A program made the position numbers and the translations under genes. Positions 1 to 64,000 of a stretch of DNA of 64,000 nt are shown here, piece by piece. Numbering within the stretch: position 1 is the stretch's first letter; every line of letters begins with the position of its first letter. The stretch comes from Whalleya microplaca (Eukaryota; Ascomycota; Sordariomycetes; Xylariales; Xylariaceae): contig MU385715.1 in NCBI GenBank assembly GCA_022497155.1, forward strand, positions 434,001 to 498,000, in the 5' to 3' direction. Below the pieces are notes generated by a model. The model searched no databases. It was not told the DNA's origin and saw only the letters and a program-made list of their open reading frames with translations.

Positions 1-775
1 GATCTTATAAAAATTCAGCTCTTATAGAAGTATACCTTCAAAATACTGTGTCTGGCCTTGTTTCTTTATTTATTTAATTTACGATGTACGTAAAATACAA
101 GTGAGAAAACCATGCGGATTCTCAATAAATACTCGTAAAGGAAACACTAACTAATACTGCCAAGTCACGTACAGGCTGCTCTATCGCTGCTACCCATCGT
201 ATACCCAGGTCCCTCTCCAGACGGACCTCGCAAACTTTTAAATGCCGTCTCGATACACCTCGGCTGGAAATGTGGCCTTGTGAAACCCGTATGTACCTAT
301 GATCGAGCTATAGGAATCTTGCCTAACCTACATATCGAACCTATCATTAATACTCAAGAGGGTCCAATGTCGGCAGATCAGTTGAAGTGTAACTTTTGAG
401 ATATGGCAAGACTAATTCACCTAAGAGAAGAGCTTGAACAGTATTCATCCTTGAGTCTAACGTAACTAAGACTAGATATAATGTTATATTGAAGAGTCAA
501 ACTTAGGTCTCTTCTCGTGCGTAGCCGCGGTGGTTGACCCTGAGCGACCCAAACAACTCATTTTTGAGGCCACATGTGGCTCCGCAGCCGCATAGGTGAC
601 TATCCCAGCAGTCCCCGACGAGCTTTAGTCATCCCGACTTCGTGATATATTAGTACATACAGCATCTTGCAAACAGTGGACAACCTGTGATTCGCCTAGC
701 TCGAAGCTGTCTTCTAAACGCCGACAACCCGTGACGGATTGTGAATGCATCATTTCTCTAACACCCTGTACACAT
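1..775. other. non-coding flank, no gene seen
   Basis: No reading frame here resembles a protein and no tRNA signature is present. The right end is presumably the 3' untranslated region of the V-ATPase gene, which ends at 776. Confidence 0.5.
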
Positions 776-1611
776 TTACGCGACACCAAAGTCCAATGCC
801 TTACCCGACACGAGGAGACCAATGATCAGGCCGAAGAGACCAAGAACCGAGCTGAAAATTTCGATGACGAGAATCTTGACGAAACTAATGACGCGTGTTA
901 GCACTGAACGCTGCGAGAGACCCTTACGCTGGACGTACAGGGTTGCATCTGCGGCGTCTGCCAAAGCAGCTCCGCTACCATTTATACCAACAGCGATACC
1001 GCAAACCAAGTTGCAGCCCCCAACCGTCAATCCGGACCAAAATAACGCAAAGCCGGTGTAGTAGCTGCTGGCGCTGAACAGCTGTTCGGTACCGGTGTAT
1101 CCGACCTTGGACGAGAAGACGATAGCCATGATGACACCGTAGATGGCAACGACCTCGCAGAAGATGATGGAGATGAGGTTCTTGGTTCGGATTCGTGGTG
1201 CTTTCACGCCGCCGCCGAGGATGGACGAGCCTGTGATAAAAATGCCCCTATACACTTGTCAACGCGGGAGGGTTCGATCGGATCGGACGGATGAACAGAG
1301 GGATCCCCATACCATGCTGCACCAACGACCGATAACCCAATGCAAAGTCCAATTCCAAGATCTGCCCATACGTATGGTGATACCGACTCGAGAAAGGCTC
1401 CAACCTAGATCATCGTCAGGAACCGGCAATTTGGGGATTAATACTCATGTGGTAACAAACATTGAATCTTTCACCACTTCCAGTGAAAAGCATATCTGCA
1501 GGCCGTTAGCGACTGATGCTCGGGTCATCTCGTCCTTCCATTCCACGTACACAGTCCGACAACCGTTACGAAGCTCGTAAGGCCTCCCGCGCCATACGTT
1601 AAGCCACCCAT
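776..1611 (-). CDS. VMA16: V-type H+-ATPase V0 proteolipid subunit c'' (21 kDa)
   Basis: Subunit c'' sits in the proteolipid ring of the membrane V0 sector and carries protons during acidification of vacuole and Golgi. Exons on the minus strand: 1611-1551, 1495-1461, 1404-1313, 1247-939 and 884-776 (introns of 55, 56, 65 and 54 nt). They join in phase to 606 nt, 201 aa. The last intron is 54 nt without a stop, so a naive translation reads through it and inserts 18 foreign residues. Diagnostic sequences are [20 protein letters not shown], the block [20 protein letters not shown] followed by [17 protein letters not shown] (helix with the proton-carrying Glu), and [20 protein letters not shown] near the C terminus. 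Four or five membrane helices and a short N terminus ([10 protein letters not shown]) match the family, which is usually about 200 aa. It is divergent from ARC1, 558 bp away. The first intron's position is inferred from phase and from homology to fungal c'' proteins. Confidence 0.95.
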
Positions 1612-2169
1612 GTTGACAAACTTCTGCGGGCAATTTCCTCAGCAGTCGTACGGTGTTCAGCTATTCGTGGCGGGATGTGAAATGGGTTGATGGAGCTTTG
1701 TCGTGGGAGAGGCGCGATTGACGTGTATTCGATAGGCAGAATAGGCTAGCTATCCTCTCTGCAGGCGTAGGTAGCTGGAAGCTCGGGGAGCTGAAGTTCA
1801 ATGCACAGTCCACCTGCGCCTCGTGTCAGACGAGGAACTCGGCCCGATAAATCTCCGAAACCTTATCCCCGGTTGCCTTATGTAATCAATATGTTTTTTG
1901 TAATACATAATAAGTTGGCAGGTGGGATCTGGTGAGTCAAATGGAGGGGCAGTCACAATTGGCAGCTTCGAAAATTCCTTAGGTCCCTGCCCCTCTTTAC
2001 CCTACACGAAGCCTCGCGCAAACTGACTTCACTCTCACAACTTCAGCGAAAACCACTGCTTTTCAGCACTGCTACCCTCCTGGCCAAGAGCTGGGTAAAA
2101 GTCGCCAAACTGTCATTGTTTCGGGCCATTCGTCCCCTCTCACGAGGCTTTCCCTTTCGCACCATTACA
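1612..2169. promoter_or_regulatory. shared upstream region of VMA16 and ARC1
   Basis: This 558-bp divergent intergenic region must hold both 5' untranslated regions and promoters. It contains a C/T-rich stretch before ARC1 (about 1980-2075). The ARC1 frame is open upstream of its ATG back to a TGA at 1933, encoding a basic segment discussed under findings. A short uORF of 13 codons starts at 1941 in another frame. I see no clear TATA box. Confidence 0.45.
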
Positions 2170-3384
2170 ATGGCCGCCCTCGAAGCGCAGAAGCTGACCC
2201 CCGCCGAGGAGACGGAGGTTCAGCAATGGCTGACTACGTCCGAGCGACTCAAGAGTTCGCCTTCTGATGCGTCGATTCTTGACAAGCTCAACTCACATCT
2301 GACTTCCCGAACTACGCTCCTCGGTACGAAACCTTCCAAGGCCGATGTAGCCATCTACGAGTCGTTGGCCCCTGCTATCAAGTCGTGGACCCCGGAGCAG
2401 CGAACCGGTCAACACGGCCATCCCCACATCGTTCGACACCTCGACTTCGTGCAGAACTCGAGCGTGTTTGACCTGAAGATCAGCGATGCCGATAAGGTCA
2501 AGGTCGACCTCGACGACATCGTCTACGTCAAGCCGCCGACCGACGCGAAGGCCGAGAAAGAACGCCTGAAGAAGGAGAAAGCCGCCGCTGCGGCGGCCGC
2601 GGTGGGAGGTGAAGGAGGCGTTGCAGCTACCGTTGTCGACCGGACCAAAGCAGCAGCCGAAGCGGTCAAGGACGCCGCCGTCGATGCGAAAGATAAGGCT
2701 GCCGCGGCCGTAGGCGCTGGTGGCGACAAGCCCAAGAAGGAGAAGAAGGAGAAGGCGCCCAAGCCTCAAAAGGCTCCTGCGGTTGCTACGCCGCCGTCGC
2801 CACGTTTGATTGACCTGAGAGTAGGACACATTCTCAAAGCGATTAAGCACCCGGAAGCAGACAGTCTCTACGTTTCTACGATTGCGATGGGCGACAAGCC
2901 TGGCACCGACGATACAGCCGAGTATGAGGGTCAGGTTTGCCGAACCGTCTGCTCGGGCCTGAATGGCCTGGTGCCTCTAGAGGAGATGCAAGGACGGAAG
3001 GTGGTGGTCGTGGCCAACCTGAAGCCTGTCAAGATGCGGGGGATCAAGTCATGCGCCATGGTTCTGGCTGCCTCACCGAAGCTGAAGGAGGGCGAAGCGG
3101 ACGACCACAAGGGACCAGTCGAGCTTGTCACTCCACCGGCTGATTCTCAGGCTGGTGACCGGGTATGCTTTGATGGCTGGAGAGGCGAGCCCGAGGGTGT
3201 TCTCAACCCCAAGAAGAAGATCTGGGAGACCTTCCAGCCCGGATTCACTACGACGGAGAACCTGGAAGTCGCCTTCGATGGCAGCTTGGTCAAAGAGGTT
3301 GGCAAGGAGGAAACGGGCAAGCTCACTACGGCTGATGGGGGCGTATGTACGGTCAAGACCTTGAAAGGCGCGGCGGTGCGGTAA
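2170..3384 (+). CDS. ARC1: Arc1-type tRNA-binding cofactor of aminoacyl-tRNA synthetases
   Basis: Arc1 is a cytosolic scaffold: its GST-like N-terminal domain binds methionyl- and glutamyl-tRNA synthetases, a Lys/Ala-rich middle binds tRNA, and an EMAPII-type OB-fold domain completes tRNA binding. From the ATG at 2170 (context ACAATGG) the protein is 404 aa without introns. The GST-C-like part covers about residues 1-110 (LGTKPSKADVAIYESLAPAI). Residues about 120-215 are Lys/Ala/Glu-rich low complexity (KAEKERLKKEKAAAAA, PKKEKKEKAPKPQK). From about 220 comes the EMAPII-like domain (LIDLRVGHILKAIKHPEADS, then VCSGLNGLVPLEEMQGRKVV, LKPVKMRGIKSCAMVLAASP, ending VLNPKKKIWETFQPGFTTTE). The frame is open upstream of the ATG and encodes a basic, mitochondrial-presequence-like segment reachable only from TTG or CTG codons. 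Human and plant relatives are AIMP1 or GU4-binding proteins. Confidence 0.92.
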   Translation: MAALEAQKLTPAEETEVQQWLTTSERLKSSPSDASILDKLNSHLTSRTTLLGTKPSKADVAIYESLAPAIKSWTPEQRTGQHGHPHIVRHLDFVQNSSVFDLKISDADKVKVDLDDIVYVKPPTDAKAEKERLKKEKAAAAAAAVGGEGGVAATVVDRTKAAAEAVKDAAVDAKDKAAAAVGAGGDKPKKEKKEKAPKPQKAPAVATPPSPRLIDLRVGHILKAIKHPEADSLYVSTIAMGDKPGTDDTAEYEGQVCRTVCSGLNGLVPLEEMQGRKVVVVANLKPVKMRGIKSCAMVLAASPKLKEGEADDHKGPVELVTPPADSQAGDRVCFDGWRGEPEGVLNPKKKIWETFQPGFTTTENLEVAFDGSLVKEVGKEETGKLTTADGGVCTVKTLKGAAVR

Positions 3385-3521
3385 TCACAAAAAATCACAG
3401 GATATGCTTGCAAATCTAGAGATATACAAAAAAAACGAGAACTAAAGCCAAGAATTGAGCTGGATTTTAGACTACCGCAAATCTTTTACCCGAGAACTAG
3501 CTGGCCTTCCTACTTCCGCGT

Positions 3522-4130
3522 TTATGATATCTCGGCTGATGAATCTGGTACATTCCACGGCGGGGTCACGATTGTCTCGGAAGTGATGGTAGGTTTGTTA
3601 GGACAGCCAGTGGTGTAGGTGATCCATTGGGTCGGAACAACACAATTAGCACAGGTCGGGCAGGCTCCCTTTGAGACATAAGACGTCGGCGTCGTCGGAC
3701 AGCAGTCTGTGGAACATGGCACCGTCACGCTCGAGACCTTGATGTAAAGCGGGCAGATGGCATCTGTTGGCCTCGGAGGGCATGACAAGGTAGGGCAAGG
3801 AGCTACAATCCACATCAGCGACTCATGGTTGACTCTAACATACTTCAACGGCACTTACGGGACGGGACAGTCTGCGTGTAGGTATAGCATGAATGCGTCT
3901 TAACATAGCCGGTCGTGTGCTCGAAGTCATCTATGGTGGTTGAGCAATGTCCCGGGAGCGTCGGAGTCGGAGTCGGCTTTGATGTTGATGCTTTGGGGAC
4001 TGCCAGGGCCATATTGCTGGGGAATTTTCATCAGTCCGTCAACTCCGGTGAATGTGTATAAGTGAGATGCTTACCTGAAAGCCAGCAGGCCGGCGGCGGC
4101 GGACAACACGGTGAGAGGCGAGAATAACAT
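3522..4130 (-). CDS. small secreted cysteine-rich protein
   Basis: I do not recognise a named family. Three minus-strand exons, 4130-4075, 4016-3859 and 3802-3522 (introns 58 and 56 nt, donors GTAAGC and GTAAGT), join to 495 nt, 164 aa. The protein starts with a signal peptide (MLFSPLTVLSAAAGLLAF) and then a Pro/Thr-rich stretch (KPTPTPTLPGHCSTT). The mature part is rich in Cys, Thr and Pro, with closely spaced cysteines such as VPCSTDCCPTTPTSYV and GACPTCANCVVP. Such spacing suggests a disulfide-bonded extracellular or wall protein; it could be a small effector-like protein, but nothing proves that. No membrane anchor or GPI signal is seen at the C terminus. A TATATAA lies about 145 bp upstream of the ATG. 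It is tail-to-tail with ARC1. Confidence 0.8.
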
Positions 4131-4270
4131 CTTGAATATTGTCAACTTGTTTTGATCTGAGAATTGGCCCGACTTGTTAGTGCTATGATCCCAGTTCGAC
4201 TAATAACTCTATTGTTGACAAGCTGTAGAAGATTAACTTAATAAATCTAGGGTGAGGACATCGGCCCCTC

Positions 4271-4277
4271 TTATATA
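4271..4277 (-). promoter_or_regulatory. TATA box of the secreted Cys-rich gene
   Basis: On the minus strand the sequence reads TATATAA, about 145 bp before the ATG at 4130. Position and sequence fit a core promoter element; assignment is by position only. Confidence 0.45.
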
Positions 4278-5853
4278 AGCTGATAACTTTCCTCGGCCGA
4301 TTCTTTTTATGAACATGTATGTATGGGGAGACTCGGCAAGTTCCAGGAAAGCCTAGCTAGGCTATCAGCCGCAATAAGCAAGCCCTCCTTCGTAAATTCT
4401 CAAATGGAATACAGATCATACATAGTTACACGCACACGCCTCTTCACAACCCTGGTCGACTACTAATAAGCTAAGATCTACATGCCAATAGGATACTCAG
4501 CGACTATCCCGAGTCCACGCCCACAACACGTGTTCCTGGCAGTCGGGTTGGGAATAGGTACATCTCTTCCTGTACAATTCATTGGCTGGCCTCTTGGGAG
4601 CTGCTGGTAGCCTTACAGATATGTATGTAGTACAGGGATTACTTACTTCACGTGGAACGACTTGAAAGATCGAGATTATGTACTCTGTATGTAGGTACAT
4701 ATGTAGCCTACTTCGTATTACGAAATCTTATAGCAACTACTGTTTTCTCAGCAGACATATCGCAAGATGTCACTTCATACAGAATATCCTCGACCAACCC
4801 TCTTTTCTTTTTTCCTCCCTCCCCGCGTTCCCATCCATTCATTCCTCCAGGAGGCTGAGTCCTGGGCAGCAAGGGGAACCGTTCTGTCTTGAAATGGGCA
4901 GACTCCCATTTTACTTTTTTTGTTTTCTCTTGGAGACTTGGCGCCCAGATCGAACGGTGCTTTTGGGACTCTTTGACAACTCTCGGCAAATTGAAAAAGG
5001 CCCGAAAATAGCTTGACCCGGATATTACGCATAAATGGCACGCACCCGGGACGAATTTCGTTCGCAGGGAATAGCGGTAAGTATGCGTGCCCTTCCTTTC
5101 CCCGTCTTCGCCTGATTGGCTGTCTTCGTGCTGTAGAATAAATATCTATATTCTGTATAACAACAATGGGAGTTCCCGACAATTATAATTCAACGTCTAG
5201 TCTAGTCTCGCTTCTTCGCCTAACCCGGCCAACCTCATCCCAACGTCCGTAGATAAATATATTCAAGAATGTCCTTGACATGAACAGAGTTGGAGACTCT
5301 ATTTAATTATAATATACAAGATCAAAGGCGGCGAGACTAGACTTAAAAGGACTCTAGGACTACTGCCCGCAGTCGGTGTAGACGCGAGGAGTGAGGCGTC
5401 GAGATGGCTGCTTACGGTCCCTTGGCTAAGTAATTAAGTCGCCCGGATGACTTGCTAGTTTTCACCACTGACTTTCCCCGTGCCCGTCCCCGCGCTGCGC
5501 CGCGCCGTTATGAAAGACATGTATGTATGTCAGATCGAGGCTGAAATGTTCCAGAAGAGCCAGCGAGCGACGGTCAATTCGATCCCCCAAGTACTGTTTA
5601 TGGACTGCTGCAGCTGAGTCAAGGCTGAAGACACGCAGGTACCTACGTCAACCTGCTGAGTTCTCTAGCTACCTAGCCAAGCTTAGACATGTCTCTCCTC
5701 CAAGTAGGAAGATTGAATAAGTTTGAGAGAACGAACTTGCCGTAGAATATTTTATGTACCAGGTACCCAGCTTAGCAAACCAAGCTCCTCCTGGAGGGGG
5801 TTTGCTAAGGCACATATACCCAAGTAAGCTACCGTACAGCAACAACCCCCCTC

Positions 5854-5935
5854 TCCCATGTGGTGTAGTGGTCGGACAGTTGGTAGTTATCCATTGCGCT
5901 ACGAGGGGGTCCTGGGTTCGATTCTGTGCTGTAGG
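5854..5935 (+). other. degenerate tRNA-like segment (internal Pol III promoter boxes)
   Basis: TGGTGTAGTGG at 5861-5871 fits the A-box consensus, and GGTTCGATTCT at 5915-5925 fits the B box except for its last base. The boxes are 43 bp apart, as in tRNA genes. CTACGA near 5899 resembles an Arg(ACG) anticodon loop. The would-be acceptor stem (5854-5860 against 5929-5935) and T stem do not pair well, so this is not a functional tRNA as I fold it. It may be a tRNA pseudogene or the head of a tRNA-derived SINE. Confidence 0.25.
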
Positions 5936-7008
5936 CCGGCGTGTTTCTTTACTTGGAAGATCTCGCTATCCTGCGGTATAGGATTCGAGCCAATTTTTTT
6001 CTATAATTTTTCCCGACTCTTTTTTTTTTTTTTTTTTTTGGTTATGCGAATCGCTGGTGATGTTTTGGTATGTATATCCTTTAGCTAGTTATCCTATGCT
6101 CCCTGGTAATTAGCATCCTTTCCCCCTTGGAAGGCGTTAAATCCAGTGGCAATATTAACGAGAAACCAGAAGGGAGCGCTGGGCTTTTCTCCGCAGCTCT
6201 ATGCGCTTATCCGTAGCCGTATACCGTATTGGCCTCTGTATACGGCGAAGGCAGTGGAAGTCAGCCGGCCCTCTCAGGATCAGGAGTAAGATGGCGCGGC
6301 CACGCGGGCTTCGGCCAACGAACTCCCGCGAAGCTATGTACTGAGAATCTGACGTGAAGTGCCAAGCTGAACTACCTACCTACTTACCAATCACACCCGG
6401 AGATGGACTACTACATATGTAAAGCCTACACGATTCAAACTAGCATCGTTCGGACACGCCCTCGGTAGCAGGTGGACAAGCAAGAACACACTCGGGAGGC
6501 AGACGCACTCCGCATGCAGCTAGCTGATCATCGGCCAAGCATCCTGGGGATGCGGCCGTACGTATACGTTGAGGTTTGATCACGAGGAATGAAGAATGTA
6601 GATAGATGATATTTCTCTTTCTTCAATGGTGCGTGTACGTCGTTGGAGGGAGAGGATTGCTCTTTTCGCATACATCCCTTTGATCCCAGTAGCTTACTTC
6701 TACTCTCAGACCCGTCCACATATCTATTTGCGAGCGATATACAAGCTCATACGAGGAGTTGTAAATGGAGCTCAGATACATATATATAGTTTTTCCTTCA
6801 GGCCGCTGCGTACCCCCTCACGCAACTACCACCCAAAAACGCCGGATAATGCCTGTCATTGGCTCATAATGCAGCAAGTCTCTATATTGAGGTCAGTACC
6901 AACCGAGGCAACATATGAACTCGATATTCTAACCGTACCCCCATGTCTCATTCCCCCTTTAATCATGAGAAGAAGTACTTGCTATCCTTCAGTCGTGCTA
7001 CGTCAAAG

Positions 7009-10000
7009 TCACCCTAGATAATCTTTGTCAGCATACGTTGTCTGCCTGCCTTCGGACGTGACGAGACCAACCTTCTTTGGGATTTCGGGAAAGGTAAGTG
7101 GGAGCCACACATGAAGGACAGGAGCTTTTGAGCTGTCCTTCTTCTTGTGACCAGTAGTTGTGAGTCCCTTGAAATCTGCTTCAAACTTCGCCAACATCGT
7201 CGGTTTGGAACTCCGGAAATCCATCCAATTATCGGATAATGATTCTGGAGATGTCGCATCAGGCTCGTCCTCTCCATCCACCTCAGAAATACTTCCTAGG
7301 CCAACTTCATTCATCTCATCGTAGGTAGACGAGGGCTGAGGGACGGACATCTTTTCCAATAGACTGCCCGGAGTTACCATTTCTTGGCCCTTCGCGACTT
7401 CCTTCGGATCTGAAGACTTCAATAGTTTCAATCTCTTCCATTCTTCAAGCAGTTCGGATTGGAGTGACCACCCGTAAGGGCGGTTCGCTATGATCTCTCG
7501 CCCAACAGGACTATCAGCAGGTACTGTCGTTAGATACAACGAGCCCTTGTACCTGGCTTGGAACTCGGACCTGAGACGCCCAATGACGTCTTCGCTATGT
7601 ATTCTGATAAAAGCATCACGCAGAATGCCATTCATCACATCGATATCAGCAGCGTGAGTCCAGAAAGAATCATGCACAGCTGCGAACGTGAGACCGCGTT
7701 CATCGCATTCCAAGGCAGAGAGCAGCATGTGGCTAGCATCCATAGAGTGGATGAAGTTAGGAGGGAAGGCTTGCAACTGTTTTCGTCGGTTGACAGGATC
7801 GGAGCGCTCAGGTACCTGTAGAATGAGATCTTGAAGGCTAGTCTTAATGATACGATGTTCGTATTTTCGATACGGTTGGACAATAGGCATGCGGAGGGGA
7901 GTAGTCCAGACAATAGTTGATCTGAAGCTGTTGATAATCTGGTCTCTTCTGCGAAGCTTTTTCCTACTACCCTTACGCTGTGGTGAAGTGGGCGGTTCAG
8001 TGGGCGCCTCTTCAGTTTCCGCAACAAGGCGATCGAGTTGCTCTGGAGTAAGGGAACGGCAGACCCTCCCAGCACATTCCCCGAGCCAGTATTGGATATC
8101 ATGAGCTCCACTGAACATCGTGGACAAAGCTTTGAATGTCTTCTTGGCAACATAAGATGAAAGGAATGACACCGGCACGCCGGTGTCCTTGTGGATAGTT
8201 GGATAAAGCAAGTTGAGCTGTTTCTGTACCTGAGCCCTCGCTCCCGAGTAAGTGACGCCGTAAACATTCGTCATAACAGTCTGCTTCACCACCTTCCTAG
8301 TAATTTTACCTTCAAGGGCCCGTGCATAAACGTCATCTGTTTTCAGGTCTTCTGCAATACTTTTTTTGACTAACTCGGCTACTGCGGTATAGACGTCTGC
8401 AGGGCGGTCGCTGGGTTCCAAGTTTACTTGTGCAGCACCCCAGCTATCGCCACCCAAAGCCGCGTAATGCTGTAAACCATTGCATGTACCGTCTTGATGA
8501 ATAGGGAGGTGCGATACAAATTTGGTCGGATCGGGGGACTCTAGAGCGGCCTTCAGTTCGAAACAGGCCGCTAAGCATTGGAAGGGATCCTCAGCCTTGA
8601 GCCACCAACGTTTCCCATTCAGTGGATTAGTGACAGAGTCCACGATGTCAGGAAGATGATCTGTCGCGAACTTTTCCCGCTCTTTCAAACTGGCCTTGTC
8701 GTAGCCAAACACGTTAGCCAGCTGTACCTTTATCCATTTGACTCCATTCTCGCCCAGCTCCCTCCCCTTGGCAAAGAGAAGTATTCCTCGAACATGGTCG
8801 GCACCCATATGGTTTAAATAAGTTGGGATGGGATAAGCGCGTCCCCGGAAGTCCACATTGTGGGGGAAATAAAAGGTTTGATCCTTGAAGGCCCTGGCAA
8901 TCTCGAGCTGCAAGTTCATATAGCAACGCTCAGAATGCAAAGCTGACTTTTGGTTCTCGACAAGTCTCAAGGCGAGGAGCCATTCTCGTCGCTTCATGGG
9001 ATCACCTTGTGCATCGGGTTCTTCTGGCAAGGGAATCTGAGGATCAAGCTCGGGAATGTTTGCTATTTTCTGCTTGCTATTCCACGCCTCGAGCAACACG
9101 TCAAAGACTGGCCGGTTGATTCGCCACGCTGTTCGACCAAGAATATCTAGTCCCTTACTGACCTGGTCCAGGTCACCTCTCTTCATGGCAGCTTCGGCAT
9201 ATATCCTTTGGTCTTGCTCGCCGCTTTTGATTCGCACAAGGTTCACTGGACATGTAAGGAAGCCACCCTTGTCAAATTTAGCCCAAGGCTCAGGCTCAAC
9301 GACCATTGGCAGATGCCGCGCAAGAAAGTCGGCTCGTGGCTCTCGTATCAGGAGATCAGACAGATACTTGTTCGGCTGAAGCATGCCCACTCTCTTACCT
9401 TTCCGAAAAACGGAGGCATGGGCCATAGCAGGCTGGGTCTCGCTGACGCGCGCTTTGGTTTCTGGATGTTCCTGAACGACTTGGACCTTTGCACAGTCGA
9501 TTAAGGCGGAAAGTAGGACAATGCCAACCTTGGTTCTAATTAATGCCGGCCAACCCTCAGTGTTGTAAGCCGGCGCCTCTATGATGTTAGCCTCCGTACC
9601 GGTGCTACCGGTTTGTTCGCTTGCTGACGGGTCGGCTGCATCTCCTTGAGTCTGGCGGACCTTCCGTTGGCGAGCCGACTTCTGCGAGAGTACTCGCTGC
9701 TGTTGCTGGATATCCTTTTCGATGCTCTTAGCAAGATGATTGATTAGAATTGATAGTGGTATGCCGTTGTCGGGGCTGGTCGTTGCGAGGTCGTTCAGAA
9801 TGACCAAAATCGTAAGCCCAGCTAATCTTGTCGGATCCGACTGTGCTAAATACGGTGCATACACACATCGATCCATGTCCTCTTGCCTTTTTGGACTACG
9901 GTTCTCTGACTCTTCGAACATGGCGAATTCGTGTTTGAGACGTTTCTCCAAAGCGCCGTGCCAATCATATAAATACGTATTCAAGGTACCCGTGGATAAT

Positions 10001-11154
10001 GACGTGTTTCGCCCAATTTTCATCAGGGCCTGATGCTCTTCTCTCCATCGAGCTATTGCCGCATCGACGCAGTCTGCCTCCAGCCGGGCCTGGACTTCGC
10101 GGCGGTCAGCTAGCGGGAGCTTAGAAACGTCCTTACCGTCAACCTTGTCGAAGAATGACAGGACACCACGCAACATGGCGAGACCGACTCCCTTTTGTGG
10201 GGTGGGTAGTACATCGGCACAAGATCCCGTCGTCGTCGTCGTCGTCGTCGTCGCTTCTGAGGTGGCTTCGGTGGGCTCCTCATCTTCCAGTGGGTACTCC
10301 CAACTCTCTAGAAGACTGGAAACAGGCTTATAAATGGTGGCGATAGTACCGAAGTCCTGCTGGGATAGGATGTCTACCTCAGACAGGACCTGGAACATGG
10401 CGTCTCCCGGCATCATGTCCAGGTATCGAGTAATGAGATGCTCGAGTGGCGGCCCGGAAGAGGAGAGAAGCGAAACCTTCAGCATGCAGGCAATGGTCTC
10501 GGGGGTTTGAGGGATGCCTGCGCCCCGGATTTGCACCTCGAACCAGCTGTGTACTGAACCTGCCCATTCGGGATCGGGACGGTCGAACACTCCATCGATG
10601 TTTGCGCGTAGGTATCGATTATGGAGGGAAATCAAGTCACCGTGCGGTAGGGTGCCCGATTGGCCAAGTCGTTGGAGAATGAGAGCGGCTCTATCGAGCT
10701 TGCCAAGCTGTAAGTAGGCTCCGAAGATTGATAGCATCTCGTCGATACCGCCGGGTATGCCGTCAAGGCCCATCCTCATGCGCGGAAGAGGACCTTCGGT
10801 GGGCACCCTGAGGAGCAAGGGGGAAGCAGGATCGAATGCGCGCAAGTCAAAGGACCGGAGACCAGGCGGCGTTTGTGTCTGTACGTGATCAAAAGGAATG
10901 TCATCATACAAATTGTGGTCGTCGACTGCCGTAGCCAGAGGTCTCTGCTGCTGGGGGGCGGGCGCACGGATGTGTGGGATCGTCTTCCCCCTCGACGATA
11001 TCGTCTGCTCGGGTCGCGTGACGAGGAGTCTGCAGGTCGACGTCGGGAGGGGAGAATGAAGAGAGGGATGCGTCGGGGCCAATCGAGGTCGTCTCAGCAG
11101 ATTGGCCCGGGACAGCATGAGACCCCGTCTGACCGGAGGAGGTCGCACAAGCAT
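7009..11154 (-). CDS. RPO41: mitochondrial DNA-directed RNA polymerase (T7-like)
   Basis: This single-subunit polymerase transcribes the mitochondrial genome (Rpo41 in yeast, cyt-5 in Neurospora). One uninterrupted frame of 1,381 aa, the usual size for filamentous fungi. The N terminus (MLVRPPPVRRGLMLSRANLL) is Arg-rich and lacks acidic residues, as a mitochondrial presequence should. The polymerase core lies in the C-terminal half: palm motif HQDGTCNGLQHYAALGGD (catalytic Asp near residue 884), the O-helix/fingers block KQTVMTNVYGVTYSGA (near 956), PPNFIHSMDASHMLLSALE, and the second catalytic Asp in FAAVHDSFWTHAADID (near 1161). A run of eight Thr near residue 305 is encoded by a GTC microsatellite. 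A hydrophilic tail of about 120 residues follows the last palm motif. The gene is divergent from ATP25. Confidence 0.97.
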   Translation of the reverse strand: MLVRPPPVRRGLMLSRANLLRRPRLAPTHPSLHSPLPTSTCRLLVTRPEQTISSRGKTIPHIRAPAPQQQRPLATAVDDHNLYDDIPFDHVQTQTPPGLRSFDLRAFDPASPLLLRVPTEGPLPRMRMGLDGIPGGIDEMLSIFGAYLQLGKLDRAALILQRLGQSGTLPHGDLISLHNRYLRANIDGVFDRPDPEWAGSVHSWFEVQIRGAGIPQTPETIACMLKVSLLSSSGPPLEHLITRYLDMMPGDAMFQVLSEVDILSQQDFGTIATIYKPVSSLLESWEYPLEDEEPTEATSEATTTTTTTTGSCADVLPTPQKGVGLAMLRGVLSFFDKVDGKDVSKLPLADRREVQARLEADCVDAAIARWREEHQALMKIGRNTSLSTGTLNTYLYDWHGALEKRLKHEFAMFEESENRSPKRQEDMDRCVYAPYLAQSDPTRLAGLTILVILNDLATTSPDNGIPLSILINHLAKSIEKDIQQQQRVLSQKSARQRKVRQTQGDAADPSASEQTGSTGTEANIIEAPAYNTEGWPALIRTKVGIVLLSALIDCAKVQVVQEHPETKARVSETQPAMAHASVFRKGKRVGMLQPNKYLSDLLIREPRADFLARHLPMVVEPEPWAKFDKGGFLTCPVNLVRIKSGEQDQRIYAEAAMKRGDLDQVSKGLDILGRTAWRINRPVFDVLLEAWNSKQKIANIPELDPQIPLPEEPDAQGDPMKRREWLLALRLVENQKSALHSERCYMNLQLEIARAFKDQTFYFPHNVDFRGRAYPIPTYLNHMGADHVRGILLFAKGRELGENGVKWIKVQLANVFGYDKASLKEREKFATDHLPDIVDSVTNPLNGKRWWLKAEDPFQCLAACFELKAALESPDPTKFVSHLPIHQDGTCNGLQHYAALGGDSWGAAQVNLEPSDRPADVYTAVAELVKKSIAEDLKTDDVYARALEGKITRKVVKQTVMTNVYGVTYSGARAQVQKQLNLLYPTIHKDTGVPVSFLSSYVAKKTFKALSTMFSGAHDIQYWLGECAGRVCRSLTPEQLDRLVAETEEAPTEPPTSPQRKGSRKKLRRRDQIINSFRSTIVWTTPLRMPIVQPYRKYEHRIIKTSLQDLILQVPERSDPVNRRKQLQAFPPNFIHSMDASHMLLSALECDERGLTFAAVHDSFWTHAADIDVMNGILRDAFIRIHSEDVIGRLRSEFQARYKGSLYLTTVPADSPVGREIIANRPYGWSLQSELLEEWKRLKLLKSSDPKEVAKGQEMVTPGSLLEKMSVPQPSSTYDEMNEVGLGSISEVDGEDEPDATSPESLSDNWMDFRSSKPTMLAKFEADFKGLTTTGHKKKDSSKAPVLHVWLPLTFPEIPKKVGLVTSEGRQTTYADKDYLG
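10229..10252. repeat. (GTC)8 trinucleotide microsatellite inside RPO41
   Basis: Eight perfect GTC units on the plus strand encode eight threonines in the N-terminal, non-catalytic part of RPO41. Length changes would stay in frame. Confidence 0.9.
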
Positions 11155-11837
11155 GGTGAAGGAGAGGATATGAATCGTTGATTAGGAGACGGCAACGAGA
11201 TATCAGCAGCTCCCACGTATAAACGGACAATTACAACATGAAGAAGAAGCAGAAGAAGGAAAAAAAGAGGCCGAAACGTATAAGTACAAGTCAGACTCGC
11301 AACCTGTATTGGGTGTCTATCTACATACAGACGGGAAGAAGCTGGTCTGTATCAATTATTGTGATGGGATAGAGATATGTAAAAGTGTGAATGTATGGTA
11401 TGTACTGCGTAGTAGGTAAAAGGGAAGTAGGTGAAGGTGGGCAGAGATTGACGAGGTCCGAAGAAAAATTTAACTTTTTTTAAAATTTTGCGGTTGAAAG
11501 GTACATGTACAGTGCTAGTAGGTAGGTAGTGGCACAGGGAAGCCATCGGAATTTCGAGCTTTCTCATTGGTCTAGATCCCACCAGCCCACTATACAGTAC
11601 CTGACTTAGATACCTATCACAGTACCTAGGTACTGTGTGCATTACATATAAGTACAGACCTCATTACATACATAAGGTACGTATCTTTCCTCCGCCCGGT
11701 CTCCCGTCTTGCAGGATCGATTCCCCCGCCGCCGTCGCCGTCCCCGTCCCCGTCATCTCCATCCAGCAAATGTTCACCAATACATTCAAATGAAGCTCTA
11801 ATTCTAATTCTATCAGGCATACCTAAGGTAGGTAGTA
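11155..11837. promoter_or_regulatory. divergent promoter region between RPO41 and ATP25
   Basis: This 683-bp spacer separates the start codons of two genes that both act in mitochondrial gene expression. It contains repeated TAGGTA/TACCTA words, a perfect 20-bp palindrome at 11618-11637 and a C-rich (CGCCGT/CCCCGT) stretch at 11725-11755. No consensus TATA box stands out. Confidence 0.5.
11618..11637. promoter_or_regulatory. perfect 20-bp palindrome in the divergent promoter
   Basis: CACAGTACCTAGGTACTGTG is its own reverse complement over all 20 positions; the next flanking pair does not match. Its place between two divergent genes makes a dimeric factor site possible, but TACCTAGGTA-like words are common in this genome's spacers. 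Confidence 0.4.
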
Positions 11838-13832
11838 ATGGTAGCTAGACCGGCCCTGGCTGCTGCAGGCTGCTCCCACTGCCATTTGGCCGTACTCAGG
11901 CTCTTCACCTGTCCTGCAAGTACCTTTACCTTTACCTTGTCACCCATCACAAGGACCGCCGGCCTCCTCCAGTATCGCCCGCCATCAATCGTTGTCTCCC
12001 CGGCTCGGGCTTTCTCTTCTCATCCCGTGCCGAACCAGTCTTCGAACTATCCCGACATCGCTGAGAAGGAAAGAGAAGAAGAGCATGGCCGCGCTACTAC
12101 CGAGGGCTCCAGTCCATCCAGTCCATCCAGCACGCCCTGGTATCTTCAAGTCGATCCCCCTCGACATGTAGCTTCCATTGAACCACCGCCCTTGCCCGAA
12201 GTCCCCGAGAACTCGCCAGAGATCATTGGTTCTTTGTTGCAATATGCGTCCGAGGAGATGGGTCTCGACCATCTCTCTCTGCTAGATCTTCGACGGCTAG
12301 ATCCCCCGCCAGCACTGGGTCCGAATCTTTTCATGCTGTTCGGCACAGCTCGGAGTGCGCGCCACCTCAACGTCTCTGCAGGGCGTCTCGTGCGATGGCT
12401 GCGCGCCAAGTACCGCATCTGGGCCGATGCCGACGGCTTACTCGGCCCAAACGAGCGCAAGACCAAGCTGCGGCGGAAGGCGAAGCGCGCGAAGCTCCTT
12501 GGCACTATGGGCACCGATGATGCCGACGATGGCATCAGTACGGACTGGATATGTGTCAACCTCGGGACCACCGACCGTGGTACCCAGGAGCAGGCGATTG
12601 TTGCTGAGGATGGACGTGTCGCTGGCTTTGGCGTGCCACAAAAGGGTTCGACCATTGTCGTCCAAATCATGACCGAGTCTCGAAGGGCCGAGCTGGGCCT
12701 CGAGACGTTATGGCAAGAAGCATTAGATCGGCCGCGGAACCTATATCCTTTGGAAGAGACAATCGTATCTGACCAGCCGGCTTCTGGAGGCAGCCGGTTT
12801 GGCGATGCGTCCAGGAAAGCCTCACTAGGTCAGGCACGGTCTTACTCGACAGAACGAGTGACATCCCGCAACGCATCGGAGCCAGATCCCCTATTCCCAG
12901 TAACTTCAGCGGCAGCCCTTGGCAAGGTTCTCACATATGATGCCGAGCGAAAACACCACCTCTTGCAGCTTCTACGCCATCGCATTGACCAATCGTCTCG
13001 AGATGAAACCAGAAGCTATTTAAGTGACGAACTGCCGTCCACACCGTTTCGTCAATTGCTGGAGCTCTCACTACGGAATCTTCCTCCATATCAGACTTGG
13101 AGAGAACGCCTGGCTATTCAGAATAAGGCCCGGATATCTGGCCTTAATACCCCTTTCGAGACGGTTCAACGACTGGTCGAAGAAATGCATGTATACGACA
13201 TCACGGGCACACATCCAGATTTTCTGCAACTCTTAGCCTGTATTTACAGTTCAAGAACAACTACTTTAAGCAACCGATCAAAGCTTGCCCTCGAACTTCT
13301 GCAGATGAGGCAGCAACGTGGGCGACCAATTATCACCAATGAGATCATCGTCACAATCATAGACGCAGCTGCTCGAGCGAACCGACACGATCCTGAACTC
13401 CCAGCACTCGTGACCAGACTACAAAACCTTTTGCTACAGGCAGGACTACCATGTATGGAAGAAGCTCTGCTGAAGAAACTCATGGTAGCCTACACGCGAA
13501 TGCGCCGGATGGAGAGCTTTTGGGACACATGGCGCATACCACCAAGATACCTACGCCCCCGCTCGGAAGCCATGTATTCTCACCTGTACAAGATAGCTGC
13601 CGCCACGGGTTCTTCCAAATTCTGCACCCAGGTATTGAGGCGGTGCTTCCCGGAGATGCTCCTGGAGAACCCGCCGATAAAACTAACCGGCGACGTACGG
13701 GAGAATCTGATGGATTGCATCCGTATCGCGGATCCTACTGCTGAGGTGCAGGCCCGAAATATATCCTCCCGTTCAGTATCAATAGCCACTCGGGAGTTTG
13801 TGAAGCTCGTTCGATATCTCGACGCGGAATGA
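11838..13832 (+). CDS. ATP25: Atp25: mitochondrial RsfS-like plus mRNA-stabilising protein
   Basis: In yeast Atp25 is imported into mitochondria and cleaved: the N-terminal half is a ribosome-silencing-factor (RsfS/DUF143) homologue and the C-terminal half stabilises the mRNA for ATP synthase subunit 9. The single-exon frame gives 664 aa, the usual length. The N terminus is presequence-like with no acidic residue in the first 70. The RsfS region starts near residue 130 (SEEMGLDHLSLLDLRRLDPP, GPNLFMLFGTARSARHLNVS, then DWICVNLGTTDRGT near 235). After a disordered linker the helical M domain runs from about 350 to the end (LELLQMRQQRGRPIITNEII, GLPCMEEALLKKLMVAYTRM). A conserved residue block RLVRWLRAKYRIWADADGLL precedes a basic insertion. 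It shares its upstream region with RPO41. Confidence 0.93.
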   Translation: MVARPALAAAGCSHCHLAVLRLFTCPASTFTFTLSPITRTAGLLQYRPPSIVVSPARAFSSHPVPNQSSNYPDIAEKEREEEHGRATTEGSSPSSPSSTPWYLQVDPPRHVASIEPPPLPEVPENSPEIIGSLLQYASEEMGLDHLSLLDLRRLDPPPALGPNLFMLFGTARSARHLNVSAGRLVRWLRAKYRIWADADGLLGPNERKTKLRRKAKRAKLLGTMGTDDADDGISTDWICVNLGTTDRGTQEQAIVAEDGRVAGFGVPQKGSTIVVQIMTESRRAELGLETLWQEALDRPRNLYPLEETIVSDQPASGGSRFGDASRKASLGQARSYSTERVTSRNASEPDPLFPVTSAAALGKVLTYDAERKHHLLQLLRHRIDQSSRDETRSYLSDELPSTPFRQLLELSLRNLPPYQTWRERLAIQNKARISGLNTPFETVQRLVEEMHVYDITGTHPDFLQLLACIYSSRTTTLSNRSKLALELLQMRQQRGRPIITNEIIVTIIDAAARANRHDPELPALVTRLQNLLLQAGLPCMEEALLKKLMVAYTRMRRMESFWDTWRIPPRYLRPRSEAMYSHLYKIAAATGSSKFCTQVLRRCFPEMLLENPPIKLTGDVRENLMDCIRIADPTAEVQARNISSRSVSIATREFVKLVRYLDAE

Positions 13833-15395
13833 GAGAGGCGGCCTTCTAAGAGGATGGGAATACCTACAACGCCTGCTTAAAATGTTACTATAGACTATGA
13901 AACTCGTGTATACTCATCTCATGCGGCCACTGTAGGATATAGGATCACCATATGTGCATACGACTATGATGAATGAATCAAACGTCTCGAAAAGTTTTCC
14001 CGCGGTTTATTAACTGTTCCTTAGGATCACTGTGATACTTCCATATGCATTTTGTTTAGATTGGTCTAGAAAACCTTCCTTTTCTGGCTGCCGCCCGCTA
14101 TGTCAAGCATTCCACCTATCTTCTTAGAGCCTGTCGACACGTGGAGGTTTCGACACGTGGAGGTTGAATTCTTCTCCCAATCGGCCACAGCCGTTCAGCT
14201 CGAGTATGTATCAATCGGCTTAGAGATGATACTACTACTTAAGTATGAGACTTTTGCTGGCCTGTGGTCAAGTGATAAATATATAATCGAAATTTTTTTT
14301 TTTTTACGAACTTCAGAATCGTGAAGGTCCAATATATTGGCTTAATTGGCTGTTGATACTAAGGTGGGAATGTTCTAAGTAGATGAAAAGTCTTTGAAAT
14401 ATAGTACAATTCGACTAATAATAGTTGACGCCAGGAGTGATAGTAGTTGCAAACGCCAATCTCTCAATAATATATGTATAAAGCCAAACAACTCTTGCAG
14501 ACATGATTCTGTGCGTAATGCCACCGAGACAAATATGCCAAGACTACTTACCGGAATCAATCAAGCACATGTAACAACCCTCATTTCGACGAGTACACGA
14601 CAGGGCACCATCAGAGATTCATCGGTAGGTATCTGTTTCTTCCCATACTAACCTATCCAACTACCTACCTATCGCAGAAGGAAGTCCTTCCAGACACGGA
14701 CCACGCAGTTCACCGTAAACCAATCAGGGCAGGTCGTTAGCATCGCCTACAGGGGTGTCAGCTCCCACCGCGAGCCAACCACCACCCTCAGCGACGCTGT
14801 CAACTCTTCCAAACAACAATGCACCCATCCTGCCATCTCAATGACATCCTTCCCCTAGACAACGTGCCTCGCTTGATTGGACGGGTCACCAAGATAAGCT
14901 ACCTACAACCCGCCCGCCCTGCCGCGGCAATACCTACCCTGCTGAGCGTCGATCCCGGGCCACCAGGTCTGATTTGCTTCTGCAGACCGGAGTTAGCTCA
15001 CCCAAGTAAATAAGGGAGGGAGAAATCACCTTCCACAAACCTCCCATGTCCTGGGGCTAGAATCGTGATCGGGGAGGGGACGGGTCGGCACAGCCCGTGT
15101 CACCAATCGCAGACTTCGCAATGGGCACCGGGCTCTGAGATCGCGGTCTACCTGCTGCAGTAGCTTTCAGGTACGGCTGCAACCGCGCATCGGGTCTCCC
15201 CTGCCAGGTTCCTGCTGGCGATATGGAGAGTGGGTATACATATAACTACCCATCTCGCCTGTTAACGAACCCCCTTCTCTTCTGTTGTCCTCGCTCGTTC
15301 AATTGACTAGGTTACCTAGACGTAGGTATAAAGTCAGCGAGCGGTCTCCCCTCTCTTCTGATCCGTAATTCCAAGTAGAATAATAGAAGACAACA
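13833..15395. other. intergenic region between ATP25 and the S1/P1 nuclease
   Basis: No supported gene. It contains a tandem 16-bp duplication with two CACGTG boxes (14134-14165) and a run of T near 14290-14302. The last 150 bp (CTTCTCTTCTGT-rich) look like a fungal 5' leader before the ATG at 15396. Confidence 0.45.
14134..14165. repeat. tandem 16-bp duplication carrying two CACGTG E-boxes
   Basis: The 16-mer TCGACACGTGGAGGTT is present twice head-to-tail, exactly. Each copy contains CACGTGG, the core bound by bHLH factors such as Pho4 and Neurospora NUC-1. It lies about 1.25 kb upstream of the S1/P1 nuclease and 300 bp after ATP25. Function is inferred only. Confidence 0.5.
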
Positions 15396-16505
15396 ATGGC
15401 ACGCATCGCAACCACCACCGCCGCCCTCCTCTCCGTCGCGGCGCTCCTCCTCAGGGGCGCCGCAGCCTGGGGCGCGATGGGCCACGAGGCGGTAGCCTAC
15501 ATCGCGACAGACTTCGTGAGCAGCGCGACGGCGTCGTACTTCCAGGGCTTGCTGGGGGATTCCTCCGCGGACTATTTGGCCTCGGTGGCGTCGTGGGCCG
15601 ACAGCTACCGGTACACGACGGAGGGCAAGTTCTCGGCGCCGTTCCACTACATCGACGCCAACGACGACCCGCCGAGTTCCTGCGGCGTCGAGCTGGACCG
15701 CGATTGCGGCGACGAGGGGTGCATCGTCACCGCGTTGGCGAACTATACGACTAGGTTGCTGGATGGGCGGTTGAGCGATGCGAATCATCAGATTGCGGCT
15801 AAGGTGGGTAGATCTGCCTTCCTACTCCTGGATGTTTGGTGGTGTCTGTTGAGTGGCTACTAACGGGTATTGCAGATGATTATCCACGTAAGATAGCTAT
15901 CTATCGTTATTGACAGAGAATAGGAGAACTTGGAGTGAGAGTTGACACAATACGCAGTTTGTCGGCGATATCGGCCAACCTCTTCACTGCGAAGCTCTGG
16001 AAATAGGCGGTAATTCCATTGACGTCCAATATGACGGAGATGACACGAACCTGCATGCCGTCTGGGATAGCAACATCCCGGAGTCCATTTCCGGCGGCTC
16101 CTCGCTGTCTTCAGCAAAATCGTGGGCCACGACTCTGACTACTGGTACGTTTACCACGACTCATATGTAGAACCCCTATTATAATCTATTATGCTCAACT
16201 TTTCATCTCCTATTCCTTTACTAATACGACTTTCAGCTATCAAAACTGGCGAGTACAAGTCGCAGGCAGACGGCTGGGTCAGCGGTCTAAGCATCGACTC
16301 GGCTTCCGACACGGCCGTCCAGTGGGCCACGGAGAGCAACAAGTATGTCTGCTCGACGGTGCTGGTGGGCGGCGTCGATGCGGTCGAGAACAAGGATATC
16401 AGCGGTGAGTACACGACGACGGCGCAGCCGGTGGTGGACTTGCAGATTGCGAAGCAAGGGTACCGGTTAGCGAAGTATCTCGATGCCCTAGTAGCGGCTT
16501 TGTAA
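15396..16505 (+). CDS. secreted S1/P1-type zinc nuclease
   Basis: S1/P1 nucleases are extracellular, three-zinc enzymes that cleave single-stranded DNA and RNA to 5'-nucleotides and also act as 3'-nucleotidases. Four exons: 15396-15803, 15876-15887 (only 12 nt, MIIH), 15958-16144 and 16237-16505, giving 876 nt, 291 aa. The signal peptide (ALLSVAALLLRGAAA) is cut so that the conserved Trp becomes residue 1 of the mature enzyme (WGAMGHEAVAYIA). Zinc ligands are visible: that Trp and His, HYID, MIIHFVGDIGQPLHCE (two His and Asp) and DTNLHAVWDSNI (His, Asp). The micro-exon supplies a ligand His of the second cluster, so skipping it would abolish activity. Length fits the family. It is convergent with PPX1, 221 bp away. 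Confidence 0.94.
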
Positions 16506-16726
16506 GATCTTTGAACTATTTTTGAATGGCAAAAGACGCCCAGCTTCTCCAATTGTGATGCATATTATGACCGCGGATCTATATTATTGATCAGGCCATT
16601 GTATCATTCTATCCTTTTCCTATGTATGCCTTTATCTCTAGAAATATGCATTTTGTCTCGTAATAGTGTCGATGCGGCACTAGATGGGTATCAAATCAAC
16701 ACCACATATAGGCTCTCCTTAGCCCC

Positions 16727-18102
16727 TTAAGTCTTCGCGTTCTCTTTCAGCGCATCCCTCAACATAGGCGCAATCTGCTTGCGACTGTTCTCTACTCTAT
16801 CCTGGGTCCAGCATCTCCGCCAACTCGTATCCCCCTCTTCAGCATCAAGCTTCCCATCTCCCCAAGTCCCAAGCCCCAGCTCCTCCCCATGAGACCGCAC
16901 GAACGCCTTCGCGGCCCTCACGGCCTCGGGTCCCGTCCGCGCCCACACTAGCATCTCCCTCCTGAACTTCTCATCACCTTCCTTCGACGTCGTCAGCACA
17001 GCAACCAGATCCACCTCCTTCAGCGCGCCCCATTTCTCAAGCTCCGCGACAAACGCCCCCTCGCCGCCCGCCTTATGCACCAGCGTCGCGAACGCCTGCG
17101 GGACCGACGACGTGCCCAGCTTCAACCGCGCCCCCGCCCCCGGCCCCTCGTCCCACTCCTTGTAGTCCTTGCGGAACACATCCCCGAGCGACATGCCCGT
17201 GATATCCTCCTTAAGCTTCGTCAACTGGCAGAAGAACCAGCCGCGATCGTACTCTCCATCAGACACCCGCACCCGCGCCTCCGCGATCGCCACCGCCCGT
17301 TCGTCGTGGTCCGTAGTCTTATCCCGGTTCCCGAGCGCGGACGTATCGATCAGGATGGGCGCGAGCGCCAGGCGCGCCAGCTGCGCATTGGCCTCCTTAT
17401 TCCCCTCCGTGCCATGTTCGCGCGACAGCGCCTCCCACGCCTCCCGGCAGTGCTCGAGCACCAGACTCATGCAGCTGCCGCTCTTCTCCAGCACGCGCAC
17501 GGCAGCACCCCCGCGGGCCACCACGCCCTCGTCCTCGTGGTGATCAATGCATCCGACCACCGCGGACCCGTAGACGCGCCCCAGGTCCCCCGTCATGGCG
17601 TTGTGGTCGACGAGCAGCCAGCGCGAGTCCTCGGGCCGCAAGTCGGCCGGGGACGGCAGCTCGCTGAGCGTGAGCACGTCGTCGGGCGCCAGGGAGGCGC
17701 CCGCGAGCGCGGCGGTGAATTCGGGGCGTAGGGCTAGGTCGGACCGGGGCAGGTGGCACAGCGGGATGTGCAGCGTGTGAGGGGGCGTGTGGGTGCGGAA
17801 GTAGGCGAGGATGAGCGCGGAGCAGAGGGAGTCGAGGTCTGGTGCGCGGATGGGTGTCTGGTTAGTCCGGCTGGGTCGAATCATCCGGGTAGGTAGGTTG
17901 GAGAGGGTCGAGGAGAGGGATAAGGAAGGGGGAAAAGGGAAAAGGGAAAAGGGGAAAGGGGTAAAAGGGGCAGGGACAGGAGCGTACCAGCGGATTCGTT
18001 GCCCACGACGAAGTGTAATGGTGTTGAGCGATTCGATGGCGGGGCTGTCAGCGCGGCGCGGGCGGTCGCCAGGAACGCTTTCAGTGTTTTCTGAGGCGTC
18101 AT
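16727..18102 (-). CDS. PPX1: exopolyphosphatase (DHH/DHHA2 family)
   Basis: Ppx1 removes terminal phosphates from polyphosphate in cytosol and mitochondria. Exons 18102-17988 and 17838-16727, with a 149-nt intron, give 1,227 nt, 408 aa (yeast about 397). The start is the ATG of exon 1 (MTPQKTLKAF); a longer frame that reads through the intron is not credible because the split motif VVGNESADLDSLCSA is restored only by splicing. DHH-family metal motifs in order: GNESADLDS (about 35-42), VDHNAMTG (about 117), GCIDHHEDE (about 137) and LIDTSALGNRDKTTDHD (about 220). The C-terminal DHHA2 domain follows (FVAELEKWGALKEVDLVAVL). The intron contains long G/A-rich (GGGAAAAGGG) tracts. It is convergent with the secreted nuclease; both release phosphate. 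Confidence 0.94.
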
Positions 18103-18909
18103 CTTGCAACCGACTGACTGTCGATGTTAGGTAGAGTCACCCCTGACTTTAAAAACCCAATCAACCTACTGTAGATTGCTGGTGTAGAGGTGATGCTTCC
18201 CATCGCGTACCTGCATTAACCAAGAAAGTTGGAGGGGTAGCTCAGGGAAGCTCGGGGGTAGCGCGGGGTACTAAGGCCTATACGCATATATGCATGAACC
18301 GAGTGCCTAGGTTCAACTCGGGGTTGTACATAAGAGTTCATGTTACTTTCTCTGTCACTTACCTAGGTATGTTGGTTAAAACGCTGGTAACTTCTCTTTG
18401 TTCGCCTTCAAGCATCTTCCTCCCAACAAACAGTATCATGTCATATGAGCCTTCTGCTGTTATTTCGAACCAACTTGAGTCCTTGACCGACTCGAGTCAT
18501 CTCCGGTGGAACATGTAGTTGTTAGGTATACCAAGGACCGTGGCTTTGTTTTCACAAATACCTATCTCTGTCATCAGATGAACAAGCTTTGTTTATTGAC
18601 CACTTGATGACTTGATGCTTATCTAGTCAACCCACTATTTACAGGTCATGTAATAGGGGCTTAGTCGCCAACAGTTGGAAAAAAAGATCAAGTCTATATA
18701 ACATCTGAAAGTGGTCCACATCGAACGGGTTGGTTACAGATCAACCACAACCAGCTATGGCTATATATAGGTAGGCAATAGGCTGTGTCTAGAGGAAACT
18801 ATGCACATCGACACTCGACCTGGATTTTTCTCATTATATATCTACGAAGATATTTCATCTCTAGATCTCCCTTTGATATAAAGTCGTCGGCTGACCACTA
18901 ACTGAGAAG
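18103..18909. other. upstream region of PPX1 and the HET gene
   Basis: This divergent spacer has no supported frame. On the right, TATATATAG at 18772-18780 and TGATATAAAG near 18874 are possible core elements for the HET gene. Confidence 0.4.
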
Positions 18910-20184
18910 ATGAGACTCGTCAATGCCCACACTTTAGATCTCGAGGACTTCCCTGATGACGGGAAACCTGTCTTCAATGACGAGAATACTCCCCCTTTTC
19001 ACAGGGAGCTTCCTCCTTATGCCATTCTATCACACACTTGGGGAGATGATGAGATGTCATATCGTGATGGGCCAGTTCATAAAAACCTGCCGCCAGGTTC
19101 CAGCCTGAAAGCGGGAAGTAAATTCGGTTACCTCAAGATCGGAAATACTTGTTATGAAGCCCAAAATAGAAACCTTGATTATATTTGGGTCGATACAATT
19201 TGTATCGATAAGGATAACCCGGAGGATACAGATAAATCCATCAATTCTATGTTTCATTGGTACGCTCGAGCAGAAGTTTGTTTAGTATACCTCTCCGATG
19301 TAAGCGAACCAAGGCTAGGAGACGACATACCTCTGTTCTCACGTTGGTTTACTCGGGGATGGACACTCCCGGAGTTAGTCGCGCCTCGGAAGTTGGTCTT
19401 TTTCTCAGGAGGCTGGACACTAACGGGGGACATTAATAGAGAACAAAATGGCTGGAAGAACGACAGCGAAAGCCAGAGGCTCATACATACGATTTCCTTA
19501 ACCACCGGTATAGACAGAAAATACCTAGATGGGACAGCTTCTCTACATAGCGCGAGTGTTGCTCAGCGCATGTCGTGGGCTGCGAAGAGGGAAACTCGGG
19601 AGAAGGAAGATATCGCATATTGTTTACTAGGCCTGTTCGGCGTCAAAATGCCTTTGAAATATGGAGAAGGTGATATCAACGCTTTTCGACGTCTTCAAGA
19701 GGAGATCTTAAAAACTTCCTCCGATCAGACTATCTTCGCCTGGGAAGTCAGGGAAAATACCTTCAATTGTGGAGAAGGCGTCCGCATGCTCGCTCCGTCG
19801 CCAATTTGTTTTGCAGCATCAGGAGATTTCGTTAGGGCCGAGACGTGTCAAGACACGACGCCTATTGCTGTCACGGATGAGGGAGTCACTTTGAACGCCC
19901 CAGTTCTCGACCTCGGCTGCCATACATTCCTTGTACTTGACTGCGTAAATAGGCAAGGGTCCCGCAAGGATGATCGTATCTGCGTGCCGCTGTTATCTGA
20001 GATTGATCACTATATTCGGAGTTCATGGCCGCCCACTCCACTGCCTTTTCCCACATTGTCACAGGTAGTTCGAGAGCTAAAATTCAGGCGGCTAGAGTCT
20101 CCCTCACTTACAGCTTGTACGATTCTTCTCACCTTCGACCCTTCAGAGCATCTGACACGCTGCAGCAGCGGGGTTACCTGGTAA
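18910..20184 (+). pseudogene. HET-domain (heterokaryon incompatibility) gene, 5' fragment
   Basis: HET-domain proteins act in vegetative incompatibility, where recognition of a non-self partner triggers death of fused cells. The fragment starts MRLVNAHTLDLEDF and carries the HET domain at about residues 38-185: PPYAILSHTWGDDEMSYRD, the core DYIWVDTICIDKDNPEDTDK, then RSINSMFHWYARAEVCLVYL-like sequence, and FTRGWTLPELVAPRKLVFFS. The block ETREKEDIAYCLLGLFGVKM with YGEGDINAFRRLQEEILK after it is also typical. Real HET sequence ends at 20152, at a 5-bp duplicated site; the last 10 codons up to the TAG at 20182 belong to a transposon LTR. The remainder of the gene continues at 22767 in the frame expected if the insertion is removed with one copy of the duplication. 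The domain itself shows no nonsense change, so the break looks recent or a truncated product may persist. Confidence 0.9.
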
Positions 20185-20334
20185 CCCCACTTATAGATAA
20201 GATAGATAGATTAGATAAGGCACGTACCTATATTAGAAGCTGCAGCTTTCGGCTATAGCTGGAAAGGTCCCTCCTTCCATTATTATTTTTTAGTTATTTA
20301 CATTATTTTTATATACTCTTGATCTTTTGTATTA
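20153..20334 (+). repeat. 5' LTR (182 bp)
   Basis: It starts TGACACGCTG and ends TTTTGTATTA. It aligns end to end without gaps to 22580-22761, with about 20 differences, all but one transitions. The expected terminal CA has become TA, consistent with RIP. Confidence 0.9.
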
Positions 20335-20335
20335 A

Positions 20336-20348
20336 TGGTAGTATTTGC
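20336..20348 (+). other. possible RIP-altered primer-binding site
   Basis: One base after the 5' LTR the sequence is TGGTAGTATTTGC. It becomes the initiator-tRNA-Met type site TGGTAGCGCC if three T are read as former C and one A as former G, exactly the RIP direction. The fit is suggestive, not proven. Confidence 0.35.
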
Positions 20349-21118
20349 TTTGCTTTTTTTATTATAAACATTAAATTAAATTAAAAACTAATTATTATTT
20401 ACGGAGTTATTTACTTGATTTTTATAAGAAAATTTTTCGTTATTAAATTTAAGTAAATAATAATAAAGCGCGTATAAGCTTTTAAGCAAGTTTAATCCCT
20501 TTATTTATAACGTTAAATAATAAGTCCGAATTTAAATAAAGCTAAAACTTAAGTTATATTTATATCCCCGGATTTTAATATAAATAGCTATAAAATTTAA
20601 ATATATAATTTATTATATATAAACGTTAAAAAAGCTTAAATTATACCGAATTTAAATATATATAATAACTTTATTATTTAAAAAAACCTGCTAAATTTAA
20701 ATATATAAAAACTTTTATATAACTTTTACTATTAATTTATTTACGCCTTTTTTATTTCGTTTTTTTATTTATATTTAATTATATAAAGTATATTATTTTT
20801 AGTATAAATTTATAATAATGTAGTTACGTAATTATTATATTAACGTTAATATGTCGATATTAAAGTAGCCGTAAAAAGTGCTCGACTTTAATAATAAAGG
20901 AAAAAATCCGCCCAATTAATATAAAGATTTACATATTTTTAATGCATTTTTTTAGCTAATATAACCGAAGAAATTCGGTAATAATGCCGAAATAATTAAG
21001 TTTTTAAATATAAAACTTACTAATAACGACTAACGATTTATAAAAATTAATAAATATTTAACTAGTATTAAAAGTAGCGTCGGTAAAATTATTTCGACAA
21101 TATTTAAGTTAAACGGCT

Positions 21119-21346
21119 TGTTACGGGGTATACGCCTACAAAAGACAGGGCTTCGGATCTAGCTATATTACTAGTAAAATTATCAACATGGGGAGGAAAG
21201 GAAAAAAGGAAGCAAGCCTAACAAGGCCTGCGAGAAATTACCATATACGTAAGGTGGGGTTGCTTAGTCATCCAGGTGATTGCAGCGTCCTTTTGCCCCA
21301 CCTGATCTTGATCCCAGTCTTAACTAGTCCCGATTCGGCCGCAACA
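21119..21346. mobile_element. solo LTR of a second retrotransposon, nested in the first
   Basis: A 228-bp block of normal GC content sits inside the AT-rich element. It begins TGTTACGGGG and ends CCGCAACA, giving TGTT...AACA ends, and it is flanked on both sides by the identical 5-bp CGGCT (21114-21118 and 21347-21351). This is the classic outline of a solo LTR left by LTR-LTR recombination. Because it lacks RIP changes while its surroundings are saturated, it arrived after the RIP episode or escaped by being short. Its orientation cannot be fixed. Confidence 0.85.
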
Positions 21347-22303
21347 CGGCTTTATTAACTTTTAATGTATATAAAAGGGAATTTTATCGGAAATGTTATT
21401 AAATATAGCTTTAAATTAGCGGGCGTATATATTATCCGGTTTTTTAAGTTTAGGTGTAAGTTTAAGCTTAAGTATAAGTTTAAGTTCGAGATAACGACAG
21501 TTTAGTAGTTTTATCCCGCCTAAAGATTTAAATACATAAATGTAAAAATTTAAGCATAATTTTTTTAAATTTAAGCGAGAAAATATTAAATAATTTAACC
21601 CGTATTATAATGATTTAAATAATATCGGAGTGGTAATTAATAATTACACCTTTATATTTATTAACGTTTTTAATTTTTAAAAACGAATTAATATATTTTT
21701 AAAAAACGATAATATAAAGTAAAATAATGAGAAATAAATACGGTTTTTATAGTAAATATTACTAAATAAAGTAGTAATTTTATAATGAAATAATAAATTA
21801 ATATAGTAATGACGTAAAAATTTACGCACATTAAAATTAAAAGCTATAATTAAAGTTTTAACGGAGAGATTTATATTAAAACCCGTAATTATTACGGAAC
21901 GTTTTATAAACTTTAGTTTAATTTTTAAAAATATTACACGAGATAAATTTATGTTAATGTAATATATTTAAAAAAAGTTACGGTATATATAAATTATAAG
22001 TATATTAGCTAAAAATAATCGTAATTAATATAAAGTAATGGTGTAAATATAGTTATAAATGTCTTTCGATATTAAAGAGTTTCTTTATACACTATAAAAA
22101 AATGAAACATTTATAGCATATATTTAATTGTTTCGGTTATATATTTTAAGGATTAATAAAGATTAAACTTATTTAAAAAATAAGGACTATTGCTAAGATT
22201 ACTTAAAGCCGATTAAGATATAAATGGTAACGGTGATTATAAGATATATAAAACCGAGGTGATTAAGTAATACCGTTTTAATAAAAAGAAGGATGCCTTT
22301 TAA

Positions 22304-22408
22304 TATTTTATTAAGTGGAAAGGCTGGGGCAATAAGTGGAATAAATGAAGGAATGAGAGTGAATTGTAAGGATTATTAGAATTAATTAAGGAATATTGGG
22401 AACGCTAG
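22304..22408 (+). pseudogene. chromodomain remnant at the 3' end of a decayed pol/integrase
   Basis: One frame reads YFIKWKGWGNKWNK, then after a stop RNESEL, and later LLELIKEYWER. This follows the chromodomain pattern (aromatic-x-I/V-K-W-K-G-W/Y, a Trp, then a C-terminal helix with L-I-x-E-Y) found at the C terminus of chromovirus integrases. TGA and TAA codons inside are explained by C-to-T or G-to-A changes. It is non-functional. Confidence 0.5.
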
Positions 22409-22579
22409 GGAGGGCGACTAAGAACAATTAGCCATATTTTAACTGATGACGATGGCGGCATTCCATAGCTACCATAGCTACAGCCTTCTCAGCTATTTAA
22501 GAGGAAACGAGGACGGCTTTGGAAAACGCCTGTATAAGTACTGCTGAGGGCAGCAGCTATTTTTTCGTGGCCGGCATTT

Positions 22580-22761
22580 TGATACGCTGTAGTAGCGGGG
22601 TTACCTGGTGACCCCATTTGTAGATAAGATAGATAGATTAGATAAGGCACGCACTTATATTAGAAGCTGCAGCCTTCGGCTGTAGCTGGAAGGGTCTCTC
22701 CTTCTATCATTATCTTTTATCTATTTACATTATTCTTATATACCCTTGATCTTTTGTATCA
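22580..22761 (+). repeat. 3' LTR (182 bp)
   Basis: It starts TGATACGCTG and ends TTTTGTATCA, keeping the terminal TG...CA. Same length as the 5' LTR; its C-to-T and G-to-A changes fall at different sites, so both LTRs were mutated independently. Confidence 0.9.
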
Positions 22762-22766
22762 GTATC

Positions 22767-23128
22767 CCTACCTGGTCGAAGTAAAGAAGCCGCCAGAGTC
22801 ACGGTCAAATGCTACGCCGGCAGAAAACAATTTTCACTGTATTCTTATAGAGAGATGGAAGAAAAAACCACTTCAGTATGTTATGGCAGAGCTGATAATT
22901 GAACACCGCGGTCGTAAGGCGCTTTTGGATCTTGTGGTCCATCAATCACCCACGCACATATCCGCAAGATGCCTATTGTCTAGGACTGATAATCCAATCT
23001 TCAAGCGTGGTACAACTGTTGAGAATGGGGAGTGGGCCGTGGATGTAGGAGCCGAAACCATCGCCAACAATGGCGACCTATATGTACCAGTCCATATTCG
23101 ATGCAATTCCGAGAGGGGGAATTCGTAG
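22767..23128 (+). pseudogene. HET-domain gene, 3' fragment
   Basis: After the right target-site copy the sequence continues as an open frame of about 120 codons to a TAG at 23126, beginning with PYLVEVKK in the frame that follows the 5' fragment. It contains FHCILIERWKKKPLQYVMAE and LYVPVHIRCN. This part is poorly conserved among HET proteins, so assignment rests on continuity across the insertion and not on a domain. The few codons before it that extend the open frame (from about 22754) come from the 3' LTR. No promoter is expected here. Confidence 0.78.
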
Positions 23129-24651
23129 GACACTACTAGATAGATTGCTGGACGCTACGAAGCAGATAATGGACCACCCTTAAAAGAGGCAACTTGGCCT
23201 ATTCAGTGTAGCCATCAGGTCAGGAATTCAAGTTATCGGAATTAGTCATAGGCATCCATTCCGCTCACCTGAACAGCCAGAATATGTAGAACAAGAACGA
23301 TAACTCCAAATCCGTACATTGTTCGAGGTTACTGGCAAAAGGCCATGTTTCTCTGTTATACTTGTGACTAAGTACTCAATCTCAGAAATAATCAAACCAG
23401 CTTTACCCTCTCGCAATCCGTCATGCTTCAAGACTAGGTGAATACATAAAACTGTATGTTTCTTGTTATATGTTCGAACTAAGATGTATCTGTCCGCAGC
23501 AGGATAGGTTAAAGATAGAAATTTGAGGGTGCCTTTTCTCTTTGACTCTGTACACCTCCCCTTTAGATACCAACCACACTAGCTCTCAAAGTGCTACATA
23601 CTTGGAAGACACTCCTGGAAGATACGCCTACATCATTTGCCGATTACAAATAGAATACATCTAGTAGACCCTTTTCCTGGACATTCGTATAGCTAGTACG
23701 AATTTATCATTAGTAATAAGTATGTGGAAATTACGTGAAGTCGGCTTGCAATCGATCTCCTAGCGTGTAACATTCCATCACAGCCTCATGTCTATAATAG
23801 TGTAGTGCATTAGACACACCGTGAAGACTTGAATTAGTCCAAAATTACACCTACCCATAAATATGGTATTCACAATCACTACTCTATACAGGCAATGCTC
23901 TAACGTACGATGAGATGAGTTGTAGAGAGGTGTTATGCCTTTCAAGGGCATAGTGATCAATGTTGACCAAATACATACATATCAAGATTTATTAGTGTTG
24001 ATCGTCTTGAGGACAATGTCCATTAGTGCAGACAAATAGTGCCAAGCCATTTCATTCTTGGACTCACGCAAGTACATTCTTATGATGTAGATCGGTCTTC
24101 CATCTACATGAAGTCACGAAGTACGCATATCCACGTTCTTCAGCAATTCGAGGCATGTGACGCGATGAGAAAACTTCGGGAGCAAGCGAGGGGAATCGGG
24201 CAGCTACCCGACGCCACATGCCTTGTGGACACTGTACATCCATACTAGTATCCTCGATGTCTTACCGACTGCCGTCAGTCCTTCACCCCTTTAGCAAGCA
24301 GGCTTCAACAGAGAAATTGGATGTGCGTTAGCCTTATAAACAGGTACATTCTTAACCGTCTCGACTATGAAGCTCATTAGAGTATCACCGATCTGGGCTT
24401 CTCAAGACCATTGGTCAGGAAAGCCGCATTGGCCACCACCGCAACGGAGTTGTACAACATGCCAAATGGCATCAGCAACATATGGGAGACTCGAGAATTA
24501 CCAGTAACTTATCGATTTGGGAGGCCGCCAGTCTGCTGCGATGTACATTGCTCAATAGTCATGATGCAATGCAGTACTGCCGCTTGGATGTTCATTCGAT
24601 CTCCAATTCTCTTAAGCATATTCCATAGAGTAATCACCATGACTGAACGCA
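23129..24651. other. intergenic region between HET remnant and mucin gene
   Basis: No domain-bearing frame is seen on either strand. The right part (24366-24650) could contain an additional 5' exon of the mucin gene: ATG AAG CTC at 24366 opens 42 codons, but I could not connect it convincingly. Confidence 0.35.
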
Positions 24652-27600
24652 ATGCGGCATATGGTAATCATTTTATGCCTATTATGCCGCTGTATTGGGA
24701 TGCCCTGGGAACGACGTGAAACTGAACCTCGCCGTTTCTACGGCCAGCACAAAGTCAATCAAGGAGCGCAATCAATATGTTACACATATACGAAAACTGT
24801 TTTGGTCACAATGCCATTAAGCTCAGACTCAATAAGCCAGGTTGGGCCATCTATAGTCGATCCTAACGGTAAAAATGGTTGGAAGCTGAGATGAACGTGA
24901 GATATATTCAGATTAACTAACGTCCTCGTAGGCTCCAACACTCACAAAACGCCCCAAGCGGCTACTATAGGGAGAGACACTATCACACCATATACAAGTT
25001 CCGCATCATTTGGGGACCCAGTGACTACTCTCTCCTCCCTACTTAGCAGCAATACTCAGATACAAAGTACACAGGACACTTACCAAGGTGCGTCGTCAGA
25101 AAGTATAGTCACAGAAAATCATATATCCGAGCGTGTTAGCTCAAGCTCTTCCGCAGCTCAGCGGACCAGCAGTGGGGGCCTAGGTGTTCCCATCGATACT
25201 ACATCAAGTGAGAATGGTTTATTATCATCGAAGCTGGTTTCCAGTACAACTGAGTATTCAAAGGGAGGCGTTGGTACTGAAGCGAGTCCTCAACTCTCCG
25301 GCACCGGCTCATCGGCTAAAACACCGGTCACCGCTGCTGTTGACAAGTCCAGCTCCGGGACAGATGCTTATGGGTTAGGGGGCAATGGTACTCCGGCCAC
25401 TTCTGGCTCGAGTCTCTCGGCCTCAGAAACTGCAATTCCGGTCTCAAGCAGCAATTCTCCTAGTCACAGACCTGACACATCCCCTATTGTGTCTACTAGC
25501 ATGCTCTCTACAACAACCATGAGCTGGAACCCTCATTGGTCGTTGTCTTCCATCTCGATAGCATCATCTAGGAGCTCCACCAAGTCAGCTATCTCAACGA
25601 TGGAATCAACTACATCCAGTAGTGCAAGTACGGCAAGATTTTCAACGACTATATCAGTTATCCTGAGTAGCGAAGTCGAATCAAACTCTCGCTCTGCCAT
25701 CACGTCAAACATGGGACAACCGAATGGCAGTGGCGGCCGCACCCAACTGTCGTTCTCGTCGTCGCTTGTGCCAACTGAAAGTAACACAGAAACTTTGGCC
25801 ACTACACCAGCGCCCATTAGTAGCGGTGGGAACTTGTCACTATTGTCGTCCGCATCGACAGAATCAAGTCGGGGGGCTATTTCAATATCTACCATCAGTG
25901 GCAGCCACTTAAGCGTATCCTCTACCACGCCATTTCATGTATTATCATACACGAGAAACTCACAGGACAATACTGTGTCATCTCGTACCTGGACAAAGTT
26001 ATCAGGTAACTCTGGACTCGGGAATGGCATTACGGGCAGCACCTCCGCGTTGTCATCACCGCCCAATCCAGGTACATCGTCCACTCACGATAATGTTACA
26101 TCAGTTACGACAAATGAATCAAGTTTCTCAACCGAAACCAGTGCCCCAATCTCCAGGTCCACCATCTCCGATAGTCCAAAAACGACCACAGATAGCTCAT
26201 CTTCCACTGCCTCAAATTCTGCTAGCTACTCCACAGATACGAGTTCGCTCACATCGCCAGGAGAGACTAGTAGCTCAACTTCTGTTCCTGAAGACACACA
26301 TATAAGCTCTTCTATATATATATCAGTTAGCTCACAGACCAATACAATTTCTACCATGGCGTCAGTTACTACGAGTTGGGCTACCCCGGTTCAGGGATCG
26401 AGCAGATTTGACACAACGGGGATATCTTCGGATTTAAGTCAAAAATCAAGGAGCTTAAACACAGGTTCGAGCCCATCGACATTGGCACAGATTTCTAGCA
26501 GCTTCACGACGGCAACTTCCTTTTCAAGCTTGACGGCGGAGAGCGCAACCAGCTCCTCAACCACGGCTCAAGACTCAAGTATTTCGATTACACCGAGCAA
26601 CGCTGCCAGCAGCCTCTCTGCAACGAATGAACCCAGCAACTTGAACACTTCCGATGGTGATAATAGCACTAGTCAACTAACAACGATACAAGCACTTGGA
26701 AATCTAAACGTCACAAGCAGTGATTCAAGCTCCAGTTCGTTCAGCTCTAGCTTAAGTAACTCATACGACTCTACAAGGCCCCTATTCGACCCAACTATCA
26801 CCCCGAGTACATCAGATGGAAAAAGCCTAACCTTAAGTTTTACATATACCTCAAGTAGCAGCTCTAGCCAGGAGGTAGGAAGCAGTAGCGCTGGATCAAC
26901 CACAGCGCCCTCGATATTATCAAACAGCTTCGATACAAGTGGCTCGCAAATACCTAGTAGCAGTCCTCTGAGTTCCATATCAACGCCCGCTACTGAGTCT
27001 AGTTCAGTAGAAAACTCAAGTCTTTCGGGTTATGGAGATACAAGCTCTAGTGCTTTCACGTCTGGAACAACATCTTCATATGCTCAAGCTTCTAGTAGCA
27101 CCCGAGAGACCAGTAACGCAGAATCTCAAATTACTTCCATCGATGGAGGGACATCATTCACCTCCTCGTCTAACACTGACCAAGAATCTACGGATTATGC
27201 TTCATCGGTTACCCAAACCACCAACAGCGCAGGAGACTCGACAACACCGCCATATTTGACTGAAAATACAAGTAGTACTCCTCGTGGCACCACAGGGCCA
27301 CTGCAATCGACAGGCCCTACAATGAGTAGTAGCAGTGTGCAGCAAAACACAAGCACATTGGGATCAGAAAGTGCTTCCACAAGCAGCAACAGCATTCAGG
27401 AGACCACACGTACTTCGGAAGCGGTAGCCGTTACTACTAGCAAGAGTAGTGTACGAGAGTATACCAGCTCATCGTCATCTTTGATTGATGTTTCGGCCAG
27501 CAGCAGCAGCAGCAGTATTTCTGAGGGGCCCAGTTCCCAATCATCGCTCAATGAGTCTTCCAACACCAGCACTGGACAGGAGAGCCCAGGTCCGCCGTCG

Positions 27601-30600
27601 ACTTTATCTTCAAGCAAGGTATCTAGCACTAGCAGTTCCGAAGTAGTCATCAGTTCGGTTTCACCTAGCCTGTCCTCGAGCAGCAGCACTTTAGAGTCGT
27701 CATCTATCGGGTCTTCCACGAGCAGTAGTACCAGTGACGAATATACATCTTCGGTGGCATCGCTTACGCAGGACTCCAGTAGCGAAAGTTCACATGACAA
27801 TACAAGCGCTACGTCGACTTCTACCGATACATCTACGTCCTCACTAGAGAGCTCATCTTTATCTAGTGTTAACCAGACCCCTTCAGACACAAGTTCTTCA
27901 TCTACTGTAACTTCTGCAGCCTTATCTACTGAGTTCAGTATGCCTGCAAGCGAAGTATCATCTACAGACATCGTGGACTCTAGATCGTCGACTATGACAT
28001 CGGTAGTCACAAGTAGACAGTCCTCAAGCACGACAAATCTCAGTTCCACCCTAGAATCCTCGTTGATCTCAAGCGAAAGTGCCACAACTTTAGGGCCATC
28101 GTCGTCGGTGAATAGTTTGACATCCTCAAGCTCAGAAGCATCCTCAACGCCTAGTTTGGAGACAAGCGGGCCTACAAGCACTTCAATTTCTAGCAGCGAC
28201 GGCGCGGATTCTTCAACAAATACGGCCTTTTCAGCAACCCAGAGTCTCTCAACCAGCGAGAATTCCCAAAGCACTCAAGTCCCGACTACCTTTAATACGC
28301 AGAGCTCCACTACGAACCAAAATTCTTTATCAGGGGTACCTTCTACTCCATCAACAACCGAAAGTATCGATAGCTCTTCTATTAATCCAAATCCTTCGAC
28401 TACTCACGATTCAAGCATTTCAGCTCCAGGGGATACCAGCTCTTCGATTACTCAGGATTCAAGTTCCTCGATTATTAAAACTCTGAGCTCGTCGGTCTCT
28501 GAGAACTCAAGTTTCCCACCTGGTCAAGGTTCGAGTCTTTCGACCACCGAGAGTCCAAGTCCATCAACTTCTGAGGGCTCAACCTCATTGGCTACTACGA
28601 GTCCAAGCCCTACGGTTACTGAGAACCCTAATCCCTCAAGCACTTCAGACTCCCCAATAGGTGGGACTACATCGAGCCCTACAGCAACTTCAAGTTCAAA
28701 CATTCCCGAGACAACATCATTGACAAGCATGTCAATTGTGTCTACCTTATCAACTCCTTCGACTGAAGCAAGCTCTATCTCCTCATCAAGCTCAGTATCA
28801 AGTTCTCTCGTCGATTTCTCAGCATTCAGCAGTGAAACAGACCTTTCCAGTTCCAGTAGCCCTATAAGCTCCACAGATGTCGCTTCAGACTCAATTTCGC
28901 TTTTGACATCCACATATTCTAGCTTTACGGGCTCGGAGTCAACAGAAACTTCCAGCTCGACTCTGGAAAGCACATCTAACCCTACCGGCCATGCTACCGC
29001 TGGTTCGTCCATCTTAGGAGATCAGACGACAACTTCCATGAGCTCTGGATCAGCATCAAGTGTATCAGACGAAAACAGTACATCTGGAGATGCATCAAAC
29101 AGTAGTTCGGCTGGCAGCTCTACTAGCTCCTCCAGCGATATGTCGCTGACAACTTCCACAAGCAACTCTGCCGACATCTCTTCCAGTTCGTCAACTGATA
29201 CCTCTACGGACCAGGCAACAGCTACGCCGACAAGTACATTGATGACTAGCATATCCACAGACACGTCTACAAGCAGCTCGGATAGTATATCGAGCTTTAT
29301 AGCATCTAATAGTACTTCTACTAGTACTGCCGATGCTTTGACAACTACATCTACAGCCACTTTCAGTAGTATTTCTAGCATGTCTACCGATTCAGCCACA
29401 AGTTCTTTTACTAGCATCACGTCTGTTGATACGCCGACTTCTGCCTCTATTAGCACTACCGTCAGAGATTCTATGATCTCTACGTCAACTATTATCATTA
29501 TCACTACAACATCAGCTAGTCTCTCTACCAGCACTAGTGATGCATCAACAAGCGATACATCAACGAGTATATCTATTAGTCCTTCTATTGATACGTCTAC
29601 TGTTACTTCCTCGAGCCTATCTTCCGACATATCTTCTACGACACCTATCAGTACTAGTGGCACCATGGCGAGTGCATCTTCTAGTCCCTCTTCCGAGACA
29701 CCTACTTTTACTCCCACAAGCGTTTCTGTCAATATATCTTCTAGCTCTTTCACTAGTACCGACGATATGTCAACAACAACGTCTATTGACACCTCTACTG
29801 ATATGTCGGCAACCATGCCTACAGACACCACGTCAATGGGGACTTCTAGTACTGATTCTACCAACACATCTACGGTTGTGCCTGTTAGTTTCACTTCGAG
29901 CAGGTCCTCATCAGGTAGTGAGTCTGTCGAATTATCAACGAGTACATCCACGACCACTTTCAACGGTGTCTCTAGCAGTTCTAGCGACGAAAATACTGGT
30001 ACTTTGACTAGAGCCTCTGTCGACACATCTATTAGCACATCTACGAGCACCTCTACGGACTCTTCTGGTAGCACATCTACAGTTATGTCTGTTAGTGATC
30101 CAACCAGTAGCTTTACTAGTTCGTCTACTAGCACGTCTACCGATATGTCTATCGACAGCCCTACAAGTAATGCTTCTAGTACGTCTGATAGTACTTCGAC
30201 TGAAATCTCGACAACTACGTCACCGAACATGTTAACAAGTGCATCAACCAATGCCCCAAATGATACAATTACCAGTTCTTCTAGCGACACAACTACCAGT
30301 GCTCTCACTAGCAGCTCCTTGGATACATCTATCGTTTCTACAACTATGTCTAGTTCTAGTTCTTCGATTGGCTCTTCTGATATATCTTTTACACTATCTA
30401 CCAGCACTGATGATACCTCAACGGATATATCCACGGCTACCTCATCTGAAAGCTCTTCAACCGAGCTACCTTCGAGCATTTCCCTAAACACATCCATTAG
30501 TTCATCCACGGATCTGTCTACACATACGTCTACTACTACTTCTGCTGTCTCTAGCAATATGATTACTAGTACTGCAACTATTGATACTGATACATCGACT

Positions 30601-33600
30601 GGAACCTTTACGGATATATCATCTAAAACTACTACTGCGCCTGAGCTTAGCACTAACAGTGATGGAGAGTTTAGTTCTACTTCACAACTCAGCGTTACTA
30701 CATCCTCCGCAGAAACAGGCTCCTCATCCGAAAGTAATACCGATATGCCGACCGTATCGACTTCTTCCGACAACACAGCTTCTCTGGCCAGTAATAATAT
30801 TGCTACCACATCTACCGGAACTATCACTCAAACTGAAACTGAGATGTCTTCAACTACCCCTGGAAACATATCTACAATTACATCAGACAGTGGCTCAATC
30901 AGTCCTTCTACAAGTGAATCTACTACTATGAGTACTGCAACAGTGACTACAATCGACGAGACCACATCGTTCGTCACCCTCATTTCCACCACCACATCTA
31001 TCACGACCTCTGAGATCTCGATCACCGATCCAGTAACCAGCACTGTTATTCTCAAAACTACATCACTCCTCACGACTACATTACCGACTACGACTACCAC
31101 CCTCAGTAGTAGCTCTGATGCGTTCACCACCACCCCTATTAGCGGCACGGAAACGCCGACGAGCACCTCTACAAGTATCTCAAGTACTACATTTAGCATC
31201 TTTAGTTCAACAATATCTGTCGCCAATACGTTTTCAAGCGCCTTTACTGATGTCTCCAATACAAGCTTGACTACTGAATCACTAACTACATCCACAGATG
31301 ATAGCACATCTCAGGATATGACTACTAATAGTTTAATTAGCAGCTCTACTAATTTGCCCAGCACTACCTCTACAGATGCGTCTACTAGTATTTCTACTAG
31401 TATTTCTACTAGTATTTCTACTAGTATTACCAATACATCAGCATTCACATCCGAGACTACCTTCAGTAGTAATTCAACCACCGCTACAGATGCAAATACG
31501 AGTACTATTAGAAGTGATTCCAGCACCCTCATATCGATTGCCACCACCGTTACCACCACCTCTACTAATATGGAAAATACTTATATTAGCCCTAACGATA
31601 CATCGACGAGCACGTCACCCAACGTTATGAGTGCGACTTCCACTGCCAGTACCTTTAGTGATACAACTCCAAGTACCTCTGAAGACACTTCGACCAATAT
31701 CTCTAGTGGTATAACTACCAGTACTCTCATTAGCAGTCCTACCGATACGACTACAACTGCTACACCCACTAGAACTTCTACCGGCACATCTCTCAGTTCT
31801 AGTGATACGTCGACGAAAGCGTCCATGAGTGTCTCAACTGATACCTCTAGTACTATGTCCATTAGTGCCTCCCTAGATGAATCTGGAACTGCATCTACTG
31901 ATACCAGTAGCAGCACCTCTAGCACTTTGACACTGACCACTACTAACTCTATGACACTAGCTAGTCCTTCCGCTAATATTTCTAGCAGTGGCTCAATTGG
32001 CACACCTACCACGAGCCCTTCGGGGCTCGAAACATCCAGCTCCACCATGAGTTCAGCAACTTTCATCAGTTCTAATACCATATCTTCCTCAAGCTCGAGC
32101 TCTGCGTCAACCACAGATAGCACATTAAATCCTAGTACAGGGCTATCGAGTACTACCATTGAAGTTTCAAGCTCACCTAGCCCTAGCGATACTACCTCGT
32201 CGCTTCTGATCTCGGGGTCCTCTACAGCGTCGACCAGTTCAGGCTCTTCGTCGACTCAAATCAGTAGCTATAGTAGCACCACAAGCGATTCAAGCACAAC
32301 TCCCACAGTTTCAAGTACATCTAGTTCAAGTCATAGTAGTTCGCCATTTTCGACCCAGCCCACTTTCACTTCGAGTAGTACTATTAGCAATACGGCTCAG
32401 TCCTCTATGTCTTCACTCTCACAGGAAACAACATCCAGTTCAGTTGAACTGTCGGGGAGTACAACGACCACATCATTGAACTCATCGACAAGTATAGCCT
32501 CAATTACCACGACACCATCTAGCTCCCCGATAGCGACGACAACGACTTCCACTGCCACGGCGGCCCCAACTTCCTCTTCGTCGTCACTATCAACTACCAA
32601 CACCCCTACAGCACTACAGACTACTGTATCTACGACAAGTAGTTCGAGTGTTGCTGTTGGAGGGTCCTCAACAAATACATCTAGCACTAATGTGTCTAGC
32701 ACCACAAGCTCATCACTTACTACGGACAGCAGTTCTACTAGCACATCTTCCAGCGCTTCCGCCGATAATTCTGTTAGCACTCTCACCAGTACATCTATTG
32801 GAGGTTCTACTAGTAGCTCTACTAGCAGCTTCACAAGCAGCTTTACAAGCAGCTCTGCCAGTGTTCCCATCAGCAGTTCAACGAGCGGCTCCATTAGCAT
32901 GTCTACTGGTATCTCTGTCGTTTCTACCAATACATCGACAATTACGTCGATAAGCACATCGGTGAGCATGTCAACAATCACGTCTACTACGTCGACGGAT
33001 GTGTCTATCAGTAGCTCGACTAAAACCTCTACGCCGACAACAATATCGACTAGTACTAGCATATCTAGTGTTGTTAGTAGTAGTACCTTCACCTCATCTG
33101 TAGCATCGTCTACGTCCTTCTCTACCACTACTGAAACCTCCTCTACGATACCAGCTACCGTCTCGTCTTTAGCTAGCTCCAGTTTCACGTCACCTGAATC
33201 GAGTACTGAATCTTCGACCACATCTAGCACGCCTGCCACCAGTAGTCTAACAAGTACTAAGTCCAGTACATCTTCGAGTACGGTTTCCAGTACCTCCACA
33301 TATATTTCTACTAGCAGCACCTCTACAAGCATCCTTAGCGGCACCTCTACCGGTGCCTCTAGTAGCCTTATCAGCAGCTCCATTGGTACATCCACGAGTA
33401 TTTCTGCAACATCAACTACGTCGATTAGCACACAGACGAGCATTCTTGTATCAACCGTGACTACAACTGCACCTACAAGCTCAGCTAGCACTATAACGAG
33501 CACCACAATTGGCACTACAACAAATACCACGCCTAGTACTACGTCTGGTACCATAACCAGCACTATATCTAGCAGTACAACCACACCAACCACAACCACT

Positions 33601-35483
33601 ACAACTACCACCATTACTATCCAAGCAACAACTACTGCAAGCACAACTAGCATAATATCACCTAGTACCATAATAACAAGCGTATCAACTACGACTACAA
33701 TAAGTACACAAACCACCTGTAGTACAACTACTACAATAACGACGTCGACTACCGGTAGTATTACTAGCACAAGTTATACTTCGAGCACCGTTTCTACCAC
33801 TACTTCTACCACTGCTGCTGCCTCTACAACTAGCACTACGGTTCTGGCAACAACTAGTAGTATAGCAACTACACCCACCACTAGCAGTACAACCACTAGC
33901 AGTACAACCACTAGCAGTACAACCACTAGCAGCACAGCAACTACTCCTACAACTACTCCTACAACTACTCCTACAACTACTCCTACAACAAGTAGCACAA
34001 TAACTAGTAGTATAACGATGAGCAGTACAATGACTACACCCACTATAACGAACACTACTACTACTACTACACCTACTACTAGCAGTACTACAACTAGCAG
34101 TACGACAACTCCACACACCACTACAAGCACGACTACTACCACCACCACTACTACACTTACTAGTACTAGTACTACTACTCCCATTACTATCACCACTACT
34201 CCAACAACTTCACCGACAACCTCATCGACAACTACACCAATTACTACTGCTAGCAGTACGACTACAACATTAATAACTATTACATCAACTATTAGTACCA
34301 CCACCACCACTACCGCTCCTACTACGCCTACAACTACTACTACGCCTACAATTACTACTACGCCTACAACTACTAAGCCTACCACCACATCTTCTACCAC
34401 CGCCACAACGACCACTAATTCAACCAGTTCAACGATAACGACTTCACTAACAACCACGTCAAGTACTACTAGCAGCACGACTGCAAGTACAAAAACTAGT
34501 ACCAGTACTACTAGTACCACTACTACACCTTCTACCATCACTACTATGACAACTACTATTGCTTCTACTACCACTACTACCACTGCTTCCAGTACTACTA
34601 GCACAAGTGTATCATGCGACCCATGTGAGTAAAGCCGAAAATCACCCGTTTCCCCCTTTCCCCTATTTGTGTACATTCGGAGTCCAGAACTTCCGAGATA
34701 GATCTCAGAACTCCCATAGACTGCCAAACTGTCTAAAAGAGGCAACACTAACTTGAGGACGCTATAGATGGTTACATGATCCAAGGCGCAACTCTCATCC
34801 GCGTCGACACGTCAACAAGCTCCGCGACCTACACAACCGTCAAAACCACCGTCGGCGACGGCAGCACCATCGACGCGCTCGGCTACAACGCCGCAGACGG
34901 CTACCTGTACGGGGCATCCGGGGCCTTCCCCTCGCGCCTCCTGCGCATCTCGCCCACGGACGGCAGCTCCACGGACCTCGGCTCGCTGAACCTGACCGCG
35001 GCCGTGGACACCGGCGTCGTGGACGAGAACAGCCAGTACTGGATCACGACGGGCGGGACCCGGTGGTGGCAGATCGACCTGCGGCCCGGCTCCGCGACCT
35101 TCGGCAAGACCGTCAACAGCGGCACGTCGACCGCGCCCGCGTACGCCATCCTCGACTGGGCGTGGGTGCCCGGCGGCGGCGACAACCTGTACGGCATCGG
35201 CTACGACGTGCTCGCGCTGATCACGTACACGATGCAGTGGAGCCGGACCACCAAGACGTGGACGACGCGCACGGGGTACCTGAACTTGATCCCGCTGCTG
35301 GGCGGGAACCGCGCGCGCTGGGGCGCCGTCTGGGCCTCGCAGGACGGGTACATCTACGGCTCCGAGAACGCCAGTGGGCAGTTGTTCCGGTTCCCGCTGC
35401 CGCCCGGCGCGACGGCGACGATGGTGGGTACGAGTCCGGCATCGGCGAACAATGATGGTGCACGGTGTGTCAAGGCTTCCTAA
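24652..35483 (+). CDS. giant Ser/Thr-rich mucin-like cell-surface protein with C-terminal globular domain
   Basis: Model: exons 24652-24868, 24932-34624 and 34768-35483, totalling 10,626 nt, about 3,541 aa. Introns have donors GTAAAA and GTGAGT, acceptors CGTAG and TATAG, and CTAAC branch sites. The proposed start opens with a short hydrophobic segment (MVIILCLLCRCIG), a weak signal peptide, so the 5' end is tentative. Residues from about 75 to 3,300 are almost wholly Ser and Thr without a single stop: Ser-rich first, then increasingly Thr-rich with TTTTPTT-type runs. This predicts dense O-mannosylation and an extended wall-spanning stalk. The last exon encodes about 240 aa of ordinary composition: CDPYGYMIQGATLIRVD across the splice, then GDGSTIDALGYNAADGYLYG and NLYGIGYDVLALITYTMQW. 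It resembles the domain found after Ser/Thr stalks in other fungal secreted proteins (I believe DUF6923, unverified). No GPI signal is seen. A role in adhesion or wall structure is inferred. Confidence 0.75.
31381..31428 (+). repeat. 4 x 12-bp in-frame tandem repeat in the mucin
   Basis: Four exact copies of TCTACTAGTATT, each encoding Ser-Thr-Ser-Ile. The unit is a multiple of three, so copy changes preserve the frame. Confidence 0.92.
33877..33936 (+). repeat. 4 x 15-bp in-frame tandem repeat in the mucin
   Basis: Four copies of ACCACTAGCAGTACA (the last with one T-to-C change) encode Thr-Thr-Ser-Ser-Thr. Confidence 0.92.
33940..33987 (+). repeat. 4 x 12-bp in-frame tandem repeat in the mucin
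   Basis: Four copies of ACTACTCCTACA encode Thr-Thr-Pro-Thr, directly after the 15-bp array. Confidence 0.92.
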
Positions 35484-36793
35484 GCCACTTGCGAGTCCGA
35501 TCCGAATATGGCAGAATTCTATAAGTCCATGAGCAACTTGAAGTCTCTTGCCTTACATGCTCGCGCCTAAGGATTAGACCCTCTTTAATCCACATCCACA
35601 GTTCTGACACTACTCCGTACTTATGCACCAAAGCAACACATAAAACTCGAGTCCACAGTACTTTCAGCTCAACGGTGCCAACCGAGTGTATTGGTCTGCC
35701 ATGGAAAGCTAAAAATTTCTCTCGATTTCACGTAAAAGGGAATACTATTAATACCTAGCTAAAGGAACGAAAAGGAGGGACGATAAAAAGAAAAGCAGAA
35801 AAAAAAAGAAAGGAGAAAAAAAACATACAACACCGGGGATTTGCTGGTCGTCACCGACCCAACTACTAATCCGGCGGTACACAGCTTATCTAGGGCAGAG
35901 CGGACGGGATGCCGAGTTTTCTGTGTCCTATGGTCGTATGTGCCAGTTGCTCCGAGTATTAGCGTACTTATAGCTTAGCTATGGTACTGAGCACCGTCGT
36001 TTCAGCGATGCCGGCTGCGCGAACTACAACACTACCCCCTTCTTCGACATCAACAACGAGAAGATTCTCAGGAATAGACGGATAACATAGACGGACGATT
36101 GCAAAATCTGGATTGCGGCGCTTTCAGGCGTTTATGATTTTCGGCATACTTACACATGGATGTCAGGGGCCGAGGGAATGACAGGATGGCATCCTTACGG
36201 TACTAGTATCATCTAGTCTTTCCTTTGTTAAAATTAAGACTGTATTATAGCGACTTCGAGAAGTAATCTCATAAGAAAGAGTTGTCGCACCGCCTCAGAG
36301 TGTTCTATTGTCGATTTGTTGATTCACTTGGTAGTTGCGGCTCCCGTGTAGACGAGGACGAGAACGACTTATGGTGGTATAATGATCGGGCATCTTGCCT
36401 TCAACATCATGAGTGCGAATCACTGTTTAATCCAACCCCTTTCAATAGTTTACCTCATTCATACAACATCACCGAGATCCGTGATGCCAATGCCTCACAT
36501 AAGAGTAATTATGTATAGGTATTCTTCACTACCTAGGTATCTATAAACAATCCACGATAATCCCCACCCATATATTCACCAACGATAACCTATCTATGCT
36601 GCAATAATCCGAACCTAACCTAACCTAACCCAACCTAATCCAACCTAACCGAATGTAAGCTCAGGAGCATATCCATGACCTCCTCGGCCTCAGCCTGCTC
36701 CTGCTGCTCCTCCTCCCTCTTAGCAGCGCCTCCGTCTCCACCTTCGCCTGATTCTTCGTCCTCTCCGTCCGGATCGGGGATCGTGACCCACTC
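35484..36793. other. intergenic region between mucin and VPS15
   Basis: It holds the 3' ends of two convergent genes and no supported gene. An A/G-rich stretch (35760-35825) and an imperfect CCTAA-type array (36612-36650) are the only notable features. Confidence 0.45.
36612..36650. repeat. imperfect CCTAA pentamer array (telomere-like)
   Basis: Eight imperfect pentamers of the AACCT type (TTAGG on the other strand), with scattered C or T changes. Ascomycete telomeres are normally TTAGGG, so this resembles but does not equal an interstitial telomere. It lies just past the VPS15 stop. Confidence 0.6.
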
Positions 36794-39700
36794 CTACTGG
36801 AACACGAAGATGACGCCCGACCGGTCGACGCTGACCGTCATGGTGTACGGCAGCTCGAGCACGGCGACGTCGAGGATCGAGTCCAGGTGGCTGCGGAGCA
36901 GCAGCGCCTGCTCCGCCGAGATGACCGTGTGCCTAGGCGGCTTCTCTCTCGCACTATTACCCCCACCAGACTTCCCACCCCCACCACCACCACCACCACC
37001 ACCACCACTACGACCGCCCTTCTGCTGCTGGTCCCCGGCACCCACGACCTTGGTGAAGGTCTCCACGTTCAGCGTCAGCCCGGGCTGGTTGGGCGTCAGC
37101 ACGGGGCCGACGGCGGACCTGACGGCGTCGGACTGCAGGCCGGAGAAGACGCACGAGTTCTCGATGCGGAAGAGGTCCCAGAAGCGCAGCTTCTTGTCCG
37201 CGCCCCCCGTGAGGATGTATCCGAAGCGCACGTCGCGCTGCTCCTCGAGCGCGCCCGCGCCGACCGCCATCGCCCGCACCCCGCGGTCCGCGTTGCCCGT
37301 CGACGGCGCCGCCGGCTCGATGTTAGTCGTCGCGAACCGCCCCAGCATGCCCTCGGGGCGGTCCTCGTCCACGTCCCACGCCTTGTACTCCCTCGGCCCT
37401 TCCTTGGACGAGCCCCCCGTGCGGTAGATCTCTTTGCACTGCGTCTTCTCTAGGTCCCAGACCGTCACTTCGCCCAGGCCCGTGCCGCCTGAGATGCACA
37501 CCCATCTGCCGCGCCCCTTGGTTGGATGCAGGCTCAGTCGGTAGATGGCGGTCTTGCCCGGCAGGCCCCAACCTTTGAGCCGCATTTTGAAGCGCAGGTC
37601 CCACAGGTCCACTACACCGTGTGAAGTACCGAGAAGAAGCCAGTTCCGTTTCCTATCCAGGCAGAAGCAGGTCGGGGTACCATGATGAATCGGGTTTTCG
37701 AGAACATAGAGGAGCGTCATCGTACGGAGATCGACACCCAAGACTCGAGACCTATTTGTCGCTAGAACGAGTACGGAGTTTAACTCTTGCTTAAAGTGTT
37801 CACACCACACAGCATACTCATTGCCCGGCAGCTGGTACTCTCGAAGTAGTCTCAACCGGATATACTTGGTCGTTCCACTCGTTACCGCAGTGTCAACCTT
37901 GACGACGTGAACTCTTCCATCTGTGGTGCAGCTCACAAATGTGTGAGTATTCTCGATGAAACACAGAGCGACGACCTTGGCACCTGGAGCGTGCCTGTGG
38001 GTTTGACGTGCACGATGCGTAACGTTTCGTTCAAGTCGTGACGAGTCCCAAATCTTAACACAACCATCATCGCCTCCCGTGATGAAGAACTGATGGTCTG
38101 GCGAAGGTACAACCCGATTTATAGCCCCCGTGTGCTCTGAAAAGGTCGCGACGAGTTTGCCACTTGGCTTCCATGCCTCATCACCCGGCTGCCCGCTTGG
38201 TTTCGTAGTCTTTCTCCTAGTTATCGGTGAAACAAGGGGTCCAAACTCAGCTATGTCGTGCGGGTAGTTGTCCATATACATGTTGTCCAGCATTCTGAGT
38301 ATACTAGGATCATTGCCTTCATATGTATGCGCAACTCGCAGTCTAGCCTCCGGCTTGCCATCCTCAGAAACCGTCTCCGGAATGGTAATCTGTGGAGGCG
38401 GATTTTGCGCAAAAGGTCCTTCAACTTGTCCAAATGCATTTGCCTCGGTGGTTCCTGTTTCAGGAATCGATCGAGTGCTGTCTTTCCTGTTCAAGAGATC
38501 TAATGCGCTTGACTGGTGTCGAATGGCTCTTCTTGAAGAGAAAGGGGTATCTGATACGGAGGCATCATCATCCCGAGATCCCTGCCCTCGTGTAACGGAT
38601 GAAGCTCTGCGCGATTCATCGAAGCTGGTTCTATCTAGCGGCGATGATGGTTGACTCTGCGTGGGTGACATTCCCCTATTACCTCTCGCCCTAGGCGAGA
38701 CTGTACCTGCCCGACTACTCAACCGTGATCGATGATTATTCATCGCAGCGCGGCGCCTCCTTCCAATAGGCTCATCAATGGTCATCGAAGCATCTAGTAG
38801 AGCGTCTGCGATAGTATAGGGACCCTTGTCTGTATCTGAATTCCGCTGCTGTCTCCATATTGGCTCTTCTATGGTTGCTGTCTCGTCGAACATGATTGTC
38901 TGCATCTTAACGTCTAGGCTCCTCAGAGGAATGATGTCATTCATAGCCGTTGCAATGTTATCTTGCGTGATCAAGTCCCGATTCCTCATTTGACTCAGGC
39001 GCCAAATGAACTCCCTGAGCACGAGTAACTTGAATTCATCTTCAGACGTCATGCCCATGTTTCGTAACCGACCGAGCCATTGCTCGTCCTCGTCATTTCG
39101 CGACACTTTGTTTAGTGTCTGGGGCTGCATCTCCCGAGATGACCTGATAGCCAACGCCGTGGACGCAATAGTAAATGTCGACTGCTTCTGTTGCCTAACA
39201 GCTTTCCAGAAAAGCCCTTTATCGGTCTTCTGTGCCCAAGACAATGCTAGGTCGAACACAGTTCTAGGCAGTGGTTTTTTGAGCGCATCTAACAAAGCCA
39301 GCTCATTGAAGTCGGGAATGATGTTTGGCTTTAGAAACGGTTTAATAAGAGGTAGCACGATACACCTAATATCGGCAGGTGACAGCAGTTTCGCAGCGCT
39401 AGATATATATTCGGCTGCAGATTCCCGGATCCATGCATTTGGATGCATGGTAAAGCGGCCAACGACATCGATAAGTTCCCACGTCTTCGCTTTAGATAGA
39501 AGACCTAGATTCGCCAGTTCGGCTAGAGAATGCAAGGCTGCCTGCACGACGTGCTCTTCGGGGTCAGTCACAGCTTGTACCATCAAGGGAAGACTAAATT
39601 CCTCCAAGCTTGTGCTGCCAAGGAAGGCCGCGATTCCAACGATTGTGTCGAAAAACGCACATTTGAGCATCCAGTCTCTATCGTTCAGATACGTGTTTAG

Positions 39701-41615
39701 GTGCGTAAGGATAATATCATTCGACTCTGCACTGCCGAAAAACATGCAGAGTTCTGGAACCGAACTGAGAAATGCCCGGCGTACTGAGGGATCAGAGTCC
39801 TCGACTAGAGCTTTGGCGTGGGTCTCAAAAAGCTCGACAAGCTCACTTTGAGCATTGTCGAACAAGCCGTCAAAGGCAGCATCGGGATCGCTTCCGGCTT
39901 CCACCTCAGGATCAGCTGTACTAATGGATCCCTCGGCTCTCAGGATAGCCGTCAACTCCAGAAATCTAGACGCTGTCGTGGCGAGGCTACCTAGACACGA
40001 TGCGTACGTAGCTCGAACTAATGCGCTCGGTTCTCTGCGCTCTTTGCCCATGATAGGTTGTCTTGAAGCGCCCGACAAAAACACTTGCATTCTAGGCAGG
40101 ATGTATTCGGGAAACACGTGCGCGTTGACTGGAGTAACGACGGTCACAAGAGCCAAAAGTTGAGTAACGGATCTGAGAGCCGAGATGGCCACATCATCGA
40201 CATCATCGTTCAATAACGTCATCAGATATGGCAACACTCTGTCTAACTTTGCCTCGTCGGTTAATTTCTCTGAGAAGGCGAGTAGTACATCGCAAGCTCT
40301 TATCTTTGAAGCTGCTCGAGCAGTATGTCTTAGAGACCCTGCAACAAGTGTGAGGAAAATAAGTGTTCCGTCGTCGGTTGATGGTTGTTTCCCCACGGAA
40401 GCGAAGTGTTCGTTATTAGGTATGTTAAGTCGTACAGGAAAGAGGCCCAAGCCGAGCCGGGGCGTAAAGTGTGTTAGCTGGGATTCATCCTTATTATCCT
40501 GGTGGCCCAGGAAATATGAAATTTTGTCAAAGTCATAGAAGACTCGATCTATCCGCTCATCAGCCTCGCCTAGATTCTTCGTGGACCCTGAAACCAGTGC
40601 TCTCCCTGAACTTGGATCGGTGATCAGTTCCATATACTGGTGGAGGAAGCTGTAGAAGTACTCCGGAAAGACCTTAGCTTTGTAGAAGTCCAAATACTGC
40701 TCTGCGGAGTACCGCTTCTGGGGGTCGACTTGTATCATGCTCGACAGCATTTCGCGCAACCCCTGGTCGGGTATCCTGCTAAGATGCGAGATCACAGGGT
40801 CATATTCGCCCCCACCGCGATATTTGAACATCTGGCTTAGACTGAAGATAGGGGTTTCCAAGAATAGCTCCGCAATGACACAGCCAGCACTGAATATGTC
40901 CATCGACCATGTCAACTTGTGTCCTTGCAGCTGCGACTGGGGATCCTCGATGTGCTCAGTGAATCTCTCCGGCGCAATGTAACATGTCCGTCGACCAGAC
41001 AAATCAAAGAAATAGGAGTAGAACATGGGATTGTCATCAGGTAGCTTCGTGGGCTTGAATGAGCCGCTAAAATCGGTGAGGTATAACCAGTTCCACGACG
41101 TGACCATGATATTCTCCGTCTTGATATCACCGTGGTATATGTCACGAGCATGGCAGTCGCGCAACGCACATAGCAGCTGGAATGCCAACCATTTCTTCTC
41201 TATATCCTCGAGGAACGGTCGGGTAGACATTCGATCGTAGAGGGAGCTGTAGATGTACTGTCGCACGAGATAGGCGTTTCCCTCGGTTTCGAAGGCGCGC
41301 TCGAAGCCCAAGGCGTTGGGGACGTCTCTCAACTTCTCTCTCTCCTCTAGATATCCAAGTCAGCTTATATGCAATCACGCAAGCACATATCAGTTGCCTA
41401 CGCAGTATCTGCTTGCCGTAGTCCCCTAACGGCAAGGGTGTATACGGCTTCACGGTGACTTTCGCAAGTACTACACCGTCGTGATGGCGTGCGCGGATGC
41501 TCTTCATGAACCGAGCGCTTCCAATAGATCGCTCGTGCACGAGATCAGCCAGCTCCGGTATGTCGATACCAGCAGCGCCGGCGTACGGCGTGGTGAGGGA
41601 GTAGCTGTTGCCCAT
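36794..41615 (-). CDS. VPS15: Vps15, regulatory serine/threonine kinase of the Vps34 PI3-kinase complex
   Basis: Vps15 anchors and activates the class III phosphatidylinositol 3-kinase Vps34 in vacuolar sorting and autophagy. Exons 41615-41402 and 41346-36794 (55-nt intron) give 4,767 nt, 1,588 aa, a normal size. It begins MGNSYS, so Gly2 can be myristoylated. The kinase domain covers about residues 25-310, with the catalytic loop HGDIKTENIMVTSWNWLYLT (Asp near 146; the HGD form is characteristic of Vps15) and TDFSGSFKP in place of a standard DFG. HEAT repeats follow (about 360-700; for example LMTLLNDDVDDVAISALRSV), then a disordered Ser-rich linker, then a WD40 propeller from about 1130 to the end (FITGGDDGCVKIWDSS, ILTGGADKKLRFWDL). 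A run of eleven Gly between late WD strands is encoded by a CCA microsatellite. The C terminus (RSGVIFVFQ) is intact. Confidence 0.96.
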
Positions 41616-43740
41616 GATGCAAACATATGGTCGTGGTCGTGCTACCTGGGCGAAGATGTAACGCGAGGGAGATCGACCATCTTCGGGCGTCCGGGAAGGG
41701 ATACGGGCTGTTTATCGTCTGTGGAGGTACGCGCGGGAGCACAGCGCATCATTGACCAACGAAGCCAATTATGATACACACTGGTTGCGAGGCAGCAGCA
41801 GGTATGTACACATAATAAAGCTGACTGGCTGGGTGAGATCTTGAAGATGGTGGGATCAAGCTCCCAGGCAGCTTGGCTGCTGCTTAGGTGGGTAGGTCCG
41901 CGACTGATGACGCTAACTGCAGCATTAGCTGCTACAGTAACAACCTGACAGCCTGACAGCCTGGGACTACCACCGCTAAATCCGCTAAATCCGCTAAAGC
42001 TAGTCGCCAATCCAGCGTGACCATTGATCATGTGTGACTAAGCAGGCCTGTAAAGTGCTGTATCATTCACAGACAGCAACGCAATATACAACAGTACATG
42101 TAGCGAAGTTTACCACATTAGATGAACGAATTTATTCATGAAACTGATTTCCCTTTACATGTAGTAAGGCTAAAAGTCTACATTCAAATCATGGTATATC
42201 GCGGTGGGTGCTCACATATTTAAATATTTAGAATTTCCCGATTGACTCAACATTGTTTCTCAATTCACGGTTACAAGCTGAGGTTTGAAGAACCTTATGG
42301 ACTTACTTCATTGCACTACCTAACAAACTCTGATTAATGAATATACTTAGCTTTCAGTGCCACATAAGTGCTACTTACCTAGCAAGTAGTACCTTTTGCC
42401 ATGTTTATATACTATTAATATCTTATTGGTTTTTCACCAGTTATGCTAGCAAAGGAGGACACTAGTTACATATAGACTTATATAAACTTTGTTCCTGTTT
42501 CAAAGGCGGATAGCCAATAGGAAGCGAGCCTGTCTATTGTTCTTAGTATCGATATACGATATAGTTACAATTGAAGTAATTATGATACCTACCTAGCATA
42601 GTTCAGATTACTTGAATGATACATATACATAGTAATATTCCTTAAGCCATGTCCTTCTATATTGAATGAGATCAGGTTACATCAGTTCTTGAATGTAACT
42701 GGAAGGGCATAGCAACAAACGTTTATGATAATGCTATAGGAGGCTACTTGTCTTATTGTCTGACTAATCAACCAAGATAAAGGATATAGTTATCTACCAA
42801 AAATCGAGACCATGGAAGAATTCGAGTTTCGAGCGGATTCAACTGTTCTCAAGACCTGTAGTCAAGCAGTCAAGATGGATAGAGGGAGTAGGTACTGTAG
42901 GCATAGGCAGCTTTCTCTATTTAACTAACCGAGATGTCTGGGCGGTCAAAAGCGGAGTCGCAAGAGCCCCAAAACATCTCTATACCATTTATATAATCCA
43001 AGGCCAAATTTCATATGGCCCTTTGATGAAGATGCAATTAATCTTCAAACCTCTGGCGTCCCCTACCCGCTCTCTCTCTCTCATCTAGTAGTAGTAGGAA
43101 TATAGGCTGCAAAAGATGCACCGTCCCAGCTAAGCTAAGCTTCGCTTCGCTTCCTTCTTCCCAAAGCAGAATGGAAAATACACAACAATGGGCCCTCCCC
43201 GACAGCATCCGCCTCTCTAAACGCCTCTGATGGCAAACCGGGTATATTGACTGAACAAACGAAGAGAAAGGGGAGAGCGCAATTGCGTGTAGTCGTCATA
43301 TTAGGTATCATCGCGTCTCTTCATGTCAAAAAGGTTCCGAAGACAGGTTGATGATCACTACCTCGGTAGGCATCAAAACATCTTGCGGCGAAGTCGTGAT
43401 CCGAGACGACGCGTCGTCTGAATGAAGTGAAATGGTTCTTGAAGAAGTAGAGGCATTAAGCATATCAACCACAGAAATGCAAACGGTCGTAACTATGTGC
43501 AGGATGATGTTGAGAAGCTGGGCGACAGACTAGTGATCTCTCGACACGGCGACTTCATCAGGTGTGACCGATGGTACATTCGAAGGTGGAGGAACGAAGA
43601 AGACGATATAGTGCTGCGCTCAGATCTGATGATGGTAGCAAGAGCGGAAGAGTCCATGAACGCCAGAGCAATGCAAACACAGATACCTTCATCAATTCCT
43701 GGGATAAAAACAAACAACGTGGAAGATCTCGTTAATTGAC
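41616..43740. other. intergenic region between VPS15 and the SH3 membrane protein
   Basis: No supported gene. Small direct repeats occur upstream of VPS15 (CTGACAGC twice near 41946-41961; CCGCTAAAT-type units near 41979-41999). From 42040 to 42800 the DNA is AT-rich. Short frames near 43497-43739 have no domain. Confidence 0.45.
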
Positions 43741-45699
43741 TCAACTGTGCTGAATGCCTTGATGAGCACTGGACCCGGTCTCCGTGGATCCATCACCCTC
43801 GATTGTCTTCCTCCAGTGTTCGGGCAGGCAGACGCAGACCAACGGGAAAGCCTTGATCTCTCCGCTGGCAGGGGGTGATGTATCCCGACCACGGCCCGAG
43901 GTACTCGAAACTCCGCTATCTCTCTGTGCCTGTCGGCGAGCCTCCCATTCATCCGCTCTCTCGTCCATCATAACACCAGTTGCCCACCCATCGTCCCAAA
44001 TACCCACCACCTTCAACATATCTCCACGTTCCAGGGCAAACTCGTCGGCTGCCCGTGGTTGGTACGCCCAGAGAACGGCCACACGCTCGCCGGGGTGGAT
44101 GTCGTCCTGCGAGTAATAGTCCTTAAAGAATGGCAGTTGCTCTGACTGTTGACTGTTGACACCAGGAGGCGAAGACATATCTCCCCCGCTGCTAGGAGAT
44201 TGAGGGTCTTCACCGGCCAGTACCGAGTTGGATGACAGCGATCCGTTCCTACGGATGTTCACAGGCGGTGGTCTCAACACACCGGCGCGTAACTGAGACC
44301 CGGGGCTCTCTCCAAGCGAATCTGACGATGAATGGTCGTCCCCTCTTCGCCTGCCTGCCATAAAACCGGCCGCGGCGCCGGCAGCCGCAGCACCTGCTGC
44401 CCCACCCTGCCTTGAACCCGCATGGCGTGAAGGCGAGTCTCCCGAATGACCTTCCAAAGCCGACATGCGCGCTATCCTACCACCGGGCAGTACTTCATAT
44501 CCCTGGGGTAGCTTGTTGGCAGGGATCTGCGCAGTCTGCTGAGCTCCTTGTCGAGAAGGCGAGGGCTGGTTGAAGATACTGCCCTTCTGACTACCACGTC
44601 TTCGTCGTACAATCCTAATACACATGAGCAGCAGGAAGACCAAGAGAGCAAACCCAGCCACAGATCCGATGACGATACCAGCAATAGCTCCACCGGAAAG
44701 ACCATTGCTTCCCGAGTTCCCGGCCGCGGGCGTGCCCGTGTTGCTTGCTGTAGGGCCGGCAGTTGCTGTGGTAAAAGTCAAAGTTGGTGTGATGGTGGGC
44801 AGGGCCACATTGGCACATCTCGTTTCGGCATTGGAGCTGTAGCAGCAGGTATCCGTCGAGTTGATACCACCTGACGCGCAGTATGAGCACAACCCAACAG
44901 TGCTATTGCCATATCCACAATTGTCTGGTTCGTTCGCAATGCCTTGTATGCAGGCGTCACTTGATAGCGAGTCCGCTGGCAAGGCGCAGTTAATAAAATC
45001 AGCCCGAATTTGATCCTGGCGGCCGCTGGCAGAAGAACTAGGGCAGAGGTCGGTATCAGCGGCCACATAGGCTTCACTCTCAGCATATTGAGCACAAGAG
45101 TCAGCGCACAAGGGCCTGGATGCCTCGGTTGATAGACTGCAGTCTTTGACGGAATTCTGTATAATAGCATTACAGATTACAGAAGTGGTGAAGCGTGCAT
45201 AAAAATTGGTAGTGTTCACGAGATCGATGTTACCGCATCCTAATAACTGCTGGTATCTATAATTCAAGGTAAGCTTGAGGCAAAAAGCCTATGGCCTTGA
45301 TTCCACTTACTTCTTCTGGACGTAGTCGGTCTCAATGTATTGGGTCAGCTGTCGATCGAAGGACGCTGTATCCGAGACATATTGGAGGAATGGGCTAGAA
45401 ACCAGCAAGGTTAGCACTTGGAAAATATCCGAATGACACAATCCGTTTGTTGGTGATGCTCAATGATATAGATAGAGGAAGGAGATAGGCGCTCACAATA
45501 GTCCTGTCACAAAGGTGCTCTTCGAGACAGAAGCGGCTTGAAAAGACGAGCAGGCAGTGGATCCTGATAGTGAGATGCAATTGCTGCTTTGCGCCATTGT
45601 GGAAGATGCTGTGGAGAGGACTGATAGAATAACCGCTTTTTTCGTCCATCGTGTTCGGCCTGCCGCTTTGCCACTATTCCTTGGTGTGGTTGATGCCAT
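43741..45699 (-). CDS. single-pass membrane protein: Cys-rich ectodomain plus cytosolic SH3 domain
   Basis: Exons 45699-45497, 45394-45311 and 45256-43741 join to 1,803 nt, 600 aa; an upstream in-frame ATG at 45825 would add 42 residues. The chosen start gives MASTTPRNSGKAAGRTRWTK followed by a hydrophobic segment (AVILSVLSTASSTMA) that can serve as signal peptide. The ectodomain contains about 14 cysteines (NCISLSGSTACSSF, LLGCGNIDLV, PLCADSCAQYAES, GLCSYCASGG, DTCCYSSN) and a Thr-rich linker. One helix (GIVIGSVAGFALLVFLLLMC) is followed by a basic stop-transfer RRRRG. The cytosolic part is Ser/Gly-rich and ends with an SH3 domain (RVAVLWAYQPRAADEFALER, GDMLKVVGIWDDGWATGVMM, AFPLVCVCLPEHW). 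A type I topology and a sensor or polarity-scaffold role are inferred; similar uncharacterised proteins are widespread in Pezizomycotina. Confidence 0.88.
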
Positions 45700-48600
45700 C
45701 GCGGTCTTCTGCCGCGCGGGTTGTCCGTTCGACTGGGAGGGAAATACCGTGCTGTCCCCTGCGTGATTTGCGCTGAAGACCTGGATCACGGGCGCCGTGA
45801 ATGCATGACGTTCTGACCCTAACATTGCTCAATATCGCATTCTACTCGAATTGACTCTATTAGTTGAGGGCGGACCCGAGTCGGTGGTCCACGATGCGAT
45901 TCCGAGCGTTCGCTGCGATTCGGCGCCGACGATCGATAGGGTTGAGAGATGTTGTTGAGAATGTGGTAGTCTTGTTTATTTGCTTGTAATCCTTGTGGGG
46001 GTGAGAAGTCGGATTTGCAGGAATAGTCGTAAACGTAACCAAAAAAGAAAGGAAGAAGGGAAATTTTCTCTTAAGAGTTGTTTGCTCTAAAAAGAGATAG
46101 CTGAAGGAATGGTGAGATCGAAGTGATGCCGGAAGAGGTGAATTCGAGAAGCGATCCGTACCTGAGGCACCGTACCGTAGGCAAGTACTTAGGAAGGAGC
46201 TTCGTCAAACACGGTCGGGCAGGTCGAGGTTGGCGTATGGGTATTTATCTTTGCGATGACGAACGAATGTCTACAGTTGGAGAAGAGAGGGAAAGTACGG
46301 GGTGTGTATTAAAGGCAGCCAAAGCCTCGCATGGGATCAACGTGCGGTGGTTCACTTTAGGTCGTGCTTGACATACTGCGGCATCCCCAATGCACACAAT
46401 ACGGATGTTCGTAAGTACCGAATGGGACGACACAAAGCGGAGGCCCAGGTGAATCTGGATGGCTGGGACGTCTAGTGAATGAGCTGCTGTCGGCAGGCCT
46501 TGGGCCAATGAATACTAGAAAAAAAGATACTATGAACGAGGTCCCCGACACAAGGAAAACAAGAATGGAAGGAATTAGGTCACGGCGCGGGTGTCGTGGA
46601 ACCGTAGTTCGGGATGGGTGGGATTAGGGTAGGATGGGGAATAATAGGTAGGGAAACAGGTTGAGGTCTGACAATTGTTCTCAGAGTCAGAGGGAAAAAG
46701 AGGAATTGAGAATTACTGCGTAGAAGAGGTGTGCCCAGTTGGGTAACCCAGTTCCAATGCTCCAATGCTTTTCCCTCTCTCCGCAGTGGTCACTGCTTCT
46801 GCGATGGGGGATGGGATGGGATGGGATGGGATGGGATGGGATGGGTACGCAGTAGATGGGCAGATGGGACACTTTCTGACAGGAGTTTTGTGTGGCTGTA
46901 TGTTCCCTGTCACTTCAGGTTATTATGTGGTTTGGATGTTCCCCGTCTTGCCTGTCTTGCCTGTCTTGCCCATCTCGCCCGTCTGCCCGTGCTGGTGCCG
47001 GTGCCTGGCTTAGCGCAGTTTGCATATCGCTGCAACTTGCAAGGCTTGGCTTGATGAACTTCCAAATCGCCAATAGCGCTGAGCTATGTATGTACCTAGC
47101 TAGGTACCGACCCACCAAAATTTGCTGCTTTAGGTACCTGTCTTACATACATATACGTACACACTTACATATGTACCTATGGACAGCTGGCCAGTTGACA
47201 GCAGAGGCTGGCTAGTTCTGTGAGTCAGTTATATGTACGACACCATAGCCATCTCATTCAGATAATAAGAGAGATAGATATTGATGATGGCGCAAGATGA
47301 GAGTTTCTCGGCCCTAACAGTGCATTTACCAAAGGAAGAAACCATAAACGAATAATCGTAGAAAGGTAGCACAAATACACCTTCCAATATATAAGGCGTT
47401 GTACCGTTAGGTTGTACCTGAGCAGCATCCCTGCAAGCTATGGCTGCTATGGATCTTTAAGGCCGGTGCTTGTCCGAAAGTAGTAAAGCGCTAAAAGCAC
47501 TTAAAATTGACCCGACAAGGGTTGACAGGCTGTGACAAGGGTGCCGCTTGTCTGGCCTTATCCAATCGTTTTGGTTAGGGGCTTCCAAGAAGAGCAAAAA
47601 GCCAACCGTCTTTCTCGAGATTAACGACTCCAATCTGTTCTAGCAGTCTACATATGTGGTGGCTGACCGTTTACTATGTAAATGTGCTACTTAATAATAA
47701 GATCTCGACTTCAGCTTCAGACGGGTATGATCAATATTGACCTCAGAAACTTTCTCTATTAAGCTTTCGTAGACACTGATAGAACCATCTTATTTTTGCA
47801 CGGTTGCTGACAAGCCCGCTGTCGTCTCAATGTTGAAGAAACTATGATACGGGACCTGAAGTTGGCAGATGAGGAAACTCAAACATTTGATATCAGAATT
47901 CCAACCTAATATTGGCAAGGCTACAAGGTCAACCGCGACAGCAATTGCATAGATCCATATATTCATATACTATGTATATATATGCAATGGTCAGACAAGC
48001 ATCCAAGAACACTCCGCCAGTCGCAATGATCACGAAAAACGATTTCCCGATCAGTCGGGTGGCCGATATTCGATCTGTTCATGGCAGAGGCCAGCGAACA
48101 TCCACGATACAAACAAAATCCGTCGATGGATGAGCCGCCAATCCAGGTGGCCTAGAATCTCATAATACTACCTTGCGTTTCTAGCGCAATTGACGAACGT
48201 TGAACACGTTCTGAAGTTGTATCCCAGAGCACATCAAATATGATATTAATCTGTAGGCGTCGATCAAATATGCTGAAACAAGCCATCTTCATGAAATTGC
48301 TTTGTCACAGATTCCGCGCTCTCACGTCGATTGGCCAGGCGCCCCGGTTGATTCAGATTTCCGGAGCCTCGCGCGATCATTCGCCTATCCCCAACTCGGA
48401 TGACCGTCCAGGGGTCCCGGCCACATCCCAGAGATTAGCTGCCCTAGCCCTGTCAAAAAGGTGCTGATGCGAAATGACGATGGCCTCACGGCATGGGAAC
48501 AAAGGGAGAAAGGGGGAGGCTTTTCACTTTTCACCGAGTCCCCAAATCCACCACAACTCCTTGTTATAATTTCAAGCCCCAGCACGAGGAAACAAAACAG

Positions 48601-51600
48601 TCAACAGGTCCATGCGCCCAACACTGGCGCGTTTCCGATCTAGAATATTCTTATAGGCGTCTAATAATAAATACAAAGGACGCGCCTCACCGGTGTTCTG
48701 TCCAACGTCATCCGTGTCTCCTTGCACCCGTTTCTCAGAACAGCAGCGGCCCGACATTGCGGAAACGATGTGAATCACACTCCTTGTCCAACAAGGTACA
48801 TACATCAATCCTACCTTACAATGTTGTTGAGTATTTTATCGCTGCTCTATATTCGAAAATATGATAGTTGACATCTGAATCTGTAAGTCATTTTCAAAAG
48901 ATATCGTACCGCCAATAGTTTGATTACGTTTTTCTAGCATTGCATTAGACTGCTGCATGATCTTGCATATGGCTAACAACGAACCTGCATACTACGACGT
49001 AGTCAGGCTTGAGCGTGAGACAAATGCTGTGTACACAGCCTATAAGATTAGCTTTACGAGCAAAAAAAAGTCAATCGGTTTTATTTAACGAATTGAGCTC
49101 GCTCTCGATTCGAGTAGTCAGTTACTCGACTAATTGATAAAAGGCCGACAATGCACCAGCTAACTGAAGATACGAAGAGAGCTACACAATGGCCCATTCT
49201 ACGGCTATCCGCGTATCGTGTATCTCTGCCTGTTTTTCTCATTTCGATTGCTGTGATATCTCAAGGGTTCCTTGAACGACACCAACCAACATAATACCTA
49301 CTATAACACAGCTCAGGCCGTAGATACCGCGAGGTAAAGCCTGTAATAGCATGAACCCCGTCCCGCGGTGCTAATATACCGCCTGCTATTGGGTTACTCC
49401 ATGCGAAGTGATAAGAGGCTTAGCATAGATAAATCACAAAATAATTGTGTGAAGATTCATGCACATCTCACATGCATAACCATGGGGGCATGCACCCCCT
49501 GTCGAGTTTCAACGTTAGTCTTTTGTTCTTTTTTCCCTTCTTTTCGTTCAATCAAGGCCAGCCTGCCAGCTTCAGCTCAACCCCCTGCGTGCGGGTTTGC
49601 CCCGCATCATATATTTTCTCCTATATACGTGTTCGAAGAATTGAGACTTCAACAGTCTCACGAAGTGTGGTCCGGCTTCGAAACAAACATGTGTCGGTGA
49701 GACACCCGCCTGCGAACCATTAGGCTTGTGTTGCCGTTTTCCTGGCCTGCTTATTCCTTGATGCCAGTTAGGAATAGCCTTAATGGGATTCAACCCGGTG
49801 GAAAAGACTCCGGCTTGTTATACAGCACGGCAGGTAGAGGGGCTACCTGTGTTCCGGTTCTACTTCCGGATGTAATTCTCTCTACGGTGATCCATTCAAT
49901 AGCACCGACCTCGTGCTTAAGCGTATCTTCATAAGTCACTAGCCGAAGAGCTAGGTTAGGCCGATCCATCGGGCCATTTTGCTTCATCGCCTAGTCTTCC
50001 AAGCTGAAAGCTCATATGCATCAGGAGCTTTCATCGGATTACCTTTCTAGTAAGACCTGCATGGTCCTAGACGAGGAGGTAGAGCTCGGCGAGGCTCTCG
50101 GCGACTGGTAGGAGGAGTGGGAGGAAGTCAAGGACGACCCGATCTATCCGCCGAAACAGTATGATCCGGGAACTTCAGCTGAAATGCGAGCGGCCCCGCT
50201 GCGCTTCTGCAGATCGGGGATAATGATCTTACGTCCGGTTCCGTTGTGAAGGTTGGATCCAAATCAGTGACCGAAGTCTTCTGTTTCTGGTGAGCTGGTC
50301 GATATTCGAGACATGACTTCGGGCGTATGGATGCTCTGCTCTCGTCCGATAATACCACCGATCCCTCCCGGAACACGCTCTATAGAAGGAATGTGCTGAC
50401 TCCGGACATGGAAAAAGACTACATACGGTATTGTTGGATTCACGGTAAGCACAATAGCCGGAGGGCTGCATTATGAAAGTGTAGCGAGTATATTGACGGC
50501 ATCTCCTTGCGGCGTCCGGAATACAACGATGTGTGTAGTACTCGTCACGAAGATGTGGAGTGTTGAGGTGCTAAGGCTAGTATCTTACTTGAACACTCTT
50601 CTATACAATGTCGGATGAAGGCTGACAAATGGGAAGATCCTATAAGATGATGCTTCGGTGTGCTTATTTGGTCAGTCGACAGAAGGTGTAGTGGAACCTG
50701 TAGGGAGGCTGTATGGTCCTATCGTCCGAAGCTCAACTCTCGTCCCTCAAACATAGAGTAGGATTCCGGTCAAGACTGCATTCGGAGCCTTATAGCGCCG
50801 TTAAACCTGAAAACCTCTATTCGGCACAATAAAGAAACCGAGGTATGTCTGTTATTCGATCCTAGTTTATACGTGATAAGTATGTTCAAGGGACAAGAGT
50901 TCCATTCTATAGTGTTAGTAGTAGACAGAAGAGCTCAAGAGTAGGGCCTAAGGATCCCAAACCGCAATTGTTCTCTCAGAACTCATTCCACTAATAGATT
51001 TTATTCATAGCTACTTTGATACTGGATAATCCTAATCTTCAATTGGTCACTTTCCATCTCTCCGAATTGCATTCTGGTCCCCTTGCAGTATTACATAGTC
51101 ATTAGTCGGCAAGCTCAAAGACAACTATAAGAAAGTGAAGTTACAATGATTATAAATCACCATCTTTGTACCATGAGCAGCTGAAACTTTGAAACATCTA
51201 CCAACTCCCCACCATAGGCTAAGAGTTGTGAAACCTCGATACCGAGCTCTGCAATACGACTCTACACGTCCCAATGAGGCGGTAGGCATAACCTCCAAGC
51301 TGACCACCATGTGCGGTCACTCCCGGTGATCTACTCTCCCCGCAGTTCCTTCACCCCACCATTGGCTCGTTTCACGGGAGGTGGTGGTGGCCGGCTGTGT
51401 ATAGGGTAATCTTTTACGGATCGTTGACGTTGAAGTAGCTCTTGCCTATCTGCCGTCAGCTTACGAGATCAGCGCCTGTGTTTCATCTGATTTATTCTCG
51501 AACAATCGCTTATGTTTCACAACAGGCCGGGTGGACATGGCTGGGGAGAAATCACGCTATAACTCATGTATGTCGGAGGGTCTCTTGGATACTATATTGC

Positions 51601-52488
51601 TTAGGATGCATCTTGTGAGTCGGAGAAGGGGCAATTGAAGTCACCGAGATATTCTGTCTGTCACACTTGGTATGCTGTGTCTTGGACAATCCGCAGGCAA
51701 TTAGGGATTCATTGAAGCAAAGACTTTGACATCCTCTTTGTAATACTTTGGAGACTTGTCCGTAAAGAAGTTATCAATGGAACTCTCGTCCAGTGTGAAT
51801 CTCAGCATTGGTTTTTGGGGGGTGGAAAAGGGGTAGACTACTAGTGCATATGATATAAGCCCCTATTGATGTGTATGCTCTACGAGGCGAAATATGGATG
51901 GAAGATTCTACAAAGTATATGGGAGAATTACGATAGTGAGGTGAGCGCTGGACTTGAGTTACTATAGCACGAAGGTTTAAAACCTACCTTACCTCGAAAT
52001 TCGAAAGCGCGAGTTGAACTCATCTTAGTTGTCCAACGATGCTAAGGTATCTAAATGCGTACATAGACTTCGACTAGCAGCTTAAAATGATAATCAACGG
52101 CCCAAGACATTTTGACATAGGGAACATATGTGCCAGAAAAGGCCGGAAGTTATAAAATTATTATCATTAATTTATCGCACTGTAATCTCGGAGACCTCTG
52201 TTTGGAATCAACAACATGAAGAACATAACAGCATAATGACGTAAAGCAATCATCCATAACAGACATGTAAAGCATCCCCCTGATGGCCCTTGAGTTTTGA
52301 GAATTGCAGATAGGATCTGACGCCATGCTTAAGCAATCCGTCTTGATCTCTCAAACCATCTCACAACTCCCAAGTCGAAAGACGCAGCCCCTGAATCCCT
52401 CCGATTAAACACCACTCGCATTTCTCATCCATCCTCACAACCCCATTTTGCTCCACAAACCCTCCTAGTTCGGCATCTCTCAGATATC
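45700..52488. other. 6.8-kb gene-poor region
   Basis: I see no supported gene. The left part is the upstream region of the SH3 gene. It contains an ATGGG array (46811-46845) and three copies of GTCTTGCC(T/C) at 46945-46971. From about 49.7 to 51.0 kb several short frames on both strands read like decayed coding sequence, but stops are about as frequent as chance predicts. No LTR or inverted terminal repeats were found. Confidence 0.4.
46811..46845. repeat. (ATGGG)7 microsatellite
   Basis: Seven perfect ATGGG units, preceded by a G-rich variant unit. Confidence 0.92.
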
Positions 52489-53552
52489 TCAAGCAAACTG
52501 CTTCCTCCACTCACTCTCCCCCTCCAACCAACCCTCCCACGTCAGCAAGCCCGGGAACTCAGCGCGCAGCGCAGAAACATCCGCCCCGAACCCCTCGGCG
52601 CCGAACCAGCGGAACATGTTCCCGAACTCGGGCGACAGCCACAGGATGAACCTCGCCACGAACTGGAACGTCTCCGGCAGCCCATACCCCACTTTGCCCC
52701 TGAACACCGCACTGGCGCCCGCGAGCGTGAGCTCGTCCCCCGCGAGCGAGATACTGCGCCCCGCGAACGCGCCCGGGTTGAGCAGCGCGCGCGCCGCGAC
52801 CACGCCGATGTCGCGCGCGGCGATGAGCTGCAGGGTCTTGGGGCGCTCGCCGACGGCGACGCGCCATGCCGTGGACATCAGCTTGGTGCCGAAGCCGGGC
52901 GTGAAGTTGTCCATGAAGGCCACGGGGCGCAGGATCGTCCACCGCAGCTTGTTGGCGTTGGCGGTGGCGGCGAGCAGGTGCTTCTCGATGTTGTGCTTCG
53001 AGAGGAAGTGAGGCACGTCGGTCGGGTTGTCGGGCGAGCGCGCCTCGCCGCCGCGGTCGACGGAGGAGTAGACGAAGAACTCGACGCCGTTGGCTAGCGC
53101 GGCGTCTATTAGGGCTTTGCCTTGGACTTCCTCTAGCTTGGCGGATGCGCCCTTGCCTATTGCCACCTGTGGTTTGGAGTCAGTTATATGTATATATGTT
53201 TGCGCGCGATCTGGCAATGAAGGGAAATAGGGGGAGAAAGGGGGGCTATAATGATATTGGTACATACCTGGACGCTGAACACACCCCAGACTTTGGCGCT
53301 GCCGTCGCTGGACAGGACGCTCTTGGCATTGGCGAATACCGCGGGGATATCATTTAAGTCGCCTTGTACGATCTTGACACCGCGGGCCTCGAGCTTCTTC
53401 GCAGAACCTGACTCTGCGTTCCGAGTCAAGGCCAGCAGTGTATGAGACTCGAGGGCGCCGGCCTCTATCAGGGCATCGATGGTTGCGCCGCCTTGCTTGC
53501 CAGTTGCGCCGGTGACTAGAATCGCCTTCTTGGGGCTGCTAGTGGTGGACAT
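52489..53552 (-). CDS. NmrA-like NAD(P)-binding Rossmann protein
   Basis: Atypical short-chain dehydrogenase of the NmrA/HSCARG type, which bind NAD(P) and act as redox sensors or as reductases. Exons 53552-53268 and 53166-52489, with a 101-nt intron in phase 0, give 963 nt, 320 aa, the usual family length. The glycine motif is near the N terminus: AILVTGATGKQGGATIDALI (GxxGxxG), followed by LALTRNAES, VKIVQGDLND and VWGVFSVQ. The second exon has EFFVYSSVDRGGEARSPDN, then FLSKHNIEKHLLAA (Tyr-less form, as in NmrA) and RWTILRPVAFMDNF. An in-frame ATG at 53645 would add 31 residues, but MSTTSSPKKAILVTG starts at the normal distance from the Rossmann strand. The first exon has ordinary codon use while the second is GC-rich. 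Substrate unknown. Confidence 0.92.
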
Positions 53553-54798
53553 GATGAGTATAAAAGGCGATGTTGAGGTTGTTATATAGTTGAAGTAAGT
53601 TTGAAGTAAGTGACCAATAGGATGAGACAGAACAGTCAAGTTCAATTCAGTAACTATAGGTTTGTCTAATTAATCAATAAGACCGTGGAATTGTTTGGTG
53701 AACTCTCAATTCAATGACTATTCGATGATTGACAATGAAGAATGTCGTCGTTACAACAGTAACACAGCCTGAGGCTCTTGCACTTTATATAACTAGCCAT
53801 CCCGATACATATGTCCTCATTTATCCAGTTTTATTAGCCTTGTTTGACGTGATCTGAACTATTAGGCAGGTATGATACCGTAAGCAGCGTCCTGTAGTAC
53901 ACAAGACGCAATACGCAATCGAAGCCCAGTGTCACCATGCCGTTGTCGTGATTAGGTCAGCTTTATCCAATGACAAAGCGTCGCGCTTTACTCGCGTTTA
54001 ACGAGTTCGACAGTCTAGCCGGGTTAATGCGTAAATGGGTTCACAATGGCTACGTCAACGACGCCTGGCTAATCAACGGCCCAGTAGCAAAAGACCACTA
54101 GTTCTAGATCTGTCATAGGCCAATTGCCGCCGGATATTATTCAGTCTTAAAAGCGAACGAATGCAATTGTAGATTGCCACCAACTTATAACTCGTGCCTG
54201 GATTTCTAAGATATAGGCTTCTAGAAGACTCCTGGTATTAATTATAGATTGAACTGCCAAGAGTCGCCATGAATTGTTAAGCAGTCGAGGTATTTTAGAC
54301 ACATGAGGCTAGCGAACAGTTAGCTCAGAGCAGTGCTGTATCAAACCATCTATGTAGCAACTCTCCCAACTCATCTACTCGTCAAATATAGGTGGAGGCT
54401 TGCAAAGCGCATTAAGAAAATAGGGGTATAGGGGTATTGCACAGATGAATTGTTTACGATGGCGTCTGCTCATATGAAGTAAAAGACATAGACCTCTACT
54501 TCAACGAATCTTGTTAAGAATCGTTACGCCAATTCTCCGCAAAATCCTGTATTCCATATGTTGATATTCGATGACAAACTCTTGGGCTGGAAGGGAGCGC
54601 ATGACTGCTTGTTCCTACATGTACCTTCATACGTGCTCAGAACTAATCCCTGCAAAGTGATCTGAGGAAATACATCCAAATAAGCGGCTGAATCTTGAAA
54701 TCCGTCACTGATACATCACAGAAGCAATGCCTTGAATGCCTGGTATTTTCCACGTCTACCTCTGGTGGTATATATACATTTTGATAATCGCGCGGACC
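53553..54798. other. intergenic region downstream of the complex I gene
   Basis: Upstream region of the NmrA-like gene and 3' flank of the small mitochondrial gene. No domain, RNA gene or clear repeat seen. Confidence 0.45.
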
Positions 54799-55289
54799 CT
54801 ATTCATCGCCCGTCTTGTTCGCCTGTTGCTTTGCCTGTTGCTTCGCCTCGTGTTCCCTGATCTGTCTACTCCAACTGCACCGTAGCGTTAGTCTATCGTA
54901 GTGTGTCCCGGACCACCCTCACAAGGGGATGAAGATGAACGTACTATCGCGAAGGGAAGAATCGATCGGGCTCTGGCATCTTATGTCTGTACTCTCGCTC
55001 GGCGCTCAGGTTCCATGCCAAGGCCGTGACGGCGATGATGATGCCGCTGAATACGGCGGTGTTCGCCTTCCAGTTCTTCGGTTGTGTGTACCAGCCACCC
55101 GCGGGCGACCACACGTGCTTGGGGTAGCTAATTGGGACGTTAGAGAAGCTTTGCGAAGAGGCCCAACGGAGCCGGCGCAGAGGGGTTGCTCGAGCTTACG
55201 GAACCTTGCCACCGCCACCCTAGGGACTGTCAGTACATATCACATCATTATCGGTATTATCATTATGTAGTTTAGTTAGTACATACCAT
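54799..55289 (-). CDS. small single-pass protein, probable respiratory complex I accessory subunit
   Basis: Four minus-strand exons, each with clean GT-AG borders: 55289-55287 (only the ATG), 55219-55200 (20 nt), 55127-54945 and 54874-54799. They total 282 nt, 93 aa. The product starts MGGGGKVPYPKHVWSPAGGW, continues with a Trp/Asn motif (TQPKNWKANT), one membrane helix (VFSGIIAVTALAWNL), then EREYRHKMPEPDRFFPSRYW and a charged Gln/Lys tail. I recall this layout from a fungal accessory subunit of mitochondrial NADH:ubiquinone oxidoreductase; which named subunit was not resolved, so no symbol is given. An intron directly after the start codon makes the gene invisible to simple frame scanning. 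It is divergent from mL44, 491 bp away. Confidence 0.82.
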
Positions 55290-55780
55290 CTTGTCCAAAG
55301 TGAAATGAACAGGAACAGGGTTGTGAGGTGGTGAATTGGGTGAGGAGGGATTGCGAGGATTATTATTAGAATGGCTTCATCAAGGTGCGCCAGCAGCTGC
55401 GCATGTGCCCCGTTGGTGGTTCAATGTTCTAATGTATGAGTAAGCAATTGAAAGGTGAGTTTCCATTGGTTGAACCGGACTCGAGGAGGAATAGTTAGTC
55501 CGGGGTCTGGGCGGGTGCCCGCAGGCCTGCCGGGCAGGTGCCCAGGTGGGCATGCAGTGGGCCTGGGCACGGCCCTTCACGGCCCCCGATCCCGCCAATC
55601 CCTGGCCAAGCTTGGACCAGCAAGCAGCCACTATCCATTGGAAACTTTTTTCGAGCTCAGACACGAGACCAAATCCAAGCCAGCAATTGACCTGATATCC
55701 CAATCCCGCGACAGTCACCCCGTGCCTCGACTTTACCTGTACCTGGTACGCTGGGATGAGGGATCTGCGTCTACGATAAT
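55290..55780. promoter_or_regulatory. divergent promoter region of the complex I gene and mL44
   Basis: A 491-bp spacer between two start codons of mitochondrial-protein genes. It contains GC-rich GCCCGCAGGCCTGCCGGGC, a near-palindrome at about 55515-55535, and GGGCACGGCCC-like blocks. No TATA box is evident. Confidence 0.45.
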
Positions 55781-57076
55781 ATGAAAAGAATACGGCTAGG
55801 CGGACTATCGAGCCAATTGCTCTCTGCGACTCCGGCCCGGCCAGTAGCCTCAGCAGCAGTAGCATCCGGTTGTACCAGAAGAACATCTCGAAGTGTGCGA
55901 ACCTCCAGATTAGTACCGGCGCCGTTATACTCGCAGATAATAAGATGTCAGTCCACCACGGCGAGTGTCGAAAGCCCGGACTACGACGAGGCGCTGCCGC
56001 ACGAAGAACGGAGCAGTAGTCCCCCACCACTGCCGTCGCCGCCGCCGGAAGCAGCGCTGCGCTCCGCCAAACTCGCCGCTCTCCGCGCCCGTCTCTCGCT
56101 CTCCTCCAAGCTTCCCCTCCAGTCCCTCGCCCGCGCCCTAGTAGACCCGTCCGCCGACGCGAACCCCCGCTTCAACAACGCCAACCTCGCCTTCACCGGC
56201 GCCACCATCGTCCAGTACCACACATCCGAGTGGCTGATCACGCAGTGGCCACGCCTGCCGATGGCCATCTTGTTCGCCGCAATGAAGTCCTACGCCGGCG
56301 TCCCGTCCCTCTACCAGATCGCGCGGGCCTGGGGTGTAGAAGCGGCCGCGGCGCCCGGCGAGGAGGTCGACCCGGGGCTGCTGCAGTTCGCGGCCGACAA
56401 GCCGACGGTGCAGATCAACAAGTGGGGTTACGTGCGGGCGGAGTCGAAGGAGCTGGCGCGGTACAAGTGGCGGCGGGGGATGAGCAGCCGGGTGCTGTAC
56501 GACGACGCGTTCGGGGAGCTGGTTCCGGGCGGCGTGCCGGGGGGTCCCGAGTCGGCCGACAAGCTCGAGGTCGACGGCGCCAAGAACGCGCGCGACAAGG
56601 AGGTGCTGATCGACGACGTGGCCAAGGCGGCGCACGCGAACCTCGTCAACGCCGTCGTCGGCGCCGTCTACCTGCACGCCGGGCGCGAGGCGGCCAAGGC
56701 CTTCGTGCGCGCGCACGTGCTCTCGCGCCGCCTCGACCTGAACCACCTGTTCGCCTTCAAGCTGCCGACGCGCGAGCTCGCGCGCCTGTGCGCCCGCGAG
56801 GGCTTCGAGCCCCCCGTCGCCCGCCTGCTCTCCGAGACCGGCCGCCTGTCCCGCACCCCCGTCTTCGTCGTCGGCATCTTCAGCGGCCGCGACAAGCTCG
56901 GCGAGGCCACCGGCGCCAGCCTCGACGCCGCCCGCACCGCCGCCTCCATCAACGCCCTCAAGGCCTGGTACCTCTACAGCCCCGGCCCCCAGGTCGGCGT
57001 GCCCAGCGATACCTTCGCCGAGGACGCGGTGCCGTGGAAGCCCGCGTATGTGGATATCGGGGAGATAATATCGTAG
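55781..57076 (+). CDS. MRPL3: mitochondrial large-subunit ribosomal protein mL44 (RNase III-like)
   Basis: mL44 (Mrpl3 in yeast) is a structural protein of the mitochondrial large ribosomal subunit with an inactive RNase III fold and a dsRNA-binding domain. The frame gives 431 aa without introns. The N terminus is a long Arg/Ser/Ala-rich presequence with no acidic residue until about 65 (MKRIRLGGLSSQLLSATPAR, then TRRTSRSVRTSRL). The RNase III-like part runs from about 115 to 325: FNNANLAFTGATIVQYHTSE, LPMAILFAAMKSYAGVPSLY, ending LVNAVVGAVYLHAGREAAKA. The C-terminal dsRBD-like part runs from about 335 (LARLCAREGFEPPVARLLSE) to 410 (AARTAASINALKAWYLY). The usual catalytic Glu/Asp cluster of RNase III is not recognisable. 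Codon use is extremely GC-rich at third positions, which opens long spurious frames on the other strand. Confidence 0.94.
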   Translation: MKRIRLGGLSSQLLSATPARPVASAAVASGCTRRTSRSVRTSRLVPAPLYSQIIRCQSTTASVESPDYDEALPHEERSSSPPPLPSPPPEAALRSAKLAALRARLSLSSKLPLQSLARALVDPSADANPRFNNANLAFTGATIVQYHTSEWLITQWPRLPMAILFAAMKSYAGVPSLYQIARAWGVEAAAAPGEEVDPGLLQFAADKPTVQINKWGYVRAESKELARYKWRRGMSSRVLYDDAFGELVPGGVPGGPESADKLEVDGAKNARDKEVLIDDVAKAAHANLVNAVVGAVYLHAGREAAKAFVRAHVLSRRLDLNHLFAFKLPTRELARLCAREGFEPPVARLLSETGRLSRTPVFVVGIFSGRDKLGEATGASLDAARTAASINALKAWYLYSPGPQVGVPSDTFAEDAVPWKPAYVDIGEIIS

Positions 57077-57699
57077 TTTTTCCAAAACAAAACAAAAAAT
57101 TCAAATCTACGATTTTTACTCTCTCGAAAGGACGGCAGACATGCTTTTATCGTGTGTATGTGTAAACGTGTATTCCATGTGGATGAAGATACACGACATT
57201 CTCGATATGAGAGAGAGTGAGAAAGTGAGAGATGTGTAGTAGTACCATCTGGCGATATTAGCCGCGAGAAGATCACACAGGCCCGTATTATGAAAATCTG
57301 GCTTGGCTGGAAGACTCACTCATCAGATCAGGGTGGGATTTATATATCATTGTACTATACTACGAAGATGTAGAAAACATACACATAAGAACTACACCAC
57401 CCAACACCATCACCACCATGCCTACCACTCTTCCATCGAGTGTAAAGATTAAATATGTACTTGAATTGTTTTGGGGTATCTAATCATCCAGAGGTCCTAG
57501 ACCACCCGAGTCTATCATTATCATACAACGGAAATCTAGGCCAGTAGCTACTGAGTAACACGGATACTGCACAATATAGGTAGGTACTCAAGAAGACAGT
57601 AGTATAACACACAGCACAGCGCAGTCCAACCCAGAACCGCACCGCGCAAACCCTATTACCTCGCAACCAACCGACCAACCTAACCCCTCAGCTACTCAC
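57077..57699. other. convergent 3' region between mL44 and the phospholipase
   Basis: The 3' ends of two genes. AT-rich near 57090-57130; no gene or structured element recognised. Confidence 0.5.
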
Positions 57700-60228
57700 C
57701 TAGCTAAAATGATCGCCCTCACCCAACGTATGCGCGGTCCCGCGCCTCAACAAGCGCCGATAACTCTCGAGGCGAGCAGCAGCCTCGCGCTCCTCGCGCA
57801 TCTTGCGCTTGCGCTCGTAGACGGCGCGGACGCAGCGGCGGACCTGGTCGCGGCCCTCGGCGAAGTTGGCGCGCGCGAGCGCGACCACGCGGTCGATCTG
57901 TTCCGGCGTGTACACGAAGTTCCACGTCGACATGTAGTCGCTGCGCGCCGGGTCGACGTCGCCGCCGCCGCCGCCGCCCCCCAGCGCGGCCTCGACCTTG
58001 GGGTTCCGCAGGAAGGGGAGGTACGCCACCGCGATCCCCGCGTGCGGCGACGTCAGCTGCCACGCCGTGTCGTCCGTCAGCGCCTTTGACGGCGGCGGCG
58101 GCGACGCCGACCGCTCCTCCGTCGTTCCCACCCACACCGTGCAGTAGCCCAGCTCCGAGTCCTCCGGGTGCGATTGGTCGTGTTTCGCCTTCATCTTCTG
58201 CTCTGCGATTTCTTGTCGAGCGGCTTCGGCTCGGTGGGCGTCTTGGTCGTCTTTCGCTTGTTGCAGTTTATCTACGGAGTCGACGGCCGAGTTCGCTTGC
58301 GCCGAGTCTAGTTGCTGCTCGATTTTCCGGGGTGAGTCGGTGGCCTTCGGCCAACCTACGCCGACGGGCCATCCTTTGATACCGCGCTGCCGCGCGTAGC
58401 CGTCAGCCACGGATAGCCAGTTGTCCGTCTTGACGTCGGCCGACGCGTCGAATGCTACGATAATGTCGACGTCTCGGCCAGGTCGGAGTAAGGGGTAAAT
58501 GGGCAGATTGTTTGACATGCCCGCATCCATCAGTTGTATATACTCGTTTTTGTGAATGGTCGTAGGCGTCGTGAACCGTAGCTTGCCTTCCATGTTATAC
58601 GTGTAATTGGGTATCTGAGCGGGATCAATCGGATGGACCTTTTCCAAATCTTCATTACGTCCGTGAATCATTTCGTCAATGGCAGCGAAGCCTGTGAGGT
58701 TGCGCACAAGTGGCCGTACTTCACGATAGTAATGGCTTAGTGTTGCACAGAACGCGCTGCCGAAAATACCCATCAGGATTGGCATGCGAATCTCGGGAAG
58801 ATGAAATCCGCTTGACGGCGGCACATCTATGCCGCCGTCGAACCGTCGGCCAAGAGCCCAGGTCGGGATTCCAGCATTGAACTCTTCGCAGAAAAACTCA
58901 TAGGGGGTTATCTCAAACCATTGAAACCAAGCTTCCTGCTTTGCGATCTCTTTCGCTTGTTCTGAAAGAGACTCGCCAGATTTTGAAACGAGACTTCCTA
59001 CATCTGGGATCTCATGGCGTACTGCAGTGTAGATTGGCATGGGGCTCTGTCCGTACTTGATATAGTCTCTCTGGTTGGAAAGTTTGAAATCCCTCTCGTT
59101 GACGCCAAGCTCCCCCCTTGGTACGAGAAGCCGTGCTGATAAGAGGATTCCGTAAACATCGACGAGCCCAAAGTCTGCGTTGGGGTCCCCTCTGAGCTTC
59201 TCAACTAAGCTGCTAAGGAGTAATTTGTTCGTTGGCGAGGTGGTCACGGAAGAAAACGCTGCTGGTGGGTACGCAATGTGAACGCCTATCCTCGCCTTCA
59301 TGTGATCAACGATATGTTCAAATCGATAGTTTGTGAGAGATGAATGGTAGATACTCTGAAGCCAACAAGAGCCACTGACGCCGGATGTGTAGGTAACACA
59401 GTCGAACAGTCCATCCTCTTGGCTGGCAAGTAGCGAGCCAGTACCCGCGACTAGAGCTCGCAGACCGCCACCAGAACCACACATCGCAATGGTAGGGACA
59501 TCGTCGGGATTGATATCCTTCTCATTCAGGCCAAGATACTTAGCTAAAGCAGCCTTTGCGATTTTCTTCCGGCGAGCCAAGAACTCTTTCTCCTCCTCGC
59601 AGAGCTCGTCTGAGACGCGCACCTTGGCAGAATACCGGATCTCCGGATGGATGAATGGGTCGTGGGCTTCTTGCCAGATCACGTCAGCCAGAGATCCCTC
59701 TGTCAAGGAAAGCTCTCGCTGTAGCTTGCGAATCTGCCTGGGAACACCCTTGGACCATTCTGGTAAGATCAGGTCGACGATTCGATCGGACAATGATGAC
59801 CACTCAATGTCGGTCACGTTGGAAAAATCCTCGAAGCGACTGGCGAAATTTGACCATGCAGTGTCATCAGTCTGTGATTGTTCACGGTTCTTAGCATCCT
59901 GAGCCTTCTCCTCTGTCTGCTTGACAAGTCGGGCTCGGCGCAGTTCATCGGCTGGATAGAGCGAGTATATGAGCAAGCCGCCTAGAATAAGAACGACAGG
60001 CGCAACTGCAATAGGACCTTTACCAAGACTGGACCCCCTCTGTTGTTGTTTACGGGAGCTGAAAATGCCACGTGAGAGTTGACTTGAATGCAACCAAGAT
60101 CGACTAGCAGGTGGGCGGCTATGTGCTCTCAATGGCCCGTTGGAGATCGGCACCAGGTGAGACGCTCTAAAGGTCAGCCTCTTGCACTGCCTGACGCGAC
60201 TCAGCTGAGGTATCTGGAAAAATCTCAT
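57700..60228 (-). CDS. cPLA2/lysophospholipase-type phospholipase, membrane-anchored, probably mitochondrial
   Basis: An 842-aa single-exon protein with a phospholipase B/cPLA2 catalytic domain, which hydrolyses acyl esters of glycerophospholipids by a Ser-Asp dyad. The oxyanion loop is MCGSGGGLRALVAGTGSLLA (about 255-275). The nucleophile lies in CVTYTSGVSGSCWLQS (GxSGS, Ser near 283) and the catalytic Asp in LMDAGMSNNLPIYPLLRPG (near 568). The N terminus (MRFFQIPQLSRVRQCKRLTF) is basic and non-acidic for about 65 residues, as a mitochondrial presequence, and is followed by one helix (VAPVVLILGGLLIYSLYP), so inner-membrane anchoring is inferred. Residues about 645-700 are charged and coiled-coil-like (AEAARQEIAEQKMKAKHD). 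A run of Gly near 765 precedes the last folded segment. It lacks the C2 domain of animal cPLA2. A 26-bp perfect palindrome lies 180 bp upstream of the ATG. Confidence 0.93.
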   Translation of the reverse strand: MRFFQIPQLSRVRQCKRLTFRASHLVPISNGPLRAHSRPPASRSWLHSSQLSRGIFSSRKQQQRGSSLGKGPIAVAPVVLILGGLLIYSLYPADELRRARLVKQTEEKAQDAKNREQSQTDDTAWSNFASRFEDFSNVTDIEWSSLSDRIVDLILPEWSKGVPRQIRKLQRELSLTEGSLADVIWQEAHDPFIHPEIRYSAKVRVSDELCEEEKEFLARRKKIAKAALAKYLGLNEKDINPDDVPTIAMCGSGGGLRALVAGTGSLLASQEDGLFDCVTYTSGVSGSCWLQSIYHSSLTNYRFEHIVDHMKARIGVHIAYPPAAFSSVTTSPTNKLLLSSLVEKLRGDPNADFGLVDVYGILLSARLLVPRGELGVNERDFKLSNQRDYIKYGQSPMPIYTAVRHEIPDVGSLVSKSGESLSEQAKEIAKQEAWFQWFEITPYEFFCEEFNAGIPTWALGRRFDGGIDVPPSSGFHLPEIRMPILMGIFGSAFCATLSHYYREVRPLVRNLTGFAAIDEMIHGRNEDLEKVHPIDPAQIPNYTYNMEGKLRFTTPTTIHKNEYIQLMDAGMSNNLPIYPLLRPGRDVDIIVAFDASADVKTDNWLSVADGYARQRGIKGWPVGVGWPKATDSPRKIEQQLDSAQANSAVDSVDKLQQAKDDQDAHRAEAARQEIAEQKMKAKHDQSHPEDSELGYCTVWVGTTEERSASPPPPSKALTDDTAWQLTSPHAGIAVAYLPFLRNPKVEAALGGGGGGGDVDPARSDYMSTWNFVYTPEQIDRVVALARANFAEGRDQVRRCVRAVYERKRKMREEREAAARLESYRRLLRRGTAHTLGEGDHFS

Positions 60229-61377
60229 GATCGCATAACCGTAAATTCGTCGTCTTTTAAGGCCAGTTGATAACCCTTCAGAGAGGACACCTCAGCTGAG
60301 AGTGTACCAGAGCCTAATCGCATTTGTCCCGTGGTGAAAGAGAGAGAAAGTTCCTGCACATTCAGTTTACCGTGGTACGATGTAGTCGTGACATCATTTC
60401 TGTATGCGGCTTAACTGCATATATGCAGTTAAGCGATATCTCAGCTCGCCAGCAAATGTGCTACATTAAGTAAGTAACCATCGGCATTTCAATACTCACC
60501 TTCACCCATCTTTGGTTTCCTACACTACAATTAAAATATCTAAGGGTCTGAGTTTCAGAAACTTATCTTTAGAACCCAATTTGCTTGTTGAATTTATGGC
60601 ACGATTTACAACCCGGACTATGTACATCACCATGATTTAAAATGTAGGTATGAAAAGGGATGAATATCAACTACTATGTATATGCCGTTTCTCCTTGACA
60701 CAAACAAGAGAAGTGAGATTCAAGACATTAAACTCCCATGACAAGTAAGGGTAAAGCGATAATGAAAATCAGCTAGCGAAGAAAACTTTAGGCATCCGCC
60801 GAGAAAAAGCAGCTGTGAGAAACGAATGGACCGGCCCCCAATACGAAAATTTCCCCGAATCCGAGACCTGAAGCCCTAATTCGAGTAGCGAGGATCATAA
60901 TTCATTGAGACCTTCCATTATCTGAGGCCTAAGGTACGTTGCTACTTGCGTTGTGTACACCTATGAAAGTCTTCCGTGAGATAGCAAATCAAGAGCCGCC
61001 TAGCAACTATTTCTTACATGCGACATGCGGAGTAGTAATATATTCGATACCAGGTATTTTTAGATATTGGGGGTTACATAATACAATGTGGCGCTTTTGA
61101 GGAAGTATATCGCCTTAAAGTCTTCGAAGCTATTTATAGTCATGATGTTGTCAGTAGCAAAGCCGGTGTAACGTGAAACAAAAGCTCTACATAGGCAGCT
61201 AGGTACATATGTAGTCGTCAAATAACTACAATAGCTCCTATCAGTAGCTTCATTTCCTTTCCAGCCTTTCAAGGTTCCCATTTGTAGCTTAGACTCCTAC
61301 TGAACGTCTTATACCACCTTAGCTCGCGGCTATTTAGAGCTTTGATGGATCATCTGACTATAAACCGTGTATAAACA
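60229..61377. other. divergent spacer between the phospholipase and the membrane-protein gene
   Basis: No supported gene. It contains a 26-bp palindrome at 60409-60434. Short frames on the minus strand near 61060-61281 have no domain. Confidence 0.45.
60409..60434. promoter_or_regulatory. perfect 26-bp palindrome
   Basis: The left arm is GCTTAACTGCATA and the right arm is its exact reverse complement with no spacer; the flanking pair does not extend it. It lies 181 bp before the phospholipase ATG. It could be a dimeric factor site or simply an unusual inverted repeat. Confidence 0.5.
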
Positions 61378-63342
61378 ATGAAGTTGAACGTCTTGGACCG
61401 GTGGACGACTCCAGCCACAATGATCTCTACGTTTCTGATGGGCATTATCTCCGCTATATCCCATGACCGGTTCTACGAATCCTATAACGGTCAACCGGTA
61501 TCTACACTACTACAACAGCAGTTGATCACCATTGTTGGAACAACACTTGCCTTTCTGTTCAGAATGTTCATGACGATATCTACGGGAGCTGCATTTGCAC
61601 AACAGCTATTTCACAGTCTAAGAATAACGGATGAGAGCATCGGCCATCTCGATATGTTGTTTGATTTGTCCAACAATGCCTTATACCTTGGAAACATAAG
61701 ACTGTGGCTCAGTCATCCAGAGCTTCTTGCTATAGCGTTAATGATATGGTATATTTACCGCTGACTGGATACTGCCTTGTTCATTTTGTGTGATAGTTAG
61801 CTAACTTTATCTAGGTCCCTGCCCTTAGCTGCAGTCTTCCCTCCGGGTGCTATCAATGTCCAACCCGTGGTTAAATATACAAACCAAACATCTCCTAGAC
61901 CTGTCCAACCACAGCAGTCCTGGCACGGATCTCAGAAGTTTGCCTCCTGCCAGCTTGATTACACAGCAATGTGGAAAGTCAACGGTGACAATGACACTTA
62001 TCTCGATGTTCTTTGCAACGGCCCGTCCAGTGACTTATATTCTACCACCCTTTCTTCAGTCAGCCAAAGGAATATCCTTCCTATTCCACCACCTAATCTA
62101 AACTCATCGTACGGTTTATCATTTATTGGCCCCGCGCTTGGATGTACAGTGATGTCAAGCACAGAGACGAAAGCAGTGAACACCTCTGCAGCTCTAGCAC
62201 GGGAGCACTCATACCTACCTGGAATGCACACAATCCTCGGTGGCGTGAACGGCCCTGAATCTCTCGTGTTGAGGTATAACGCCTGGTCACATATGTCTTC
62301 TATTGATAATGGCAGCAGTTGCTACAACCTTACTTCTCCTAATTGGCACAACGGTACTAACTCGAGCAACGAGTGCAGCAGCGCACCCAATACAAATTAT
62401 TTCTTCCTCACTTCTAGTTCCCCAGCTGAGGATAGCATAGCTCTCATAAAATGTCAGCTGCACAACGCAACCTATGACGTCGGCTTTTCATTCGAGAATT
62501 CTATTCAACGTGTTGAAGTGCGATCTGCTGAGCTTCATGAGAGCATCATGTCGAACACAACCGTGGATATTGATCGGCCAGACTACAGTAACATTGTTTA
62601 CACTGCAATGCTTGATGCAATGAATAACATGGTACTCGGCGCCACATTAAACGACACAGCTGCAGGCTCTACAACTAGCAATCTCATGTATTATGATGGA
62701 CTAGTAGGAGCAACTGCACTTCGCGACTTTATTGAAGGCGAACGGCGTCTAATCGCAGATGATGTTAGAATATTGCTCGAGCAAATGTTTCACAATATTA
62801 CCATCTCGACAATGAGCTCGCCCGCTCTACGACTCCCGGAAGCCGATAAGGCAGAGATCGTAACGACAACCTGGGGCAGTATCAACGTCTACCAGTATGA
62901 CCGTGGGTATCTTTACATACCATAGGGATTTGCTTCTTTCAACATCTTTCTCTGTGTCTGCTGGGGTCTCTTTGTGATTTATTATCATCACAACCAAGCA
63001 TCTTATAGCATGAGATTCTCGACGATATTGCGCACGACGCGGTCTGAACAAATTGCCACCGCGGTAGCCCCGGAGGGGCGAAAGGGAGAGGATCCTGTTT
63101 CTAAAGACCTACTCAAAATTAAGCTAAGTTTAAGTCATAAAAAAGATGATGGGAATCAGGACTACGGTTTCCAGTTGTCCCATGATGGGCTATCTGAAGC
63201 TTCTGTAGTAATGGACGAAGGCCAAGAAGCTTCACCTATGTTACAGAATAGGCCGTCTTTGCTATATCATTCACAGAGAGAAGTATTGCTAAGTACACCG
63301 GTAGATTCTGTATCTCTAGATGAGTCATCGAGTGGACACTGA
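61378..63342 (+). CDS. fungal polytopic membrane protein, interrupted by an in-frame TAG
   Basis: Exons 61378-61748 and from 61815 (66-nt intron, CTAAC branch site). The first part reads TPATMISTFLMGIISAISHD and then LITIVGTTLAFLFRMFMTIS, a large family of uncharacterised ascomycete membrane proteins (some database entries call them formylmethionine deformylase-like, which I think is a misnomer). A helix ending SLPLAAVFPPGAINV crosses the splice. A long, N-glycosylation-rich outer domain follows (NGTNSSNECSSAPNTNY). At 62923-62925 a TAG follows NVYQYDRGYLYIP, where relatives typically have an aromatic residue and go on. The same frame continues without a break for 139 codons: GFASFNIFLCVCWGLFVIYY is the expected last helix, followed by FSTILRTTRS and a hydrophilic tail to the stop at 63340. 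Without readthrough the product is 493 aa and lacks its last helix; with it, 632. A pseudogene, a sequencing error or stop readthrough are all possible. Confidence 0.78.
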
Positions 63343-63664
63343 TCTTGGCCTATACACGACGGATATGGCTGCAGGCAACCCAAGCTAGAAGATTGGACGC
63401 CTGAGCACACACGCATATCAATTAGTCTCAAACAGGACTGGATGAAATTGTGACCATATTTCTGAATGTTAATACATAAATAGGACATCAAATATAAAAT
63501 TACAAAGAGTGGGAAGTTTTAGCTTTCATAAGATATGTGTTAGATCACGATTTTCCGTAATATATTCTTGCTACTTATTCTATATCTTCCTTTTAGTGTT
63601 AATGTCTTATCGGAAGTGTTCCAGGACTATACAGGTCTTTGTTCAGAACCTTCCCCTTCGAAAC
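63343..63664. other. convergent 3' region
   Basis: The spacer between the stop of the membrane-protein gene and the stop of the metallo-beta-lactamase gene. AT-rich; nothing else recognised. Confidence 0.5.
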
Positions 63665-64000
63665 TCAAATAAGTTCATATCTTGTACCTCCAAATATAGG
63701 GGCCATACAACCCGGCATCTCTTTCTCAATGCTCACTTTAAATCTCCAGCCAGTACAGTGCCCTGGCATAAGAACTGTCGGTTCGAGAGCCTTTAAATCT
63801 GCCATCGACTTTTCCAACTTCTCCGGTGCTCCATCCGCTAGATGGTAGCCTCCCACAACAGTGTGCAGTGGGACGCCTCCACCTAGCTCAACTGCGTGTC
63901 GCGAGACGTTCACTACACCAGCATGACTGCAGCCAGTGAAAACAACGAGACCCCTGCCCTTAAGGTTACACATCACCAGTCGCTCATCCATGATGAGCTC
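63665..64000 (-). CDS. metallo-beta-lactamase-fold hydrolase, C-terminal part (runs off the window)
   Basis: The minus-strand frame is open at the window edge and ends at 63665, so only about the last 111 residues are present. They include VVFTGCSHAGVVNVSRHA, whose His belongs to the dinuclear metal site, then VPLHTVVGGYHLADGAPEKL, and a C-terminal LMPGHCTGWRFK with another conserved His. These match the MBL-fold group that contains the archaeal methanopterin-synthesis enzyme (MJ0301-like); fungal members have no known substrate. The start lies beyond the window. An ATG at 63991 is internal. Confidence 0.85.
   Translation of the reverse strand, partial: ELIMDERLVMCNLKGRGLVVFTGCSHAGVVNVSRHAVELGGGVPLHTVVGGYHLADGAPEKLEKSMADLKALEPTVLMPGHCTGWRFKVSIEKEMPGCMAPIFGGTRYELI

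Follow-up and report, generated by a model that had tools for sequence, protein, structure and literature searches.

Insertion of a RIP-mutated LTR retrotransposon in a predicted HET-domain gene of Whalleya microplaca

RIP is a hypermutation of repeats in fungi; its C-to-T bias at CpA raises TA/AT and lowers (CA+TG)/(AC+GT) and GC. Chromodomain Ty3/gypsy LTR retrotransposons occur in filamentous ascomycetes, and gag-pol of the Ty3/gypsy type has the order RT-RNaseH-integrase. HET-domain genes are of a cell-death and self-recognition type, and at a heterokaryon-incompatibility (het) locus a difference between alleles leads to cell death upon fusion. To our knowledge, an incompatibility role has not been shown for most HET-domain genes. 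In Podospora anserina, passages of PMC3321046 describe het-s isolates in which the REPA transposon has inactivated nwd2, and passages of PMC1805685 describe in the same species the RIP-inactivated pseudogenes NWDp1 and NWDp2, together with a split HNWD remnant that lies next to a transposon relic. In Neurospora, RIP is reported to spread 930 bp or more into neighbouring single-copy DNA (as cited in a passage of PMC2973834).

We analysed a window of 64,000 nucleotides from W. microplaca (contig MU385715.1, positions 434,001 to 498,000 of the forward strand; all coordinates below are those of the window), in which an LTR retrotransposon lies within a predicted HET-domain gene. Like nwd2/REPA, as presented in passages of PMC3321046, the locus has a transposon inserted in a gene of a self/non-self recognition network in natural strains; by the same passages, every het-s isolate analysed carries the nwd2 insertion and the partner gene has been identified, whereas the present case comes from one genome and a HET-domain gene without an assigned role, and its insert, unlike that of nwd2, is decayed through RIP, a deletion and a nested insertion. 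It also resembles NWDp1/NWDp2 and HNWD, in what the passages of PMC1805685 give, as the loss of a HET/NWD-type gene, close to remnants of transposons, in a fungus where RIP is active. In those P. anserina pseudogenes RIP lies in the gene itself and at least 750 bp outside it (same passages), whereas here it lies in the insert only. Transposon inactivation of an allorecognition gene is already known, and we regard the present locus as a well preserved case of ordinary gene loss: it would be a readable record of insertion, insert-confined RIP, nesting and deletion in which the cell-death domain is still open.

Structure and decay of the insert

The insert is an LTR retrotransposon, with direct LTRs, TG..CA ends and a target-site duplication (Table 1). 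The outer LTRs, recognised in the initial annotation as bounding the insertion, are 182 bp each and identical at 162/182 bases; the difference between the terminal TA of the 5' LTR and the terminal CA of the 3' LTR is one C/T difference. The flanks GCATC and GTATC, likewise correctly proposed as a target duplication, agree at 4/5 bases (P ~0.016 for two unrelated 5-mers), and their mismatch is a CpA to TpA change. Four full-length relatives of the outer element, picked by match spacing (others may exist), measure 7651-7688 bp and are colinear with the interrupted-gene copy; perfect 5-bp duplications stand at the expected edges of two of them, the other two being without a clear duplication.

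Table 1. Positions of the gene pieces and of the elements inserted between them
Feature	Position	Strand	Remark
5' piece of predicted HET-domain gene	18910..20151	+	414 codons, ATG at 18910; PF06985 52.1 bits
Left target-site duplication	20148..20152	.	GCATC
Open frame continuing into the 5' LTR	20152..20184	+	10 codons, stop codon 20182-20184
5' LTR of outer element	20153..20334	+	TG..TA ends; strand from weak domain traces
Left interior of outer element, RIP-mutated	20335..21113	+	GC 0.178
Left duplication of nested element	21114..21118	.	CGGCT
Nested solo LTR, second LTR family	21119..21346	-	228 bp, TGTTACGG..CCGCAACA ends
Right duplication of nested element	21347..21351	.	CGGCT
Right interior of outer element, RIP-mutated	21352..22579	+	GC 0.249, measured on 21348-22579
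Private internal deletion junction	22111..22127	.	two sides overlap by ~17 bp
Weak chromodomain trace, end of former integrase region	22271..22405	+	PF00385 E 0.033 (under cut-off; X in place of stops)
3' LTR of outer element	22580..22761	+	TG..CA ends
Right target-site duplication	22762..22766	.	GTATC
Putative 3' piece of HET-domain gene	22767..23128	+	~120 codons in phase, stop 23126-23128

The outer element is probably of the Ty3/gypsy type, judging from domain traces of its family that all fall below cut-off (RT_RNaseH, E 0.019; SH3_Tf2-1, E 3.1e-4; Chromo, E 0.033) and beside which stand chance-level matches of similar strength. As in chromodomain Ty3/gypsy elements, there are TG..CA LTRs and 5-bp duplications, and the weak traces of RNase H, a Tf2-1-like SH3 and a chromodomain share one orientation, which would place the element in sense orientation to the HET gene. 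Unlike such elements, the four full-length copies have no recognisable reverse transcriptase (none of the RVT_1 matches listed for the genome lies within them), presumably through RIP and, unlike an intact Ty3/gypsy element, the interrupted-gene copy is internally deleted. It is without ~5.1-5.2 kb present in the full-length outer copies, and the junction is crossed by 0/21 other matches. Inside the outer element lies a solo LTR of a second family, characterised by its own perfect CGGCT duplication and by full-length relatives elsewhere: it has 40 matches in the genome, itself counted, with six pairs 6.8-7.3 kb apart, each enclosing an RVT_1 match on the opposite strand, and its strand is taken from that of the reverse transcriptase in these paired relatives. 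The nested insertion site is empty in all four full-length outer copies.

The insert is RIP-mutated, and RIP stops at the insert, sparing the exon pieces. The two interior parts have TA/AT indices of 1.27 and 1.22 and (CA+TG)/(AC+GT) indices of 0.29 and 0.59, whereas the HET pieces give 0.67-0.75 and 1.12-1.28, hence no RIP signature in either. Nineteen of the 20 differences between the outer LTRs are transitions, and the LTR pairs of four full-length relatives differ by 87 transitions and 0 transversions, a count outside which we left L068 (25 transitions, 4 transversions), probably no true LTR pair. Since the differences are nearly all transitions, RIP and not time sets the LTR divergence, and dating the insertion by it was rejected. 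Genome-wide, 141/145 reverse-transcriptase matches hold stops (150/176 candidates scored). RIP would have acted after the insertion. The suggestion of the initial annotation that the loss may be recent is unsupported. The copy has since undergone RIP, a nested insertion and perhaps its own deletion; the clean HET frame says little on age either, because a stop-free frame of 414 codons has a probability of ~0.4-0.8 at a neutral divergence of 0.005-0.02 per site, a range near that suggested by the one LTR transversion.

We consider the following history highly probable. An LTR retrotransposon, probably of the Ty3/gypsy type and in sense orientation, would have inserted after codon 414 and duplicated 5 bp; RIP would then have mutated the inserted copy in place while sparing the exon sequence on both sides; the outer element would have received a second LTR element, of which a solo LTR remains, and would have lost its middle, the same ~5.1-5.2 kb; and the gene would now encode at most 424 aa, made up of the HET domain, the start of a C-terminal region predicted to be beta-rich, and 10 residues from the LTR.

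The truncated reading frame

The interrupted gene is assigned to the HET-domain family PF06985 on a profile search of its 5' piece (E 1.2e-13, 52.1 bits vs a curated cut-off of 22.5), the best stretch corresponding to profile positions 1-90 of 146. The interruption at 20152 was placed correctly at the outset, with the refinement that the frame runs 10 codons into the LTR: HET frame and LTR codons together make a 424-aa open frame that keeps the HET domain and loses ~120 C-terminal residues. From the original proposal of a null or truncated allele we thus retain truncation and do not adopt the null. The protein collection lists the product of this frame as a 424-aa protein with PF06985 and PF26640; the latter is absent from the profile search result that gave PF06985 for the 5' piece. 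In the predicted structure of a homologue, residue 414 aligns near homologue residue 408, after a strand at 403-406 and with five strands following, and the insertion site is predicted to lie inside a beta-rich C-terminal region; searches of the PDB gave no match at E<=1 by sequence and nothing at E<=0.001 by structure with a homologue model.

The function of the HET gene would be lost or altered. It is unlikely that the truncated gene is alive, its transcript ending in the LTR and yielding a stable 424-aa HET protein as a new or constitutively primed allele. The 424-aa frame is open, the exon is free of RIP spread, and the LTR could supply a poly(A) signal if the element is sense-oriented. 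Of the 95 nearly invariant positions, those where 90% or more of 52 homologues agree, the protein keeps 87; the 8 changed positions, however, exceed the departures in 50 of the 52 homologues, whose median is 3 and of which 2 reach 8. The 43 fully invariant columns were defined with the HET protein itself included and are not usable as a test. Moreover, a cut inside the predicted beta-rich region should cause misfolding, and for an insertion that is young on the neutral scale chance would also be expected to leave the frame open.

The downstream frame

We infer that the open frame at 22767-23128 is the end of the HET gene. As the initial annotation had noted, reading picks up in the correct phase after the insert: base 20152 and base 22766 each hold the first position of a codon, so that phase is retained across the insert, and 0/119 codons of the 3' frame are stops (P 1.4e-3 from base composition; as a control, 19 open frames occur among 3089 unmasked ones with GC 0.44-0.52 from other parts of the window). 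This phase agreement and openness argue against the doubtful alternative that the 3' frame is unrelated or due to chance, the HET gene having ended near 20152 or elsewhere. So does the length of the homologues: of 60 listed from the 82 chosen for a length of 480-660 aa, 58 extend at least 34 residues past the point aligned with codon 414. The tail profile score of the 3' piece, 1.6 bits, is reached by 30/1000 shuffles and 19/972 decoy frames, which puts it in the top 2-3% of controls; in a jackknife, 23/58 genuine tails pass at 5% after removal of relatives at >=55% identity and 3/20 at 50% identity, the profile test being weak in either direction.

In favour of an unrelated frame are an empty homologue search and a negative rotation control. 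The search found no homologue of the 3' piece among proteins of 0.55-1.75x its length, a size range that leaves out full-length relatives. When the piece was set against 119 homologues and 6 frames of its own genome (two of them, L004 and L007, being short wrong-strand frames of no weight), nothing significant emerged (best E 4.4 with BLASTP, 3.2 with phmmer); the missing single-sequence match is expected, because homologue tails rarely match at such distance (E<0.1 in 19/2758 ordered homologue pairs at 38-46% HET-part identity). Global alignment of the 3' piece to the tails gave z 1.74, a value reached by 13/300 shuffles, and 21/37 rotated 3' pieces score as well as the true order; the position of the piece within the tail is therefore unsupported. 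Codon usage could not separate even the 5' piece's own frame from other frames and had no power. An orthologue with an uninterrupted gene was what the initial annotation had looked to, and no close orthologue of the HET gene was found, which leaves phase, openness and a weak similarity to the profile as the grounds for joining the two pieces.

The locus in its genome

We give little credence to the idea that the shortened gene is still a functioning death-domain allele, in which the end of a C-terminal regulatory region is gone, the LTR contributes a stop codon 10 codons on, and RIP is kept out of the HET exon by selection or a physical barrier even though a heavily RIP-mutated repeat lies within the gene. 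An assembly artefact, with repeats collapsed or misjoined inside the gene, is very improbable: LTR elements are places where assemblies break, but the flanks have near-matching in-phase 5-bp duplications, the nested solo LTR has a perfect one, and the genome contains no near-identical second copy of either HET piece, the nearest other match to the 5' piece being at 53% and the 3' piece having no other match.

Since RIP has marked the insert but left the exon pieces alone, the locus, read as a HET gene truncated by insertion, offers a natural and compact test of two things: how sharply RIP halts at a repeat boundary, and whether HET proteins shortened at the C-terminus persist. Otherwise, one such case is to be expected in a genome with 136 PF06985 matches, tallied exon by exon, 10 of which hold stops.

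An interrupted HET gene and its LTR insert

The genome searched (48.1 Mb, 114 contigs) is that of a host in the Xylariales. An open frame starting at the ATG at 18910 carries the HET domain PF06985 (52.1 bits against a cut-off of 22.5 in a profile search), as the initial annotation had it. This frame runs for 414 codons up to the insertion point and for 10 more within the LTR before a stop, and its entry in the protein collection holds 424 aa with PF06985 and PF26640. In a protein search, 7996 of the 8000 candidates scored pass an E of 0.001; the best 119 matches listed (self left out) share only 36-47% identity with the 424-aa protein, so no close orthologue was found among them. At 95 positions that scarcely vary across 52 homologues, the window protein keeps 87 residues and departs at 8; within the homologues the median is 3 departures, and 8 is reached by 2/52. 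Six of the eight cluster in residues 103-110 (window 19216-19239), where at least 90% of homologues have SSxELxEA and the sequence here is strongly altered; the Kalmusia homologue P0002 also has NP in the matching stretch. P0002 and the Cadophora protein P0003, two of the best-scoring homologues, apparently contain a tandem pair of HET domains, P0002 being matched twice (4-252 and 293-522) and P0003 being judged by eye from its sequence.

Features of the interrupted locus and its neighbours (window positions)
Feature	Position	Strand	Details
DHH phosphoesterase	16727-18136	minus	neighbour of the HET gene; 91% identity over 88% of the query with a Whalleya microplaca protein
HET gene, 5' piece	18910-20151		
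5' LTR of outer element	20153-20334		182 bp
Nested LTR	21119-21346		228 bp; TG..CA ends, CGGCT either side
3' LTR of outer element	22580-22761		182 bp
HET gene, 3' piece	22767-23128		about 120 codons
Ser/Thr frame	24901-34632	plus	3,243 codons, nearly all Ser and Thr

The claim of an LTR retrotransposon inserted with target duplication holds, since two 182-bp LTRs bound the insert and the flanks GCATC and GTATC differ by a single change (CpA/TpA). The LTRs differ at 20 sites, by 19 transitions, all C/T (or G/A) exchanges between both sides, and 1 transversion. Counting the two in the window, the LTR has at least 41 matches genome-wide. Four full-length copies, selected by the spacing of LTR matches, are 7651-7688 bp long. 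Where their edges were expected, a perfect 5-bp duplication flanks two of them and no clear one shows at the other two; the LTR pairs of the four differ by 87 transitions and 0 transversions. The window copy is colinear with these save for a 228-bp extra segment and a missing middle of about 5.1-5.2 kb (junction near 22111-22127). Of 21 further matches to the 200-base stretch round the junction, none spans it (13 end left, 8 end right), so this deletion looks private to the window copy. Weak, below-cut-off traces of a chromodomain, an RNase H-like domain and a Tf2-1-like SH3 domain suggest that the element is Ty3/gypsy-like and runs in the direction of the HET gene; because the RVT_1 matches scored in the genome all lie outside the four full-length copies, these weak traces are the basis for both its class and its orientation. 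The GC of the window LTRs (0.368 and 0.390) is above that of most of 28 other LTR copies (L012-L039; 0.21-0.42). In 27/28 of these, GC is below 0.34 in the 600 bp either side; the window copy is set in a normal-GC stretch.

The 3' open frame

The 3' piece is very probably the end of the HET gene. Firstly, the frame resumes correctly past the insert, as had been claimed: it is in the phase fixed by the 5' piece, and none of its 119 codons is a stop (P = 1.4e-3 given the base composition; of 3089 window frames with comparable GC, 19 are open). Secondly, a profile built from 82 homologue tails gives it 1.6 bits, which 30/1000 shuffles and 19/972 decoy frames also reach. Thirdly, on the predicted structure of the homologue P0109 (mean pLDDT 79, pTM 0.82; block pLDDT 62-79 for residues 381-460, lower past that), the insertion point maps near residue 408, within a beta-rich region and with five strands after it. 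The piece is single copy, no second one being found in the genome. Neither a protein search nor single-sequence comparison with homologue tails gave a significant pairwise match, 21/37 rotations of the piece score as well as the true order in an alignment control, and codon usage is without power to judge it. A power control found tail matches at E<0.1 in 19 of 2758 ordered homologue pairs of 38-46% identity; such matches are rare, showing that the missing pairwise match says little.

RIP, nesting and the age of the insertion

Inside the insert (left and right), GC is 0.178 and 0.249, TA/AT 1.27 and 1.22, and (CA+TG)/(AC+GT) 0.29 and 0.59. The 5' and 3' HET pieces have GC 0.479 and 0.476, TA/AT 0.75 and 0.67, and (CA+TG)/(AC+GT) 1.12 and 1.28, and the 200 bases adjoining each insert border are similar (0.69 and 0.79; 1.30 and 1.22). 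Thus RIP, the fungal hypermutation of repeats, ends at the insert, and the exon pieces are without it. Genome-wide, 141/145 scored reverse-transcriptase matches contain stops. Both LTRs of an element are identical at the time of insertion; their RIP-type differences therefore imply that RIP followed insertion of the outer element. RIP leaking 930 bp or more into single-copy flanks is cited for Neurospora in PMC2973834, and in PMC1805685 it reaches 750 bp or further around the NWD pseudogenes of Podospora.

The 228-bp segment is missing from 4/4 full-length outer copies and belongs to a family with 40 scored genome matches, itself counted in. Because six pairs of this family (five spaced 6.83-6.88 kb, one 7.3 kb) each enclose an RVT_1 match on the opposite strand, the segment reads as a solo LTR in reverse orientation. 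Its GC of 0.465 indicates no depletion, and short solo LTRs may lie below the length limit of RIP (400 bp if linked and 1 kb if unlinked, according to PMC1805685), so that its place in the order of events, after insertion and RIP, is probable though unproven.

The single transversion among the 182 LTR sites would put divergence not due to RIP at some 0.0055-0.0083 substitutions per site per lineage, though the interval is wide (about 0.0001-0.046). A neutral 414-codon frame would be free of stops with a probability of about 0.4-0.8 at 0.005-0.02 and of 0.15-0.20 at 0.04; the clean HET frame therefore shows neither youth nor constraint. The suggestion of a recent loss, drawn from absent nonsense decay, is thus unsupported, and the later RIP and nesting speak against a very recent insertion.

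Consequences and surroundings

The insertion most likely abolished or altered the HET protein through loss of the end of its C-terminal region. Of the two kinds of allele initially proposed, null or truncated, the second fits better, the reading frame of the HET domain being still open. Paoletti and Clave reportedly found in 2007 that HET domains alone, when expressed, can trigger cell death, so an altered-function allele is conceivable.

The locus is a good specimen of an already known kind of event. PMC3321046 describes nwd2 inactivated by a transposon in Podospora anserina het-s isolates, and PMC13412767 reports presence-absence variation of Neurospora HET genes (74 HET-domain genes over 76 strains). 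Among the open-licence papers listed for HET domains with transposon insertion, retrotransposons and RIP, truncation and null alleles, pseudogenes or solo LTRs, no title or abstract describes this locus, and none of the 7 listed for Whalleya microplaca has the title of a HET study.

Stop codons occur in 10/136 PF06985 matches of the host genome (G000), so further HET genes are probably broken as well. The Ser/Thr frame, which begins 1.8 kb past the end of the broken HET gene, has no Pfam match; judged by composition, its product could be mucin-like, of the wall or adhesin type. A GC skew of -0.13 to -0.43 across 26-35 kb accompanies this frame.
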